The notes under the pieces are model-generated. The model was not told where the DNA came from and did no database searches. It saw nothing but the letters and a program-made list of their open reading frames with translations. Made by a program: the position numbers and the translations under genes. A stretch of 64,000 bases of DNA, taken from Taurinivorans muris (GTDB lineage Bacteria; Desulfobacterota; Desulfovibrionia; Desulfovibrionales; Desulfovibrionaceae). Shown piece by piece: positions 1-64,000 of the stretch. The stretch's first letter is position 1; every line of letters starts with the position of its first letter. The stretch covers positions 1,550,001 through 1,614,000 of the forward strand of contig NZ_CP065938.1 in assembly GCF_025232395.1 (NCBI RefSeq), in the 5' to 3' direction.

Positions 1-2301
1 CCTGCTTTTTTTCCCGAAAGTTTTTGGGAAACGGGCATGCGTGTCGCCGTGCCTTTGGGCGGCGGAGCCGTGCGTATCGGGGTCATCCTCGCTCTGCACA
101 CGGAAAAAGACGGCGATTTTCAAATCAGGGAACTTGCTTTTCCCATGGAAGAAAAAAGCCTGCTTTCCGCTGATTACATATTGATGATCGAGCAGCTCGC
201 CAAAAAGCAGTTTGTCAGCACGGGGCGTATTTTGGGCAATGTTCTGCCAAGCAATCTCAAAACAACGAAAAATATCCGCCTGCGTGTTTTTCAGGATACG
301 CAAAAACCGAAAATCCATAAAATACGGGAAATTCCGAAGCTCAGCCAAGAAGAAAAACAAAGTCTCGCAAACGCTTTTCTTGAAAACAAAGCCCAAATCT
401 TAGAAATGGCGGAAGACACAAGCCTTACGGAAAGAATTTGCCTTTTGGCGGAACCGCCTTGGAATATCCGCGCAAACGCCAATAAGCAAAGGGAAATTTT
501 AGATTTTTTGGCAGATAACGGAAGCATGGTCCGCAATGCGTTTCAAAAAAAATTTCCGGATCACGGTCAAGCGCTGAACACTCTCATAAAAAACGCCATG
601 GTCGGCATTACCGCCCTTGAGCAGGAAGAAAAACTCAATGAAGAGTTTCTTCCCCCTCCCATGCCCCGTTTTACCCTCAATGCAAAGCAAAACGAAATTT
701 ATCAAGCATTAAGCCCCTATTTGGACGCGGAAAACAAAGAAAGCAAAACAGCTTTGCTGTTCGGGGTCACCGGAAGCGGCAAAACAGCCCTTTATCTCGA
801 ACTCGCCCAAAAAGCCCTGCAAGAAAAAAAATCCGTGCTTTTGCTCGCTCCGGAAGTCGCCATAGCCCTGAAACTCCGCCAAGACGCCATGAACAGAAAT
901 ATGCCCGTAACCCTCTATCACGGTTACCAAAGCCCGAAGCAAAAAGAACGCACCTTTAAAGAATGCGCCAAAAGCCAAAACGCACATTTCATCATCGGCA
1001 CGCGTTCGGCGCTCTTTCTGCCTCTGCAAAATATCGGACTAATTATTTTGGATGAGGAACACGACGATTCTTTCAAACAGGACGAGGGGCTTTCATACCA
1101 TGCGAAAGATATCGCTTGGTACAGAACCCATAAAAACCGCGGGCTTTTTCTCATGGGTTCCGCAACGCCTGACATCAAATCCTATTACGCCACGGAGCAA
1201 AACCTCTATGAACGCTTTGAAATGCAAGAACGCATAGGCAGCGCTTCCCTTCCCGAAACAGAACTTGCCGACATCAGCCAAACAACGCAAAGCTTCGCTC
1301 CGCAAACAATCCTCGCCCTCAAAGACTGCATAAACAAAGGCGAACAAGCCGTCATCCTCCTGAACAGACGCGGTTACGCTCCGCTCATGTTCTGCGTGGA
1401 ATGCAAAAAGACAGCCCGCTGCCCCAACTGCGACATTTCCTTATCCTATCACAAAAAAAGGGAAATCTTATCCTGCCATTACTGCGGATATATACGCCAT
1501 GTGCCGAGCCCCTGCCCCGAATGCGGAAACATGCACGGCATTCCCATAGGCGACGGCACGGAACGCATTGAAGAACAAATTACGGAACTTTTTCAAAACA
1601 GCGGCTCTTTTCCGCCGAAAGTCCTGCGGCTGGATAAGGACAGCACCCGCCGTGAAGGAAAAATGGAAGAAATTTTAAACGCTTTCGCCAAACAGGAAGC
1701 GCAAATCCTTGTGGGAACGCAAATGCTTTCCAAAGGACACCATTTTCCAAACGTCACGCTCGCCGTCATTCTTGACGCCGATTTAGGAATAAATTTTCCC
1801 GATTACAAGGCATTGGAACGCACGTTCCAGCTTATCACGCAAGCTTCCGGACGTGCCGGGCGCGGTGACAAGAAAGGACGCGTGATCATTCAGACCCGCG
1901 ACACGCAAAACCCCTTTTGGCAGCATATTTTAAAAGGAAATTATTTGACTTTTTACGCCCAAGAAATTTCCCGGCGCAAAAAACGGAGCTATCCGCCCTT
2001 TGCCAAACTCGCCCTTATCCGCTGTTCGTTTCCGAAAGAAAAGGCGGAAGCCAGACAAATTTGGGAAAATTTCAGCAAAGAAATCAAACAAAAAGCTGCG
2101 CAGACGGGCATACGGGCGACAGGCTCCATTCCCGCACCGCTCGCTCTTCTGCAAGGCAGGCTCCGCTTTCAATGCTTCATACGGGCGGAAAACTGGAATG
2201 CCGTCAGAACGCTCTACGCCTCCTGCCTGCCCAAACAAAACATTTTGCAAAATAACGATATGCGCCTGAGCCTGGACCTCGACCCCACCAATATGCTTTG
2301 A
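1..2301 (+). CDS. priA: Primosomal protein N' (PriA replication restart helicase), 5' end outside window
   Basis: Superfamily 2 DNA helicase that reloads the replisome at stalled forks. The frame stays open to base 1, and the residues before the first ATG (base 37) continue the usual PriA N-terminal beta-barrel, so the true start lies upstream and the gene is cut by the window. Visible are Walker A GVTGSGKT (bases 763-786), the DEEH box (about 1051-1062), and eight cysteines in CxxC pairs forming the zinc-binding insert (about 1393-1535). The helicase C-terminal region carries GTQMLSKGHHFP and QASGRAGRG. The family is about 730-800 residues, so little is missing. Identification is secure. Confidence 0.96.
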   Translation, partial: PAFFPESFWETGMRVAVPLGGGAVRIGVILALHTEKDGDFQIRELAFPMEEKSLLSADYILMIEQLAKKQFVSTGRILGNVLPSNLKTTKNIRLRVFQDTQKPKIHKIREIPKLSQEEKQSLANAFLENKAQILEMAEDTSLTERICLLAEPPWNIRANANKQREILDFLADNGSMVRNAFQKKFPDHGQALNTLIKNAMVGITALEQEEKLNEEFLPPPMPRFTLNAKQNEIYQALSPYLDAENKESKTALLFGVTGSGKTALYLELAQKALQEKKSVLLLAPEVAIALKLRQDAMNRNMPVTLYHGYQSPKQKERTFKECAKSQNAHFIIGTRSALFLPLQNIGLIILDEEHDDSFKQDEGLSYHAKDIAWYRTHKNRGLFLMGSATPDIKSYYATEQNLYERFEMQERIGSASLPETELADISQTTQSFAPQTILALKDCINKGEQAVILLNRRGYAPLMFCVECKKTARCPNCDISLSYHKKREILSCHYCGYIRHVPSPCPECGNMHGIPIGDGTERIEEQITELFQNSGSFPPKVLRLDKDSTRREGKMEEILNAFAKQEAQILVGTQMLSKGHHFPNVTLAVILDADLGINFPDYKALERTFQLITQASGRAGRGDKKGRVIIQTRDTQNPFWQHILKGNYLTFYAQEISRRKKRSYPPFAKLALIRCSFPKEKAEARQIWENFSKEIKQKAAQTGIRATGSIPAPLALLQGRLRFQCFIRAENWNAVRTLYASCLPKQNILQNNDMRLSLDLDPTNML

Positions 2302-2437
2302 TTCTTTTTGCGTTGCTCCATATTTTCCCCAAAAAAAGCCTATAAGCCCAACATATTATGATAACCTGCAAATAATTTATAAAAGCCTGCCCTTATCGCT
2401 TGCTGTCAGATTTTAAAGCGGTTTGAGAAAACGGGCT

Positions 2438-2710
2438 CTAGTTATTTTTTGGATTTCGATAAAAATTTTCATGAGAATCTAACCCAATAATGTAAGAATA
2501 AGAGTATGTTCTTCAAAACTGTAAGCAAGCAGCATCAATTGCGTTGAGATTTTAAATTTATATACTCTGACGATATTCAAATCTCCTTTTTTCAATATTC
2601 CAAGCTTAGGGTCTTTCATACTATCCCGAATTGCTTCATTAACCGCTTTCAACTGGTTTTCATGCAGCTTTTTATACGCTTTTTTAAATGTGTTTGTTTG
2701 AAACCTGCAT
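2438..2710 (-). pseudogene. Frameshifted RelE/ParE-type toxin gene
   Basis: Immediately downstream of the ParD-like antitoxin, the minus strand encodes a RelE/ParE-like protein. Its central frame reads FKKAYKKLHENQLKAVNEA, then KKGDLNIVRVYKF and QLMLLAYSFEEHTLILTLLG, and stops at 2479-2481. In the next frame the family's closing motif continues as LDSHENFYRNPKNN to a stop at 2438-2440, so one base appears to be lost near 2482. The only nearby ATG (2708-2710) is out of frame with the body, pointing to a second frameshift at the 5' end. The toxin is therefore probably inactive, unless sequencing errors explain both shifts. Family assignment is from recognised motifs, not from a search. Confidence 0.68.
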
Positions 2711-2711
2711 A

Positions 2712-2939
2712 TTACTCATTGCGAAACTCAAAAGCTGAAATTTGTCCTTGTTTAACTTCTTCCTGAGCCAGCAAACAATCTTTTATAACGTCTAAGGACA
2801 AATCAGGATTATCCTCCGCACAGCGCCCGAGCATAGCCCAGTATTCAATTTGCTTGGGAACAGTCCGCATATTGATTTTGGCATATTTTTCCGCTTGGTT
2901 AATAAATTCTTTAGACAATCGTATTGCTACACTTGACAT
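2712..2939 (-). CDS. ParD-like antitoxin
   Basis: A 75-residue protein starting MSSVAIRLSKEFINQAEKYA, the beta-strand plus helix opening of ribbon-helix-helix ParD-like antitoxins; the rest is the acidic, helical toxin-binding part. The start at 2939 is preferred over the longer frame because AAAAGGAG lies just upstream. Its stop abuts the remains of a RelE/ParE-type toxin, the usual antitoxin-first order. If the toxin is dead, this is an orphan antitoxin that may still autoregulate or counter related toxins. The family is clear; the target is unknown. Confidence 0.75.
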   Translation of the reverse strand: MSSVAIRLSKEFINQAEKYAKINMRTVPKQIEYWAMLGRCAEDNPDLSLDVIKDCLLAQEEVKQGQISAFEFRNE

Positions 2940-3153
2940 GATTTTCTCCTTTTTATTGCATACCAAATCATTTTATTGCAATATGCAACATTATGCAACA
3001 CTGTATCCGGCAAATTCATCCCTTTTCGTTTAAAACACGCCGGACGGGGAGCTTGAGTTTTATTCCGTTTTGCACCATACTGAAACCGGCTGTTGTCCAT
3101 AAAAAAATTTTACAAAAACCATTCATGACACCGCCGACGGGCAGGAAAGACAT

Positions 3154-3990
3154 ATGATACGCGAAATGCAGTTTGCAGGTTTGTTTTATGAAGAAAATGA
3201 AATACAGCTTGAAAAAAACATGCAGGCATTTTTTCAGGGGAAATTTTCTTTCAACGGCAACGCGGCGGAAAATACTTTAAAATTCCAAACAAAGCAAAAA
3301 ACGAGAATTTGCCTTCTCCCCCATGCCGGACATATCTATTCGGGAAAAATCACCGCAGAAACACTGGCGGAAATACATCTGCCCCGCAAGCTCATCATGC
3401 TGTGCCCGAACCATACGGGACTGGGCAGACACGGGGCGGTTTGGGAAAGCGGCGCGTTCACGACCCCGTTCGGGCGGGTGCCCGTAGCCGAAGATATTGC
3501 GGACAGGCTCCTGAAAACAAAATGGTTCCGCAAAGATTACCTGGCACATCAAAAAGAACATTCCATAGAGGTTATTTTGCCTTTTTTACAATATACCATG
3601 GGGGAAGAACTTGAAATCGTCCCTGTTTCTCTGGCAGGCATAGAAAATTTACCCCAAATGGCGGAAAGCATATCGCAATGCATGCAGGAACATGAAGAAA
3701 CCGGACTTGTCGTCAGTTCGGATATGAACCACTTTGCCGCAGAAAAAGAAAACAAGCGCAAAGATTTCCTGGCATTGGACGCCATACGCGCCATGAATGA
3801 AAAAGCCCTCATCCGGACCGTTATCGAAAATGACATCAGCATGTGCGGAGTGCTTGGAGCATATGTCGCCGTGCTTGCCGCCAAAAAATTAAACTTGCAA
3901 AACTGCCGTCTTGCCGGTTATGATACTTCGGCAAGCGTTTCCGGCGACACAAGCCGGGTTGTGGGGTATGCGGGGCTGTATTTTTATTGA
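3154..3990 (+). CDS. amrB: Memo-like protein (AmmeMemoRadiSam system protein B family)
   Basis: A 278-residue member of the MEMO1 family, related in fold to class III extradiol dioxygenases. The family hallmarks are present: PHAGHIYSGK early, then CPNHTGLG, HSIEVILPFLQ in the middle, and a conserved SSDMNHF. These histidines correspond to the putative metal site. In bacteria the gene is often near AMMECR1 and radical SAM partners; neither is in this window. A GGAAAGA ribosome-binding site precedes the ATG. The biochemical role in bacteria is unsettled, so the name describes family only. Confidence 0.88.
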   Translation: MIREMQFAGLFYEENEIQLEKNMQAFFQGKFSFNGNAAENTLKFQTKQKTRICLLPHAGHIYSGKITAETLAEIHLPRKLIMLCPNHTGLGRHGAVWESGAFTTPFGRVPVAEDIADRLLKTKWFRKDYLAHQKEHSIEVILPFLQYTMGEELEIVPVSLAGIENLPQMAESISQCMQEHEETGLVVSSDMNHFAAEKENKRKDFLALDAIRAMNEKALIRTVIENDISMCGVLGAYVAVLAAKKLNLQNCRLAGYDTSASVSGDTSRVVGYAGLYFY

Positions 3991-4172
3991 TTTCGTTTCT
4001 CCTTGCCGCTCCTGACCGCAGCCGGCGGGCAGGCAAATCCATGCATGCGCCGTTAAAAAAGCTAATATGGTTTGCAGCAATTCGGAAAAAACATCTTGTC
4101 ATGAAAACAAGGGACACAAATCACCAAATTCAGGTTTTTTCCTGTATGCCGGTCAAATGAAAAGGAGTTGCC

Positions 4173-5363
4173 ATGCTCTCGAAAAGAATGAATAAACTGG
4201 GAACGGAAAATGCGTTTCAAGTCGCCTTGCGGGCAGCCAGACACCAAGAAGAGGGAAATATTGTTTATCCGTTCCATTTGGGCGATTTAAATTTTAAAAC
4301 TCCAGAACCTGTGACGGAAGCGATGTTCAAAGCCGTACGGGACGGAAAAACCGGCTATTGCCCCGCTGCCGGCATCATGCCTCTTCGGGCAGCCCTTGCG
4401 GAAGAAATCAACGCCACCCGCAAAACGGCTTTCACGCCTGAAAGCGTTCTTATCCAAACCGGAGGCAAGCCTGTCATCGCCAAATTTCTGCTCGGCTTCA
4501 TGAACGAGGGCGACGAAGTCCTGTTCCCGAACCCCGGTTTTCCGATTTATGAATCATTTATCGAATTTCTAGGCGGAACGGCGAAACCCTATGGCTTTTT
4601 GGAAACGGAACGGGGATACGCCATTGACATTGAAGCCTTGGAAAAAGCCATTACCCCGAAAACGACCTGTATCATCGTCAATGACTTTCAAAACCCTACG
4701 GGATCGGAAGCAAGCAAGGAAGAACGTGAAAAACTGGCGGAACTGATTTTAAAACATAATTTGACGGCGCTCATAGACGAGGCGTATTTCGATATCCGCT
4801 ACGAGGGAAAATCAACGTCCGTTTTAGAAATTGAGGAAGTCCGCGAACATTGCGTCCTGCTTTACACGTTTTCCAAAAAATTCGCCATGACCGGCTGGCG
4901 CGTGGGAGCGATGATCGCACCTGAAAAATATATCCCGCAGCTTTCAAAACTCAATGTCAACATAGAATCATGCACCCCGCATTTCACCCAATACGGAGCT
5001 TTGGCTGCCCTCGCCCTGCCTGAAAGCGAAAATAAGAAAATCATTGACGAGCTGCGCATACGCCGTGATTTGGCGGTAACATTGCTCAACGAAGTTGACG
5101 GCGTCCACTGTCCGAGTCCGAACTGCGCTTTTTATCTGTATCCCAATGTGACCAAACTCATGGCGAAAAAAGGCTTCGGCGGCGATTACGCCGCATTTGC
5201 GGAAGATGTGCTTGTAAAGACAGGTGTTTCTTTTTGCACCCGCGAACATTTCGGCAAAAAGCAAGCCCATGAAACGGAAAACTTCGTCCGCCTGGCTTTT
5301 TCCGGCGTCAATGCGGAACAAATCGCAAAAGCCTGCAAGGCGTTAAAAGAATACGCCCAATGA
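4173..5363 (+). CDS. Pyridoxal-phosphate class I/II aminotransferase
   Basis: A 396-residue fold-type I aminotransferase. The N-terminal substrate-pocket loop has HLGDLNFKTP, the cofactor-binding area has QTGGKPVIAK, the conserved Asn is in NDFQNPTG, the Asp in ALIDEAYFD, and the Schiff-base lysine is in TFSKKFAMTGWRVG. It resembles aspartate or aromatic aminotransferases, but the specificity cannot be read from the sequence. AAAGGAG lies before the ATG. Directly after its stop sits a short copy of its own 5' coding region, the trace of a tandem paralogue. Confidence 0.9.
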   Translation: MLSKRMNKLGTENAFQVALRAARHQEEGNIVYPFHLGDLNFKTPEPVTEAMFKAVRDGKTGYCPAAGIMPLRAALAEEINATRKTAFTPESVLIQTGGKPVIAKFLLGFMNEGDEVLFPNPGFPIYESFIEFLGGTAKPYGFLETERGYAIDIEALEKAITPKTTCIIVNDFQNPTGSEASKEEREKLAELILKHNLTALIDEAYFDIRYEGKSTSVLEIEEVREHCVLLYTFSKKFAMTGWRVGAMIAPEKYIPQLSKLNVNIESCTPHFTQYGALAALALPESENKKIIDELRIRRDLAVTLLNEVDGVHCPSPNCAFYLYPNVTKLMAKKGFGGDYAAFAEDVLVKTGVSFCTREHFGKKQAHETENFVRLAFSGVNAEQIAKACKALKEYAQ

Positions 5364-5370
5364 ACGGACC

Positions 5371-5420
5371 GGAAACGGAAAATGCGTTTCAAGTCGCCCT
5401 GCGGGCTGTCAAGCACCAAT
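5371..5420 (+). pseudogene. 5' fragment of a second aminotransferase copy
   Basis: These 50 bases match about 43 of 50 positions with 4199-4248, inside the 5' end of the adjacent aminotransferase, and would encode ENAFQVALRAVKHQ in the same frame sense. Similarity stops at about 5420, where A/T-richer sequence leading to the LysR/LysE pair begins. The simplest reading is that a tandem aminotransferase duplicate was lost or replaced when the LysR/LysE segment arrived. Confidence 0.7.
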
Positions 5421-5510
5421 GTTCATACCATTTAAAATGTGGTGATAGGAAAAATTCTGATTAATGAATGTTAGAACGGGAAAAATGCCCGGTTAAAAGG
5501 TAGTGATAAC

Positions 5511-6419
5511 ATGACGATACAACAGTTGAAATATATCATTGCTGTTGTTGAGAACGGTTCAATTACAGAAGCAGCCAAAAAACTGTATATTTCACAGCCA
5601 AGTCTCTCAAATGCCATCAAAGATATTGAAAAAGAAGCAGATATAACCATCTTTATTCGGAGCCGTTCTGGTATTGCATTATCGAAGGAAGGTGCAGAGT
5701 TTGTAGGATATGCCCGGCAGGTAATCCAGCAAATGGAGTTATTAGAGGACAAATACATCTCTCATCTGCCCCCAAAAACCAGATTTGGAGTTTCAACGCA
5801 GCACTACACTTTTACAACGAACGCTTTTGTTGAAATGGTAGAGCAGTTTGGACAAGAACGCTTTGAATTTATTTTGAATGAGACACAGCTCCACCAAATT
5901 ATTAAAGACGTCAAAAACCAGTTTAGCGATTTAGGCATTCTTTATCTCTGCAAGAACAATGAGGCGGTTATTCGCAGAACGTTGGAAGAAGCAAAACTGG
6001 TTTTTTATGAATTATTCACCGCCAAGCCTCATGTGTTTATGCGATCTGCGCACCCTTTGGCTGAAAAACAATTCGTTACGCTAAAAGAACTTGAACAATA
6101 TCCACGGCTTAATTTTATACAGGGCAACTATGAATCTTCTTATTTTGCAGAAGAATTGTTCAGTGCGGTTCCGACAGAAAAAATAATTAAAGTGAGTGAC
6201 AGAGGCGCCATTGTCAATTTAATGATCGGTATGGACGCTTACACCATATCAAGCGGCATTTTCCCAAGATATTTACAGGGGGATACAATCATTGCGGTTC
6301 CACTTGCGGAAGACGAAAAAATGCACATTGGATATATTTTGAACGAGAAACAGGAGTTATCTGAATTAGGGCGACTATATGTGAATGCCCTGAAAAAATA
6401 CGGTAACCCATCCATATAG
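5511..6419 (+). CDS. LysR-family transcriptional regulator
   Basis: A 302-residue LysR regulator. Residues 1-60 form the winged helix-turn-helix (QQLKYIIAVVENGSITEAAK, then SQPSLSNAIKDIE), followed by a linker helix and a periplasmic-binding-like effector domain. It is co-directional with the LysE-type exporter 85 bases downstream, which suggests control of that exporter by its own substrate. Base composition is visibly more A/T-rich than the neighbours and the protein resembles Gram-positive (Clostridia-like) regulators, so transfer is likely. The effector is unknown. Confidence 0.88.
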   Translation: MTIQQLKYIIAVVENGSITEAAKKLYISQPSLSNAIKDIEKEADITIFIRSRSGIALSKEGAEFVGYARQVIQQMELLEDKYISHLPPKTRFGVSTQHYTFTTNAFVEMVEQFGQERFEFILNETQLHQIIKDVKNQFSDLGILYLCKNNEAVIRRTLEEAKLVFYELFTAKPHVFMRSAHPLAEKQFVTLKELEQYPRLNFIQGNYESSYFAEELFSAVPTEKIIKVSDRGAIVNLMIGMDAYTISSGIFPRYLQGDTIIAVPLAEDEKMHIGYILNEKQELSELGRLYVNALKKYGNPSI

Positions 6420-6504
6420 TTTTAACCTATGGATAAGCATTTCTAAATAGAATTTTCTATGAATAGAAAGACATGATATACTGATTGGCATGGAGGAAAA
6501 ATTC

Positions 6505-7089
6505 ATGCCGATCTATATTCTAACCAGTTTTTTCTTATATTGTATCATCAACGCTTTTACACCGGGACCGGGAAACATTCTCGCGCTGAATACAGTAACA
6601 AATTATGGATGGAAAAAGGGAAAACCGCTCTTTTCAGGAATAATTGCAGGCTATTATGTCGTTCAGACCATTTGTGCAATATTTGTTTTCGGAATAAGCA
6701 GCTTTCTCCCTAATGTTTTGAATATTTTAAAATATATCGGAGCAGCCTATATTTTGTGGTTAGCTTTTCATATTGCTGTAAGTAAACCCGATATGGGCAA
6801 CGACAGCAAATCAGCATCTTTTATAAAAGGCTTTATGCTTCAATTTGTGAATGTCAAAATATATATGTTTGGCATTACCGCGTTGACAGGCTACATTACC
6901 GATTACAGCACATCCCTTGGCATTTTGTTATTATTCGAAATGATTATCGCAACGATTGGAGCTGTTGCAACGATAACGTGGATCGGATTAGGAATACTGA
7001 TTCAAAAATATTACCTCAAATACTATCAGATGATAAATATTGTGCTTGCATTAACGTTGCTGGAATGTGTTTATGGTATGCTAAAGTAA
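6505..7089 (+). CDS. LysE/RhtB-family amino-acid exporter
   Basis: A 194-residue inner-membrane protein with about six hydrophobic segments and the family opening TPGPGNILALNT. The start at 6505 is chosen because GGAGG, spaced correctly for it, lies inside the longer frame's first codons (from 6490). Family members export amino acids such as lysine, threonine or leucine by proton exchange; the substrate here cannot be told. Paired with the upstream LysR gene and sharing its A/T-rich composition, it looks like half of an acquired two-gene module. Confidence 0.85.
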   Translation: MPIYILTSFFLYCIINAFTPGPGNILALNTVTNYGWKKGKPLFSGIIAGYYVVQTICAIFVFGISSFLPNVLNILKYIGAAYILWLAFHIAVSKPDMGNDSKSASFIKGFMLQFVNVKIYMFGITALTGYITDYSTSLGILLLFEMIIATIGAVATITWIGLGILIQKYYLKYYQMINIVLALTLLECVYGMLK

Positions 7090-7256
7090 AAGGTTTTGTC
7101 TTTAAAACAATCAAAGGTTTGCCCATAAATTTTCAAAAAGGCAAAACTCACTCCCTTATTGATGAAAAGTGAAAATATCAGGCAAGTTTTTTCAAAAAAC
7201 GTGTATTGTCTTCCCAACGGCTTTTAGTAAAGTGAGAAAAACGAAAAGGAGCTGAC

Positions 7257-7796
7257 ATGGGTAAAAACGTTTTAATACTTTCGGCAAGCCCGAGGAAAAA
7301 CGGCAATTCCGAAACCCTTGCCGACGCTTTCATACGCGGTGCGGAAGAAGCCGGGAATACTGCTGAAAAAATCTGCTTATACGATAAAAACATCGGTTTT
7401 TGCAAGGGCTGTCTTTCCTGCCAAAAAACAAGACGCTGCACAATCCAAGACGACGCAAACGCCATTATTGGAAAAATGAAACAAGCAGATGTCATGGTGT
7501 TCGCAACCCCGATTTATTATTATGAAATGTGCGGACAAATGAAAACCATGCTTGACAGGACAAATCCGCTGTACGGCACGGATTATCTTTTTCGGGACAT
7601 TTATCTTCTTGCGGCTGCCGCCGAAGATGACGGACATGCCACCGACGGTGCCGTGCAAGGACTTTCAGGCTGGACAGCGTGCTATCCGAAATCCCGTTTA
7701 GCAGGCGTTGTCTTTTGCGGCGGAGTGAATGCCGTTGGAGAAATCAAAGGAAACAGAAAACTCATTGAAGCCTATGAAATGGGCAAAAATGTTTAG
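7257..7796 (+). CDS. Flavodoxin-fold NAD(P)H-dependent FMN oxidoreductase
   Basis: A 179-residue protein of the iron-sulfur flavoprotein/NADPH-dependent FMN reductase type. The FMN phosphate loop reads SASPRKNGNSETLADAF at residues about 9-25. CKGCLSCQKTRRC (residues about 49-61) is the cysteine cluster typical of the iron-sulfur flavoprotein branch. ATPIYYYEMCGQMK is the second flavin loop. Located 9 bases before a secreted hydrolase, it probably forms a two-gene operon with it. The physiological acceptor is unknown. Confidence 0.85.
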   Translation: MGKNVLILSASPRKNGNSETLADAFIRGAEEAGNTAEKICLYDKNIGFCKGCLSCQKTRRCTIQDDANAIIGKMKQADVMVFATPIYYYEMCGQMKTMLDRTNPLYGTDYLFRDIYLLAAAAEDDGHATDGAVQGLSGWTACYPKSRLAGVVFCGGVNAVGEIKGNRKLIEAYEMGKNV

Positions 7797-7805
7797 GAGC
7801 AAACT

Positions 7806-8897
7806 ATGAAACGCACGCTTATGGGATTATTTTTTATCGCAGGGCTTTTTCTGGCTTTGAACGCCGCCGCCGAGGCGCCTAAAAATGCCGCAAACTTAAA
7901 AGGAACAGTGATCATGAAAACAAAAGAACTGAACTTAACGGATGAATGGGACAAAACCTTTCCTAAAAGCGAAAAGGTAAACCACAAAAAAGTAACGTTC
8001 GTCAACCGCTACGGCATAACGCTTGCAGCTGACATGTACCAACCTAAAAACGCCAAAGGAAAATTGCCCGCCCTTGCGGTGAGCGGTCCTTTCGGGGCGG
8101 TGAAAGAGCAGGCTTCCGGACTTTACGCCCAGACAATGGCGGAAAGAGGCTTTTTAACGCTTGCCTTCGACCCATCTTATACGGGCGAAAGCGGCGGCGA
8201 ACCGCGTTATATCGTATCACCCGATATCAACACTGAAGATTTCAGTGCCGCAATCGACTTTCTGTCAACAAACGACATGGTCGATTCCGAGCGCATCGGC
8301 ATCATCGGCATCTGCGGCTGGGGAGGTCTCGCCATAAACGCCGCATCCGCCGACCCACGTATTAAAGCGACCGTGGCGTCCACGATGTACGACATGAGCC
8401 GTGTAAATGCCAATGGTTATTTCGATGCGGACGACAGCGCCGAAGCCCGCAACAAACTTCGTAAGGCTCTTGCCGCACAGCGTACCGAAGATTATCGCAA
8501 CGGCTTTCAGAAGGCCGCCGGGGGCGTTCCGGATGTGCTGCCCGCTGACGCACCTCAGTTCCTGAAAGATTATTACGATTATTACAAAACGCAGCGCGGT
8601 TACCATCCCCGCTCGCTCAACTCCAATCAGGGAAGAAACGCCACGGCTCCGATACCGTTCATCACTTTTCCGCTTATGAGCCGCGCGGACGAGATTGAGA
8701 ATGCCGTGTTGATAATTCACGGCGAAAATGCCCATTCACGCTACTTCGGCGAGGATGCCTTCAAAAAACTGCGGGGCGACAACAAGGAATTGATGATTAT
8801 CCCCGGCGCCGTGCACACGGATTTATACGACAGGACGGACATCATTCCCTTTGACACGATAGAGGCGTTTTTCAGAAAAAATTTAACACAAAAATAA
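7806..8897 (+). CDS. Exported alpha/beta hydrolase (dienelactone hydrolase-like)
   Basis: A 363-residue protein with an N-terminal signal peptide (hydrophobic core at residues about 5-20, Ala-rich cleavage area near 23), so periplasmic or envelope-located. The catalytic elbow is GICGWGG, with Cys where most hydrolases have Ser, as in dienelactone hydrolases. The likely acid is in the IIHGENAHS segment and the His in PGAVHTDLYD. It follows the FMN reductase gene by 9 bases and ends before a strong terminator. The substrate is unknown. Confidence 0.78.
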   Translation: MKRTLMGLFFIAGLFLALNAAAEAPKNAANLKGTVIMKTKELNLTDEWDKTFPKSEKVNHKKVTFVNRYGITLAADMYQPKNAKGKLPALAVSGPFGAVKEQASGLYAQTMAERGFLTLAFDPSYTGESGGEPRYIVSPDINTEDFSAAIDFLSTNDMVDSERIGIIGICGWGGLAINAASADPRIKATVASTMYDMSRVNANGYFDADDSAEARNKLRKALAAQRTEDYRNGFQKAAGGVPDVLPADAPQFLKDYYDYYKTQRGYHPRSLNSNQGRNATAPIPFITFPLMSRADEIENAVLIIHGENAHSRYFGEDAFKKLRGDNKELMIIPGAVHTDLYDRTDIIPFDTIEAFFRKNLTQK

Positions 8898-8917
8898 CAT
8901 AATCCATATTGCCTTGT

Positions 8918-8950
8918 AAAAAGCCGTCCGCAGCAGGGCGGCTTTTTTTT
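8918..8950 (+). terminator. Rho-independent terminator after the hydrolase gene
   Basis: AAGCCGTCC, a short GCAGCA loop, then GGGCGGCTT form a stem followed by eight T, 20 bases after the hydrolase stop. One U-G-type mismatch in the stem; otherwise canonical. Confidence 0.85.
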
Positions 8951-9393
8951 AACGGGATTTTTGGTCCGCAAAATTTTCCGCCGGATTTTTTGCCGCATAT
9001 CAACCGCTCTTCGGATTTTCAAACAATCATTTCAATAAACCGGACAAACTTCGCCCGGAAAAACAACGCCGTCCCGCCGTTAAAATTTCCAGCCGCGGAA
9101 ATTTGCGAAGAGAACATACGGAAAAAATACATTGCTGCAGCATGGCAGACGGTTATAAAAAAACGGATTATCGGCACATAAGAAAATTTTTTATCATACT
9201 GTAAAAAATATCGCAAAAAACAAGCTATGGTTTCACCATGATTTCAAACCGTCAATCAATAAAAAGAAGCCGTTGACAATAAAAAGCAATGAGCGAATAA
9301 ACGGATACCGGCAATAAAAAAGCACGCAGGCTGTATTTTCCCTGCGCGCTTTTCGCATATCAAAAATCGCCCAATCGTACGGCAATTAAAAAA
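8951..9393. other. Intergenic region without a supported gene
   Basis: No reading frame here has a ribosome-binding site or a recognisable family. A perfect inverted repeat AAATTTCC-AGCCGC-GGAAATTT is at 9083-9104, of unknown role. The right end holds the terminator of the leftward RRM gene. Confidence 0.6.
9315..9354 (-). terminator. Terminator of the RRM protein gene (possibly bidirectional)
   Basis: The stem AAGCGCGCAGG/CCTGCGTGCTT with a run of T on the minus strand lies about 40 bases after the RRM gene stop. A shorter T run on the plus strand could let it work in both directions. Confidence 0.75.
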
Positions 9394-9648
9394 TTACTTT
9401 TCTTTTCTGGGATTTGCTTCATTCACTTTGAGAGTACGTCCGCCATATTCGGAAGCATTTAATTTTTCTATCGCTTTAAGAGCTTCCTCATCTTCCATTT
9501 CAACAAAACCGAAACCTTTCGGTTTGCCGGTGTCACGGTCATGAATAAGCTTGGTTGAAAGCACGGAACCGAATTGTTCAAAGAGCTGTTTTAATTGTTC
9601 TTCTGATGTTGACCATGGTAAATTACCCACATAAATTGACTTAGCCAT
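9394..9648 (-). CDS. Small RRM-domain RNA-binding protein
   Basis: An 84-residue protein that is essentially one RNA recognition motif. RNP2 is IYVGNLPW (residues 5-12) and RNP1 is KGFGFVEM (about 44-51), with the aromatic residues that stack on RNA in place; a short Lys/Glu-rich tail follows. Such single-RRM proteins are common in cyanobacteria and some proteobacteria and are often cold-regulated RNA chaperones. AGAGGA precedes the ATG. The gene stands alone between long non-coding stretches. Confidence 0.93.
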   Translation of the reverse strand: MAKSIYVGNLPWSTSEEQLKQLFEQFGSVLSTKLIHDRDTGKPKGFGFVEMEDEEALKAIEKLNASEYGGRTLKVNEANPRKEK

Positions 9649-10128
9649 TGGAAAATCCTCTCTTAAATTTGCCGAATAAAAATATTCTATATGTTAAATT
9701 TCGCACAAATTATCGTATTAGTCAAGTTTTAGCCTCATATTATGCCAAACTTTTTACAAAAAAAACACATCTTGAAAAAAATCACAAAATTCCGTTGAAA
9801 ATTTCATGCCGTACCGTGTTCGGGCATGATGAAAATACGGTTTTTGAACAGAATAAAAACGCTATGACTGCTGACTTTCCGGATGTAAACCGTTCAGGCG
9901 GCGCAATACGTCATGCAGGAAAACCGTACCCGCTCCTTATTTCTGCTTTCACCCCCTTATGCAGGCATTGTCTTGCCCGTCCTTTTTACAGCCCCTTTTC
10001 CGCCTTGCCCCACCCCCCGCCAGAAGCGCCTGCCGAAGCCGACGCATATTTTTCCTTTCATAAACGGACGTTGCTTGACAAAATCGCATATTCTTCTAAA
10101 ATAAAAAAAAACATTAAACGAGTTGACT
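9649..10128. other. Intergenic region between RRM gene and psd
   Basis: About 480 bases with no convincing gene. A long open frame runs through it on the plus strand but has no family resemblance, and it continues out of frame into psd. The first 100 bases are A/T-rich and should hold the leftward RRM promoter; TTGACT on the minus strand (near 9720) is a possible -35, but no clear -10 was seen. Confidence 0.55.
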
Positions 10129-10773
10129 ATGAAAAACGAATCCATAGGCATTGCGAAAGAGGGGTATCCCGTCATCGCTTTGCTTGCCGTAACGGCAGTA
10201 ATTTTTGCAATATTCCAATGCTATTTGGGCGCACTGCTTTTTCTTGCGCTTTTGTGGTTCAGCGTTTACTTCTTCCGTGACCCCGAGCGTGTCGTGCCAA
10301 GCGCCGAAAACATAGCGGTAAGTCCCGCCGATGGTAAAATCATCCGTATTCAAAAAAAACAAGATCCTGTTTCCGGTGAAGAAAAAACATGCATTTCCAT
10401 TTTCATGAATCTGTTCAGCGTGCATGTGAACAGAAGCCCCGTTTCCGGCACATTGCAGAAAATCGCTTATTTTCCGGGCAAATTTCTTAATGCGTCTTTT
10501 GACAAGGCAAGCACGGACAATGAACGCTGCGCCTATCTTGTCACAGACGGGCAAGACAAGTCTTGGGTTTTTGTGCAGATCTCCGGACTTATCGCCCGCC
10601 GTATCGTTTGCCGCGCCGACGAAGGCGACACATTGAAACGCGGGCAGCGTTTCGGGCTTATCCGTTTCGGTTCGCGGGTTGATTTGTATATTCCGGATGA
10701 ATATGAAAGCGCCGTGAAAATCGGCGAACAAGTTTTTGCGGGGCAAAGCATCATCGCCAAAAAACAAGGCTGA
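10129..10773 (+). CDS. psd: Phosphatidylserine decarboxylase, short archaeal-like type
   Basis: Converts phosphatidylserine to phosphatidylethanolamine at the inner membrane. The 214-residue protein has two hydrophobic N-terminal segments, the family signature YFFRDPER, the SPADGKI motif, and [13 protein letters not shown]. The C-terminal RFGSRVD contains the Gly-Ser self-cleavage site that creates the pyruvoyl cofactor. The ATG at 10129 is preferred to an upstream TTG. It lies 30 bases before pssA, which supplies its substrate, so the pair is an operon for phosphatidylethanolamine synthesis. Confidence 0.94.
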
Positions 10774-10803
10774 GCCCAAAAAACAAAACTATAAGGCAAA
10801 ATT

Positions 10804-11574
10804 ATGACTGAACGGAAAAAACCGCATAAAGGCGTTTACGTGCTTCCCAACCTTTTTACGGCAGGAAGCTTGTTTGCGGCTTTTTTATGCGTGACATACT
10901 GCTTTAAAGGACAATTCCAAGCTGCAGCCCTTTCCATTTTCTTAAGCGCGGTTCTGGACGGACTTGACGGAAAAGTCGCCCGTCTGACCAATACGGCAAG
11001 CCAATTCGGCATCGAGTTTGACTCGTTGGCGGATATGGTCGCTTTCGGGCTTGCTCCCGGCGTACTTGCGTGGACATGGCAATTGGAGGCGTACGGCAAA
11101 CTGGGAACCGCCGTTTCCTTTTTGTTCGTGGCTTGCGCTGCGCTGCGTCTGGCGCGTTTCAATGTCGATGTCGCTGTTGTTTCCAAGCGTTTCTTCATCG
11201 GTCTGCCAAGTCCTGCGGCAGGCTGCACCTTAGCCGCCTTTGTGGTTTTCGTTCCTTATCTGCCTGAAAGTTTTTTACCGTATTTACCACAGTTCACGTT
11301 GTTTTTATGCATATTGGCGCCCCTTTTGATGGTGAGCCGCGTACGGTATTTTTCATTTAAAGAATACGGCTTTGTCAAAGAACATCCTTTCAGCGTTCTC
11401 GTTGCCGCCATGCTCATATTGATTCTGCTTTTCAGCGAGCCGTTTTTCTTCATGTTCGCCGTCATTTTCGTTTATATCATCTGCGGTATCGTCTATACTT
11501 ACGTATATATGCCAAACAGAAAGCACAGCCTATTGCGCCGGCTGCAAAAGTCAGGTGACGGCACTTGTGAATAA
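10804..11574 (+). CDS. pssA: CDP-diacylglycerol-serine O-phosphatidyltransferase
   Basis: Makes phosphatidylserine from CDP-diacylglycerol and serine in the inner membrane. The CDP-alcohol phosphotransferase motif DG-x2-AR-x8-G-x3-D-x3-D is complete: DGLDGKVAR, then GIEFDSLAD (residues about 56-84). The 256-residue protein has several membrane segments after it, and its length suits the PssA subclass II. It directly follows psd, and the terminator before leuA suggests the operon ends here. Confidence 0.94.
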   Translation: MTERKKPHKGVYVLPNLFTAGSLFAAFLCVTYCFKGQFQAAALSIFLSAVLDGLDGKVARLTNTASQFGIEFDSLADMVAFGLAPGVLAWTWQLEAYGKLGTAVSFLFVACAALRLARFNVDVAVVSKRFFIGLPSPAAGCTLAAFVVFVPYLPESFLPYLPQFTLFLCILAPLLMVSRVRYFSFKEYGFVKEHPFSVLVAAMLILILLFSEPFFFMFAVIFVYIICGIVYTYVYMPNRKHSLLRRLQKSGDGTCE

Positions 11575-11607
11575 AAAAAGAAATAAATACAATATATTAC
11601 ATAAGTC

Positions 11608-11638
11608 GCCTGTCAAATATTTTTTGGCAGGCTTTTTT
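11608..11638 (+). terminator. Terminator between pssA and leuA
   Basis: GCCTGTCA pairs with TGGCAGGC (one G-U pair), followed by six T. It is 34 bases after the pssA stop and 28 bases before leuA. No leucine-rich leader peptide was found, so plain termination is more likely than attenuation. Confidence 0.8.
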
Positions 11639-11665
11639 AAAAACAACAGCCTGACTGGAGGAGCT

Positions 11666-13195
11666 ATGAATAACAGAGTTTACATTTTTGACACGACGCT
11701 TCGCGACGGAGAGCAAAGCCCCGGAGCGACCATGAACCTGCAGGAAAAACTGCGCCTTGCGGAACAGCTTGAAAAACTCGGAGTTGACTGCATTGAAGCG
11801 GGTTTTCCAGCCTCAAGCCAAGGAGATTTTGAAGCTGTCAAAGCCATTGCGGAAAAAGTGAAAAACTGCCAGGTGGCAGGGCTTGCCCGCTGTATGGAAA
11901 AAGATATCGAACGCACATGGGAAGCGATCAAAAACGCCAATTACCCCCGTATCCACACGTTTTTGGCGACTTCTCCCATTCACATGCAATACAAGCTCCG
12001 CAAAGAGCCCGAAGAAGTGTTGGCTATGATTGAAAAGGGAGTGAAATTCGCAAGAAGCCTTTGTCCGGTGGTGGAATTTTCAGCCGAAGACGCCTCCCGC
12101 TCCGACAAGGATTTTTTGGTGAAAGCCGCCGCAACCGCAATCAATGCCGGGGCGACCGTCATCAATTTGCCCGATACCGTAGGCTATGCGATTCCAAGCG
12201 ATTACGCGGAACTCATCGGCTACGTGATTAAAAATTGCCCGGTATCGGACAAGGCGGTTTTCAGCGTGCATTGCCATGACGATTTAGGGTTGAGCGTTTC
12301 CAATACCTTGGCTGCCATCGGGGCGGGCGCAAGACAGGCGGAAGTCACTCTTTGCGGTATCGGGGAACGGGCGGGCAACACGTCCTTGGAAGAAGTCGTC
12401 ATGGCGCTCAATGTGCGCAGGGATTTGTTCCATTTGGAAACCGGCATTGTCAAAGAACAGCTTTTCCCATCCTGCCGCCTGCTCTCCATGATCATAGGCA
12501 AGCCTATCCCCGCCAACAAAGCCATTATCGGGGGCAATGCGTTCGCCCACGAATCAGGCATACACCAAGACGGCATGCTCAAAAACCGTGAAACCTATGA
12601 AATCATGACTCCGCAAAGTATCGGGCGGATAAGTTCCGACATTGTGATAGGCAAGCATTCAGGACGCAATGCGGTGCGCAGCAAATTGGAAAGTCTGAAC
12701 ATCACCGATTTGACGGAAGAACAGTTCGAACAAATTTTCAATGCCATAAAAGCTCTTGCGGACAAGAAGAAAACCATTCATGACGAAGACATCGAATCCC
12801 TTGTCGTCGGCGAAGTCTACCGCATGCCCGACAGTTTCAAACTGCTTTCCGTTTCCGTGCACAGTTCTACGGATATTTTGCCCGCTACCGCCGCCATTTC
12901 TCTGGAAGTCAAAGGCGAGATAAAATGCAGGGCGGGGCTCGGGGTCGGTCCTATCGATGCCGTGTTCAATGTCATTGCGGATATTCTGGAAAGAAGCCCC
13001 GAAGTGGAACGCTATGCCGTCAATGCCGTAACCGGCGGAACGGACGCCCAGGGCGAAGTGACCGTCACCCTTGCCGAAAACGGCATAACCGTTACGGGAC
13101 GCGCCTCCCACCACGACATCATCACCTCCAGCGCCAAGGCTTACGTTGACGCGATGAACCGCATAGTCCGCAAAGAAAAGGACGAAAATTACTAG
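11666..13195 (+). CDS. leuA: 2-Isopropylmalate synthase
   Basis: First committed step of leucine synthesis: acetyl-CoA plus 2-oxoisovalerate gives 2-isopropylmalate. Residues 1-270 form the HMGL-like TIM barrel with DTTLRDGEQSPGA and the metal-binding HCHDDLG; GNAFAHESGIHQDG is the family's second signature. The C-terminal 130 residues match the LeuA leucine-feedback domain. The start at 11666 (GGAGGAGCT just before it) is preferred to a longer frame that would run back into pssA and through the terminator. Length 509 is normal for this family. leuC and leuD follow. Confidence 0.96.
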   Translation: MNNRVYIFDTTLRDGEQSPGATMNLQEKLRLAEQLEKLGVDCIEAGFPASSQGDFEAVKAIAEKVKNCQVAGLARCMEKDIERTWEAIKNANYPRIHTFLATSPIHMQYKLRKEPEEVLAMIEKGVKFARSLCPVVEFSAEDASRSDKDFLVKAAATAINAGATVINLPDTVGYAIPSDYAELIGYVIKNCPVSDKAVFSVHCHDDLGLSVSNTLAAIGAGARQAEVTLCGIGERAGNTSLEEVVMALNVRRDLFHLETGIVKEQLFPSCRLLSMIIGKPIPANKAIIGGNAFAHESGIHQDGMLKNRETYEIMTPQSIGRISSDIVIGKHSGRNAVRSKLESLNITDLTEEQFEQIFNAIKALADKKKTIHDEDIESLVVGEVYRMPDSFKLLSVSVHSSTDILPATAAISLEVKGEIKCRAGLGVGPIDAVFNVIADILERSPEVERYAVNAVTGGTDAQGEVTVTLAENGITVTGRASHHDIITSSAKAYVDAMNRIVRKEKDENY

Positions 13196-13258
13196 TTGCA
13201 AGATTTTGAAAAATCAATAAGATATATACGTTATTCCGAGCTGTAAAAGGAGATTAGA

Positions 13259-14518
13259 ATGGCTCATACCCTTGCTCAAAAAATACTGCAGATGCATGCG
13301 GACGAAGAAATCCGTGAAGCAGGCCAAATTGTACGTTGTAAAGTGGATTTCGTTCTTGCCAATGACATCACGGCGCCGCTGGCGATCAAATCATTCAGGC
13401 AAATGGGCGCGAAAGATGTTTTTGACAAGGATAAAATCGCTCTTGTCATGGACCATTTCACTCCTCAAAAAGATATTGATTCCGCAAACCAAGTCAAAGG
13501 AACACGCGAATTTGCACGTGCTTACGGTATCACCCACTATTACGAAGGCGGCGAAGCGGGGGTCGAACACGCCCTTTTGCCTGAACAAGGACTTGTGAAA
13601 CCGGCAGACATCGTCATCGGTGCCGACAGCCATACCTGCACATACGGCGGACTCGGAGCGTTTGCCACGGGCATGGGCAGCACGGACATCGCCGGAGCCA
13701 TGGCGCTTGGCGAAACATGGTTTAAAGTCCCTCCGACCGTTCGCGTCACCTTTAACGGCACCCTGCCTGAATATGTGGGCGGAAAAGATTTGATTTTGAC
13801 CACTATCGGAAAAATCGGCGTTGACGGCGCGTTATACAAAGCCTTGGAGTTTGACGGCACAGCCATTGAAAGCCTTTCTGTCGAAGGCCGCCTTACCATG
13901 GCGAACATGGCGATTGAAGCAGGCGGAAAAGCCGGGCTTTTCGCTTCCGACGACAAAACGCTTGAATACTGCAAAGCGCATAAAAATCCGAACCCTGTGC
14001 GTATCGGCGCGGATAAGGGCGCCAGCTACGAACGGGAGCTTGTTTTCGATGTGAACGGCATGGAACCTGTGGTCGCCTGCCCGCATTTGCCCGAAAACGT
14101 GAAGCCCGTTTCCGAAGTGGGCGAATTGCCTTTGAACCAGGTTGTTATCGGTTCATGCACAAACGGGCGCATCAGCGATATGCGCGAGGCGGCAGCCATT
14201 CTTAAAGGCAGAAAAGTAGCCAAAGATGTCCGCTGCATCATTTTGCCGGCAACGCCGACAATTTGGAAACAAGCCATGAAAGAAGGACTTCTTGAAATCT
14301 TCATGGACGCAGGCTGCATTGTCGGACCCGCCACCTGCGGTCCCTGCCTTGGCGGACATATGGGAATTTTGGCGGACGGCGAACGCTCCCTTGCGACGAC
14401 AAACCGCAATTTCAAAGGACGTATGGGAAGTTTGCAGTCCGAAGTTTATCTTTCTAATCCTGCTGTCGCAGCCGCAAGTGCGGTTCTTGGCGTCATCGGC
14501 AGTCCAAAAGCATTATAA
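13259..14518 (+). CDS. leuC: 3-Isopropylmalate dehydratase large subunit
   Basis: Isomerises 2- to 3-isopropylmalate with LeuD through a [4Fe-4S] cluster. The 419-residue length fits the short, archaeal-like LeuC/HACN branch. The cluster cysteines are in GSCTNGR (about residue 299) and [14 protein letters not shown] (about 358-371), and the active-site DSHTCTYGG is present. AAAGGAG stands before the ATG. It lies between leuA and leuD; leuB, the next enzyme, is not in the window. Confidence 0.95.
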
Positions 14519-14532
14519 GAAGCGAGGAAACA

Positions 14533-15021
14533 ATGAAATATCAAGGAAAATCCCATAAAGTGGGTGATCATATAGATACCGACGCTATCATTCCCGCACG
14601 GTTTTTAGTGACGACCGATGCCAAAAAACTCGGGGAAAACTGCATGGAAGGCTTGGAGCCCGATTGGATAAAACGCGTGAGCCAGGGCGACATCATGGTC
14701 GCGGGACGCAATTTCGGGTGCGGCTCCTCGCGTGAACACGCTCCCGTCGCCATTGTCGGAGCCGGCATGCCCATAGTCATCGCTCACAGTTTTGCGCGCA
14801 TTTTTTACCGCAACAGTTTCAATATGGGCTTGCTGCTGCTTGAAATAGGCGACGAAGTGGAAAAAATCGGCGACGGCGACAACCTGGAAGTGGATACTGA
14901 CGCGGGGCTTATCCGCAATTTGACGACCGGCGTTGAAATTCCTTTCCCCCCCCTTCCGCCTTCGATGCAGGACCTGCTGCGGCGCGGCGGGTTAATTCCT
15001 TACGTGCAAAGCAGACTGTAA
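14533..15021 (+). CDS. leuD: 3-Isopropylmalate dehydratase small subunit
   Basis: Swivelling subunit of the LeuCD isomerase, 162 residues. Signatures are [11 protein letters not shown] near the start and [14 protein letters not shown] (residues about 57-70), then [14 protein letters not shown]. It starts 14 bases after the leuC stop with GCGAGGA upstream, so it is translated with leuC. A strong terminator follows, so leuB must be elsewhere in the genome. Confidence 0.95.
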
Positions 15022-15028
15022 AAAATAG

Positions 15029-15059
15029 AAAAAATAGGGATAATTTCCCTATTTTTTTT
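15029..15059 (+). terminator. Terminator of the leuACD operon
   Basis: AAAATAGGGA, loop TAAT, TCCCTATTTT, then T run; starts 8 bases after the leuD stop. Also A-rich on the left, so it could act in both directions. Confidence 0.85.
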
Positions 15060-15125
15060 GTTTTCACCCTATCTTTTAATGGCTGCTTACCGATTAGGGT
15101 AGTTAACATATTTTTTGGAGGCTGT

Positions 15126-17405
15126 ATGAGGCTATCAGTTAAATTATCCCTTGTTTTTAGCGCTATTATTTTGCTTTTAATAGTGCTTGCAGGTATTTCA
15201 TGGTATAAGATCAATGACATGCAACGCATGAAATACCTTATTACGGAAACAGAAGATGCGGCGTCACAAACGGCGCTTGCCAAGGAAGTCGCCATTCTTG
15301 CCGTTTCCAATGATGACCCCAGTTATTTTAAACTAATCAAAGAACACATTACCAATGCGAGCAGCCATGCCGCCAATGTCCGCAAATTCGCCAAAGCGGA
15401 ATCAACTGTCAATGCCGTTACAGCCTATGAAAAAGAAATCAGCCAGCTCATTGTTTCAGTCGATACCATGATCGGTGATTTCAACGCACTTTCAGAACAT
15501 ACCAAAATTATCAACAATGATTTTGAAAATATTGAACAACAAATCACAGCAATCGTCAAAGAAGAACAATCCCGCCTTATCCGCGGCGGAGCAGCCAATT
15601 TGGTCGCCATTCAAGCCATCCATACCAACATGCTTGAAATCGAAGCCCATTTGGAAGCGTATTTGCGTATTTCCACGCAAGAGAATTTGAACGAATTTCT
15701 TGAGCACATGGAGGAATTGGACGGATTTGCCGCCATGTACAGCGACAGAAGCGAAAAATTCAGCGGCGTATGCGGTAATATTTTAAAGTATGTGGACGAT
15801 TTGCAGCAATTCATCGAATTTGCTCGAGCATTCCAAGCTTCCGTCACCAACGAATCGGAACAATTGGACGAACTTGGCAGGCTCGCCCAAAATCTTTCCC
15901 AAGCCGTACGCCAACAATACGACAATGTTAAAAACAGCGCCGTGACCACTCTGTACATAACCGCTCTCTTAGCTGTTTTGCTTGGCATTGTGCTTACCAT
16001 TTATATCAGCAAGTCCGTTGCGAAACAGCTTGGCGCAGACCCCGGCGAACTGGTAAATCTCGCGGACAGAGTCATTGCCGGCGATTATGAAGTTGATGAC
16101 GGCAGCAAGCATATCGGGGTATTCAACAATATTATCCTCATGGTTAATAAAATGAAAGAAACCCTTGAATTTTCACAAGAAATTCTTGCAAGCCTGCCGA
16201 CACCCACCGCTGTTTTCGGTTCGGACAACAAGCTTAAATATGCCAACACCCAAATGCTCAGTCTGACTGAAAACCAAAAGCCTTTGGCTGACTGCATAGG
16301 CATGACTTCCGGCGAATTTTTCTACCGCAATTCCGGCAGGGAAACGCAAATTTCACTCGCCATCAACTCAAGGGAAGCGAAAAGCCTTTTGGCAGCCGAA
16401 TACACCCCGCTGAAAGATAAGACCTATTATGTGGACGTTGCGACAGAACTTATCAAAGATAAGGAAAGCAACATCACGGATGTGATCACCGTATGGATAG
16501 ATGTGACCAACCAAACATTGGCAGCCCAGCAAATTGAACAAGCCCACCATAATATGCAGGATGTTGCGAAAGAATTGGAACAGGTCGCCGCTATCGCTTC
16601 CTCCGCTTCCGAACAGCTTTCCACTCAAATAGAACTTTCCGAAAACGGCGCCCAAGACCAAGCGGACCGTGTCGCCACAACCGCCACCGCGCTTGAAGAA
16701 ATGAACGCAACCGTTCTTGAAATCGCCAGAAACGCAGGCTCCACCGCAGACAGTGCCGCAACAGTCCGCTCCGAAGCGCAAGCCGGTTCGGAATCAATGC
16801 AGGAATGCGTGAAAGCAATGCAGGACGTGCGCGGCGAATCCCTGAAACTCCAAACGGAAATGGGTATTCTTTCCGAACATGCGCAAGCTATCAATGAGAT
16901 TATGAACGTGATCTCCGATATTGCCGACCAGACAAACTTGCTTGCTCTGAACGCCGCCATCGAAGCCGCACGGGCAGGTGAAGCCGGACGGGGATTTGCG
17001 GTTGTTGCCGACGAAGTAAGAAACCTTGCCGAAAAAACCATGGCAAGCACCACGGATGTGGGCAATGCTATCGCTTCCATTCAGAAATCAACCATTGACA
17101 ATACCCATCTTGTGGCGAACGCCGTAGAAAAGATTGAAAAAGTCACCGAAATGGTAAGTGACGCCGGCGAAGCGCTCCTTGGCATTGTAAAGCTTGCCGA
17201 CACAACCGCCGACCAAGTGCACGCCATTGCCACCGCTTCGGAAGAACAATCCGCAACCAGTGAAGAAATCACCCAATCCGTTGACAGTATCAACAGCATT
17301 GCGAAAGAAAACGCCCAAAATATGGCTGAAGCAAAGCAAGCTGTCAATGAAGTGGTAACGCAGTCACACGTTCTTTCCAATCTCATTATCAAATTGCAAG
17401 GCTGA
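15126..17405 (+). CDS. Methyl-accepting chemotaxis protein with PAS domain
   Basis: A 759-residue transmembrane chemoreceptor. TM1 spans residues about 7-27, a helical periplasmic sensor follows, TM2 is about 276-297, then a HAMP-like linker, a PAS domain (about 345-460) and the cytoplasmic signalling coiled coil. The kinase-contact hairpin tip reads [17 protein letters not shown] (residues about 607 on). Gln/Glu pairs for methylation surround it. TTGGAGG lies before the ATG. An ACCGATTA box upstream (near 15092) weakly resembles a flagellar sigma-28 -10 element. The ligand is unknown. Confidence 0.93.
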
Positions 17406-17425
17406 TCATAAATAAAACAATCGAT

Positions 17426-17460
17426 AAAAAGGCATTAGCGATAATGCCTTTTTATTTTTT
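17426..17460 (+). terminator. Terminator after the chemoreceptor gene
   Basis: AAAAAGGCATTA, loop, TAATGCCTTTTT followed by ATTTTTT; 21 bases after the stop. Confidence 0.88.
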
Positions 17461-17884
17461 AAAAACAAAAAAATATAGACAAAACCTATACCGAGCTTGT
17501 TTTATTATCTAATTTTATCAATATGTTATTGTAATATTAAGCCGTATTGAAAGGGGGCAGGGGGAAGGTTTTCGGAAAAGTTTCCCCCTGAAAGTTTAAT
17601 TTTCATATATGTAATTCCTGATGTGATAAGGAAATGCTCCCGCCGCATTGCATACTTCGCCTCTTTCCCGTCGCTCATATCGTTTTCTCATTTCGCCCGC
17701 TTTCAACAATCCGCCGCAAAAACCGCCCCCCAATGCCGAAAGCATTTGAATGCCGTTTTGCGTTCAATACGGCAAGAACAAAAGAATTAAAAATCACTTC
17801 TTGCAATAAAGCATGCTTTTCCGCTTGCAAAATTTTTTAAATCTTCTAAATTGAAGATACTGTCACTTTTAATTAGGAAACGTT
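17461..17884. other. Intergenic region before the DMT transporter
   Basis: No supported gene in 424 bases. At 17552-17590 a GGGGGAA arm and a TTCCCCC arm form a G/C-rich hairpin that lacks a T run; its role is unknown. The rest is A/T-rich and should hold the promoter of the transporter. Confidence 0.55.
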
Positions 17885-18787
17885 ATGAACAATGCAACGG
17901 CAGTTAAATCCCAAGCGGATCAGAGCAAAAAAGACGGCTCACTGCTTGTTTTTCTCGGAGCTTTATGTTTCAGCGGTTCCGGAACCATACAAGCCTTGGC
18001 GCCAGACGAAGCGACCCCTTTCATTGTCGGGGCGCTGCGGCTTTTGGTCGCGGGGATGTTCCTTATCGCATGGTGTTACGGCAAAAGACTTTTTCAACCT
18101 TTAAAAGCCGATTATTTTAAATTGTTTCTTTCCGCCTCGGCTTTGGCAGGTTTCCAGATCACGTTTTTCCTCGGCGTGCAAAAAGCCGGCGTTGCGGCGG
18201 GAACTGTCGTCACCATTGGCACAACGCCCATAATGGCGGCTGTTTTCGGTCTGCTTTTTTATGGGGAAATTCCGTCGAAAAACTGGTATGTCAGCACCGC
18301 CATGGCTATTTTCGGGCTTGTCCTGCTCAACCTCAACGGGACTGAAACGTTCAGCGTGACCGCATTGCTCTTCCCGCTGTCCGCAGGCACGATTTACGCT
18401 TTTTACCTTTCCCAGTCAAAAGATTTGGTGCGGGAAAACAGCCCTGAGCTGGTGATGACCTATCTTTTCCTCATAGCCTCATGCCTGCTTATTCCCATAT
18501 GGGTTTTCTTTCCCTGCGCATGGATTTTGAGCGTACGCGGCATTACCGTCGCCCTGGGGCTCGGCATTCTGGCAACCGCCCTCGCTTACTGCCTTGTCAT
18601 GGCGGGTCTGAAAAACTGCGACACCGCCAAAGCCGCAACCCTCAGCCTCGGCGAACCTCTCGGCGCAGCCGTTTTGGGTTTTGCCGTTTTGCACGAAGCC
18701 CTCAATCTTTGGGGTTTAATCGGAATAGCGGCGATATTCGCAAGCGTTCTTATCCTTGTTTATCAGCCGGGAAAGAAAAATATTTAA
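17885..18787 (+). CDS. EamA/DMT-family transporter
   Basis: A 300-residue inner-membrane protein with about ten hydrophobic helices arranged as two EamA repeats (residues about 15-150 and 160-295). GTTPIMAAVFGLLFYGE and the second-half SLGEPLGAAVLGF are typical of drug/metabolite exporters. The family moves amino acids, nucleobases or related metabolites, but no substrate can be inferred. It is a single gene, with GGAAACGTT before the ATG. Confidence 0.88.
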   Translation: MNNATAVKSQADQSKKDGSLLVFLGALCFSGSGTIQALAPDEATPFIVGALRLLVAGMFLIAWCYGKRLFQPLKADYFKLFLSASALAGFQITFFLGVQKAGVAAGTVVTIGTTPIMAAVFGLLFYGEIPSKNWYVSTAMAIFGLVLLNLNGTETFSVTALLFPLSAGTIYAFYLSQSKDLVRENSPELVMTYLFLIASCLLIPIWVFFPCAWILSVRGITVALGLGILATALAYCLVMAGLKNCDTAKAATLSLGEPLGAAVLGFAVLHEALNLWGLIGIAAIFASVLILVYQPGKKNI

Positions 18788-18803
18788 TTTTTGCACATTT
18801 TTC

Positions 18804-18809
18804 TTGACA
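18804..18809 (+). promoter_or_regulatory. Probable -35 box of the pal promoter
   Basis: A perfect TTGACA 81 bases before pal. No good -10 hexamer is spaced 16-18 bases from it (TAAGTA is the nearest), so only the -35 is called. Confidence 0.35.
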
Positions 18810-18889
18810 GGGTAAAAAATAATCGATAAGTATTTCGCATAACATTTTAGACCTAATGGACATTGTTCTGTTGGTTTTGAGGAGATAAT

Positions 18890-19351
18890 ATGAAGAGTAT
18901 CAAAATTCTTGCGCTCTTGTTTATGGTAGTTTTTGCTACTGCATGTTCTAAAACTGCACCTGTTGAACCAACCGGACAACAAGATTTGGCAGCTATCGAT
19001 GTAGCAGCACAGCAAATCACAGACGGTATCATTTATTTTGATTTTGACAAATACGACATCAAAGACGAATACCGCGAAGTTCTCAACCAAAAAGCAGCGA
19101 TTATGCGTCAATTCCCAAGCATCCGCGTTAGAATCGAAGGTCACACCGACGAACGCGGAACACAAGAATACAACCTGGCTCTCGGGGAACGCCGCGCTAA
19201 GGCTGCATACGAATATCTCGTTCTCTTGGGTGTGAATCCCAACCAATTGGAAATCATCAGCTACGGCAAAGAAAAACCTGTTGTTGACGGTTCCAACGAA
19301 CAAGCATGGTCCGCTAACCGCCGTGACAACTTCCGCGTTATCGCACGCTAA
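18890..19351 (+). CDS. pal: Peptidoglycan-associated lipoprotein
   Basis: Outer-membrane lipoprotein that tethers the envelope to peptidoglycan as part of Tol-Pal. The 153-residue protein has a lipoprotein signal peptide with lipobox FATAC and acylated Cys19. The OmpA-like domain (about 45-153) contains YFDFDKYDI, the peptidoglycan-binding HTDERGTQEYN, and the closing GKEKP. GAGGAG lies before the ATG. tolA, tolB, tolQ and tolR are not nearby; the gene is followed by tRNA genes. Confidence 0.95.
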   Translation: MKSIKILALLFMVVFATACSKTAPVEPTGQQDLAAIDVAAQQITDGIIYFDFDKYDIKDEYREVLNQKAAIMRQFPSIRVRIEGHTDERGTQEYNLALGERRAKAAYEYLVLLGVNPNQLEIISYGKEKPVVDGSNEQAWSANRRDNFRVIAR

Positions 19352-19369
19352 CGGCTAAAATAAAAATTT

Positions 19370-19446
19370 CGGGACGTAGCGCAGCTTGGTAGCGCATCTG
19401 ATTTGGGATCAGAGGGTCGCTAGTTCGAATCTAGTCGTCCCGACCA
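19370..19446 (+). tRNA. tRNA-Pro (anticodon TGG)
   Basis: Complete cloverleaf with acceptor CGGGACG/CGTCCCG, anticodon loop TTTGGGA giving anticodon TGG, T-arm GCTAG-TTCGAAT-CTAGT and an encoded CCA end. A short hairpin with T run follows (about 19450-19480). It is 299 bases upstream of a second, closely similar tRNA-Pro with the same 5' flank. Confidence 0.96.
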
Positions 19447-19668
19447 TTTGAGAAGGGAAGTCATACGGCTTCCTTTTTGATTTACCTTTTTTCATGTTCG
19501 CAAATTTTCGGAACGAACACCAAGATATAATAAGCAATTGACATATGACCTTCTTTCTTCTTCCATAAGAAACACCTGCCTGCTTTTATGTCATTGTAAT
19601 TGCTGAACAAACATACTCTGCTTATTACCGGATTACGTTTGGTTATCCAAGCAGGTAAATAAAAATTT

Positions 19669-19745
19669 CGGGACGTAGCGCAGTCTGGCAGCGCGTCTGC
19701 TTCGGGAGCAGAAGGTCGCTGGTTCAAATCCAGTCGTCCCGACCA
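19669..19745 (+). tRNA. tRNA-Pro (anticodon CGG)
   Basis: Complete cloverleaf with the same acceptor stem as the first tRNA-Pro, anticodon loop TTCGGGA giving anticodon CGG, T-arm GCTGG-TTCAAAT-CCAGT and encoded CCA. The 13 bases before it are identical to those before the TGG gene, so the two came from a duplication followed by anticodon and stem change. Confidence 0.96.
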
Positions 19746-19749
19746 TCTC

Positions 19750-19780
19750 AAAAAGGAAGTCAAACGACTTCCTTTTTCTG
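19750..19780 (+). terminator. Terminator after tRNA-Pro(CGG)
   Basis: AAAAAGGAAGTC, loop AAAC, GACTTCCTTTTT forms a perfect stem with T run directly after the tRNA. A weaker related hairpin follows the first tRNA. Confidence 0.82.
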
Positions 19781-20198
19781 TTTAATCCGCTGTCAAGCAA
19801 TCAGGTATGGGAACCTTCGATTTACCATTCCCCCGTATTGAAAATCATTGCCTGCTTTTCACCACATTCTTCGGCACACGCTTACCTCGTACACTTCCCC
19901 TTGCTGTTCGCCAAAGCTTTTGGCATGCCTATTCAAAGATAATGCCAACAAGTTACATGACAGAGTTACCCAATAAAAAACACTTGTTCCTATCGGATAA
20001 TGCACAAAACGTTTTCATGATCAGCATCCATGCGTTTAAACATAGTGCCGTATAAGTGAATTTAAGAATGATAAAGTCCGATTTTCCTCCGTCAATCAAT
20101 CCGCTTGAGCATGATTAACGCAAAAAAACAGATAAAAACAAAGAAAGGAAACAGCAAAATGCGCTTTGGAGGGCTCAAAAGTTCACGCCGTTAAAGCA
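19781..20198. other. Intergenic region between tRNA-Pro and the DpnI-like gene
   Basis: Just over 400 bases with no supported gene. A short open frame (19807-20055) has no ribosome-binding site and no family likeness. No integrase, direct repeat of the tRNA 3' end or other mobile-element mark was found here. Confidence 0.5.
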
Positions 20199-20960
20199 TT
20201 AAAAGACTTTTTCGTATACGCCATTGCCTAAGAATTTTACAAAGCCCCTGTCCCGCAAAAATTGCAGCTGCTGCCGTATTTTTGCTTTGATATTCTTATT
20301 CTGCGGAAATTTTTTAAATAACACAGCCTCAAATTGATAAACGTCGTTTAATCGAAATACGGCATTCAATCCGGTTATGCATTTTAAAACTTCAAAAAAC
20401 CACCCTCTTGCGGCAATATCGTCAACATCAAACAAACGGACATGCTCCGCCCGACTAAGAACCTCATGTTTCGGAACAATCTTCCCATCGGAAACAACCG
20501 CGATTCTGCCTTGCTCCGGAATTTCCGAAAATAAGATATTACAGCCTATCCAGCCCGCTCTCCTGGCGTTTTGCGTCAGCGCATTCCTTTTTTCAATAAT
20601 TTCAGGGCTGAAAAAATGCTTTGGAACAAAAGTAAAATTCACAACGGTCAAAGGAGAATCAGCATATTGCATAAAGAAAAAATCAGGATTATTGTTTGCA
20701 CATATTCTTTCAATCATTTTCCCATAAGCACCGTCAGGAATTTTATTTTTAAATGCCTTACCGCTGCTTTTTAATTCATATTCGCTCAAACACTTTGAAC
20801 ATTTATAATCAGAAACCGGGCTATTGTTTTTTTGCTTTTCAAGGTGAGCATTTCCGCAACGCGGGCAATACATATTTTTTTCAACCCAATTTTCACTCAT
20901 AACCCGCGCTTGTTGTGAATTGGACGAATAACGGCTGTCAGAAAACAAAAACAAATCCAT
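20199..20960 (-). CDS. DpnI-type methyl-directed restriction endonuclease
   Basis: A 253-residue homologue of DpnI, which cleaves GATC only when the adenine is methylated. The match runs from end to end. A catalytic zinc-ribbon-containing PD-(D/E)xK domain has Cys32, Cys35, Cys54 and Cys57 and the active-site residues Asp51, Glu62 and Lys64 in the same D-x10-ELK spacing as DpnI. NNPDFFFMQY and ARRAGWIGCNI follow. The C-terminal winged-helix methyl-reader ends KIRQQLQFLRDRGF, close to DpnI. GGAG precedes the ATG. No DpnD-like or methylase gene is adjacent. If active, the host cannot carry Dam-type methylation, so the enzyme would destroy incoming Dam-methylated DNA. Confidence 0.93.
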   Translation of the reverse strand: MDLFLFSDSRYSSNSQQARVMSENWVEKNMYCPRCGNAHLEKQKNNSPVSDYKCSKCLSEYELKSSGKAFKNKIPDGAYGKMIERICANNNPDFFFMQYADSPLTVVNFTFVPKHFFSPEIIEKRNALTQNARRAGWIGCNILFSEIPEQGRIAVVSDGKIVPKHEVLSRAEHVRLFDVDDIAARGWFFEVLKCITGLNAVFRLNDVYQFEAVLFKKFPQNKNIKAKIRQQLQFLRDRGFVKFLGNGVYEKVF

Positions 20961-21094
20961 CGGTACTCCGTAATGATAACATCATAATCAAAAACACAGG
21001 CGGCGTGATACAAATAAAAATTTCCTGTCCTGTCGTGCCCTTTCCATATTCTCTTGCCATTTCAACACACCAGAAACACAGCTTTAGAGAGCTG

Positions 21095-21123
21095 GAAAAA
21101 ACCACCTGCTGAACAGGTGGTTT
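21095..21123 (-). terminator. Terminator downstream of pyrC
   Basis: On the minus strand AAACCACCTG, loop TTCAG, CAGGTGGTTT runs into six T, about 95 bases after the pyrC stop. A perfect 10-bp stem. Confidence 0.82.
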
Positions 21124-21217
21124 AATTCGATAACCTCATAATTTTCCGCGGCAACACAAAGCCGTATTCATTCCGGCTACGGCACCATATGCCATAAAAC
21201 AGTCTTCGTATCCGACC

Positions 21218-22570
21218 TTACAGCACTTTTTTACCGCCGAGGTAAGCGGCACAGACACGTCCCCGCAGTTTTCGTCCCAAGAAAGGCGTATTGGCTGATT
21301 TTGAATAGAAACTTTCCTTATCCGCCGTCCATTCAATTTCCGGGTCAAAAAAGAAAAAGTCCGCAACATCGCCTTTTTCAAAACCATTGTAAGGCAATTT
21401 AAAGCGCTTCGCAGGATTTACTGTATAGGTTCTGACAATATCCTCCTGCGTCAAAACGCCCTCGCACACGAGCTGCCAAAGCAAAGTCAGGGCGGTATCC
21501 AGTCCGCTGATGCCATTGGGCACCATATCAAGGGGGTTCTCCTTTTCATGTTCGGCATGGGGGGCGTGGTCCGTTATCATGCAGTCGATAACTCCGCTCT
21601 TCACAGCTTCGCGCATGGCGAGCACATCGTCCCAAGTCCGCAGGGGAGGATTGACTTTCGCATTGGTATTGTAATTATCAACGGCATTTTCATCAAGAAT
21701 GAGATAATGGGGGCATGTTTCAGCCGTAACGTCAACGCCTCGCTCCTTCGCGCGTCTTATGAGCTCCACGCTTTTACGGCAGGAAACATGGGCGATATGC
21801 ACGGGCAAATTCAAATATTCGGCAAGCATGATATCACGCCCGACCTGCAAAGCCTCGCCTATGTCAGGCTGTCCTTTCACGCCCAGTTTCGCGGATAAAT
21901 TTCCCTCATTCATATGCGCTCCGCGGGCAAGATAGGGATCTTCGCAATGGTCGATGAAAAGCATGCCGAGATCGCTTGCGTACTCCATAACGCGCCGGAC
22001 TATTTCCGTATCGCATAGGGGCACGCCGTCATTGGAAACGGCGGTGCAGCCCGCTTCCGCCATTTCTCCGAGGGGGGCCAGCGCTTCCCCTTTCAGTCCG
22101 AGGGTGGCAGCAGCGACTGGGTGCAAAAACGGTCCGAACGGGTGCGTATTCCGGGCTTTTTCAAGCATATACCGTGTTATTCCCGCGTTATCATTTACCG
22201 GGCTCGTGTTAGCCATGCAGAACACATGCGAATAACCGCCATGCAAAGCCGCCTCCAAGCCCGTATCGATATCTTCTTTCCATTCCATTCCGGGATCGCG
22301 GAAATGCACATGCACATCGATAAGGCTGGGGAAAAGGATTTTTCCCGCCATATCGCAAACGGAACAATTTTCCGGCGGGCTCATGTTTTCCGCAAGGGCG
22401 AGGACACGCCCCCCCTTTTTGCCGTAATTCTCACCATAATTTCGATACGTGCCGCAAAAGCCGTCCTTTTCATCGAAAACAAAACCGTGTTGCGCATTTT
22501 CTTCTGCATTTTCCGTCACAAGCAAATCAACGGTCTTGCCTAAATAAAGGGCATTTTTAAATAAAATCAT
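21218..22570 (-). CDS. pyrC: Dihydroorotase
   Basis: Third step of pyrimidine synthesis: carbamoyl-aspartate to dihydroorotate, in the cytoplasm. The 450-residue metal-dependent amidohydrolase carries DVHVHFRDPG (metal histidines), the conserved HIAHVSC, AETCPHYL and MITDHAPH. Its length and motifs suit the class I type that can associate with PyrB. It starts 3 bases after the pyrB stop, so the two are translated as one unit. Confidence 0.95.
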   Translation of the reverse strand: MILFKNALYLGKTVDLLVTENAEENAQHGFVFDEKDGFCGTYRNYGENYGKKGGRVLALAENMSPPENCSVCDMAGKILFPSLIDVHVHFRDPGMEWKEDIDTGLEAALHGGYSHVFCMANTSPVNDNAGITRYMLEKARNTHPFGPFLHPVAAATLGLKGEALAPLGEMAEAGCTAVSNDGVPLCDTEIVRRVMEYASDLGMLFIDHCEDPYLARGAHMNEGNLSAKLGVKGQPDIGEALQVGRDIMLAEYLNLPVHIAHVSCRKSVELIRRAKERGVDVTAETCPHYLILDENAVDNYNTNAKVNPPLRTWDDVLAMREAVKSGVIDCMITDHAPHAEHEKENPLDMVPNGISGLDTALTLLWQLVCEGVLTQEDIVRTYTVNPAKRFKLPYNGFEKGDVADFFFFDPEIEWTADKESFYSKSANTPFLGRKLRGRVCAAYLGGKKVL

Positions 22571-22573
22571 TTC

Positions 22574-23539
22574 CTATTCCCCCACCTGCGGATTAAGCGT
22601 CATATCATCATTCCTTGTGCCGTAAAGATATAAAACAGCCATACGGGTAGCGACCCCGGCGGAAACCTGGTTCAGCACCAAACTATCGGCACAGTCGGCG
22701 ATTTCGGAAGAAATTTCAAGCCCTCTGTTCATAGGTCCCGGGTGCAGGATTTTCGCATTGGGCTTTGCCTCCGACAAGTGCCTGCGCGTCAGACAATACC
22801 GGCGCGAATAATCCCCCAAATCAGGCAAAAGCCCCGCCGCCTGCCGTTCCAGCTGCAAACGCAGGCACATCACGGCGTCGGCTCCCTGCACAGCCTTGTT
22901 TAAATCGGAATAGATCTCAACGGGAAAATTGTCCAGATAGCGGGGCAAAAGCGTTTTAGGCGAGCAAATGCGCACATTGATACCGAAACGCGTCATCCAA
23001 TGTATATTGGAACGGGCGACGCGGCTGTGATTGATATCCCCCAAAATAAGGAGGGTTTTGCCTGCAAATTCGCCATTCCACGCTTCACGCAGGGAAAAAG
23101 CGTCCAAAAGCGCCTGTGTCGGGTGGGCATGCCAGCCGTCCCCGGCGTTGACCACGCTGCAATTCAGGCGTTCAGCCAAAAACTGGGCGGCACCGGAACT
23201 GGAATCCCTGATGACAATGATATCGGGGTGCATGGCCTGCAAGGTAAGGGCTGTATCTTTCAGGCTTTCGCCTTTCTGCACGCTGGACCCGCTTTTTCCA
23301 AGCGCGAACGTGTCGGCTGACAAACGTTTCGCAGCCGTATCAAAAGAAAGTTTGGTGCGCGTGCTCGGTTCGGAAAAAAAGAGGGTGACCGTTTTCCCTT
23401 TCAAGGTGGGAACTTTCTTCACCGCTCTCAAATTCACTTCCTGAAAACGTTTTGCATTATCCAGTATGAACAGAATTTCTTCATCGGATAAATAGGTTAC
23501 GTCCAACAAATCCTTATGCCGCCATTTTTGAATAGCCAT
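22574..23539 (-). CDS. pyrB: Aspartate carbamoyltransferase catalytic subunit
   Basis: Joins carbamoyl phosphate to aspartate in the second step of pyrimidine synthesis. The 321-residue protein has the carbamoyl-phosphate loop [14 protein letters not shown] (about 56-69), HPTQALLD, and the aspartate-domain HPGPMNRG. The ATG at 23539 (GGGG upstream) is preferred to a TTG 21 bases earlier. It is followed at once by pyrC; no pyrI regulatory chain is seen. Confidence 0.95.
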
Positions 23540-23569
23540 ATCAACCCCGCGGTTCTGCAAATCAATATG

Positions 23570-23595
23570 AAAAGGCTACTGTATTGCAGCCTTTT
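23570..23595 (-). terminator. Possible terminator between acyltransferase and pyrB
   Basis: AAAAGGCT and AGCCTTTT form an 8-bp stem on the minus strand with only four T, between the acyltransferase stop and the pyrB start. It is weak, so read-through into pyrBC is possible. Confidence 0.5.
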
Positions 23596-23642
23596 AGTAA
23601 AGAAAAAATTTTCCGTTTTTTTACGTGCCGTTTTCAGAAAAA

Positions 23643-25589
23643 TCATTCCTGCAGCGAAGCGAAAATCGGTTCAAACAAAGGAGTCAGCAAAAGCGCCCCC
23701 TCTTCGCTGAAATGGTCGTCATCCCAATAAAGAGCCGTTTTCCCGCGCACAACGTCATAAGCGGTTTTTTGAGGATTTAACAAATAAGGCGTCGGGTCCA
23801 AAAAATAAACATGCGGAAATTCCCCTGTCAATTTCTTTAAAAGCGCCGTTATTTCTTTTGTCCTTTCCTGATACGCCGCAGCAGATTCGCCTAAAATACC
23901 ATTAATCCTGTCCGTACTCAAACCGAATAATCCGGAAAGCTTGTTGGCGGAAGCGGGAACATAGCCGGCAGCCTGAGGCGCCGGACCGACCAGATAAATG
24001 GTTTCCACCCCGTTTTTCCGCAGGAGCGATATGGTTTCTTTCAAACCGAAATATAAAACTTCCAAGGGATCTTCACTTTCAAAATCAAGGGATTTCAGGC
24101 TGAACCTAGCCACGGAATTTTTTCTCGGAATATCCACTCCGTTGATATAATAATCATACCGGTATGCGATAACGGCAGTATCAAAACGTGTTGTTTCCGT
24201 TTTTTCCCTGAACTTGTCGAAACTTTTCCCTATGTTTTTCCTGTCCGCGATACTTCCGTCAAACGTATACGTACGATACGGCATGATATTGACATTCGTT
24301 GAAGAAACACGGTATTTTTCCCCCAGCTCCCGCATGAGCGGTCTTAAATGCCCGGAATGGCTGTCACCGATAAGCAATATCGAATGCGCGGAATTATCCG
24401 CCTCGTATTCGGCTGGAAGTTCACGTTTGGTATACGCGAACCCGTCATCAAAGGACAGAGTGAATTTCAAATTGTTGATAAATAACAATATCAAAGCAAA
24501 AGAGCAGACAACGCCGAACCAAAGCACGCCGTGTTTTTTGAAAATCGGCTTTTGGCGTACGGGTTTTTCGATAAAACGCCAGGAAAAAACGGAAACCAAA
24601 AATATTACGGCAAGTAAAACACAGCCGCCCGCGAAATCAATATCCCTTCTGTAAAGCCAATTCTGATAATAAACCAAAACCGGCCAATGCCATAAATACA
24701 GGGAATAAGAAATAACCCCGATAAAAACAAGGACTTTGTTCTTTGTAAGCGTGTCCGCAAAAACAGACTGCAAACGCGTTCCGCCCGCGATATACAAAAC
24801 AGCACCGAGGCAGGGGAACAATGCATAAAATCCCGGATACACCACATCGGCATAACCGATAATCGTCCCGAACATGAGCACTATCCCAAGGAAAAAACAA
24901 AACAGTTTATGTTTTTGCTCTTTCGGAGTCCAGCCGGTATAGGCGAGCAGGCTTCCGCACAAAAGCTCCCATGCCCTTGCGGGAAGCATGTAAAAGGTGA
25001 ATTTCTGATCATAAAAAACAAAAACCGCGGAAAAAATAAAACTCAGCAAAAAAAGCGCAGACAAGACATGAACGATTTTTATTCCGCTTATTTTTTTAAT
25101 ATATATATATATATTAAGGATAAACAAGAGCAAAGGGAAAACAAAATAAAACTGTTCCTCGACACCCAGGGACCATGTGTGCAAAAGGGGCAATGTTTCC
25201 GCCGCGGGGTCGAAATAATTGGTATGCAAATAAAAATAAATATTGGGAACAGTCAGCAAAACACGCTTGGCGGAACTGAAAACTTCCCGCCTTTCCAAAA
25301 TATTGACCGAAGTGACCCATTCAAAAAGCACGATGCAAAAAACCATTGCAAACAAAGCCGGAAAAATTCTGCGTACGCGGTTTTCATAAAATTCCAAAAA
25401 ACTGAACGTGCCGTCCGCAAGTTTCCGTTTGATAATGCCCGTAATCAAATAACCGGAAATCACAAAAAATATGCTGACGCCGACAAATCCGCCGCGGAAA
25501 AAGGGAATATGGGCATGATAAAAAATGACAGCCAAAACGGCTATCGCCCTCAGTACGTCTATATCCGATCTGTATTCTTTCGCCTGCAT
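23643..25589 (-). CDS. OafA-like surface O-acyltransferase with SGNH domain (copy 1)
   Basis: A 648-residue inner-membrane protein. Residues 1-350 form an acyltransferase-3 domain with about ten helices, beginning YRSDIDVLRAIAVLAVIFYH with the conserved His, plus SGYLITGI and HTWSLGVEEQFYF. Residues about 380-648 are a periplasmic SGNH hydrolase-like domain with GDSHSGHL and the closing DDDHFSEEGA. The family acetylates LPS O-antigen or other glycans. It is one of two tandem paralogues whose N-terminal parts are nearly identical while the SGNH domains differ. An (AT)8 tract lies inside the coding region. Confidence 0.9.
   Translation of the reverse strand: MQAKEYRSDIDVLRAIAVLAVIFYHAHIPFFRGGFVGVSIFFVISGYLITGIIKRKLADGTFSFLEFYENRVRRIFPALFAMVFCIVLFEWVTSVNILERREVFSSAKRVLLTVPNIYFYLHTNYFDPAAETLPLLHTWSLGVEEQFYFVFPLLLFILNIYIYIKKISGIKIVHVLSALFLLSFIFSAVFVFYDQKFTFYMLPARAWELLCGSLLAYTGWTPKEQKHKLFCFFLGIVLMFGTIIGYADVVYPGFYALFPCLGAVLYIAGGTRLQSVFADTLTKNKVLVFIGVISYSLYLWHWPVLVYYQNWLYRRDIDFAGGCVLLAVIFLVSVFSWRFIEKPVRQKPIFKKHGVLWFGVVCSFALILLFINNLKFTLSFDDGFAYTKRELPAEYEADNSAHSILLIGDSHSGHLRPLMRELGEKYRVSSTNVNIMPYRTYTFDGSIADRKNIGKSFDKFREKTETTRFDTAVIAYRYDYYINGVDIPRKNSVARFSLKSLDFESEDPLEVLYFGLKETISLLRKNGVETIYLVGPAPQAAGYVPASANKLSGLFGLSTDRINGILGESAAAYQERTKEITALLKKLTGEFPHVYFLDPTPYLLNPQKTAYDVVRGKTALYWDDDHFSEEGALLLTPLFEPIFASLQE
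25099..25114. repeat. (AT)8 dinucleotide tract inside acyltransferase copy 1
   Basis: Sixteen bases of alternating A and T within the membrane domain (encoding the IYIYI run). A gain or loss of one unit would shift the frame, so this is a possible slipped-strand switch. An identical tract is at the same place in copy 2. Confidence 0.9.
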
Positions 25590-25597
25590 GGTTTCTC

Positions 25598-27592
25598 CTA
25601 TCCGCCCTGTTTTTCATTTTCCGCTTTTTGCTTTGCAATCCGGGCAAAAACAGGTTCATATGCTTCCATATGCAGCATTGCTCCCTCATGGCTTAAATGA
25701 TCGTCATCATAATAAAAGAGCTTTTCCTCATCCATAACCGCAAACTGCCGGGTATCCGCATTCAGATAGTAAGGGCTGATGTCCACAAATTCAATCTGCG
25801 GATACTCTTCCCGCAGTATCGCGAAAGCCTCAAAAACATCCTCATTGCGCTGCCGGTATTCTGTTAATTTCTCGCCTAATTTTTCATTGATCTGCGATAC
25901 GGAGTACTCAAAAAACAGTGTTAACATCGTTGCTTTATTGGGAACCATGTCTTTGGGTTCCGGCACGGGATATTGAACATAAATATGCTTTATTCCGTAA
26001 CTGACAGCCTCATCGAGCATATCCCGCATGCTTTGCAAAAAAGCCTCTTGAGGAGTGAGCTTCTTATCAGGAATGTAATAAATCGGAAATGCTTCATCCT
26101 GCGAATAATACCGTTCTTTGCCGTCGATTTTTTGCGAATAACGAAAAACAATGAAAAGATTTTCGCAGGAATATCGTTCAAACAATTCCGTCAGCCTGTT
26201 CCATTCCATTCTGACGATTTTTCCCCTCTTATAATTATACTTGGAAATAAAGGTGTTTTTCATTAATCTTTGATTACTGGTAATGCCTGTCAGCCGGTAT
26301 TGTTCCGCCATTTTTTGAAATACGCTTTCTTCGGAAAACCTATGGCTATCCCCAATCAAAATGAAATCTACGGGGATTTTCCCTTTTACAGCCGCCTGCT
26401 TGGGAAAAGCTGTAAAACCTTGCGATCTGGAGTAATTGAACACATCATAAAGTCTTCCGTAACGCATATACGTTGCCATGGTAAAAATGCCTGCGGCGCA
26501 AACAAGCGTGACAATCCACAATATTTTTCTGTTTTTAAACAAAGGAAGCTGGCGGACCGGTCTTTCCACGAAGCGCCATGACAAATACGAAATGAAAATG
26601 GTAAGAACAATCAATCCCCCTGCAGCAGGCAAGGTGATTTCCTTATAAAAAGGAAACGTGGAATAAAACACCAAAACGGGCCAATGCCACAAATACAGGG
26701 AATAGGAAATAACCCCGATAAAAACAAGGGCTTTATTATTGGTTACCGCATGAATGATATTGGCACGGTTGGAAAAAGCGTACGAGGTTCCGCCCGCGAT
26801 GTACAAAACAGCCCCAAGGCAGGGAGGCAAAGCCCAAAAACCGGGAAAAAGAACATTTCCGGACAGGACGATAGAGGCGAACATTATGCCGAGCCCTGAT
26901 AAAATGCAAAAACTTTTTCCTTTTTGCGTTGCAGGCGTCCAAGCTGTATATGCCAGGATACTTCCGCATAAAAGCTCCCACGCCCTTGCGGGAAGCATGT
27001 AAAAGGTGAATTTCTGATTATAAAAAACAAAAACCGCGGAAAAAATAAAACTCAGCAAAAAAAGCGCAAATAAAATATGAACGATTTTTATTCCGCTTGG
27101 TTTTTTAATATATATATATATATTAAGGATAAACAAAAGCAGAGGAAAAACAAAGTAAAACTGTTCCTCGACCCCCAGGGACCATGTATGCAAAAGAGGC
27201 ATGGTTTCCGCCGCGGGGTCGAAATAATCCGTATTGGCATAAAAGAAAAAATTCGCCAAACCGAAAAGCGCACGGCGGACGGAACGCTGCAAACCTAAAA
27301 TTTCGGGCATACTCAAAAAATAATACAATAATCCCCAAAACACCATCAATACAGCCAAAGCCGGAAAAATTCTGCGCACGCGGTTTTCGTAAAATTCCAA
27401 AAAACTGAACGTGCCGTCCGCAAGTTTCCGTTTGATAATGCCCGTAATCAGATAACCGGAAATCACAAAAAATATGCTGACGCCGACAAATCCGCCGCGG
27501 AAAAAGGGAATATGGGCATGATAAAAAATGACAGCCAAAACGGCTATCGCCCTCAGTACGTCTATATCCGCCCTGTATTCTTTCGCTTGCAT
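25598..27592 (-). CDS. OafA-like surface O-acyltransferase with SGNH domain (copy 2)
   Basis: A 664-residue paralogue of the neighbouring acyltransferase. The first 90 or so residues match almost exactly (AKEYRADIDVLRAIAVL versus AKEYRSDIDVLRAIAVL), and the acyltransferase-3 domain is similar throughout. The periplasmic SGNH part (GDSHRFSEES and DDDHLSHEGA) is clearly diverged. The start at 27592 is set by GGAGAACGT and by agreement with copy 1. The gene ends 8 bases before copy 1 starts, so both are co-transcribed. Different SGNH domains suggest different glycan or acyl specificities. Confidence 0.9.
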   Translation of the reverse strand: MQAKEYRADIDVLRAIAVLAVIFYHAHIPFFRGGFVGVSIFFVISGYLITGIIKRKLADGTFSFLEFYENRVRRIFPALAVLMVFWGLLYYFLSMPEILGLQRSVRRALFGLANFFFYANTDYFDPAAETMPLLHTWSLGVEEQFYFVFPLLLFILNIYIYIKKPSGIKIVHILFALFLLSFIFSAVFVFYNQKFTFYMLPARAWELLCGSILAYTAWTPATQKGKSFCILSGLGIMFASIVLSGNVLFPGFWALPPCLGAVLYIAGGTSYAFSNRANIIHAVTNNKALVFIGVISYSLYLWHWPVLVFYSTFPFYKEITLPAAGGLIVLTIFISYLSWRFVERPVRQLPLFKNRKILWIVTLVCAAGIFTMATYMRYGRLYDVFNYSRSQGFTAFPKQAAVKGKIPVDFILIGDSHRFSEESVFQKMAEQYRLTGITSNQRLMKNTFISKYNYKRGKIVRMEWNRLTELFERYSCENLFIVFRYSQKIDGKERYYSQDEAFPIYYIPDKKLTPQEAFLQSMRDMLDEAVSYGIKHIYVQYPVPEPKDMVPNKATMLTLFFEYSVSQINEKLGEKLTEYRQRNEDVFEAFAILREEYPQIEFVDISPYYLNADTRQFAVMDEEKLFYYDDDHLSHEGAMLHMEAYEPVFARIAKQKAENEKQGG
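27108..27123. repeat. (AT)8 dinucleotide tract inside acyltransferase copy 2
   Basis: The same 16-base AT tract as in copy 1, at the equivalent codons. The equal length of both tracts fits recent duplication or gene conversion. Confidence 0.9.
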
Positions 27593-27868
27593 ACGTTCTC
27601 CAACATTATCGCCTGTGCCGATAAAGTATAGCATATACCCCTAAAAGTAAACCGCAAAATCAAGAAGTTTTCTAGACTTTTTTGTGTGTTAAAATCGCCA
27701 CACTTTTACAGCGGAAAAGGCATTGTGGCAAAAAAAACACAATGCGGCGATCTGCCAATTTTCCTCTAATATACTGATAACTATGACATAATACAAACAT
27801 ATCTTTATGGTATGAAACTTGCAAAATATAGTTACACAAATGAGTAATTCCAGACAAAAGGATTTCAT

Positions 27869-28777
27869 ATGCTTCAACAAACATTAATGCACGCAATCAA
27901 TTACACAGGTATCGGGCTTCATTCCGGAAAAGACGTGGAAATGAAACTCCTTCCTGCGAAAATTGACGCCGGCATTAGTTTCCATATACATACCAAAAAA
28001 GATGTTTCCGTAATCAAAGCAGACCCCTTCGCGGTCACAACCACGGAACTCGCCACAAGCCTCGGCAATGAAAAAGTCCATGTTTCCACGGTGGAACATT
28101 TGCTTGCCGCTCTTTTCGCCCTTGGCATAGACAATGCGGAATGCCACGTTTACGGAAAGGAAATCCCCATTATGGACGGTTCCGCCCTGCCTATCACAAA
28201 CCTTATCAAAAAAGCCGGCATACGCTCCCAATACGCTTTGCGCAAAGTTGCGAAAATCACCCGTCCTTTTCTTTTCGAGGCGAACGGAAAAACAATCAAC
28301 GCCCGCCCTTACGACGGTTTTTATGTCGACTACACCATTGATTTTCCCCATAAAGCAATCGGCGTGCAGCGCTTAGCCCTTGAAATCACCCCTGAAACCT
28401 TCGACGAAGTCGCGTCCGCCAGAACATTCGGCTTTATGAAAGAAGTGGAATACCTGCACAGCAAAAATCTGGCTTTGGGCGGTTCCCTCGCCAACGCCAT
28501 CGTTATCGGCGACGAAGGCATTGTCAACCCCGAAGGACTGCGTTTTGCCGATGAATTTGTCCGCCATAAGATACTGGACTTTATCGGCGATATGGCGATG
28601 TTCGGCATGCCTTTGCAGGGCGCTTTCGAGGTGCGCTGCTCCGGACATCAGCATAACAACGCCTTTTTACGGGAAATGTATACCCATAAGGACCAATATC
28701 TCCGTTTTGAAGAACTTATTCCGGAACAGCGAAAAGCGGATATTCCCTACTTGGGTTTAGGCACGGCAATGGCATAA
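27869..28777 (+). CDS. lpxC: UDP-3-O-acyl-N-acetylglucosamine deacetylase
   Basis: Committed zinc-dependent step of lipid A synthesis. The 302-residue protein has INYTGIGLHSG at the start, the zinc His in STVEHLLAAL (about residue 78), EIPIMDGSALP, and the second zinc motif in VRHKILDFIGD, then CSGHQHNNAF. Length and motifs are standard. It is divergent from the acyltransferase pair; the 276-base gap between them must hold both promoters. Confidence 0.96.
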   Translation: MLQQTLMHAINYTGIGLHSGKDVEMKLLPAKIDAGISFHIHTKKDVSVIKADPFAVTTTELATSLGNEKVHVSTVEHLLAALFALGIDNAECHVYGKEIPIMDGSALPITNLIKKAGIRSQYALRKVAKITRPFLFEANGKTINARPYDGFYVDYTIDFPHKAIGVQRLALEITPETFDEVASARTFGFMKEVEYLHSKNLALGGSLANAIVIGDEGIVNPEGLRFADEFVRHKILDFIGDMAMFGMPLQGAFEVRCSGHQHNNAFLREMYTHKDQYLRFEELIPEQRKADIPYLGLGTAMA

Positions 28778-29116
28778 GCCTTTCATGGCTGACCTTGCCC
28801 CCTCCAAAGAAACAGCCCCCAAAATCCCCTATAAGACCGGCAAACCCCGCCGATAACGGCTCTATGCTTAACATCATGGACGCGGAAGCAAAGTTTTTTT
28901 TATCGGGCGATATGTTTCTTCTGCGCACACCAAGACGAAAAACAAAAAAACGGTTGAGCTGTCCGCTTGGCAATGCCGCGCGTCAAGTTCAGCCGTCTTA
29001 TCTTTCCTGATAAAAAACCGCTTCGTTCCGATTTGGGAATGTTTCTGTTTCCTGAAAAAGTAAAGAGCAACGATTGGCTGCGAAGTGTTTTTCCTCTTCC
29101 CCAAAAAAACAGAAAG
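28778..29116 (+). other. Region with possible decayed reading frames after lpxC
   Basis: No clean gene. Three short plus-strand frames follow one another: 23 codons from 28787, then one from 28861 to the stop at about 29010, then an overlapping frame from 28967 that runs into the end of the opposite gene. Together they could be one basic protein broken by frameshifts (for example KKRLSCPLGN, then RLIFPDKKPLRSDLGMFLFP). No family was recognised, and it may be non-coding. Confidence 0.3.
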
Positions 29117-30226
29117 CTACGATTGAATGGCGGAAATAATCGCAAGGGTCTGATTGAAAGCGATAAAAAGCCACAAAATGAAAATCGGAGCGAGGGCTAA
29201 AAACGTTCTTTGCCATGTCAGACGCAAAGCGTACTTCACCCCGATAAAGATATTGTAAATAAACCACACAAGACCGACAACGCCGCCGATATACGGCACT
29301 ATGCTCAAAATCATGGGAGCTGAGGCATAGGCGATAATGCGCAATGTCAGCGGAAAATCCGCCTTTTCCGGATTTGTGATGCGGATGGCGAGATAAATGA
29401 AAGCCGTATAGACAAGCAGCTGCAATATCATGATGAAAGGCGTGCTGATAATGAGCATGGGCAGGCTTTGCCCTGAAATCAGATTTTCCATGAGAGCCTG
29501 TTTTTGCGGGTCCATGTCGGCGGTTTTAATGATTTCCAGCACGTTAGGAGAAAGGAAATACGCCACAAGAGCCTGAAACACCCCGATAAGGGCGTAGAAA
29601 CTTGCGGGACGCAAGGAAGAAACACGGCTGTGAATGGTGGAAAAAAACTCCCTGCCCCTGAACATGACCCGTGAAACGGTTTGCACCAAAGCCCCTAAAA
29701 TTCCATACCGTTCCGGATGTTCCCAAGGCACATCGTCCGTCATCATCACATATTGCTGGGTCCGTTTTTTCGCCGCCTGCTCATAAGCCTGAAACTGCGG
29801 TTCCTGCAAAGGGTTTTCCGAATTTTTAAGCTTATGGGGCATGTCCTCTTCCGTAAGCGGAACCGGATCTTCGCCGTTTGCACCGTTTGTAACGGAAGAG
29901 GCGGGCTTTGCCGGAGCGGCGCCTGAAGCCGCGGTCACATCTTCCGCTTCATTCGCCATGTTTTCCTGATTGGGATTTTGCGTTTCATTATCCGCAGGCG
30001 AACCCGCCGGAGCGGCATTTAACGTTTCCTGCGCATTTCCGGCTTCCGTGCGGTTCACGCCCTGTTCGCTTTCAAGGCAAATATCGGAAAGAAACGCTCC
30101 TGTTTCCGGGTCGCGGAAGCGGAATTTGTTTTGACACTTGGGACAAGTGGCAAGCGTTGCGGACTCCGGAATTTGTTTTTCATCCACATGACGTTTGAAA
30201 TGACATTCGGGACAAGAGATAAGCAT
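29117..30226 (-). CDS. Zinc-ribbon and YIP1-like membrane protein
   Basis: A 369-residue protein with three parts. Residues 1-40 are an MJ0042-type zinc ribbon with Cys5, Cys8, Cys28 and Cys31. Residues about 45-190 are a low-complexity, probably disordered Glu/Ala/Asn-rich linker. Residues about 195-369 are a YIP1-type domain with five or so membrane helices. Zinc-finger/YIP1 fusions are common in deltaproteobacteria, but their job is unknown. It starts 15 bases after the hldD stop, on the same strand, so it is probably in the same transcript. Confidence 0.82.
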   Translation of the reverse strand: MLISCPECHFKRHVDEKQIPESATLATCPKCQNKFRFRDPETGAFLSDICLESEQGVNRTEAGNAQETLNAAPAGSPADNETQNPNQENMANEAEDVTAASGAAPAKPASSVTNGANGEDPVPLTEEDMPHKLKNSENPLQEPQFQAYEQAAKKRTQQYVMMTDDVPWEHPERYGILGALVQTVSRVMFRGREFFSTIHSRVSSLRPASFYALIGVFQALVAYFLSPNVLEIIKTADMDPQKQALMENLISGQSLPMLIISTPFIMILQLLVYTAFIYLAIRITNPEKADFPLTLRIIAYASAPMILSIVPYIGGVVGLVWFIYNIFIGVKYALRLTWQRTFLALAPIFILWLFIAFNQTLAIISAIQS

Positions 30227-30240
30227 ATCGCCCTCATACG

Positions 30241-31215
30241 TTATAGAGCTGACAAATAGGGATTGTCAGTTAAAAGGTATTGCTGAACATAATCCTTCAC
30301 CCCCTCTTCCAAAGAGGTGAAAGCATAAGGGTAACGGTAAGCGGAAAGCCAGCCCATATCAGCCTGGGTGAAATATTGGTACTTGCCGCGCAATTGTTCG
30401 GGCATGGGAACATATTTTACCCGCAAGGGTTTTTCCATTGCGGCGAAAACCGCGTTGGCGAGGCTGTTCCATGTGCGCGCCTGCCCTGTGCCCACGTTAA
30501 AAATTCCGCCGTGCCGATTTTCCAAAAACCAAAGAATCACGTTTGCGCAGTCTTTGATATAGACGAAATCGCGCTGCTGCCCGCCGTGCGGATACTGCGG
30601 ATTGTCAGAACTGAACAGCTGCAGGTATCCTTTTTCATTGATGGCTTCAAAGGCTTTGCACGCAACGCTCCGCATATTGTCCTTATGGTATTCGTTAGGA
30701 CCGTAAACATTGAAAAATTTCAAATTGGCGACATTGTCAAGGCAATTGTTTTTGATACACCATAAATCGAACAAGTGCTTGGAATACCCGTACATATTGA
30801 GAGGTCTGAGTTTTTTGACCGTTTCCAAATCAGTGGAAAAGCCGAGCTCGCCGCCGCCATAGGTTGCGGCGCTGCTGGCATTGACCATATGCACGCCGCA
30901 CCTTCGGGCGAAAAGAAAAACTTCGCGCGTGTAATGGAAATTGTTGCGCATAAGGAAGTCCGCATCTTTTTCGGTGGTTGAGGAACAAGCCCCCATATGC
31001 ACGATGCCCTGCACGTTCTTTATCTCGTCAGCCTTGATTTTTTGCAAAAATTCGTCCCGGTGCATATAATCGGCATATCTGAGACAGACGAGATTTTTCC
31101 ATTTTTCGCTGCTTGCCAAATTATCAACAATTAAAATATCTTCGACGCCCTTTCGGTTCAAAGCCCAAACAGCGGCGCTGCCGATCATTCCCGCTCCACC
31201 TGTCACTATATACAT
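30241..31215 (-). CDS. hldD: ADP-L-glycero-D-manno-heptose-6-epimerase
   Basis: Last step in making the ADP-heptose used for LPS core. The 324-residue extended short-chain dehydrogenase has the NADP-binding TGGAGMIGSA at the start, the family motif HMGACSSTTEKD, the catalytic Tyr and Lys in YGYSKHLFD, and FNVYGPNEYHK. Its partner kinase gene (hldA) is at 62 kb. It begins 10 bases after the YkgJ gene in the leftward cluster. Confidence 0.95.
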   Translation of the reverse strand: MYIVTGGAGMIGSAAVWALNRKGVEDILIVDNLASSEKWKNLVCLRYADYMHRDEFLQKIKADEIKNVQGIVHMGACSSTTEKDADFLMRNNFHYTREVFLFARRCGVHMVNASSAATYGGGELGFSTDLETVKKLRPLNMYGYSKHLFDLWCIKNNCLDNVANLKFFNVYGPNEYHKDNMRSVACKAFEAINEKGYLQLFSSDNPQYPHGGQQRDFVYIKDCANVILWFLENRHGGIFNVGTGQARTWNSLANAVFAAMEKPLRVKYVPMPEQLRGKYQYFTQADMGWLSAYRYPYAFTSLEEGVKDYVQQYLLTDNPYLSAL

Positions 31216-31224
31216 AACAACTTC

Positions 31225-31902
31225 CTAATCCGGCATTTTTACAATATTGAAACCGTTTTCAACCGGTCTTGCCTCAAGCTTGAACATGATCATGGTTTGC
31301 AGCAAAGGACGCCCGAAAAGAAAAGGTAAAGCCTCTTCCGGCGCGGCTTTTTTCTCCACGACCAGCTCACGGAAAGAACGATCGAATTCAACTTTTTCAA
31401 GAAATTTTTGTCTTGCATCGCTGTCTTCGTCAATTTTCAATGCCCATGGTCCGAGCTCTTCATATCCCACGGCCTCTTCATGGGTTTTGATAAGCTCCGT
31501 CCAATATCCCGGAGCATTGATAATCTCGCAGATTTTTTCCCGCTCAAGGCGCGGTTCGTTGCTGAGCTGCATAAGGGCTTCCGGTTCTTTGCAGTAAAAA
31601 GCCCGGCATTCGGCGGGGTGTTTGCCATGCAAAAAACAGCGGTTGTTACTTGTCAAAAAACGGCAGGTCCAATCATCGGGACGGGCGTTTTTTGCGGGCG
31701 CAAGCTTCACAAGTTCGGCAGGCAAAGGCACAAGCCTGTTTTTCATGTCATCCCGCACGAGTTCACCCGCCCGAATGGTTACGACATCCTGAATCTGCAA
31801 AATATTTTCTTCAAACAAATAAGCGTCTTTCGTATGCAGGGCTGGTCCGCCCTTTCTGCAGCACGCGCCGCAATTCACACAGCTACTACTCATGGATTTC
31901 AT
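31225..31902 (-). CDS. YkgJ-family cysteine cluster protein
   Basis: A 225-residue protein of the YkgJ (Fe-S or zinc cluster) family. The first cysteine group is CVNCGACCRKGG (residues about 8-19); the second comprises CRFL, RCFLHGKHPAEC and FYCKEPEAL (about 85-115). These proteins probably bind an iron-sulfur cluster or zinc, but the role is undefined. GAGGAAC lies before the first ATG. The start overlaps the preceding small gene by 4 bases. Confidence 0.85.
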   Translation of the reverse strand: MKSMSSSCVNCGACCRKGGPALHTKDAYLFEENILQIQDVVTIRAGELVRDDMKNRLVPLPAELVKLAPAKNARPDDWTCRFLTSNNRCFLHGKHPAECRAFYCKEPEALMQLSNEPRLEREKICEIINAPGYWTELIKTHEEAVGYEELGPWALKIDEDSDARQKFLEKVEFDRSFRELVVEKKAAPEEALPFLFGRPLLQTMIMFKLEARPVENGFNIVKMPD

Positions 31903-32150
31903 CCTTGTTCCTCATATTTTAAACGTGCGATACGCACCCGCCGAAATTCCCTGTGGGTTTCAAGCATATTTCTTTCCTGAATCAATTCATGGATTTCAGC
32001 CGCATAGAAAATTTTTTTCATAACGTCTTCTTTCGCCATACATTCCTTAATAAGGTTCGTGCATAAAAGACGCCATTCGTCAATCTGCCTTATTTCCGCC
32101 TCAAGCTCATCAATCGTCGTCGGAAGAGAGCGGCTTAGGAAGGTCCGCAT
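31899..32150 (-). CDS. Small helical protein of unknown function
   Basis: An 83-residue protein, mostly predicted helix (LEAEIRQIDEWRLLC, then AAEIHELIQERNMLETHR), rich in Glu, Arg and Ile. AAGGAG directly before the ATG at 32150 favours this start over one 42 bases further upstream. It overlaps the end of the EPSP synthase-like gene by 41 bases and the start of the YkgJ gene by 4, so it is tightly coupled to both. No family was recognised. Confidence 0.6.
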   Translation of the reverse strand: MRTFLSRSLPTTIDELEAEIRQIDEWRLLCTNLIKECMAKEDVMKKIFYAAEIHELIQERNMLETHREFRRVRIARLKYEEQG

Positions 32151-33975
32151 AGACTCCTTGGGCAATAACTCGTCTGGGTTTGGGTGTGTCATCTTTTCGT
32201 TCAGCCTTATCAATGCTTGGATTTGGCAATGTGTTGTACATGCGCCAGAAGAAGGGGTAATAATCGTTCAAAATATTGGGGTTGACCAGTTTCACGCGCG
32301 GACGGAGATACGCGGCAAGCGCATAGGCGACCGCCCATTCGGCGCCGGGAGCCATAAACGGATCGTACAAATCTTCGCCGCGTTCCAAATCTTCCGTATA
32401 TCCCAAATGGGCGAGGAAACTTGCCGTAAGCGGACAATCCTTATTGCTTTGCGCAAGGTTCATGTCCTGTCCGTTGACTTTCGCCCACAATGCCAAAAGG
32501 GCGGAAGTGGCTTTATTGCAAGGCGGAATGCTGTTTTTCCGGGCATTGCCGGATACGCCTTTCGCCGTGGCGGCATTGCCCTGAACGGAAAATTCAAGCC
32601 CTGCGAAATCCATGATCTGCGCCAAGTATTTTTGCTGTCCTCTTCCGTTCCATTGCCCTTTAAGACTTACGCTGCCGCTTGTGAACGCAGGCAAAAGGAA
32701 GAAAGAAGCACAAAGCTCCCCGTCGGAAGCAAGCGCGATTTCTTCAGGAATCCGCACAGGCTCATGCCGCGTGCTTATGCTGTTTTCCTGCATTGCGACA
32801 GGCAAACGGCAAAGGGCTATGCAGTCGAGAATATCTTCAAGATTTGTATTCCACGCCCGCAGTTTTTCATCATCTTTTTGCAGTTCCTGATAATATTCCG
32901 ACATATCGAAGGTCACCGCGCTTTCCCAGAACGGACTTGCAAGAATGAGGGCGAAAACAAAATCCATAGGCAGCGCGGCGGGAATGCGGATTGTCTCGCT
33001 TATCATGCCGGAGGCTTCAATGCGGATAGGCAAGCCTTCGCTCGCGGGAATAACCTGCACGAGGCGGGCGTTGAACTGCGCCAAAAATTTCGCAACAGGG
33101 GCGAAATCTATTTTGCAAAGCTGATTTTCACCGGTAATTTTAAGATGATACGGGAGTCCGAGACAAAGGGCGAGGCAAATCCATAAGCTCTGCTCATCGC
33201 TTCCCACGTGGATGATTTTGTCGGAGCCGCGCTGCAAGCCCTTGCTTTCACGGCTGAAAACCGTGCCATTGTTTTCAAACCACAAATCACCGCCAAGCAC
33301 GTTGAGCGATTTGATAAGATGAATGAGGGAATCGGTCAGCGCCAGATTTTTCATGCAGGTTTTTTGTCCGCTTGCAGCCGCCAGCATCATATAAAAACGG
33401 GCTAAACGCACAGAAGCGGGAGCCTGCAAATCGACTTGCACGGGTATCGGCAGCGGCGCCAGATTGTACGCATGGTCATAATCGGTTTCGTCCACGGCTT
33501 TAATGCTTTGAACAAGCAGATACAGCTCGCGGGAAATTTTGGGATCGGGGCAGTATTTGTTCGTATTTTGTTCCCATGAGGTGCGGATTGATTTTTCCGT
33601 TACGGCGTCGAGGGATTTATATTGTATCATGCGCTCAATGACTTTCGCACGCTTGGCAATCAGTTTGATAATGCCGCGGTCCAAATCGCAGACTTCCAGC
33701 AAATCAGCCTGCTTGGGGCTGATTCTTTCTCTTTTCGCCCTGTCGTTTCTGCCGTTTCTTTCATTTCTTTCAAATCTTTTATCATCGCCGAAACGGGCGG
33801 GACGTTCCTGTCTGCCTTCATTTCTTTCGCGAAAGCCTGCGGCATGTTCCTTATCTTTATGGTTTTCAAAGCGTGAACGGCTTCTTTCGCCGCTTTTTTG
33901 AAAATTTTTTTTGTGTCCGTCAAATTTATGGAATTTTCTTCCGTTATCATCAGCGGTACCGCTAAAATTGCTCAT
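32110..33975 (-). CDS. Chorismate mutase-like/EPSP synthase-like fusion, probably not a working EPSP synthase
   Basis: A 621-residue protein in three parts. Residues 1-85 are a basic, Arg/Asn/Glu-rich tail that looks disordered and nucleic-acid-binding in character. Residues about 90-165 resemble a type II chorismate mutase (LLEVCDLDRGIIKLIAKRAK, then YKS). Residues about 175-610 follow the EPSP synthase fold with recognisable strand-helix repeats. The catalytic signatures are altered: the SKS-type phosphate loop reads APASVRLAR, the GNAGT region reads GSDEQSLWI, and the DHRMAM region reads GAEWAVAYA. I infer a reshaped or inactive paralogue. It heads the leftward operon with hldD and YkgJ. 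Confidence 0.6.
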   Translation of the reverse strand: MSNFSGTADDNGRKFHKFDGHKKNFQKSGERSRSRFENHKDKEHAAGFRERNEGRQERPARFGDDKRFERNERNGRNDRAKRERISPKQADLLEVCDLDRGIIKLIAKRAKVIERMIQYKSLDAVTEKSIRTSWEQNTNKYCPDPKISRELYLLVQSIKAVDETDYDHAYNLAPLPIPVQVDLQAPASVRLARFYMMLAAASGQKTCMKNLALTDSLIHLIKSLNVLGGDLWFENNGTVFSRESKGLQRGSDKIIHVGSDEQSLWICLALCLGLPYHLKITGENQLCKIDFAPVAKFLAQFNARLVQVIPASEGLPIRIEASGMISETIRIPAALPMDFVFALILASPFWESAVTFDMSEYYQELQKDDEKLRAWNTNLEDILDCIALCRLPVAMQENSISTRHEPVRIPEEIALASDGELCASFFLLPAFTSGSVSLKGQWNGRGQQKYLAQIMDFAGLEFSVQGNAATAKGVSGNARKNSIPPCNKATSALLALWAKVNGQDMNLAQSNKDCPLTASFLAHLGYTEDLERGEDLYDPFMAPGAEWAVAYALAAYLRPRVKLVNPNILNDYYPFFWRMYNTLPNPSIDKAERKDDTPKPRRVIAQGVYADLPKPLSSDDD

Positions 33976-34075
33976 ATTCCGTCCTTCATAAAATTTAGTT
34001 GTGCTGTTTCCCGAAGCTTTATAAAAATAGCGTGAAAGTAAAAAATAAGCAATAGCCTAAAAATACGATAAATTT

Positions 34076-34828
34076 CTATTCCGAAAGGCTTTGCTCATTG
34101 ATTTTTTGTTTTTCTCCTTTCCTGTTTGTTTCCGCCGCAGGCATATCAAGAATTTTCGCTTGTCCCGCCTCAAAGTCCAGAGCCAGCCCCGGTTCGAGCG
34201 CTTTTTGTTTCCGCTCGGTCAAATTACGGTAAACAGCGCTGTCTTGCCCATGGGTGAACAGCGTCAAATCACGGATGACAAAAGGTTCAGCCTGCCAATA
34301 TTCCGCCGTTCTGTCCCTGATGATGACAAAATATTCCCGCGCCTTTCTCGCATTGTTTCTGGCAAGCTTGTCAGAACTCGCCTTTTCTTCAAAACGGCAG
34401 TAAACGAGCCAATCCAAAACGCCGTCCTTATCCCAGTCCAAATCGCCCAAAAGGCTTACGGTGATCCGCTCCAACCCCTGCTCCATGATGAAGCCGTGGG
34501 AGTACATTTCCGTATCCGCATACTCGCTTTCAAGACCGGCGAACGTCCAGTGCCTGCTCTCTTCAACACTGGGGTAACGGAAAGAAAGCGTCAATTTTTT
34601 ATAAAGTTCCTTGCCGGTGAAAAAGCCCCATTCCTTATTGATAAGCCCGACAGGATTAAATGACGGCAAATCTTCGGTGATGATGCCATGCTTTGTGAAA
34701 TCCGCCAAGAGCAGCGGCTTGATATTCTGATAACGGGTATTGTCGTAAACGCGGATTATCCCCTGCGACGAGGCGTTCGCCATGCAGGAACACAAAAAAA
34801 ACAGCATAAGGAAGAAAATATTTTTCAT
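34076..34828 (-). CDS. Exported protein with one EF-hand-like loop
   Basis: A 250-residue protein with an N-terminal signal sequence. The segment LFFLCSCMANASS could be a lipobox (Cys15) or a signal peptidase I site. In the middle, DLDWDKDGVLDW has the spacing of a calcium-binding EF-hand/dockerin-like loop. The C-terminal 25 residues are charged and probably flexible. No family was recognised. It is divergent from the lipoprotein gene to its right, and both are envelope proteins. Confidence 0.65.
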   Translation of the reverse strand: MKNIFFLMLFFLCSCMANASSQGIIRVYDNTRYQNIKPLLLADFTKHGIITEDLPSFNPVGLINKEWGFFTGKELYKKLTLSFRYPSVEESRHWTFAGLESEYADTEMYSHGFIMEQGLERITVSLLGDLDWDKDGVLDWLVYCRFEEKASSDKLARNNARKAREYFVIIRDRTAEYWQAEPFVIRDLTLFTHGQDSAVYRNLTERKQKALEPGLALDFEAGQAKILDMPAAETNRKGEKQKINEQSLSE

Positions 34829-34951
34829 AACCCACCATAATTTTTTTAAATGGAATACTTATTGCAAGTTGCACAATTAGTTTGTATTGTATGTCAAGAA
34901 CATAACATTACTGATTTTATGAAAAATAGCAATATGACCATGAGGCGTTTT

Positions 34952-35743
34952 ATGAAAAATTTTACATTATTTCAACATAATAAGAAAAAACAAAATATCA
35001 TTCCCCTTTTGCTTGCGGCGCTTTTGCTTTGTTCTTGCTCAACAATTTCAAACACGGCGGACTATGTTGCCGATAAAACGGAAGAATTTACTTCCCCGCG
35101 GGAAGGCAGGCTCGATTTCGACTTGCAGGACGGCTTGCGTTTTTACAAAGCGGCGGAAATATATACAGGCGAAATCATTACCTATGTCCACCCCACCGCG
35201 AATTTGCCGGAAAAGCCCACAGCCCTTTTCGTGCCTCTCGGTTTGGTGCAGAACAGCCGTGACCATTATGCCGTTTCACAAGGCGTTTCAAGGCTTGTCT
35301 ATGAAAACTTCCTTGCGGAAAAAACTTTTGCCGCACTGGAATATTCCGACTACACCGTTCCTTACCGCACGGAGCAAATGCTCCCCTATGCCCGGCAAAA
35401 AGGGGCTGACTATCTTATAGGCGGAGTCATCAATCAATATTACGACGGCACATCCGGCGGCGATTCCCGGTTCGCCCTGCAATTATTCGTTTACCAAGCG
35501 GAAACGGGCGATTTGATGTGGTCTTTGCACCACAGCGGAATACTTCCGCATAAAGCCGATTCCGATTTCGCGTTTTTCAAAATAAAAAACCGCATGCCCG
35601 TCAATCCCATGTCAACGCTCATCAGCGCGGTAAGCAGGGAGCTCGCCGTGCTTCTGCATTATTGGACCGATGAGAAATACATGAAGAAATGGGAACAAAG
35701 CCAAAAAGAAAAAGAAATTTTCGGCGACCCCGACGCGTTTTAA
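34952..35743 (+). CDS. Outer-envelope lipoprotein of unknown function
   Basis: A 263-residue lipoprotein. The signal sequence ends LLLAALLLCSCS, with Cys27 or Cys29 as the lipid-modified residue. The mature part has a mixed alpha/beta pattern (EIITYVHP, GADYLIGGVINQYY, RFALQLFVYQ) reminiscent of other lipoproteins with TolB/CsgG-like cores, but I cannot name the family. The start at 34952 is set by GAGG spaced 6 bases before it; earlier ATGs lack such a site. acpS follows 86 bases later. Confidence 0.7.
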   Translation: MKNFTLFQHNKKKQNIIPLLLAALLLCSCSTISNTADYVADKTEEFTSPREGRLDFDLQDGLRFYKAAEIYTGEIITYVHPTANLPEKPTALFVPLGLVQNSRDHYAVSQGVSRLVYENFLAEKTFAALEYSDYTVPYRTEQMLPYARQKGADYLIGGVINQYYDGTSGGDSRFALQLFVYQAETGDLMWSLHHSGILPHKADSDFAFFKIKNRMPVNPMSTLISAVSRELAVLLHYWTDEKYMKKWEQSQKEKEIFGDPDAF

Positions 35744-35829
35744 TACGACGTTTCAGCCCGGTTTCCCGACAAGCGCTCAAACACTCCACTACGCAAACAA
35801 GAACGAAAAATAATCGGATAAAGAACAAT

Positions 35830-36219
35830 ATGATAATCGGAATAGGCACAGATATTGTCGTCATTGAACGGATAGAAAAAAATATCGCCCGCTTCGGCTC
35901 CGCTTTTCTGCAAAAAATCCTCACCCCTGCGGAACTTGCCCAAATGCCAGTAAAAAACGCCAAACGCCAAGCCGAATGGACGGCGGCGCGTTTCGCCTGC
36001 AAAGAAGCTTGCGTCAAAGCGCTCGGCACCGGGTTCAGCGAAGGGATAGCGCCCGCCCATATTCAGATTTTGCGTGATGAGGGAAAAGCCCCCGTTCTCA
36101 CGCTGCTTGCCAAGGCGAAAGAAAAAGCGGACAGTTTGGGCGTGACCCGCTGCTTCGTATCCTATTCCCATGAAAAAAATCATACGGCAGTCGCTTTTGT
36201 GGTCTTGACGCAGCAATGA
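35830..36219 (+). CDS. acpS: Holo-[acyl-carrier-protein] synthase
   Basis: Transfers 4'-phosphopantetheine from CoA to acyl carrier protein, needed for fatty-acid synthesis. The 129-residue protein has the magnesium-binding GIGTDIVVIERI at the start and WTAARFACKEACVKALGTG in the middle, then SYSHEKNHTAVAFV. The ATG at 35830 gives the normal length for the family; the longer frame upstream has no family sequence. Confidence 0.94.
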   Translation: MIIGIGTDIVVIERIEKNIARFGSAFLQKILTPAELAQMPVKNAKRQAEWTAARFACKEACVKALGTGFSEGIAPAHIQILRDEGKAPVLTLLAKAKEKADSLGVTRCFVSYSHEKNHTAVAFVVLTQQ

Positions 36220-36378
36220 TTTTTTCTCCTCCCCAAAACCGATAAAAAATATTTTTACCCCAAAAATACCGAAAGCGTATGCGGCAGAACGGCTTTTATC
36301 TTTATGCCCGCAGCAGGCGCCAAACCGGCGTACCGGATTTTTTCCATATTTTAATGTATGTATTAAAATGAAAGAAAC

Positions 36379-36418
36379 AGCCCTATTTATTAAAACAGCC
36401 TGAAAAGGGCTTTTTTTT
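36379..36418 (+). terminator. Probable terminator downstream of acpS
   Basis: AGCCCT and AGGGCT can pair across 21 bases, or the inner AGCC with GGCT; eight T follow. It is 160 bases after acpS, so the exact transcript end is uncertain. Confidence 0.55.
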
Positions 36419-36561
36419 ACATTATGCGAATAATTCAATTTTTATTGCGCATAATCTTCGTTTTAAATGAAAATACAGGATTTTTTTCCGTAAAAAACGC
36501 TTTTTCGGTATGTTATTAAAAAACCGTATTTGCAACTAACACGCTATCTTAGAGAATTATC

Positions 36562-36590
36562 TTGACAAAAAGACATTTGCCGTGTACATG
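36562..36590 (+). promoter_or_regulatory. Predicted sigma-70-type promoter of the lactate-utilisation operon
   Basis: A perfect TTGACA -35 (36562-36567), a 17-base spacer and a weaker TACATG -10 (36585-36590), 44 bases before the first lut gene. Confidence 0.5.
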
Positions 36591-36633
36591 ACATTATTCT
36601 TGATAACGTTACAAAATAATAAGGAGATTGCTC

Positions 36634-37266
36634 ATGCCGACTGCTGAAAATCAAGCAAGCCTTGTTGAGGTTTATAAAGAAAAAGCGACTGCGACTGCCT
36701 GCCAGGTTGCGGAGTTTTCCTCTTTTGAAGAAGCTATTCCCCATCTTTTGTCCATCATGGACAAAAAAGCTCCCTGCGAACTTTTATATGAGGAAGATGT
36801 GGAAAAAGGCCCGAACGGTCCGAACGGCTGCCCCACCAGAGTCCAAAAAATCATTGCCGCACCTGAAATCGGTGAATATTACGAACCGTTGAAAAAGGCT
36901 TTTGAAGAAAAAGGCTATAAAGTGATTGACAGCAATCTCCGCCATTATACGGCAGGTATTGACATGGGCGTTGCTTTCGCCAAAAAAGGCATAGCCCAAA
37001 GCGGAACATGCATGATCAATGCCTATAATGAAGATACGCGCCTTGCGACCATGGTTTGCGAATTTTGCGTCCTTGTTTTGAAAAAATCACAAATCATGCC
37101 CACCGTGCTTTCCATGGCTGATGAAATCCGCAGTGAAATGAGCGGAAATCCCACAAATTACTTAACCTTTATTTCCGGTCCGAGCCGTACTGCGGATATT
37201 GAACGCGTCGGCGCCGTCGGCGTCCACGGTCCGTTGGAAATGCACATCGTTTTGTTGGAGGGATAA
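36634..37266 (+). CDS. lutC: LUD-domain lactate utilisation protein (LutC-like)
   Basis: A 210-residue LUD-domain protein of the LutC/YkgG type, one subunit of the lactate-oxidising LutABC/LldEFG complex. The family features GVAFAKKGIAQSGT and the ISGPSRTADIERV near the C-terminus are present; the latter is the usual closing motif. AAGGAG spaced 7 bases before the ATG at 36634 sets the start. The fused iron-sulfur subunit starts 1 base after the stop, and a lactate permease completes the operon. Confidence 0.9.
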   Translation: MPTAENQASLVEVYKEKATATACQVAEFSSFEEAIPHLLSIMDKKAPCELLYEEDVEKGPNGPNGCPTRVQKIIAAPEIGEYYEPLKKAFEEKGYKVIDSNLRHYTAGIDMGVAFAKKGIAQSGTCMINAYNEDTRLATMVCEFCVLVLKKSQIMPTVLSMADEIRSEMSGNPTNYLTFISGPSRTADIERVGAVGVHGPLEMHIVLLEG

Positions 37267-37267
37267 G

Positions 37268-39406
37268 ATGAAAGACAACGTGAAAACCTCGAAAGATTAT
37301 AAACAGGAACTGGAAGAAGCGCTCAACGACCAATTTTTAAGAAGAACGCTCGATAAATTCGCGGTAGACTACCGTATCAGCCGTGAAGCTGTTTTCAGCG
37401 AAATCGACGGTAAGGACATTATTAAAAAAGTTGCCGACGCGAAAGACGACGCCTGCCAGCACATGGAAGAATTATACGCCAAGTTCAAAGAAGAAGCGGA
37501 AAAACGCGGCGTTATCGTGCACCGTGCCAAAGACGCAAAAGAAGCCAATGAAATCATTGCGGAAATTGCGAAAAAGCACGAAGCGAAAAAAATCATCAAA
37601 TCCAAGTCCATGACGGCGGAAGAAATCCATTTGAACCATAGGCTTGAAAAAGACGAATGCGAAGTCACGGAAACGGACCTTGGCGAATGGCTCATCCAGC
37701 TCCGCCATGAAGGACCTTCCCATATGGTCATGCCCGCAATCCACCTGTCCCGTTATCAGGTTGCCGACGATTTAAGCAAAGTTACCGGCGAAAAATACGA
37801 TGCGGAAGATATTCAGCGCCTTGTCAAAGTCGCCCGTGTGGAACTCAGAAGCAAATTCATCGAAGGCGAAATAGGCATTTCCGGAGCGAACTTCTGTATT
37901 GCGGAAAACGGCACGTTCGGCATCGCCACCAACGAAGGCAACGCCAGAATGGTCACCACCTTGCCTAAGGTGCATATCGCCTTGGCAGGGCTTGACAAAC
38001 TTATTCCCGATTTTGAAACCGCTCTCACCGCTCTGACGGTTTTACCGAGAAACGCCACGGGTCAGCGCATAACTTCCTATGTCACCTTCATCAACGGTGC
38101 CGGAGAATGCAGAATTGACGATGAAAACAAAAAAGAACTGCACGTCGTCTTTTTGGATAACGGCAGAACGGAAATTGCCAAGGACCCGCTTTTCAAACAA
38201 GTATTCCGCTGTGTGCGCTGCGGTGCCTGCGCAAACGTCTGCCCCGTGTTCAGAATGGTCGGCGGCCATAAAATGGGACATATCTACATCGGCGCCATCG
38301 GTCTTATCCTTACCTATTTCTTCCACGGCAAAGATAAGGCTGCCATTTTGGCTCAAAACTGCATAGGCTGCGAATCCTGCAAGGATATTTGCGCCGGAGG
38401 CATTGATCTGCCGCGCCTTATCACCGAAATCCGCAACAAAACGACGAAGGAAGCGGGACAGCCCATGCAAATCGCTTTTGTGGGCAAAATCATGCAAAAC
38501 AGAAAACTGTTCCACAAACTGTTGAAATTCGCCCGTTTCTCACAAAAACCGGTCAAAACCCAAGACGGCTTCATCCGTCACTTGCCTGACGCCCTTTTCG
38601 GCAAACATCAGTTTAAATCTTTGCCGGCGTTGGCGGATAAGGCTTTCCGTGAAATTTACGCCGAACACGCGTATACCTTGGAAAATCCGAAAATGCGCAT
38701 CGCCCTTTTTGCCGGCTGTGCCCAAGACTTTATTTTCCCCGACCATTTGGTCGCTTTTATGAAACTCATGAAAGCCCATAACGTGCAAGTCGATTTTCCA
38801 GAAGAACAAACCTGCTGCGGGCTTCCTTTGCAAATGCTCGCGCTGAAAGAAGTCGCCGCGGACATCGCCCGTCAAAACGTAAAAGCCATCGACGCTTCAA
38901 AATACGATTATATCGTGACCCTTTGCGCAAGCTGTGCTTCCCATTTGAGCCACAATTACAAAAACTTCATCGGCGACGAATGCACGGAATTTTCTTCAAA
39001 AGTAAAAGATTTCTCTTCTTTTATGAATGATGTCGTAAAGCTTGACCCGAGTCTTTTCAACAAAAGTTCCGAAAAAGTGACCTTGCATATTCCCTGTCAC
39101 CAAGCAAGAAGCCTTGGCGTTATAGAACAGCCGAGAAACCTTATCGCCCAAGTCGCCGACTATGCGCCGGCTAAGGAAGAAGCGAGCTGCTGCGGTTTCG
39201 GCGGCACATATTCCGCGAAATTCCCCGAAATTTCCAAAGAATTGCTCGGCAATAAAATCCGCCGTATCGAAGAAACGGAAGCGGAACGTATCGTTACGGA
39301 CTGTCCCGGCTGTACCATGCAAATCCGGGGCGGTTTACATAAGAAAGGTAGCAGCGTGAAAGTAACGCATATCGCCGAACTTTTAGCTGATAATTTAAAA
39401 AAATAA
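37268..39406 (+). CDS. Fused LutB-LutA type iron-sulfur lactate oxidation protein
   Basis: A 712-residue fusion. Residues about 1-300 are the LUD domain; about 310-400 a ferredoxin-like pair of [4Fe-4S] sites (CVRCGACANVCP and CIGCESCKDIC); about 470-712 two CCG domains (EQTCCGLPLQ, then ASCCGFGGTYS with CPGCTMQI). In Bacillus these parts are separate LutB and LutA proteins; the fused form is known from Desulfovibrio lactate gene regions. It probably passes electrons from lactate to the menaquinone pool or other carriers. The start is at 37268; the longer upstream frame lies inside lutC. Confidence 0.9.
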   Translation: MKDNVKTSKDYKQELEEALNDQFLRRTLDKFAVDYRISREAVFSEIDGKDIIKKVADAKDDACQHMEELYAKFKEEAEKRGVIVHRAKDAKEANEIIAEIAKKHEAKKIIKSKSMTAEEIHLNHRLEKDECEVTETDLGEWLIQLRHEGPSHMVMPAIHLSRYQVADDLSKVTGEKYDAEDIQRLVKVARVELRSKFIEGEIGISGANFCIAENGTFGIATNEGNARMVTTLPKVHIALAGLDKLIPDFETALTALTVLPRNATGQRITSYVTFINGAGECRIDDENKKELHVVFLDNGRTEIAKDPLFKQVFRCVRCGACANVCPVFRMVGGHKMGHIYIGAIGLILTYFFHGKDKAAILAQNCIGCESCKDICAGGIDLPRLITEIRNKTTKEAGQPMQIAFVGKIMQNRKLFHKLLKFARFSQKPVKTQDGFIRHLPDALFGKHQFKSLPALADKAFREIYAEHAYTLENPKMRIALFAGCAQDFIFPDHLVAFMKLMKAHNVQVDFPEEQTCCGLPLQMLALKEVAADIARQNVKAIDASKYDYIVTLCASCASHLSHNYKNFIGDECTEFSSKVKDFSSFMNDVVKLDPSLFNKSSEKVTLHIPCHQARSLGVIEQPRNLIAQVADYAPAKEEASCCGFGGTYSAKFPEISKELLGNKIRRIEETEAERIVTDCPGCTMQIRGGLHKKGSSVKVTHIAELLADNLKK

Positions 39407-39421
39407 TTTGAGGAGGTCTGT

Positions 39422-41143
39422 ATGAGTTTCGGTTTTTATGCTGTTCTGGCATTTATTCCCATTCTTATTGCTCTTATTCTTATGGTTGGTCTGCGTTGGC
39501 CTTCAACCCGCGCAATGCCGCTTGCCTGGCTTTCCGCCGCTGTGCTGGCATTTGCGGTTTGGGATCTTGACGTGATCCGTATCGCGGCTTTGTCCGTTCA
39601 AGGTTTCATCACCGCTTTCGGCGTGCTTATCATCGTTTTCGGCGCTTTGCTTATCTACTATACATTGCAGGCGAGCGGAGCCATGGAAACAATTCAGGCA
39701 GGCATGCAGAAAATCACTCCGGACCGCCGTTTGCAAGCCATTATCATCGGCTTCATGTTCGGAGCATTCATTGAAGGCGCTGCCGGTTTCGGCACCCCTG
39801 CCGCTTTGGCGGCTCCATTGCTCATGGGCTTGGGCTTTCCTCCTCTTTGCGCCGCCATTATCTGCTTGGTTTTCAACAGCGTGCCTGTTACGTTCGGCGC
39901 TGTCGGCACCCCTGTCATTCAAGGCTTCAAACCCATTCAAGACATTGCGTTTGAAGTGCTGAAAACGATAGACCCGCAAGCTGTTCCTGCTGATGTTTAT
40001 AACCACATCGGACAATTTGTTTCCGTTATGCACCTGCCAATGCTCTTCCTTCTCCCAATCGGCATGCTTGGGTTCATGACCCGCTTCTTCGGTAAGAACA
40101 AAAGCTGGAAAGAAGGCTTTGCCGTTTGGAAATACTGCATAATGGCTTCTGTTTGCTTCGGTATTCCTTACATCGCCATTTCTTGGACCTTGGGACCTGA
40201 AATTCCGTCTCTTATCGGCGGTCTTCTCGGTCTTGGCGTTTTGGTATACCTCACCAAGAAAGGCATATGCGTGCCTAAGGACGTTTGGCTTTTTGAAGAC
40301 AGAACCCACTGGGCTGCCGACTGGTCCGGAACCATCACCGCTGAAAACGTGCATGAATTTAAGGAGCACATGAGCCAAGTCAAGGCTTGGATGCCTTATA
40401 TCCTTTGCGGTTTATTCCTTGTTCTCACCCGCGTGCCTCAATTCGGCTTAAAATCCATTATCACCGACCCCATGTTCAACCTCGGATTGAGCAATATTCT
40501 GGGTGTTGAAGGCGTAAATTCCTATATTGCGGTTCTCAACCTTCCGGGAACCATTCCGTTTATCTTGGTTTCCATTATCACCATTTTCATCCACGGCATG
40601 ATGAAAGATGATGAAATCGGCTCCAACAAGGTAAGCCGCGCTTGGGGAACAGCCATTGCCAAAATGAAAGCTCCGACCATCGCTTTGCTTTCCGCTGTCG
40701 CTCTTGTTTCCATTTTCCGCGGAACAGACGCAACCACGGTCGAAGCTTTGATATATAACGGACGCGGCGTTTCCATGCCTCTTGCCATGGCTATTGAAAT
40801 TTCCAGACTTACCGGTGATTCTTGGGCATTGCTCGCTTCCTATATCGGCGGTTTGGGCGCATTCATCACAGGTTCAAACACCGTATCAGACCTTTTGTTT
40901 GCAAACTTCCAATGGGACGTTGCGGAAACCCTTGGCTATAATTACTGGCAAAGCATTTACATCTTAGCCGCTCAAGGCGTCGGCGGAGCCATGGGCAATA
41001 TGATCTGCGTGCACAACGTCGTATCCGTATGCGCCGTGCTCGGCATGATCGGACACGAAGGCGCCATTATCCGCAAGACGTTCTGGCCTTTCCTCGTATA
41101 CGGCATTCCTACCGGCATTATCGCTTTCTTGCTTGCCATGTAA
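39422..41143 (+). CDS. lctP: L-lactate permease (LctP family)
   Basis: A 573-residue inner-membrane lactate:proton symporter with about 13 hydrophobic helices. Family sequences include [17 protein letters not shown] (about residue 119), [14 protein letters not shown] and, near the C-terminus, [33 protein letters not shown] precedes the ATG and the gene follows the lactate oxidation protein by 15 bases, so uptake and oxidation are co-expressed. A strong terminator follows. Confidence 0.94.
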
Positions 41144-41166
41144 GAAAACCATATCGGTATAACAAC

Positions 41167-41199
41167 AAAAAAAGCCCTTTCAAACCGAAAGGGCTTTTT
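41167..41199 (+). terminator. Terminator of the lactate operon
   Basis: AAAAAAGCCCTTTC, loop AAAC, GAAAGGGCTTTTTG; a perfect stem with T runs on both strands, so it may also stop leftward transcription from the mazEF-type pair. Confidence 0.88.
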
Positions 41200-41227
41200 G
41201 TTTTGGATTTGAAAACAGAACTGATTG

Positions 41228-41554
41228 TTAATATTCAATTTCAGAAAACACAATATCAATAACTTGTTTCAATAACTCTTTGGGAAGTTTTTCAACAAAA
41301 GAATATTGCCTTGCATTTAAATCAAGCGTTTTCACATGCTCACATAAAATAACACCTGTTGTCTTGGTTTTTCCCTGTAAAGGAATGTGCAAAGGAAATT
41401 TATTATCAGTATTAGTAATAGGGCAAACAATGGCTAAATTCGTTTTTGCATTGAAAAAATCATTGCTGATAATTACAGCTGGTCTATACCCTGCTTGCTC
41501 ATGCCCCTTTTGAGGATTGAAATTTACTTTAATAATATCACCTTGTTTCAACAT
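41228..41554 (-). CDS. mazF: MazF/PemK-type toxin
   Basis: A 108-residue endoribonuclease-toxin homologue. The opening QGDIIKVNFNPQKGHEQAGYRPA has the conserved Gly, Arg and Pro residues of the MazF fold, followed by VIISNDFFN and the CPITNT segment with the catalytic Thr position; GVILCEHVKTLD is the usual C-terminal strand. Its ATG overlaps the antitoxin stop region by 7 bases. It appears intact. Family members cut mRNA at short specific sites; the target here is unknown. Confidence 0.9.
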   Translation of the reverse strand: MLKQGDIIKVNFNPQKGHEQAGYRPAVIISNDFFNAKTNLAIVCPITNTDNKFPLHIPLQGKTKTTGVILCEHVKTLDLNARQYSFVEKLPKELLKQVIDIVFSEIEY

Positions 41555-41790
41555 ATTTCATTTCCCATAGGTTCGCCCCAATCAATTTCTGCAGACTCAC
41601 AGTTTCCTTCATAATCTGCAAAAAGTTCTTGGATGGTTTTTCTTTTCTGCACAGGTTCAATAATAATCTTATTTTTCTTGGCAGCTATGGAAAATTGCTC
41701 GTTCTCCTGCCATTCCAAACTCTCAAGAATAGTTTTAGGTATGCGAAAACCTTGACTATTTCCCCATTTCTGAAGTGTTACGACTGACAT
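41548..41790 (-). CDS. mazE: AbrB/MazE-type antitoxin
   Basis: An 80-residue protein with the AbrB/MazE swapped-hairpin DNA-binding opening TLQKWGNSQGFRIPK. The acidic C-terminal tail would wrap the toxin. AAGGAG before the ATG at 41790 sets the start. It overlaps the toxin gene, the usual coupled order, and probably represses its own promoter. It sits between the lactate operon and the phage island, so it may be part of the island's cargo. Confidence 0.88.
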   Translation of the reverse strand: MSVVTLQKWGNSQGFRIPKTILESLEWQENEQFSIAAKKNKIIIEPVQKRKTIQELFADYEGNCESAEIDWGEPMGNEIC

Positions 41791-41854
41791 GGTTTTGCTC
41801 CTTTTCAATGTATATACAAAATAGATACATTAAAAAATTTTTATTTGCAAGTTT

Positions 41855-42097
41855 TTACTCAGCACTCTTTTTAATCGCATTCAGCCTGGCGTTGCAGAGG
41901 GTGAGGTTTTGCTCCAGTTCCAGAGCATAGAGAAGCAAATCTTCGTTTGCTGTGTTTTGATTTATCGGCATGGCGGGCAAGGGAATTTCCTGCAGAAGGA
42001 TTTCAGGCACGGGTTGTTTTACGGTTTCAGTCGTGTAGATCGGTGTTTTTGCGCAGGAAACAAGACAGAAGAGCAAAACGCAGAATATTTTTCGCAT
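41855..42097 (-). CDS. Outer-membrane spanin lipoprotein (Rz1-like)
   Basis: An 80-residue lipoprotein with signal sequence and lipobox LVSC (Cys15). The mature part is short and moderately Pro-rich (KQPVPEILLQEIPLPAMP), as o-spanins are, and ends in a helix. It is the last gene of the leftward phage island and follows the i-spanin gene. With it, the protein would join inner and outer membranes and fuse them at lysis. The call rests on architecture and position, because o-spanins share little sequence. Confidence 0.72.
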   Translation of the reverse strand: MRKIFCVLLFCLVSCAKTPIYTTETVKQPVPEILLQEIPLPAMPINQNTANEDLLLYALELEQNLTLCNARLNAIKKSAE

Positions 42098-42187
42098 GAA
42101 AATTTCCTTATGATCAGCTTTTTTGTTAAAAATTTAAAATCGCCTGATTAGGTTTTTTATCGAAACAAAGCGGAAATACACATTCGC

Positions 42188-42628
42188 TTATGCTTCTTTC
42201 GAGGATATGTTTTGCACTGCTAAAAAAATAACGCTCTCATGCGGCTGTGAAACTTGCTGTTTTTGCTTTATCAAAATTTCCAAAATGGCTTGCGGTATTT
42301 TTTGTTTTCTCCAAGCTTTGGCCTCTTCATCCGTGTTTTGGACAAGCGCCTGCCGCTTGGCTTTGGTTTGCGTTTCAAGTTCCCGCCTTTGCTTTTCCAA
42401 AAGCAAAAGCTGTTCTTCCTGCTTCCTGCTTTGTTCCAAAAGGCTCGCCATGGCGTCTTGCTGTTTGTCCGCAATCTGCTGTAAATTGGCAATCTGTGTA
42501 TCTTTGAGCTTGTTCTTCGCCTGCAATGTTTCGATTTTTTCCTGCAAAAGCCAGACAATAAGCCCGGCTAAGGCGATAAAAACAAACTTAGCCATGATAC
42601 TGCCATTGAATAAATACTTCATGCACAT
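42188..42628 (-). CDS. Inner-membrane spanin (Rz-like)
   Basis: A 146-residue protein with one N-terminal membrane helix (FVFIALAGLIVWLL) and a long coiled coil (about residues 35-115, Gln/Glu/Lys-rich), the i-spanin layout. AAGGGA is spaced 8 bases before the ATG at 42628; that ATG overlaps the stop of the amidase-tail fragment as TAATG, so it was once translated from the end of an amidase gene. An internal start at 42595 is possible but lacks a site. Confidence 0.75.
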   Translation of the reverse strand: MCMKYLFNGSIMAKFVFIALAGLIVWLLQEKIETLQAKNKLKDTQIANLQQIADKQQDAMASLLEQSRKQEEQLLLLEKQRRELETQTKAKRQALVQNTDEEAKAWRKQKIPQAILEILIKQKQQVSQPHESVIFLAVQNISSKEA

Positions 42629-42816
42629 TATACCATTCCCTTGAAAAATTCCCGCACCTCAAAGCACGGACAGGTTTTATTAGCAAACTCATTATGACTA
42701 AGAGATGCCGCTCGGAGTGGCTTCCTGCCACCCACTCGCTCAAGCTCGTATTTTGTGCGAAAAATACTTCGCTTGCACTGCGTGGCTCGCACATCCTGTG
42801 CTGTTTTATTTTTCAT
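42628..42816 (-). pseudogene. Chimeric ORF: repeat element plus 3' end of an older amidase
   Basis: A 62-codon frame whose first part reads through repeat element A and whose last 20 or so codons (HNEFANKTCPCFEVREFF) are homologous to the intact amidase's end (HNEFANKACPCFDVKEFF). DNA identity is roughly 70 percent over about 60 bases, so the tail is from a related rather than a freshly copied gene. Its stop overlaps the i-spanin start. It looks like the remnant of the amidase that originally stood before the spanins. Confidence 0.72.
42700..42797 (-). repeat. Inverted repeat element A
   Basis: A 98-bp imperfect copy of element B (43772-43869) in opposite orientation, lying outside the 3' end of the amidase. 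Shared blocks read in its own direction: GGATG, CCACGCAGTG, AGCGAA, CACAAA, GCGAGTG, AGGAAG, CCGAGCG, CTCTT. The inner hairpin is GTATTTT/AAAATAC, differing from that of B by paired changes. Confidence 0.85.
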
Positions 42817-43213
42817 TGAAAAACTCTTTTACATCGAAACAGGGGCAAGCTTTGTTTGCAAACTCGTTATGTCCATGGATTGCGGCGTTCGGATATTCTT
42901 TTTTGAGTTTTGCCGCAAGGTTTCGCAAGGATTGAAACTGCTTATCCGTAAAATTGTTCTCCGCCCTGCCGTTTTCGTCAATGCCTCCCGCAAGGCAGAT
43001 ACCGATTGAATTTTTGTTTTGTCCCTTGCAATGCGCCCCGGCGATTTCCAGAGGACGTCCCTTTTCGATTTCTCCGTTCCTGCGGATCACAAAATGATAG
43101 CCGATTTCATCCCAACCCTGCTTTTTATGCCACATGTCAATTTCCGCCGCCCCGATGTCTTGCGTGGGCTTTGTGGCGGAACAGTGGATGATTATTTTAT
43201 TGATTTCTCTCAT
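42806..43213 (-). CDS. N-acetylmuramoyl-L-alanine amidase (phage endolysin)
   Basis: A 135-residue amidase-2 enzyme of the T7 lysozyme type that cuts the amide bond between MurNAc and the peptide. Zinc ligands are His10, His115 and Cys123; Tyr39 and Lys121 match the T7 catalytic pair. It has no signal peptide, so it needs the holin upstream to reach the cell wall. It lies 21 bases after the holin gene on the same strand, with a repeat element and a second amidase tail directly after it. Confidence 0.93.
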   Translation of the reverse strand: MREINKIIIHCSATKPTQDIGAAEIDMWHKKQGWDEIGYHFVIRRNGEIEKGRPLEIAGAHCKGQNKNSIGICLAGGIDENGRAENNFTDKQFQSLRNLAAKLKKEYPNAAIHGHNEFANKACPCFDVKEFFNEK

Positions 43214-43233
43214 TTATTCCCCTAAAAACTTCC

Positions 43234-43749
43234 TTATTCCTTATTATTAAAACTTTGTCCTATTTTTTTGTTGATTTCGCTTTCAAGCCGTGTCTGCAGT
43301 TTTCCCGTGTATTTGAAAATGATTCTGTCCAGCCAGCGGTTGATTCCGAAGCCGAAACACGCCAAATGGTGATTGATGCTCGCAAGGTTCAGCAAAATAA
43401 GCACGCACAAAAACAAATCGAACCAAAACGTGCCGTTGTATTCAAAACTTACGCGTTCCTGCACGGTCAAATCAAACGCCTTGCAGGCGAAGCCCACAAT
43501 CAAAACCGCCAAATAAAGGCTGACCACTTTCTTGAACCCTATCCACGCCTTGAACCATGAAAAACGCCTGTTCCGCTTGGCGCGAAAAGCCCCCAGGAAG
43601 AAATCCGCAAAAATAAGATATTGGATGAGGGCGAGCAAATACTCACTCGCCCCGAAGTGATAGGAAATGAACGCTGCGAACGCAGACACGGAGATTTTAA
43701 TCTCGATGTCGTGCATAAACGCCAAAACATACTCGCAAAAAAAGAACAT
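43234..43749 (-). CDS. Phage holin (TcdE-like family)
   Basis: A 171-residue protein with about three to four membrane segments (FAAFISYHFGASEYLLALIQY, then VVSLYLAVLIVGFAC and FWFDLFLCVLILLNLASI) and a basic C-terminal tail, matching the phage holin family 4/toxin-secretion holins. The start at 43749 is preferred for the GGTGG just upstream. The first 61 bases are repeated almost exactly further upstream (43877-43937). It should form the holes through which the amidase passes. Confidence 0.8.
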   Translation of the reverse strand: MFFFCEYVLAFMHDIEIKISVSAFAAFISYHFGASEYLLALIQYLIFADFFLGAFRAKRNRRFSWFKAWIGFKKVVSLYLAVLIVGFACKAFDLTVQERVSFEYNGTFWFDLFLCVLILLNLASINHHLACFGFGINRWLDRIIFKYTGKLQTRLESEINKKIGQSFNNKE

Positions 43750-43760
43750 AGCAACCACCT

Positions 43761-43937
43761 TTAAATTGTGGAGGATGCACAAAGCCACGCAGTGTGAGCG
43801 AAACAATTTTCACACAAATTGTGAGCGAAAGCGAGTGTCAGGAAGGACGCCTGACCGAGCGCAGCTCTTTTTGCCTCGGAGATTTTAATCTCGATGTCGT
43901 GCATAAACGCCAAAACATACTCACAAAAAAAGAACAT
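43761..43937 (-). pseudogene. 5' fragment of a second holin gene fused to repeat element B
   Basis: A 58-codon frame that begins with the same 20 codons as the holin (60 of 61 bases identical to 43689-43749) and then reads through repeat element B to a stop just before the real holin's ribosome-binding site. The high identity shows a recent duplication. It might still be translated as a short peptide with one partly hydrophobic segment, but nothing suggests function. Confidence 0.78.
43772..43869 (+). repeat. Inverted repeat element B
   Basis: A 98-bp element that pairs with element A in opposite orientation, so the two bracket the holin and amidase genes and point outward. It contains the perfect inner inverted repeat ACAATTT/AAATTGT around a CACAC-like loop, and repeats of GAGCGAA/GCGAGTG. 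Both copies start with GGATG nearest the lysis genes. Confidence 0.85.
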
Positions 43938-44241
43938 AGCATTCCTGTGTGTAACGCGGTTGTTTTTTATATAAAAGAAATTTTATATTGTCTTTGGGAA
44001 CAGTCCCCAAGATTTTTTAGTGGGACCTTATCCCACACCCTAGAAAGAGGGGGACACTCCGGGGGATACTCCCCCTGTTTGTACCCCTCTTTCATCTCCC
44101 CGAACAGCCCCCCATTTCACTCTCTTTCAGCAGGAAGCTGACGCTTCCGCTTCCAGAGGGTAAAATCCGCAAATCAAAAATATTGCCGATATGAAAAACT
44201 GTACAGTAAAGCTGAACAACTTAATACGCATTACGGCAAAC
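43938..44241. other. Gap between the lysis genes and the tail-fibre assembly gene
   Basis: No supported gene in about 300 bases. G-run hairpins are visible: GTGGGA/TCCCAC near 44023-44039 and GGGGGA/TCCCCC near 44070-44090. They could slow transcription from the tail genes into the lysis genes, but no T run follows. Confidence 0.5.
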
Positions 44242-44817
44242 CTACTCAAACATGGCTGCCGCTTGACTTGCCACATCCTCAGCAAAAACCGCCTGCACAT
44301 CCACGGCTTCCACCTCCGCGAGCGTTTTCGCCGTATTCAGAAAATCCCGCACCCGTTTATAACGTCCGAGGTACAGCCCGCGCACAGGGGCGAAGTCTTT
44401 GGCGTTTTCAACGATTTTTCGGGCAAGTTCGGTGAGTTCCACTTGCGAGCCAAGACTTATGCCCGTAATGGTCGGAATTTCGGCTTTATCAATTCCATTG
44501 TCCGCCAAATACGCCGCGGCTTCGCTTTTCTGCACCTCGAAACTCTCGCTTTCCGCCCGGGGATACGCGGAAATTTCCGCAAGCTTGGCATTGAGCAATT
44601 CTTCCGCCTCGCGCAGTTTCACGGTTTTCAGGTCGTCCGCCTTTTGCGCGTCGCTCTTCATGGGAGCGAAGCCCTTTTCATACCAGCCCCAATCAATATC
44701 GGACTGTTCGATTTCGCTTTCCCCGCAGGTCAGCGTCCAGCCAAGCGACTTCGCAACGTCTTCGGAAGGCGTAAAATTGCCCAATTTATGATTTTCCATG
44801 TTTTCAATATAAAGCAT
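44242..44817 (-). CDS. Putative tail-fibre assembly protein
   Basis: A 191-residue protein directly after the tail-fibre gene; its ATG overlaps that gene's stop as TAATG. It opens with LGNFTPSEDVAKSLGWTLT and has a helical central region (LREAEELLNAKLAEIS, AAAYLADNG), as seen in phage tail-fibre assembly chaperones. AAGGAG before 44817 sets the start; the longer frame reads backward through the fibre gene. Assigned by position and general resemblance. Confidence 0.6.
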   Translation of the reverse strand: MLYIENMENHKLGNFTPSEDVAKSLGWTLTCGESEIEQSDIDWGWYEKGFAPMKSDAQKADDLKTVKLREAEELLNAKLAEISAYPRAESESFEVQKSEAAAYLADNGIDKAEIPTITGISLGSQVELTELARKIVENAKDFAPVRGLYLGRYKRVRDFLNTAKTLAEVEAVDVQAVFAEDVASQAAAMFE

Positions 44818-46043
44818 TAACTTTCTCCTTGTGCGTAAAAGAAATAAGCACCTACACTCCAACAGCTTTGCGTTTTCAAATAAACCCCGCGCCCTTTTCT
44901 TACGGGAATTGTGGCTGTACATACAACATCGGCGGTTCCGCTGGCGCTGGTCATCCGTATATCTCCGCTTTGAGCAAATACCAAGGCGTAAGCTTTGGAG
45001 GCTATATTCGCAACTTGTCCGTAAACGGTAACCCAACCGTTTGCCGGGGCGGTATACGCTGCTGAATAGTCAATTTTATCATTATTAATCGGGGAAAACT
45101 GAATAAATATCTTTTTATCGAGATTTGGCATGCCAAGTCCGGAAATGAAATTGTCGGAAAGAACGTTCCGCAAACCTGAAACGGCTTTGCTGCTGGCGAC
45201 GGTTTCCTCGCTTACGCTGTCAATGGCGGAGGAAATGGCGGACTTGTCGATTTTTTCGGCAAGGGCTGCCTCCGTTTTCGCATCGAGAAGGGTTAAAGCT
45301 TTAGCGCTCGCCCCGATATCCGACCGTTCCAAATCGATTTTATCCGTAAGCGATACTTTTGAAGCATGCAGACCCGCGTTATCGAAAGGCAGAACGATTT
45401 CCAGCCTATTTTCCTCTTTATGATAGGTTATCTGCCCTTTTCCGTCGTTGCTGATATAACATTCAACCTGCAAATCGGTTAATTGTTCCGCTTTCTCTCT
45501 GGCAAACAAAGCCCATGTTTCGGCGTTTTCCGCTTGCGTTTCCGCCGTATCCGCATGGTTTCGGGAAAGGTTCGCCTGCTCCGAGGCTTTTTGCGCATGC
45601 GAAACAGCTTCATCACGAGCCGCGAAAAGTTCTTCCAATAGATTGGAAACATCGCGGGTATCGGTAATGTCAATTTTCAATGCCCTGCTTATTTCTTCAT
45701 CAAGCTGCTGGATTTGCATGACAATCCTGTCAAAGCCGTCATGCTCCAAAACTTTTGGATGAAACGCTCCGGCATTTTCAAGGTCGACAATCTGCGTTAA
45801 GGGAATTTTACGGTAAAGGGTCAGATATTCCCCTGTTTTTAAAGGTTCTCCCTGCAAGGGATATATGAAAACTTTTCGGTTCAAATCTACGGTAAAATTC
45901 GTTTTAACCTCTTCAATTTTCATACCTTTTTTTATAACGGCAAAAATATGCCCTTTTTCAGCCACTTGAAAAGGCAAAGGAAATTCCTTGGCAATGTCAT
46001 TTCCTTGATAATGCTTTTTGCTCAGCGTGCTTGCAATAGTCAT
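44817..46043 (-). CDS. Phage tail fibre/tail-associated protein
   Basis: A 408-residue protein. Residues about 1-130 resemble the podovirus (T7-type) tail-fibre N-terminal domain that docks on the tail (GEYLTLYRKIPLTQIVDLEN). A helical, probably trimeric coiled coil follows (about 130-200, many Ala/Glu/Gln). The C-terminal 130 residues (YTAPANGWVTVYG, VRKGRGVYLK) look like a beta-rich receptor-binding tip. It is followed by an assembly-type gene. The host target cannot be inferred. Confidence 0.82.
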   Translation of the reverse strand: MTIASTLSKKHYQGNDIAKEFPLPFQVAEKGHIFAVIKKGMKIEEVKTNFTVDLNRKVFIYPLQGEPLKTGEYLTLYRKIPLTQIVDLENAGAFHPKVLEHDGFDRIVMQIQQLDEEISRALKIDITDTRDVSNLLEELFAARDEAVSHAQKASEQANLSRNHADTAETQAENAETWALFAREKAEQLTDLQVECYISNDGKGQITYHKEENRLEIVLPFDNAGLHASKVSLTDKIDLERSDIGASAKALTLLDAKTEAALAEKIDKSAISSAIDSVSEETVASSKAVSGLRNVLSDNFISGLGMPNLDKKIFIQFSPINNDKIDYSAAYTAPANGWVTVYGQVANIASKAYALVFAQSGDIRMTSASGTADVVCTATIPVRKGRGVYLKTQSCWSVGAYFFYAQGES

Positions 46044-46068
46044 GAATGCTCCTCACCGCCCTTTGGTT

Positions 46069-46584
46069 CTAAAAATAATTGGGACCGCGCTTGAAATTTG
46101 TTTTTTGTACCGCCGCAGCCGCAGAATTAAGTCCGGAAAAAACGGTTTGAGCGGCTGCAAAAGGATTGGAACCGCCTTTACTCCCCGCCTGCCTGACATA
46201 CCCTTGCGCTTGGGTGTTGTAATTTTTCGCTTTCTGCCGTGCATGTTCACCTGCGTTTTGAGCGTATTCTTCGCCTTGACCCGCCATGTCGGAAAGGACG
46301 GCAAGAGGGCTTCCGCCCGCAAGGTCGATATTCCCGGCGCCATATTCCACGGCTTTTTTACTTTGCAGCGCTTTTTGCTCCAATCTGATTTTTTCCTTTT
46401 CTTTTTCCCCTTCCAAAAGGGCTTTTCTGGCATTGTCTTCCGCCAACTTAGCATTTTGAAACGCTTGCTCCCGCTGCTGCTTTGCATGTTCCGCCTGCGC
46501 TTTTTGACCGGAAAGCGCATTCGCCGTGCTAAGAGCGGAACCGAGCACGCTTATGCCCGTGGCTATTGTGCTTGGTACACACAT
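46069..46584 (-). CDS. Internal virion protein (T7 gp14-like)
   Basis: A 171-residue protein with an N-terminal hydrophobic Ala/Ser-rich stretch (GISVLGSALSTANALSG) and a long charged helical region (residues about 30-110), like the gp14-type internal core protein that is ejected to cross the host envelope. It overlaps the preceding gene by 22 bases, as phage late genes often do. Position between tail tube and fibre genes supports the call. Confidence 0.68.
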   Translation of the reverse strand: MCVPSTIATGISVLGSALSTANALSGQKAQAEHAKQQREQAFQNAKLAEDNARKALLEGEKEKEKIRLEQKALQSKKAVEYGAGNIDLAGGSPLAVLSDMAGQGEEYAQNAGEHARQKAKNYNTQAQGYVRQAGSKGGSNPFAAAQTVFSGLNSAAAAVQKTNFKRGPNYF

Positions 46585-47120
46585 ACTGGATTCCTCACCG
46601 TATAAAAACGTTTAAAAAGAGCCTTGCTCAATCCTGCGCGGATATAGTCCTCTTCCACAAAAAAACCTAAATACCGCACAAGGGAAAAGGTTTGATTGTT
46701 CCATGAAGCCGCGATATTCACAAGAATCGGATAATGCGTCAGCGCTTTCGCGATGATTTCTCTGCCGTGCCGCACAAGAAACCGCTTGTGTTTTGTCAGA
46801 TACCCGCCTGCGAACCAAATTTCACCGACGCTTTTCCCCATATCGTTCAAAGGAGCCAATCCGCCTAAGCCGATGACCCGTCCGCCCTTTTCCCTGTCAT
46901 GAAAAACAAGGAAATACGCCTCTCCTTCGCCTTTGAAGGCATGCTCCAAAACGTTTTCAAGAAGTTTTCCGGCGGAAATACGGTAAAGCTGCCACGCTTC
47001 ATAAATTTCATCCTGGCAGATGACATCAAGGCAATCTTCAAAATATTTTCCGACAGTCTTCTCTGTTGCGGCGATAAGTTCGTATTCGCCGTAACAGCCT
47101 GCAAGTTCCTGTTTTTCCAT
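46563..47120 (-). CDS. GNAT-like internal virion protein (T7 gp13/DUF2833-like)
   Basis: A 185-residue protein with the fold pattern of GNAT acetyltransferases (AYFLVFHDREKGGRVIGLGGLAPL, then SFSLVRYLGFFVEEDY-type C-terminal). This is the DUF2833 type found as internal protein A of T7-like virions, where the acetyltransferase site is usually not functional. The ATG overlaps the stop of the tail protein gene. A second GNAT-like gene occurs at 54.3-55.1 kb. Confidence 0.72.
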   Translation of the reverse strand: MEKQELAGCYGEYELIAATEKTVGKYFEDCLDVICQDEIYEAWQLYRISAGKLLENVLEHAFKGEGEAYFLVFHDREKGGRVIGLGGLAPLNDMGKSVGEIWFAGGYLTKHKRFLVRHGREIIAKALTHYPILVNIAASWNNQTFSLVRYLGFFVEEDYIRAGLSKALFKRFYTVRNPVCVYQAQ

Positions 47121-49249
47121 TATCCCCCCACCTGCACTTCGGGAAGCAGGGCAAGCACTGTCAGCGGCAGAGGCGCCTCGCTCATGATGCAGACATGATT
47201 TTGATTTTCATAATGCTGCGTAAGGTGCATGAAAACATAATCCGTCTGCAAATCGACCGCTTGCCCCGGTTTTTCGTTCCGCCTCCATTTCACTTCGTTC
47301 ATCCGGGTAAAATCCGTTCCTATCTTCGCATGATTGGTATTTTGAAAATAAACGCTTATCCCCTGAATGCGCTTGCGTTTGCCAAGGGTGTTGGCATAGC
47401 CGTTTTCCGCTTCGACGGGCATGCTTTTCAGCTTTGCCGCATAAGGCAAACCTATCACGATGTCATAAGCTTCATAGCCGATGTCAATCCCTGCGATTTG
47501 CACGGTTTCCCCGTTTTTCTCATAAGAAAGGGTTCGGACTTTCTGCCGCGGGCAAACCGCCCCGTTGGCGATAATGGCGACTTCCATACCCTGCAAATGC
47601 TCAAGACCGCCCACATAGCGGATAGGCACATCCCGATTTTCTTTTGCATGATAGGAAAGCCCGCAATCCACGTAAAAAAGGGAAGAGGCGGACATATCCT
47701 CCTGCGGCGTATTTTGCCGGTTATGTTCCATGCGTTCGAGAAAATAGTGTTTTTGTTCCCCGATTTCCCTTTCCACCACAAAAAAGACTTCATCGGCAGA
47801 TGCGCCCGGCAGCGAACAGACAGCAATGAATTTCCCCTGCGTATCATGCCTGTGCCATGCAAAAACTTCATGCTCGCGCAAAAACGTATGCCCGAGCAGG
47901 GCTCCGTCGTCACGCACGCACCAGATAACGGAATCCGGGCTTTGCTGATATGCCCAGTCGGTAATGGCGCGGTTTGCGAATAAATGCCCCGCAAGCACGG
48001 CATGGTCGGAACCGGAATAAGAATCCGTACCGAAATCATAGACCAAATCATGCATTTCCCTTTGCGTTCTGTTGATATGCAAAACACTGCTCCCGATGAT
48101 AAGCGCGGGAAGACGGCTTGAACCCCGGTACGACTGCGGCACAAGAGAAATATCGGAAGCGGTAAGCGCCCCCGCATTGCTTTTGACTTCCCATTCCGTT
48201 CCGCCGGTGCCCACAAGCAGCGTACGCAAGGAAACCAGCCAGCTGATACGGGAAACCTCATTGCCCGCAATGCTGATTTCCATTGCGTCGTCCGCTTTTA
48301 CGGGCGAAGAGCGCGTAAAGGATTCAAAATTGCCCGTGCGTGAGAACCAAAGGGTCTGCGGGCGTTTTTTCGAGCCTGCAAAAACAAGCCGCTGCTGATG
48401 AAAACAAACGCAGCTGGGATAATTGCCGTTAACAAAAGGGTTGTGGGCTTTAGGCGGGCAGTCTGTCATGTCGGGAGCTATGTTCTTAGCGTCAAAACAA
48501 GGAACAAGACTGCTGCCGATATAACCGTACTTGCCGTTTTTTTCTTGGTAAATACGATATTCTTCCGCACCTGCGCATTGCTGCCAGCTGAGTTTCGGAT
48601 AACAGGTCTGACGCAGATTTTCAGGACCCTCCACCGAACAGACGGCGCTGGGGAGGCTTTCTTCCCCTGCTTGGTTTATTTGCGTAACGACGAAAGACCA
48701 TTGTTTCAACCCGTTTCCGTCACTTGTTTTTTCCGATGAAGTCCGCACATCGTAAAGCCAAGCCCCGAGCCCCGCCGGCGGAGCGGCTTTGGGACTGAAA
48801 TTAACCGCTTCCAATTTCCAGTTGTCGTGCGCATAACGGCAAAGCTTATAGGGAGCGAAGTCTTCACTGACCAGATAAACAACGTCGGCGCTTTGCACAA
48901 AGCCCATTTTTTTAGCGGTTTCATAACTGAAAGGCGTTGTGAGGACATAAGGATTTCCCGCTCCGTCAAGGAGCTGACCCTCTTTGGTAAAAAAGGAAAG
49001 CTTTTTTTCAGACCACGCAAGAACATAGGTTTCCGCAGAAGAAAAAATAAAGGGCATGAGCCGTGTTTTGCCCGCAAGAGCGGCGAGATAACGCAAACCG
49101 CCGCGTTTGCTTGCTCCGCCATGGGGATGAACGACCATATTTTCAAGCAGGCTGCACCCTGTATGATACCGTGCCAAATCAATACGCACGGCAAGCGAGG
49201 GAGAAAGCTCACCTGCCGTGAAACTGCTTTGAAAACCATGAAACGCCAT
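47120..49249 (-). CDS. Tail tubular protein B-like (tail nozzle) protein
   Basis: A 709-residue structural protein. The opening FQSSFTAGELSPSLAVRIDL, then YHTGCSLLENMVVHPHGGAS is typical of the large tail proteins of podovirus-like prophages, which form the nozzle below the portal and adaptor. The remainder is beta-rich with repeated blade-like segments. Its start overlaps the stop of the adaptor gene. Homology to T7 gp12 is inferred from gene order and general character. Confidence 0.78.
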   Translation of the reverse strand: MAFHGFQSSFTAGELSPSLAVRIDLARYHTGCSLLENMVVHPHGGASKRGGLRYLAALAGKTRLMPFIFSSAETYVLAWSEKKLSFFTKEGQLLDGAGNPYVLTTPFSYETAKKMGFVQSADVVYLVSEDFAPYKLCRYAHDNWKLEAVNFSPKAAPPAGLGAWLYDVRTSSEKTSDGNGLKQWSFVVTQINQAGEESLPSAVCSVEGPENLRQTCYPKLSWQQCAGAEEYRIYQEKNGKYGYIGSSLVPCFDAKNIAPDMTDCPPKAHNPFVNGNYPSCVCFHQQRLVFAGSKKRPQTLWFSRTGNFESFTRSSPVKADDAMEISIAGNEVSRISWLVSLRTLLVGTGGTEWEVKSNAGALTASDISLVPQSYRGSSRLPALIIGSSVLHINRTQREMHDLVYDFGTDSYSGSDHAVLAGHLFANRAITDWAYQQSPDSVIWCVRDDGALLGHTFLREHEVFAWHRHDTQGKFIAVCSLPGASADEVFFVVEREIGEQKHYFLERMEHNRQNTPQEDMSASSLFYVDCGLSYHAKENRDVPIRYVGGLEHLQGMEVAIIANGAVCPRQKVRTLSYEKNGETVQIAGIDIGYEAYDIVIGLPYAAKLKSMPVEAENGYANTLGKRKRIQGISVYFQNTNHAKIGTDFTRMNEVKWRRNEKPGQAVDLQTDYVFMHLTQHYENQNHVCIMSEAPLPLTVLALLPEVQVGG

Positions 49250-49887
49250 TATTTCCTCGCCTCCAGATATTTGGAACAGTATATGTCTGCCGCTTCTTCC
49301 CCGCAGTCCCGGCTCTTCGCTTTTTCAAAGGCGCGGTCCGCGATTTCCCGCAAGGTCCGCACCGTATCGAGGGCTCCCCCGAAGCTGAGGCAAAGTTCGC
49401 CTGCCAGCTGCCAGGCAAAAGCGTCTGTGAACAGACTATCCCAAATACTCGGATCTTCGCTGTAACTTGTACAGGTTAAAACGGCTTGGGGACAGGAGGT
49501 GACAATCGCTTTTGTGCCGTCGGAAATACGTTCCACAGTATAATCATACACCGGGGCGAAATGATTTCCTTTTTTGCCGGCTGCCGGATTCAAAGCCAAA
49601 ATCCGCATGCATTCTTCAGGGTATTGATAATAATGCAGGTTCCGGTAAAAAATATCATTTTCCAAAAAATGTTCCGCCGCCCCGCAGCCCAAGAGGGCGA
49701 GGACTATCTCCTTTGTGGCGAAATGCCATGGGTACGCGCGCAAAGCGGAAGCGAGCACATAGGGAAATTTTACGGCGCACTGCCTCGCTTCCGTGCTTGC
49801 CTCGCCAAGGCTCGTGATTTGCGAAATGCCGTGTCCGCCTATGCGGCTTAATGCCAAATTGCATACATCGACTTGTGATAATGCCAT
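49249..49887 (-). CDS. Tail tubular protein A-like adaptor (gp11-like)
   Basis: A 212-residue protein starting with VDVCNLALSRIGG, a common opening of gp11-type adaptor proteins that link portal and nozzle; RAYPWHFA and other helical parts follow. Located between the capsid genes and the nozzle gene, as in T7-like and Bordetella BPP-1-like phages. Confidence 0.78.
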   Translation of the reverse strand: MALSQVDVCNLALSRIGGHGISQITSLGEASTEARQCAVKFPYVLASALRAYPWHFATKEIVLALLGCGAAEHFLENDIFYRNLHYYQYPEECMRILALNPAAGKKGNHFAPVYDYTVERISDGTKAIVTSCPQAVLTCTSYSEDPSIWDSLFTDAFAWQLAGELCLSFGGALDTVRTLREIADRAFEKAKSRDCGEEAADIYCSKYLEARK

Positions 49888-49901
49888 ACTGCCTCTTCAG
49901 G

Positions 49902-49920
49902 AAAAAGAGGGTCGCCCCTC
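49902..49920 (-). terminator. Weak terminator inside the phage operon
   Basis: On the minus strand GAGGG, loop GCGA, CCCTC is followed by five T, between the Bbp16-like gene and the adaptor gene. It could lower expression of tail genes relative to capsid genes. Confidence 0.45.
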
Positions 49921-49956
49921 CTTTTCTTTTTAAACTGTTTTTGCCGCTGTCATTTC

Positions 49957-50355
49957 CTACGCGTGCGCGTCAAGCACAAGTCCCGCGGTAAGGGCGCCTT
50001 TTGCGGCAGCGCCCTCGACTTCGTAAAAAACGCGCAAATACCTGCCCGCACGGGGAGGCAGGGAACCGAAACCGACGGAGCAAGGCTTTTCAATTTCCGC
50101 AAGAGGCAAAGGTTTGCTTGAAAGGATAGTCCGCCAGTCTTCTTCCGCAAGTTCGGCAAGAGGCTTGCCGCTGTCGGCGGACTGAATATGCACGGTTAAA
50201 GAAACCAAGCCCCCGAACCCCTCGACAATTTGCACGAAGGGAAAAACAGGCATGCCGCCGCCCTCCTGCACGCCGAGATCGAGCGTTTTATCGGAACATT
50301 GGCTTGTGCTGATTTTCTGAACATGGGAAAAAAGCAATTCTGCGTCCAAATACAT
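49957..50355 (-). CDS. Bbp16-like capsid-associated protein
   Basis: A 132-residue protein with the opening YLDAELLFSHVQKIS and a beta-rich body, similar to Bbp16, the capsid cement protein of Bordetella phage BPP-1. It follows the major capsid gene, the same order as in BPP-1. Confidence 0.75.
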   Translation of the reverse strand: MYLDAELLFSHVQKISTSQCSDKTLDLGVQEGGGMPVFPFVQIVEGFGGLVSLTVHIQSADSGKPLAELAEEDWRTILSSKPLPLAEIEKPCSVGFGSLPPRAGRYLRVFYEVEGAAAKGALTAGLVLDAHA

Positions 50356-50438
50356 AAGATTTCCTTTTTTGGATAGATAGGTTATCGTGTTTTGATAGGT
50401 TGTCGTGTTTATGCGTATCCTGTTCCATGATTACATGA

Positions 50439-51437
50439 TTAAACAAGGCGTTCCTCATTATTATGCAAAGCGTCCACGCGGCGGACAGGCATGCCTAGGA
50501 AACGGGTCACGGGTTTGCCTTCGATTTGATCGACGGAAAGCTGGACATTGGCTTTTTCCATAGCCATGATGTCCAAAACGGTTTTGACGTCCCTGTTCAT
50601 ATACCATGCCATTTGCGCCTTGTTGGCGGAAGGAATTTTGTTTGCGGCGGCAATCATGAGGCGGATCAGGTTCGTGCCGACGGAAGCTGCCGAACCGTTG
50701 ATAATATCCGCAAAGCTTGCCGTATCGATATTGCAGATCCGCACGGCGTAACGCCAGTCACGCAGGGAAAGCCCGCAATCCCATTTGAAATGGCTGCGGT
50801 AGCCCTGATAATGCCCGCCATTGTCATCAAGCAGCGTCTGCTCGCCAAGATCTTTGATTTGCAGACCCGCCTGCGAACCTTTCGGGAAAATACCGTGCAG
50901 AGTATCCTCGCCCCAACCGCAAAGCCAGATTGACGTGTTGGCGCCGCCTGTTCCGCCGAAATCGAGGACATTTTCCGCGCAGTCAAAGCCTGAAAGGGCG
51001 TTATAGCGAGGGCTGAGCCCCATGAACTTTTGCGGTTCCTCATGAATATCGCCATAAAAGAGGGTTTTCGCCATTTCTTGGTTCATCGCTTCCACAAAAC
51101 CGGCTTCTTCGCTCATCCGCCAATCGGCGCTCGCACCGTTTAAATCCGCAAGGGATTTATCCACTTCCGCATACGCTTCCAGCATTCCGCACGTATCATC
51201 AATGCTTTTTGTGGTGCTTTTGCTTGGCTGAACGCCATAGTTCAAAATACGCCATGCGGCGGCAGGCAGACCGGTGCGGACGGTGGTTCTGTGTCCTGTG
51301 GGCAAATTGCCCTCAAGCCAAAGGGCGTCTTCCAAAATTTCATTGGTTTGGGCCATGATTTCAACCAGTTTGGCAATCTTGCCCGTGTTGTCGAAACGCT
51401 TTGCCGCATCAAGCAGCGTTACTGCATTCGCGCTCAT
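50439..51437 (-). CDS. Major capsid protein (Bbp17-like)
   Basis: A 332-residue HK97-fold type major capsid protein of the BPP-1 family. Recognisable segments are EILEDALWLEGNLPTGHRTT and RTGLPAAAWRILNYGVQPS near the start and MPVRRVDALHNNE at the end. The start at 51437 is set by AAAGGAG; the upstream frame (to 51551) lies in a leader hairpin. This is the scaffold-adjacent gene, the expected position. Confidence 0.85.
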   Translation of the reverse strand: MSANAVTLLDAAKRFDNTGKIAKLVEIMAQTNEILEDALWLEGNLPTGHRTTVRTGLPAAAWRILNYGVQPSKSTTKSIDDTCGMLEAYAEVDKSLADLNGASADWRMSEEAGFVEAMNQEMAKTLFYGDIHEEPQKFMGLSPRYNALSGFDCAENVLDFGGTGGANTSIWLCGWGEDTLHGIFPKGSQAGLQIKDLGEQTLLDDNGGHYQGYRSHFKWDCGLSLRDWRYAVRICNIDTASFADIINGSAASVGTNLIRLMIAAANKIPSANKAQMAWYMNRDVKTVLDIMAMEKANVQLSVDQIEGKPVTRFLGMPVRRVDALHNNEERLV

Positions 51438-51472
51438 TTTTTTCTCCTTTGCAGAGGTTGGTGGGGTTTTCA

Positions 51473-51533
51473 TTTCCTTTTTCGGGCACGGGAAAAGCCC
51501 CTCCCTAACGGGACTATCCGCCCGAAAAGGAAA
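51473..51533 (-). promoter_or_regulatory. Long hairpin in the leader of the capsid gene
   Basis: TTTCC-TTTT(T)-CGGGC and GCCCG-AAAA-GGAAA form a 14-bp stem with one bulged base, closing a 32-base interior that can pair further. No T run follows on the minus strand, so it is not a terminator. It sits 36 bases before the capsid start and may act in mRNA processing or stability. Confidence 0.6.
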
Positions 51534-51689
51534 TGTTGCATGTAAAATCATCGTGTTTTGAAAATGAATGAAGAGGATACCGGTTTGAAAATCAGCCGTG
51601 CCGTTTTCTTTTCACCGGATTTTCCCATGTTCAGCGGGTCTGTTTTTGAACCGTCCGCACGGTTGTTTTTCATGCCTGTTTTTGCGTGC

Positions 51690-52274
51690 TTATTTCCTCA
51701 TGCTGGGATAAAACAATTCCGCGGCGGAGCGTTCTTTTTGCACGTCTTTGGCTTTAGGCATATCTTTTTCCGCAAGAGCCCTGCCCACGCGGTACATGAA
51801 ACGCACCACTTCCGGATGGGAGCCGAAGCCCGTTTCATTGAGGATTTCAGCGAGCGAACCGTCGTCAAAGCGCAAAACGGCAGCTTTGGCGTAACGCATA
51901 TTGTCGCTGAAACTCATACCCCCGTATTCCGTATCTTCCTCGCAGGCTTTTTGCATGGACTGCAAAAGCCGCGCTTGCTCCCGATTTTGTTTTTCAGCAA
52001 GTTCCCGCACATGGTTTTCATAAAATTTCGCCATGAGCTGTGCGTTTTCAAGGCTCATTTTCTGCTCGAAGGCGAAGCGCCGGAAATCCGCAACCAAGGC
52101 TTCATCCACCTGCGTTTCCGGATTGAATTTAAAAACATAATCTTCAGGGCTTGCGAGCAAAACTTCGGTAAGCAAGGTTTCCGCCGTTTTTTTCGCCTGT
52201 TCGGCAGTCTGTTCGGCTTGCTGTTCCGCCTGCCCCTGCGGTCTGATAACGATTTCCGCTGCGTTTTCTGCCAT
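51690..52274 (-). CDS. Putative phage scaffolding protein
   Basis: A 194-residue, highly charged, Gln/Glu/Ala-rich helical protein (QAEQQAEQTAEQAKKTAETL, then VRELAEKQNREQARLLQSMQ), ending in basic residues that may bind capsid, as scaffolds do. It lies just before the major capsid gene, the standard place. GGAGG before 52274 sets the start. Confidence 0.68.
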   Translation of the reverse strand: MAENAAEIVIRPQGQAEQQAEQTAEQAKKTAETLLTEVLLASPEDYVFKFNPETQVDEALVADFRRFAFEQKMSLENAQLMAKFYENHVRELAEKQNREQARLLQSMQKACEEDTEYGGMSFSDNMRYAKAAVLRFDDGSLAEILNETGFGSHPEVVRFMYRVGRALAEKDMPKAKDVQKERSAAELFYPSMRK

Positions 52275-52284
52275 ATTTTCCTCC

Positions 52285-52608
52285 TTAGTTTTGTTTTTGT
52301 ATGTGTAAAATATGCTCAGGGTCCAACGCATATAGGCGATGATACAGTGTCAGACCGATACTCCGTTTCCCCTCGAAGTAGGCATAGGATTTTTCATTTT
52401 GAATAGGAATTGCTTCAAAAATGCCTGTTTCGGCAAACAAATATTTCAAAAAGCGTCTGCCTTGCGCGTTTTGCACGAGAGAAGACAAATCATTTTGAAT
52501 TTCCTCGTCATACGACAACATTTTTTCATAAGGCAACATTTCTTCGCGGGTCAACACTTCTTCGTGCGAAACCGTTTGTTTTTCCTGCCAAAAACCTTCC
52601 TGTTTCAT
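52285..52608 (-). CDS. Bbp19-like phage protein
   Basis: A 107-residue protein whose middle matches the Bbp19-like phage domain: NDLSSLVQNAQGRRFLKYLF, then FEGKRSIGLTLYHRL and DPEHIL. The function is unknown, but such genes sit between portal and scaffold in BPP-1-like phages, as here. The N-terminal 35 residues are very acidic (repeated Glu/Met). Confidence 0.78.
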   Translation of the reverse strand: MKQEGFWQEKQTVSHEEVLTREEMLPYEKMLSYDEEIQNDLSSLVQNAQGRRFLKYLFAETGIFEAIPIQNEKSYAYFEGKRSIGLTLYHRLYALDPEHILHIQKQN

Positions 52609-54320
52609 GACGTATCCCTTTCCGTTTGCTCCGGCTGCGGATTGTCAGGGGCGTTTTCCCGCATGGTCCCCAACAATGCCGAAGCGAAATTCTTTCCCTC
52701 CAAATCGACTTCGCTCAGCATTTTTGCGGTTGAAGCGCCTTTTTCAAGCAGCTGCCAAGTTTTTTGCTCTTCCTGCTGCATGGCTTGTTCCCGCCTGCGC
52801 TGTTCGCGAATGGCAAAAACGCTGTCCTTGCCGCGAAGCAGGGAAAGCGGCACCCCGAGCAGCTTCGCATTATGCAGGAGCATTTCATCCAAATCCAGAT
52901 TGTCCAGCACGTCGGGATTTATTTTCGCCAAATTGCCGGCAAAAAGCATTATGTTTTCGATAGCCGCGATGTCTGCGCTTTTTTGGGCTAAAGCAAGGCT
53001 CGACTGCATTTCGATTTCCCATTCCCTTCCCCGCAAAAGGTGCGGAACGGGCAATATTTTGCCGTACCGTTTCATAATGCCCAAGACCCGTTGGATAAGG
53101 GGCTGAAAAAGTTCGCTTCTCAATCTTTCAAGAGTCGGTCCCAGCATGAGCAGTTTTTCGGCGTTTCGTTCGTAAACTTCCGTGGCTGTCATGCGTTTGT
53201 CCGATTGGGTGAGCAAAAGGAACAGATCCTTATAAAAATGCTCCCCGATTTGCCGCCGTATCTGTTGCAAATACGCATCTAAAGCCTGCAGGTTCGCCTG
53301 TACCTGATAGGTCGGCGTAATGGCGGGAGCCTGCGCGTTCATATCCACGAAATTCGCAAATCCGGGACGGAGCGAAAACTGCCCGCCTTGATTCCGCAGC
53401 GAATTGGAAACATTCATCGGCGGTTTTATTTCCAGTTCCAACGCTTCCAAACCGTCCTGACGCATACGCTGCAGCATGTTCACATCCGGTAAAGCGTCCA
53501 TGCCCGGACCCCTGCCGTACACATCCTGCCCGGTCACATCCCAGCGGGGGCAGCAAGCGGGAAATTCCTCATATCCGTCTTCCTCCAAAAGAAAATTCCC
53601 TTGTCCGAGCAGAACGTAATAGGACGCATAACGCCGGCTGCGGGCGTCGATTTTATCGGGGTCGCAATTTTTCCGAGGTTCGATGGCATGAAGCACGGCA
53701 AAGACCTGCACGCTGTCTTTTTCAGCCGATTCCCTTATCCGTTCCGGATACGTTTCAAAACGCTGGACGATTTGCCGCGCCGTCATGCTTATTGTGCGGT
53801 AAAGCGTGTCCACCCGCCCTTTTGCGTCGCAGTCCAGATAGTATTCGCCGACGGTTAAATTTCTGCAGCGTATCACTTCGTCCCGGTCTTCCTCAATCAA
53901 AAAGCAGGCGGTGCCGAACGCCGCCAATTCCGCATAATGGGCATGCACCGTCGGATAGAAATTAGAACCCGAAAGCACCGCATGCACGCGTTCCTGCGTA
54001 TCCTGCAGCCATTTGCCTATACCCTCGGCATTTTCCAGTTCCTTGTCCTTCAAAGAAAACCGAAACCAAGGGCGGGCGGGGGAACTGAGCCCGCCGTGCA
54101 TGCCGGCAGCCAATATCCGCAATGCGTAAAGGGCTGTCGAATCCACGATATTCCCATGCTTCTTATAGCCTTTGTTATGATTTTCTTCCGACCATTTCCC
54201 TTTGTTTGGAAGCATCACATCGCTGATTTCCTTCCATTGCCCTTCCCATGTCCGCCTTTCCTTTTCCAGTTCATGAAAACGCCTCAATACGTGCCGGACG
54301 CAATCTCTTTCTTTTTCCAT
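52605..54320 (-). CDS. Phage portal (head-tail connector) protein
   Basis: A 571-residue portal protein of the podovirus head-tail connector family. Key segments are WEGQWKEISDVMLPNKGKW at the start, then LRILAAGMHGGLSSPARPWF (residues about 65-84) and RIPLQPGFANF-like positions in the middle (FSLRPGFANFVDMNAQAP). It should form the dodecameric DNA gate and bind the terminase. It ends within the Bbp19-like gene start by 4 bases. Confidence 0.88.
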   Translation of the reverse strand: MEKERDCVRHVLRRFHELEKERRTWEGQWKEISDVMLPNKGKWSEENHNKGYKKHGNIVDSTALYALRILAAGMHGGLSSPARPWFRFSLKDKELENAEGIGKWLQDTQERVHAVLSGSNFYPTVHAHYAELAAFGTACFLIEEDRDEVIRCRNLTVGEYYLDCDAKGRVDTLYRTISMTARQIVQRFETYPERIRESAEKDSVQVFAVLHAIEPRKNCDPDKIDARSRRYASYYVLLGQGNFLLEEDGYEEFPACCPRWDVTGQDVYGRGPGMDALPDVNMLQRMRQDGLEALELEIKPPMNVSNSLRNQGGQFSLRPGFANFVDMNAQAPAITPTYQVQANLQALDAYLQQIRRQIGEHFYKDLFLLLTQSDKRMTATEVYERNAEKLLMLGPTLERLRSELFQPLIQRVLGIMKRYGKILPVPHLLRGREWEIEMQSSLALAQKSADIAAIENIMLFAGNLAKINPDVLDNLDLDEMLLHNAKLLGVPLSLLRGKDSVFAIREQRRREQAMQQEEQKTWQLLEKGASTAKMLSEVDLEGKNFASALLGTMRENAPDNPQPEQTERDTS

Positions 54321-54336
54321 GGCAGCAGTTTCCCTC

Positions 54337-54555
54337 TCACGCGCCGAGCAAGGTCTTTTTTTGACTGTTTGCGGGACTTGTCAAACCCGAACCGCTCGTA
54401 AGAACGGTTTTTGAATGCCCGAACGCACCGGCGCGCCTGCGTCTTTCCTCATCAGCCGCTTCCTTTACGCTTTGATCCGCCTCCACAGGCGCCGGCGCGG
54501 GAATTTCCACTTCCTGCGCAACAGGCGCGGAATAATGTTTTCCTCCTCCGCCCAT
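54337..54555 (-). CDS. Internal in-frame start: short MGGGG virion protein
   Basis: A 72-residue product starting at MGGGGKHYS, within the longer frame, preceded by a strong AAGGAGG. Its Pro/Ala-rich middle (VEIPAPAPVEADQS) and closing TLLGA match the stand-alone phage protein. This is an alternative start, not a separate locus. Confidence 0.6.
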   Translation of the reverse strand: MGGGGKHYSAPVAQEVEIPAPAPVEADQSVKEAADEERRRRAGAFGHSKTVLTSGSGLTSPANSQKKTLLGA

Positions 54556-55092
54556 TTGAACCTCCTTTGTTGGTATTTCTTCTTTGGTCAATATGCTGAC
54601 AAGAGCATTTTTATAGGTGTTTTGCCGGGCGAAATAACACGCCTGCGGCAGTTCCGCGACAATACGGAAGCCCAATTTTCGGATGAACGCCAGCGCATGA
54701 CGGTACGGTTTGGGAGTGATGCCGACAAGAGCCGAAAGCACATATTCCCCGGAGCCGTTTTTGCAGTGAAGCAGGCTCTCAACCACATGGATCCCTATCG
54801 CCTCTTGCTCGCCAAACGCCTTACGCAAAAAACAAAAATGTATCATCGCGTTTTTGCCTATGGGGTTGTTCAGCCAATAGAGGGCTTTGACTTCCCCGGT
54901 ACCGCCCGTTACAAAGCGCGCGTCTTTGTCCTTTGCCGAAAGCCATGCGCTGAAATTTGCAAAATCGGGTATTTCGCCGTCGAAAAACAGAATGGGATTA
55001 AGCCTGTCTTTTTGAAATTGCTCCCAAAATTCCGTTTTTGTTTCCTGCGGGGCGTTTTTTGCCCGAAGTGTCCGGTAGCATGTTTTTTCCAT
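54337..55092 (-). CDS. Fused GNAT-like and MGGGG-type virion protein
   Basis: A 251-residue frame joining two modules. Residues 1-175 have a GNAT-like pattern (IGIHVVESLLHCKNG, HALAFIRKLGFRIV). Residues 180-251 (MGGGGKHYSAPV, ending TSPANSQKKTLLGA) match a small separate protein usually coded between terminase and portal in related prophages. No stop divides them, yet AAGGAGG stands exactly before the internal ATG at 54555. Both the fusion and the 72-residue short protein are probably made. Confidence 0.72.
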   Translation of the reverse strand: MEKTCYRTLRAKNAPQETKTEFWEQFQKDRLNPILFFDGEIPDFANFSAWLSAKDKDARFVTGGTGEVKALYWLNNPIGKNAMIHFCFLRKAFGEQEAIGIHVVESLLHCKNGSGEYVLSALVGITPKPYRHALAFIRKLGFRIVAELPQACYFARQNTYKNALVSILTKEEIPTKEVQMGGGGKHYSAPVAQEVEIPAPAPVEADQSVKEAADEERRRRAGAFGHSKTVLTSGSGLTSPANSQKKTLLGA

Positions 55093-55097
55093 ACTTT

Positions 55098-56738
55098 TTA
55101 TCCTGCGAAAAACGCTTCCCCGTTCACTGACCGCTTTTCAACGCCTGCGGGAAAAACAGCGCCGAGTTTGCCGTCCACTATTCTTGAAAGGCAGTCGAGC
55201 ATGTCATCATGTTCCGCCACCGGAAAATTCAAATACTCGTTCTTATAAAAATCCTGCACCAAATCCGATACCGTCCTGTCCGACTTCATGCAAATCAAAC
55301 GGTGCGGAAACCATATCCTGCCTTGTTCAAAAATAGGAACAAGACGGCGTATCCTGTCGGTCTTGGCCATCGCCCCGCCAAGAGCGATGATGGAAAAACG
55401 GTAATTTTCCTGTTCCATGCAGTATTTGATATGTTCGATGTCCGCCTGTATTCCGTATTGCTCATACCCGACAGCCAGGGGTCTGTGTTTGCGGTGCAGG
55501 GTAAAAAGCGCCTGCGCGCGTTCGTGCAGCGCCAGCCTGTCGTGTATGCCGTCAAGCACATAATAAAAGCCGTCATGATTGAGCCCGATCACCCACATCG
55601 ACGTAAAATCCGACCCTTCTTTCTTGCTTGACGCCGGGTCAACCAGGATGTAACGGTTCATATCGGCGGAAAAGCCCGGTTTCATTTCCGTACCGCCCGG
55701 CAGGGTTTGAAACCATGATTTTTGAAAGCCCATGGCGTTGTCCGCCAAAGGATTTTGCAGCATCTGGCAGGCGAAAACATAAGCGCCCATATCACGGCGT
55801 TTCTTTCTTAAAACCTCTTCGCTGAGGAAAACAGGTTTGCTTTGCGCCTGCCCGTCCGCCGTCGCGGGGTGTATGCGCGGAATCACGCTGCCTTGCTCCA
55901 TGATCAGATGATAGGTGTCGGAAGCGTGATAGCGCGTGCCGATCATGCGCAAATTTCCCCCTCTCGCCCCCAAATTCAGGGAAAGCCGCCACGCGTCCGT
56001 TGTTTTTCTTATTTGTTCCGCGGTGGTGACGGATTCCAATGTCACCACGTCGTCATAAATAAGCAGGGAGAAATGTTTTCCGGTGGGCTGGCCGTCCACA
56101 AGCCCCCATGCTTCAATGGTGGCTTCTTTCGGGTTGCCGCCGCGTCTGACAATAAGCCCGCTGTCTTCGCTCCATGTGCGTGTTCTCGCTTCGCTTTTTT
56201 CCGGCGGCGCGATAAACGGAAAATAGGTTTGCAGAAGGATATTTGTTTCCCATTCGCGTTTAATCTGCCGTAAAAACGCTTTGGCGATGGGACGCGTATG
56301 GCTGAAAATGCCCACGGTGATATCCGGATTCTGCAAAACATTCTGTATTGTCAGACCGATGGTGATAATGGTTGATTTGTAATGTTCCCTCGCCCATAGG
56401 TCCAGGCGGTTGTCCGGCGTTTCCTGCACTTCGCGGCAGCGCTCGAAAAGCCAGTCGTTATCCATATCTTTCCTGTTCATACCGTAAACAAGCAAATAAA
56501 AAAGGTCATGTTTGAGCAGGGTTTCGATATCCTGACTTACGGGCATGGCTTCAAAAAACGGAATTTCTTCCGCCAGTTCCTGTCCGCTTTTTACGGGAAG
56601 TTCCTGACGTTCCTCCTGTTCCCGCAAGAAGGCGTAATACGCCTTATGCACGTTCGCATACAATTTTTTCGCTTGTTCCCGTGAATGTTGCAGGGTGATT
56701 GTGCCGTCTTTCTTTATTGTTACGGGATTATCGGACAT
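55098..56738 (-). CDS. Terminase large subunit
   Basis: A 546-residue DNA-packaging motor. The ATPase half has the AREHYKST loop in place of a classical Walker A, and FSLLIYDDVV as Walker B with catalytic Asp-Asp. The C-terminal RNase H-like nuclease has ILVDPASS, then GYEQYGIQ and the closing Asp in AEHDDMLDCL. AGGAAAG before 56738 sets the start; the first frame extends upstream without family sequence. No clear small terminase gene was found beside it. Confidence 0.88.
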   Translation of the reverse strand: MSDNPVTIKKDGTITLQHSREQAKKLYANVHKAYYAFLREQEERQELPVKSGQELAEEIPFFEAMPVSQDIETLLKHDLFYLLVYGMNRKDMDNDWLFERCREVQETPDNRLDLWAREHYKSTIITIGLTIQNVLQNPDITVGIFSHTRPIAKAFLRQIKREWETNILLQTYFPFIAPPEKSEARTRTWSEDSGLIVRRGGNPKEATIEAWGLVDGQPTGKHFSLLIYDDVVTLESVTTAEQIRKTTDAWRLSLNLGARGGNLRMIGTRYHASDTYHLIMEQGSVIPRIHPATADGQAQSKPVFLSEEVLRKKRRDMGAYVFACQMLQNPLADNAMGFQKSWFQTLPGGTEMKPGFSADMNRYILVDPASSKKEGSDFTSMWVIGLNHDGFYYVLDGIHDRLALHERAQALFTLHRKHRPLAVGYEQYGIQADIEHIKYCMEQENYRFSIIALGGAMAKTDRIRRLVPIFEQGRIWFPHRLICMKSDRTVSDLVQDFYKNEYLNFPVAEHDDMLDCLSRIVDGKLGAVFPAGVEKRSVNGEAFFAG

Positions 56739-57750
56739 AAAGGCTTTCCTGCATTTGTTTTTGGCTGTTCTGGAAAAATTTTTCCCTATGGTTTCGTGAT
56801 GTTTTTCGGTGCAAAAGCATTTCGGGAACCGGTTCTTTCTGCACAAAAATATCCTGCAAATCCAGGCTTCCCTCGCGGATACGCCGTGCAAGAACAGACA
56901 CCACCGCCCCCAGATAGCCGGAAGCGCCGTGCAGGAGCAGCTGGTTTGCGGCTTCATTGTAATTTTCCTGCCTGAGAGCGAAGAAAAATTCATGCATCCG
57001 CTTCATTATCTCCAAACCTAAGAGGTGACTGGCAAAAAGCACGCTGTCCAGACGCAGAAGCGCCTGCTCCTCTTCAGTGAGAAACACATAGGAATACGTT
57101 TTTGCCGTTTTCGGCTTTTTCCTGCCGCCGAAACGGACGGAAACACCGCCTCTTTCCGCTTTTGCCCGCGGAAAAAAAGGAACGTTGGCAAACTTAGCCG
57201 AACTTGAATACGCAGACCTTAAAAATGCAGGATGCGGAATTTGTTCGCTGCTGTTTTGCATTTCTTTTTTTGCCGGTTTCGCCTGTCCGCATGTTGTTCC
57301 GTGATTTCTTTCTTTGCTCTTTTCGGTTTTCTGACTTTTGTTCCGGATAATGACATGCGTTTCATACTGCGCCAAACCGCTTTCAGGCAGCAGAACCGCA
57401 TGTGCGCATTTGTTCTGCATATGCCGGTAACCGGAAAACAATTTCGCAAGTTCCTGCGAATTGAACAGCAGGCGCTGTTCCAGCAAGGTTTTCGCAAGTT
57501 CTTCCGTTATGGCGAGAGGTTCCGCCAATATGCCCCGCACGCTTTCGTTTATGCCTCCGTATCCGTTCGGAAGATTGTTCTTTACGGCTTTGGCTATTTT
57601 TGTGTTTCCGTGCACGATGGACAAGCCTTCTTCCCATAACGGAAAACCGTAACCGATACAGGGCATGCCAAGGCGGTTTAAAACAGGACCTGCCGAAAAA
57701 CCTTCATAATGCATTATTTCTTGTATGAGGAGCGAACTCGGTATTGTCAT
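56728..57750 (-). CDS. Lysozyme-like phage protein with altered active site
   Basis: A 340-residue protein, first gene of the leftward phage operon. Its N-terminus (IMHYEGFSAGPVLNRLG, then CIGYGF) resembles phage lysozymes (GH24) around the catalytic Glu, but the usual Asp and Thr positions read Asn and Cys. The C-terminus (NEAANQLLLHGASGYLGA, then RRIREGSL) recalls the lysozyme C-lobe, separated by a long basic insert. It may be a virion-associated or inactive lysozyme rather than the endolysin. AAGGAAGAG before 57750 sets the start. Confidence 0.6.
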   Translation of the reverse strand: MTIPSSLLIQEIMHYEGFSAGPVLNRLGMPCIGYGFPLWEEGLSIVHGNTKIAKAVKNNLPNGYGGINESVRGILAEPLAITEELAKTLLEQRLLFNSQELAKLFSGYRHMQNKCAHAVLLPESGLAQYETHVIIRNKSQKTEKSKERNHGTTCGQAKPAKKEMQNSSEQIPHPAFLRSAYSSSAKFANVPFFPRAKAERGGVSVRFGGRKKPKTAKTYSYVFLTEEEQALLRLDSVLFASHLLGLEIMKRMHEFFFALRQENYNEAANQLLLHGASGYLGAVVSVLARRIREGSLDLQDIFVQKEPVPEMLLHRKTSRNHREKFFQNSQKQMQESLYVR

Positions 57751-57814
57751 TTCTCTTCCTTTGCAATTTGTTTTTTTATCTTCTAGCATGCCCTTTTCGG
57801 GTTTTTTATGCATT

Positions 57815-57861
57815 TGACAGACAGAGTATGGGGATATGACAGGCAGACACTATCTTGACAG
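57815..57861. repeat. Three spaced TGACAG repeats (possible operator)
   Basis: TGACAG at 57815-57820, 57837-57842 and 57856-57861, spaced 22 and 19 bases, about two helical turns each. The first two extend to TGACAGACAGA and TGACAGGCAGA. They lie in the 5' leader of the phage operon and might bind a regulator. Confidence 0.45.
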
Positions 57862-57899
57862 GGTTTTTTCCGTGCCCTTCGCTTATTTTTTTATCAATG

Positions 57900-57927
57900 A
57901 TTATACACTGTTATATTTTTCATACAA
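57900..57927 (-). promoter_or_regulatory. Predicted promoter of the phage operon
   Basis: On the minus strand TTGTAT (57922-57927), a 16-base spacer and a perfect TATAAT (57900-57905). Start of transcription would be near 57893, giving a leader of about 140 bases. Confidence 0.55.
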
Positions 57928-58128
57928 ATTTTCATGCGGTTTTCTTCCGAAAATTTTTTTCATTTTTTTAAGGATAGCCATTTTTCTCTGCGGTTATCCG
58001 CAATTATCGCAGCGTGTATCGCCCCCGTACCGGGCATTGGATTTGACTAAATTTCGCTTTTTTATTAAATAGACTTTTTCATAATAATCCGTTATGGTTA
58101 TCAATATCCTATTTTTTATGAGGCAAAC

Positions 58129-59814
58129 ATGAGCACTTTGGACGAAAAAGAAAAAGCCGGCACTGACTTTATCCGCACAAGAATCAATCAGGACAATGAA
58201 AACGGACGTTTCAACGCCCGTGTCCATACTCGTTTTCCGCCGGAACCGAACGGATATCTGCATATCGGACATGCGAAATCCATTTGTCTGAATTTTGGAA
58301 TTGCCAAAGATTATAATGGATTATGCAATTTGCGCTTTGACGACACCAATCCGGTCAAAGAAGATACCGAATACGTCGATTCAATACAGGAAGATGTGAA
58401 ATGGCTCGGCTTCAGCTGGGCGGGCGACATCCATTACGCTTCCGATTATTTTGACAGGCTGTATGAACTTGCCGAAGAGCTGATCAAACGGGGCAAAGCC
58501 TATGTTTGTGAACTGAACGCCGACCAAATCCGCGAATACCGCGGCACGCTTACCGAGCCCGGCAAAGAAAGCCCTTACCGCAACCGCTCCGTTGAGGAAA
58601 ACCTCGACCTTTTCAGACGTATGAAGGCAGGGGAATTTGCCGACGGACAAATGGTTTTGCGGGCTAAAATAGATATGGCTTCCCCGAACATCATCATGCG
58701 CGACCCCGCCCTTTACCGCATACGTCATGCTCACCACCACAAAACCGGCGATAAATGGCATATTTATCCCATGTATGATTTCACCCACTGCATTTCAGAC
58801 AGCATTGAAAACATCACTCATTCCATTTGTACCCTGGAATTTGAAAACAACCGCGAATTGTACGATTGGGTCTTGGACGCTTTGGAGCTTTACCATCCTC
58901 AGCAAATAGAGTTCGCACGGTTAAACCTTACCCATGTCATGCTTTCCAAGCGCAAACTCATTCACTTGGTGCAAAACAATTTCGTGAGCGGCTGGGACGA
59001 CCCCCGCATGCCTACTATTTCCGGACTGCGCCGCCGCGGGTACACGCCGGAATCCATCCGCAATTTCTGTGCGAAAATCGGTGTCGCACGGGCTGCCGAC
59101 AGCATGGTCGACTATAATTTGCTTGAATTTTGCGTGCGTGAGCATCTGAACGCCGTTACCCCGCGCCTTATGGCTGTGCTCGACCCTATAAAAGTGATTA
59201 TTGAAAATTACGACGAGCATAAGGAAGAAATTTTTGACTGCCCGCTGCACCCGGAAGACGAGCGGTACGGAACAAGGCAGGTGCCTTTCAGCCGTGAACT
59301 GTACATTGAACGTGACGATTTTATGGAAAATCCGCCTAAGAAATATTTTCGTCTTTCACCGGGCAGCGAGGTCCGTTTGCGTTATGCCTATTACATCACG
59401 TGCAAAGAGGTTGTGAAAGACGGACACGGCAGCATCAAAGAACTTATCTGCATCCATGACCCTGAAAGCAAGGGCGGAAAATCACCCGACGGCAGAAAAG
59501 TCAGAGGAACCATTCATTGGGTGAGCGCAAGACATGCCAAACCCATTGAAGCGCGCTTGTACGACCACCTTTTTGCCATGGACAATCCCGCAGGCGAAGA
59601 CACGGAAGATTTTACAAGCCTTATCAACAAAGACAGCCTCAAAGTCGTTGAAGCGTTTGCGGAACCTTATCTTGCGGCGCTTCCGGTCGGTGAAAAAGTG
59701 CAGTTTGAACGTTTGGCGTATTTTTGCGTGGACAAGGACAGCACAAAAGAAAAACCGGTTTTCAACCGCACCGTGACGCTGAAAGACAGCTGGGCGAAAG
59801 AAAATAAGGCATGA
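58129..59814 (+). CDS. glnS: Glutaminyl-tRNA synthetase
   Basis: Charges tRNA-Gln with glutamine. The 561-residue class I synthetase has the HIGH motif in [15 protein letters not shown] (residues about 35-49), the MLSKRKL form of KMSKS (about 270), and [17 protein letters not shown]. The two-barrel anticodon-binding part fills the C-terminal third. A strong direct GlnRS is notable because many deltaproteobacteria use the GatCAB route. A fragment of its 3' end lies just downstream. Confidence 0.96.
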
Positions 59815-59859
59815 TTGTATAAACAACCGAAGCCGATATAAACGGTTATCCGATTACGC

Positions 59860-59993
59860 CCACCTTTTTGCCATGGACAATCCCGCAGGCGAGAACACGG
59901 AAGATTTCACAAGCCTTATCGACAAAGACAGCCTCAAAGTCGTTGACGCGTTTGCGGAACCTTATCCTGCGGCGCTTCCGGTCGGTGAAAAAG
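59860..59993 (+). pseudogene. Fragment copy of the glnS 3' region
   Basis: 134 bases identical at all but six positions to 59565-59698 inside glnS. It ends in frame as GEKEE and a stop, without the last part of the GlnRS C-terminal domain, and has no start of its own. It is a recent partial duplicate or the residue of a second glnS removed by recombination. Confidence 0.85.
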
Positions 59994-60060
59994 AGGAATA
60001 ACAAATGCACGGATAAACGAAGATAACGCAACCATCGTATTTGCCGAATTTTTTTTATTG

Positions 60061-60312
60061 ATGTTGCCATTGTTTTTATACACAGTCTTGGATTTGCTTT
60101 GGCGCGGCATTTGTCTGTTCTCTGGTTACTGTTTTTATTCCGGTTTTAAATTTACTTTTAATGCTTATCTTGAGCATATGTTAGGGAGTAATCGCTTATT
60201 CAATCGGAACCTTATTTCAACATCCGCTTCGGTTATTTTAGCGATTATCGCATTTTTAGCAGGCTGCGGCGTTCATTTTTCCGCCTTGACCTCCATGAGC
60301 GACATTGACTAA
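60061..60312 (+). CDS. Possible small membrane protein
   Basis: An 83-codon frame with two hydrophobic segments (LFLYTVLDLLW near the start, ASVILAIIAFLAGCG near the end). No ribosome-binding site and no family match were seen. It may be a decayed or non-coding frame. Confidence 0.3.
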   Translation: MLPLFLYTVLDLLWRGICLFSGYCFYSGFKFTFNAYLEHMLGSNRLFNRNLISTSASVILAIIAFLAGCGVHFSALTSMSDID

Positions 60313-60385
60313 CACTCTGATTTTTTTATTTTATTTCATACCCATGGCATATTGACAGGGTATTTTTTATTTCTATTTTTTCAAA

Positions 60386-60401
60386 TGTTTCACGTGAAAC
60401 A
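60386..60401. promoter_or_regulatory. parS site 1
   Basis: A perfect TGTTTCACGTGAAACA palindrome, the chromosomal ParB-binding site, 98 bases before parA. Confidence 0.96.
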
Positions 60402-60428
60402 ATTTCCATTGTGATTTTTATAAAAAAA

Positions 60429-60444
60429 TGTTTCACGTGAAACA
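60429..60444. promoter_or_regulatory. parS site 2
   Basis: A second perfect TGTTTCACGTGAAACA, 43 bases (about four helical turns) from the first. ParB bound here may both nucleate the partition complex and repress parAB. Confidence 0.96.
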
Positions 60445-60498
60445 TCGCTTGCAAAAAATATGAATTTCGCCTATTTTGCTTTTTGCAAGGAGTGAAAA

Positions 60499-61269
60499 AT
60501 GGCAAGAATAATCGCGATAGCAAACCAAAAAGGCGGTGTCGGCAAAACGACAACCTCCGTGAATCTTTCCGCTTCTTTGGCTCTTATGGAAAAAAAAGTG
60601 CTGCTCGTCGACTGCGACCCGCAGGCTAATTCAACCAGCGCACTCGGAATGGACGGAAAAAATGCCGGATATGACCTCTATACGTCCTTGGTCGATAATG
60701 AAAATCTGTCATCGTCAATTCTGAAAACCGACATCGATTATTTGGACCTGCTTCCGGCGACAACGGATTTGGCAGCTTTGGAACTTGAATTGGTGGATAA
60801 GGAAAAAAGGGAATATTTCTTTAAAGAATTGCTCAGTCCTTTGGCAGACGAATACGATTATATCATTTTGGACTGCCCTCCGTCCCTCGGTCTTATCACC
60901 CTCAATTCCCTTTGTTTTGCGGAAGAACTTGTCATTCCGCTGCAATGCGAATTTTTCGCCCTCGAAGGCATAGTCAAGCTTTTACAAACATATGAAACGG
61001 TAAAGAAAAAACTCAATCCCGATATTAATGTGCTCGGCGTTATCTTAACCATGTATGATTCAAGAAACAAATTGGCGAAACAGGTTAAAGCCGAAACGGA
61101 ACGCTGTTTTCCGAAACTTGTGTTCAAAACCATCATTCCGCGCAATGTCCGCCTTTCCGAAGCGCCAAGCTTTGGAAAAACCATTTTGCATTACGACATA
61201 AAATCAAAGGGCGCGGAAGCTTATCTGGCTCTGGCAAAAGAAGTTGAAGCAAGAAAAATCGTAAAATAA
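60499..61269 (+). CDS. parA: Chromosome-partitioning ATPase ParA/Soj
   Basis: A 256-residue Walker-type ATPase that moves ParB-parS complexes to segregate origins. The deviant Walker A is [14 protein letters not shown] (residues about 11-24), Walker A' region is [10 protein letters not shown], and Walker B is [11 protein letters not shown]. There is no N-terminal helix-turn-helix, so it is the chromosomal Soj type. GCAAGGAG precedes the ATG, and parS sites stand just upstream. Confidence 0.97.
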
Positions 61270-61303
61270 TTTAAAAACCGGCATACGCATAATTGAGAAC
61301 GAT

Positions 61304-62230
61304 ATGAAAAAAAATACAGGATTGGGGCGGGGCTTGGACCATTTGTTCAGCAGAGATGAAACCCAAATTTCAGCCGAAGAAAAAAAGAATGAAGTCCTGC
61401 TTGTGAAAATAGACCGGATTAAGGCGAATGTTCATCAACCGCGAAAGCAATTCAACGATGAAAGTTTGAAAGAACTTTCCGTATCAATTAAAAATCAAGG
61501 CGTCGTACAGCCGCTTATCGTGCGCAAACTCGAAAAAGACGGCGATTATGAAATCGTCGCGGGCGAAAGACGGTACAGAGCGGCAAAACTTGTCGGAATG
61601 GAAGAACTGCCTGTCATTGTGCGCAATTACAACAATATCGAGGCGATGACCATAGCCCTTGTCGAAAATTTGCAGCGTGAAGATTTAAACAGCATTGACG
61701 AAGCAAAAGCTTTGAACGAACTTAAAAACGCGCATAACCTCTCCCAAGAGGAACTTGCGGAAAAAATCGGCAAAAGCCGTTCCAATGTAGCCAATACCTT
61801 ACGTCTTTTGGCACTTCCGGAATATATCAAAACCATGATAGCCGAAGACGCAATCAAGGCGGGACACGGCAGGGCTTTGCTTTCCGTAACCAATCAAAAA
61901 GACCAGGAAATCTTGGCAAAAAGAATTGTTGAAAATCAACTTTCCGTCAGAGAAACGGAAACCATTCTGGAATACTGGAAAAAATTCGGAACCCTGCCCA
62001 AGGAATTATCGGAACGTGAAGCGGATAAAACCGGAAAAACAACGGCTCAAGAGCAATTCCTGCCGGAAAAATTACAGCATATCGACAATAAATTGAAAGA
62101 TATTTTCCATAAGAAAGCCTCTATCAAGGGAACGGAAGACAAAGGCAGCATAAAAATACAATATAGGAACAAAGACGAACTGTTGTATATCCTGAGCGTA
62201 TTTTCCATTGACAGCAAGGAAATAAAATAA
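61304..62230 (+). CDS. parB: Chromosome-partitioning protein ParB
   Basis: A 308-residue CTP-dependent DNA clamp. It opens with GLGRGLDHLF, the ParA-contact region; the N-terminal CTPase domain holds QPRKQF and GERRYRAAKL; the helix-turn-helix (LSQEELAEKIGKSRSNVANT) reads parS; the C-terminal 60 residues dimerise. It follows parA by 34 bases and its stop overlaps hldA as TAATG, linking partition to an LPS gene. Confidence 0.97.
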   Translation: MKKNTGLGRGLDHLFSRDETQISAEEKKNEVLLVKIDRIKANVHQPRKQFNDESLKELSVSIKNQGVVQPLIVRKLEKDGDYEIVAGERRYRAAKLVGMEELPVIVRNYNNIEAMTIALVENLQREDLNSIDEAKALNELKNAHNLSQEELAEKIGKSRSNVANTLRLLALPEYIKTMIAEDAIKAGHGRALLSVTNQKDQEILAKRIVENQLSVRETETILEYWKKFGTLPKELSEREADKTGKTTAQEQFLPEKLQHIDNKLKDIFHKKASIKGTEDKGSIKIQYRNKDELLYILSVFSIDSKEIK

Positions 62231-63225
62231 TGCAAAACGATATTTTCAAGCTTGAACAAGCAAAAGTATTGGTTATCGGCGATATAATGCTTGACGCGTA
62301 TTACGAGGGTGACGCAAACAGAATTTCACCCGAAGCCCCGGTCCCGGTTGTGAAAATTGAAAAAAAGCGCAATTTGCTCGGCGGTGCGGGAAACGTTGCC
62401 AGAAACATAAGCTCGCTTGGAGCGGATTGCACGATTTTGTCTGTCGTGGGAAATGATTATCATGCGCAAACCATAAAAAATTTATTGAAAAACGAGCATG
62501 TCAATTTTGAGCTCATTCAGGACAGCCAAAGACCGACAACCGTAAAATCCCGTATTTTCGCAAGAAACCAACAAATCATACGCTACGACGAGGAAATGAT
62601 AAAACCGGTATCGAAAACCATTCGGGCTGCATTGAAACATAATCTTGAAAAATATTTGGAACAACATAATGCGGTTATTTTGTCCGATTACGGAAAAGGG
62701 CTTTTATATCAAAATCTGATAGAAGATATTTACGAAACTGCGAAAAAAATGAAATGTGCGGCTCCGAAAATATTCATTGACCCGAAACCGCAAAACAAAA
62801 GCTTTTATAAAAATGCTTTCTTATTGACTCCGAACGCCAAAGAAACGCAGGAACTCGCGGGCGTTTGCATGAAAACGAGCAAAGAAATCAAAAAAACAGC
62901 CAAAATGCTGCTCAAAGAGCTGAAAGCCGAAAACCTGCTCATCACTTTGGGGGCGGAAGGCATGGTGTATTTTTCAAAAAAAGAAAAACAAGGATACCAT
63001 ATTAAAAGTTCCGCAAAACAAGTTTTTGACGTCACAGGAGCGGGCGATACGGTCATTGCCGCAATGGCGGTCTGCGAGGCTGTCGGTTTTGAAAAGGAAA
63101 AAGCCTGCAATATCGCAACATTGGCGGCGGGTCTTGTGGTTGAAAAGGTCGGTTCCGCAACAGTCACTCAGGAGGAACTCATTCAAAGAGCCTTGACCAC
63201 GAAAATCCAAACCGAAATTTGGTAA
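62230..63225 (+). CDS. hldA: D-glycero-beta-D-manno-heptose-7-phosphate kinase
   Basis: A 331-residue PfkB-family sugar kinase that adds the 1-phosphate on the way to ADP-heptose. NRISPEAPVPVVKIE (about residues 23-37) and GGAGNVARNISSLG are family signatures; the catalytic GAGDTVIA is near residue 280. It is only the kinase half of the HldE fusion found in E. coli; the adenylyltransferase is not in the window. hldD at 30-31 kb acts later in the same path. Confidence 0.93.
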   Translation: MQNDIFKLEQAKVLVIGDIMLDAYYEGDANRISPEAPVPVVKIEKKRNLLGGAGNVARNISSLGADCTILSVVGNDYHAQTIKNLLKNEHVNFELIQDSQRPTTVKSRIFARNQQIIRYDEEMIKPVSKTIRAALKHNLEKYLEQHNAVILSDYGKGLLYQNLIEDIYETAKKMKCAAPKIFIDPKPQNKSFYKNAFLLTPNAKETQELAGVCMKTSKEIKKTAKMLLKELKAENLLITLGAEGMVYFSKKEKQGYHIKSSAKQVFDVTGAGDTVIAAMAVCEAVGFEKEKACNIATLAAGLVVEKVGSATVTQEELIQRALTTKIQTEIW

Positions 63226-64000
63226 GAATGGTATTTATCCGACATATCGGCAATAAAAACATATGGCAAACAAAACGGATAAGACATTCAAAACAAGCGT
63301 TTTCAGGTTCTGCTTCGCATTTAAAAATATCGCGCACAATCATGCGGCACCATAAAAAAAACGGCAGGAAAAACGGCTTTTAAATATGATGATATTAAGA
63401 CCATAGGACAACTCATATTCCATTCTGGCAAGCTGCCAAATCCATAACTAACGCATGCGCAAAACAAAACGGATAAGACAAATAAGAATTTCAAAACAAT
63501 CGGTGCGCAAGCCGTTCTGCTTCCCATCCAAAAAAGACGGCGGATAATCAGAGACCCCCCTATAACGAAACCGTTTTTAAATGCGCCGATATTGAAGCTG
63601 GTATTGAAACGGCAGGACAATTCACATCATACGCATTGCACCCGCCGAAAAATATCCGCCGCTGACATATTCAGTATCTTCCTTTCCCGTATCCTGCCGT
63701 ATTCTGCATAAGCATGGTTGACTTCCATACAAAATACGATTCAAAGACCAAATCAAACCCGAAACATTTCCGAAAAAAGCAAAAAAATACTTTTTTATTT
63801 TTTAATGTATAAACAAGTGGTTAATACATTATTTTTAAAAAAAGCAAATACACGCCAAAATATAAAGCCTCAAAACAGCCTATTTCAGCTTTTTAAAATT
63901 TTCATGTAGGGGGATAAAGCTTATAAAAAAAACTTGTCAATACGGCATATTTTTGCTATAAAAGCTTTATACGGAAAAAAGGTGAAATTCGCAAAGCGGA
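63226..64000. other. Non-coding tail of the window with a diverged tandem repeat
   Basis: No supported gene in 775 bases. Two related stretches (about 63260-63410 and 63455-63640) share CAAAACGGATAAGACA, CAAAACAA, TTCTGCTTC and TTTAAAT-type blocks in the same order, so they are an old duplication, perhaps of a decayed small gene. The last 70 bases hold a promoter and the start of a leader for a gene outside the window. Confidence 0.6.
63934..63962 (+). promoter_or_regulatory. Predicted sigma-70-type promoter at the window end
   Basis: TTGTCA (63934-63939), a 17-base spacer and TATAAA (63957-63962), followed by a possible ribosome-binding site AAAAAAGGTG near 63976. The gene it serves is outside the window. 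Confidence 0.72.

What the first reader, a model, noticed from the sequence alone, without database searches (positions are those of the whole stretch)
20199..20960. Solitary DpnI homologue in a deltaproteobacterium
Seen: end-to-end similarity to DpnI with all zinc cysteines and the D-x10-E-x-K active site in place, and no linked methylase or DpnD. Known: DpnI cuts only Dam-methylated GATC. Inference: the host lacks GATC adenine methylation and uses this as a barrier to DNA from Dam-positive phages and gut enterobacteria.
Basis: partly seen in the sequence, partly recalled or inferred. Interest (0 to 1): 0.66.

Follow-up and report, generated by a model that had tools for sequence, protein, structure and literature searches.

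The report
DpnI nuclease in Dam-free gut bacterium
A mouse-gut sulfidogen carries an ordinary stand-alone DpnI, an enzyme that cuts DNA methylated at GATC; its genome shows no GATC-methylating gene, and its one worrying methylase most likely marks GCATC instead, so the enzyme fits a simple barrier against methylated foreign DNA.

Summary
It is a full-length DpnI: Pfam DpnI 4e-67 plus DpnI_C 7e-28, 44% identity to the solved enzyme, and a confident model that matches the DpnI crystal structure. Every zinc, catalytic, GATC-reading and methyl-pocket residue tested is conserved, and it is under purifying selection (dN/dS about 0.15). The host is Taurinivorans muris (Desulfovibrionaceae). No methylase lies within about 80 kb, and no Dam, DpnM or phage-Dam gene was found in the 2.17 Mb genome. 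Its methylase would be incompatible with DpnI if it recognised GGATC as AlwI does, because that makes Gm6ATC. Phylogeny, domain order, site avoidance and co-occurrence instead place it with SfaNI/FokI-type enzymes (predicted GCATC/GATGC), which DpnI should tolerate. A congener without dpnI carries DpnII, the classic alternative. In 9 of 80 other dpnI loci, dpnI abuts a broken dam gene, as in Neisseria. So this is a new member of a known kind. Dam-negativity is well supported by sequence but unproven; the named targets (enterobacteria, phages) are inference. Modest interest.

The parts
20199..20960 (-). dpnI homologue, 253 aa, methyl-directed type II (IIM) restriction endonuclease
20769..20810 (-). 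PD-(D/E)XK catalytic residues D51, E62, K64 (DpnI D53, E64, K66)
   Evidence: invariant in 37 homologues
20790..20867 (-). Cys4 zinc site C32, C35, C54, C57
   Evidence: invariant
20544..20588 (-). GATC-reading and methyl-pocket loop: R125, L128, R134, W137, G139 (DpnI R126, L129, R135, W138, G140)
   Evidence: against the contacts in PMC4117772; invariant
20208..20411 (-). C-terminal winged-helix (DpnI_C) m6A-sensing domain, residues 184-251
   Evidence: PF17726 6.8e-28; 48% identity to the DpnI wH region
20966..20969 (-). GGAG, likely ribosome-binding site
   Evidence: read directly from sequence
21095..21123 (-). hairpin plus T run behind pyrC, so dpnI is probably its own transcription unit
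   Evidence: read directly from sequence; not among the scan hits
19370..19446 (+). tRNA-Pro(TGG) of the pal-tRNA-Pro site next to which dpnI lies
   Evidence: a different DpnI sits beside pal-tRNA-Pro in G270/L015
19669..19745 (+). tRNA-Pro(CGG), last gene before dpnI
21218..22570 (-). pyrC, flanking housekeeping gene; in congener G278 the tRNA-Pro/pyrC interval has no dpnI

Best explanation
The gene encodes a true, intact DpnI: a zinc-containing PD-(D/E)XK nuclease with a winged-helix m6A sensor that cuts fully methylated G(m6A)TC and ignores unmethylated GATC. It works as a one-gene type IV-like barrier: the host leaves its own GATC unmethylated, so only incoming DNA from Dam-positive cells, or phage DNA carrying its own Dam mark, is cut. 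It needs no partner methylase. It coexists with an AlwI-family R-M system whose methylase most likely marks GCATC/GATGC, which DpnI should not cut. It was gained horizontally at a tRNA-Pro site. Shown here: protein identity, conserved specificity residues, purifying selection, absence of the searched GATC-methylase classes, the methylase's clade. Inferred: activity, methylation state of host DNA, exact target of the R-M system, and biological role.
For: Family, fold and residues: pLDDT 90.7; 4esj TM 0.88. Selection: dN 0.012, dS 0.077 against UBA8003. No PF05869; the only PF02086 gene is the double MTase; PF01555 and PF02384 hits are an orphan closest to RsrI among solved structures, a type III Mod and two type I systems. 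Double MTase: 43-54% identity per domain to S. aureus, E. faecalis and Priestia AlwI-family systems, about 25% with swapped domain order to the Acinetobacter type; tree split 100/99 from the Dam/Acinetobacter clade. GCATC/GATGC is proven for AlwI-family systems in S. xylosus (PMC10030836) and Caldicellulosiruptor (PMC9799307). GCATC observed/expected is 0.57 and 0.45 in two T. muris genomes, 0.81-0.88 in congeners. Six other dpnI genomes carry MTases of that clade. Low GC (38% against 43-47%); 6 of 297 genomes of the order over the cut-off.
Against: No methylome or expression data. The systems with proven GCATC specificity could not be aligned directly, so the GCATC call is indirect. Congener G149 has an orthologous double MTase without GCATC avoidance and with strong CATCC avoidance. 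GANTC-type sites are also depleted in T. muris. Type IIG (Eco57I-like) MTases were not searched.
Confidence: 0.78

Rival explanations
1. The AlwI-family methylase marks GGATC/GATCC as AlwI and GmeI do, creating Gm6ATC; DpnI is then silent, inactive or tightly regulated in this host.
For: AlwI-type systems use two MTases fused in one chain (PMC4081073; PMC3526280), the architecture seen here. The second half matches T4 Dam with E 5e-43 and TIGR00571 dam.
Against: The tree places it outside the Dam/Acinetobacter clade; R is 39% identical to Priestia but aligns to Acinetobacter AlwI-family R only in part at 22-25%. GGATC is not specially avoided (0.79, as in unrelated genomes) whereas GCATC is. 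dpnI is under purifying selection, and DpnI plus this MTase occur together in both T. muris genomes.
Confidence: 0.12
2. The nuclease mainly targets phages or mobile elements that encode their own Dam, or prevents takeover by dam/DpnII cassettes, rather than enterobacterial DNA.
For: Congener G149 carries a DpnII endonuclease (PF04556 1.7e-103) and no dpnI; dpnI abuts broken dam genes in 9 of 80 other loci.
Against: No direct evidence on which DNA it meets; the same biochemistry serves both roles.
Confidence: 0.35
3. A decayed or repurposed DpnI-like DNA-binding protein without nuclease activity.
For: No expression or activity data (nothing here tests activity; for where such data may lie).
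Against: All catalytic, zinc and recognition residues intact; the substitutions between the two T. muris alleles spare those residues and dN/dS is about 0.15.
Confidence: 0.04

Closest known systems
R.DpnI of Streptococcus pneumoniae (PDB 4esj, 4kyw)
   Same: Same length, two domains, zinc site, active site, GATC contacts and methyl pocket; 44% identity.
   Different: No adjacent dpnD; sits at a tRNA-Pro site beside pyrC.
Drg of Neisseria (dam-replacing gene, Gm6ATC endonuclease; PMC4269198)
   Same: About 40% identity to the N. gonorrhoeae protein; solitary Gm6ATC nuclease in a host without Dam activity.
   Different: Neisseria drg sits in the leuS/dam locus, sometimes truncating dam; no dam remnant was seen at the T. 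muris locus.
Winged-helix fusion type IV m6A-dependent nucleases (PMC11037411)
   Same: Use a DpnI-like wH domain to sense m6A; usually stand-alone.
   Different: Other nuclease domains, many cutting outside GATC; this protein has the canonical DpnI nuclease domain.
AlwI-family type IIS R-M systems (AlwI GGATC; S. xylosus TMW 2.1324 and Caldicellulosiruptor GCATC)
   Same: The host has one at genome 1652044-1655977: endonuclease 655 aa plus fused double D12 MTase 651 aa.
   Different: Separate locus 83 kb away; its clade points to GCATC/GATGC, not GGATC.

Membership tests
DpnI (PF06044 + PF17726, type IIM) | Full-length nuclease domain plus winged-helix domain | tested here: met
DpnI (PF06044 + PF17726, type IIM) | PD-(D/E)XK residues D53, E64, K66 | tested here: met
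   D51, E62, K64; invariant in 37 homologues
DpnI (PF06044 + PF17726, type IIM) | Cys4 zinc site | tested here: met
   C32, C35, C54, C57
DpnI (PF06044 + PF17726, type IIM) | GATC-reading residues S17, Q18, N48, R126, R135 | tested here: met
   S15, Q16, N46, R125, R134 (contacts from PMC4117772)
DpnI (PF06044 + PF17726, type IIM) | Methyl pocket L129, R135, W138, G140 | tested here: met
   L128, R134, W137, G139
DpnI (PF06044 + PF17726, type IIM) | Cleaves Gm6ATC and not GATC | not testable with these tools
   needs purified protein
Modification-dependent barrier in a Dam-free host | No GATC adenine methylase in the genome | tested here: inconclusive
   PF02086, PF01555, PF02384 and PF05869 searched over a 99% complete genome: no Dam-type gene; the one doubtful MTase is assigned to the SfaNI/FokI clade. 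Type IIG not searched; no methylome.
AlwI proper (GGATC) for the host's second system | Fused double D12 MTase with AlwI-family endonuclease | tested here: met
AlwI proper (GGATC) for the host's second system | Sequence groups with Dam-like GGATC-type MTases | tested here: not met
   falls in the other clade with 100/99 support; the Acinetobacter type used as the AlwI stand-in is itself an assignment by organism and domain layout, not a proven GGATC enzyme

The most novel reading that the evidence does not exclude
In this host DpnI lives beside abundant self-made G(m6A)TGC/GC(m6A)TC sites. These fit the relaxed S(m6A)TS preference reported for DpnI's winged-helix domain (PMC11037411) but not the stricter GATC reading of its nuclease domain. 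The two-domain double check would then be what lets DpnI coexist with GATG/CATC-type methylation, and the sensor domain could even be docked on self DNA.
Probability: 0.2. Interest if true: 0.5.

Novelty: new member of a known kind. Interest (0 to 1): 0.3.

Why it matters
It documents a stand-alone DpnI in a cultured mouse-gut sulfidogen whose complete genome was made with nanopore reads, so the Dam-free-host idea can be checked directly. Practically, DNA from a dam-positive E. coli would be expected to fail in this organism, and dam-negative, GCATC-methylated DNA may be needed for genetics. The DpnI/DpnII split inside one genus and the repeated broken dam genes upstream of dpnI show the pneumococcal and neisserial pattern far outside those groups.

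Tried and rejected
(1) GATC depletion as a DpnI signature: T. muris has GATC observed/expected 0.41 and 79 other dpnI loci have median 0.49, but three congeners without dpnI have 0.48-0.66 and four of the five other dpnI genomes of the order have 0.75-0.91; not attributable to DpnI. (2) Fixing the R-M target by site avoidance alone: GCATC is low only in T. muris, but GAATC, GAGAC and CCATC are low too; supportive only. (5) Plasmid or phage origin: no full-length DpnI in phages, and in plasmids only two N. gonorrhoeae records of chromosome size. (6) A dam remnant at the T. muris locus: none seen; the flanks are tRNA-Pro and pyrC.

Full report
WHAT IS THERE. The ORF is real and lies on the minus strand, 20960 to 20199, 253 aa; the plus-strand reading has many stops. 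Pfam gives DpnI at 4.3e-67 and DpnI_C at 6.8e-28, PADLOC gives the methyl-directed type II restriction enzyme model at 1.6e-87, and the only PDB relative by sequence is DpnI. Identity to DpnI is 107 of 241 aligned residues, 44%. Residues that PMC4117772 reports as reading GATC or the methyl groups (S17, Q18, N48, R126, L129, R135, W138, G140) are all kept, as are D53, E64, K66 and the four zinc cysteines. Most are invariant in 37 homologues. An AlphaFold2 model (pLDDT 90.7) matches DpnI 4esj with TM 0.88 and 2.0 A rmsd. Chance is excluded.

HOST AND LOCUS. The window is 1550001-1614000 of a 2,172,708-base single contig. A 6-kb stretch is 97.5% identical to MAG UBA8003, which PMC10507020 assigns to Taurinivorans muris, a mouse-gut taurine respirer with a complete 2.2-Mbp genome from Illumina and nanopore reads. 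dpnI lies between two tRNA-Pro genes (next to pal) and pyrC. It has its own likely RBS, and a hairpin with a T run follows pyrC. Its GC is 38%, against 47% for the window and 43% for sampled genome. Only 6 of 297 genomes of the order clearly carry it, none of the four congeners tested. In congener G278 the tRNA-Pro/pyrC interval lacks it. Another genus (G270) has a 40%-identical DpnI also beside pal-tRNA-Pro. This is a sporadic gene, probably gained horizontally, at a reused site. The two T. muris alleles differ with dN 0.012 and dS 0.077, so the protein is maintained.

IS THE HOST FREE OF GATC METHYLATION? No phage-type Dam was found (PF05869). The only D12 gene is a 651-aa double MTase. The N6_N4 hits are an orphan nearest to RsrI among solved structures and a type III Mod; N6_Mtase hits are two type I systems. 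The double MTase sits beside a 655-aa RE_AlwI endonuclease (2.8e-71). This matters: AlwI and GmeI have the same layout and their fused MTases make GG(m6A)TC and G(m6A)TCC (PMC4081073; PMC3526280), which would be DpnI substrates.

RESOLVING THE CONFLICT. AlwI-family systems with proven GCATC/GATGC methylation exist in S. xylosus (PMC10030836) and Caldicellulosiruptor (PMC9799307), so the family name does not fix the target. The T. muris MTase is 43-54% identical per domain to S. aureus, E. faecalis and Priestia systems, shares most of their recognition hairpin (FNHQIRFNSKGQFNLPVGKRDFN in T. muris), and is 43% identical in its second half to the MTase next to a FokI-type endonuclease. Against Acinetobacter-type AlwI systems the halves match in swapped order at about 25%. 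A tree of Dam-like domains separates the T. muris clade from the clade of Dam, dam remnants and the Acinetobacter type with 100/99 support. GCATC is depleted in both T. muris genomes (0.57, 0.45), less so in congeners (0.81-0.88) and not in most other genera (about 1); GGATC is ordinary (0.79). In 80 named dpnI genomes, seven including T. muris carry MTases of this clade, whereas Dam-clade genes are truncated and adjacent to dpnI, with one apparent intact exception in a MAG (G336) and one divergent basal sequence (G316). The likeliest target is therefore GCATC/GATGC, compatible with DpnI. This is inference, not a measurement.

MECHANISM. By analogy with DpnI (PMC4117772), the winged-helix domain and the nuclease domain each check for G(m6A)TC before cutting. 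A host that does not methylate GATC needs no protective partner, so the gene acts alone. Which foreign DNA is the real target cannot be decided here; Dam-positive enterobacterial DNA, Dam-encoding phages, and competing DpnII/dam cassettes are all consistent.

WIDER PATTERN. Congener G149 lacks dpnI and has a DpnII endonuclease (PF04556, 1.7e-103) behind a Dam-type MTase whose frame is shifted in the MAG. Nine of 80 named dpnI loci have a C-terminally truncated or deleted Dam-type MTase directly upstream, at differing breakpoints; two have a DpnD-like ORF behind the MTase. Neisseria drg does the same (PMC4269198).

VERDICT. Observation confirmed; interpretation partly supported, with one serious gap (the AlwI-family methylase) found and probably closed. 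A new member of a known family in a well-placed host.

Noticed in passing
G000:C1:1652044-1655977 (L003:7044-10977, minus): AlwI-family type IIS R-M system (endonuclease 655 aa, fused double D12 MTase 651 aa); predicted GCATC/GATGC from phylogeny and site avoidance.
   Followed up: yes
L022, L036, L043, L044, L052, L056, L065, L067, L092: dpnI directly follows a truncated or internally deleted Dam-type MTase on the same strand in 9 of 80 named loci (several Clostridia, a Planctomycetia MAG, a Saprospiraceae MAG), with differing breakpoints; a DpnD-like ORF follows the MTase in L056 and L067 (identified by eye, not by a family search).
   Followed up: partly
L100:1369-3679 (congener G149): DpnII endonuclease with a frame-shifted Dam-type MTase and a second MTase fragment, in a congener that lacks dpnI: DpnI/DpnII alternation within one genus.
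   Followed up: partly
window and sampled G000 stretches (525 kb): GGCC is extremely depleted in T. muris (observed/expected 0.11; 0.09 in the second strain), more than in congeners (0.34-0.57); GATC, GAATC and GCATC are also low. Suggests a past or present GGCC restriction system.
   Followed up: no
phage and plasmid collections: No full-length DpnI in 50,697 phage records, and none in 72,556 plasmid records except two N. gonorrhoeae records of chromosome size: DpnI seems to spread as a chromosomal islet. Wing-like C-terminal fragments occur in L. plantarum plasmids annotated as sigma factor.
   Followed up: partly
window 19370-19745 and L015: pal-tRNA-Pro looks like a reused insertion site: different DpnI genes (40% identical) in two genera, and a different small ORF there in G278.
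   Followed up: partly
window 23643-27634: Two tandem, closely similar acyltransferase-like membrane proteins (648 and 678 aa) next to pyrB, apparently a duplication.
   Followed up: no
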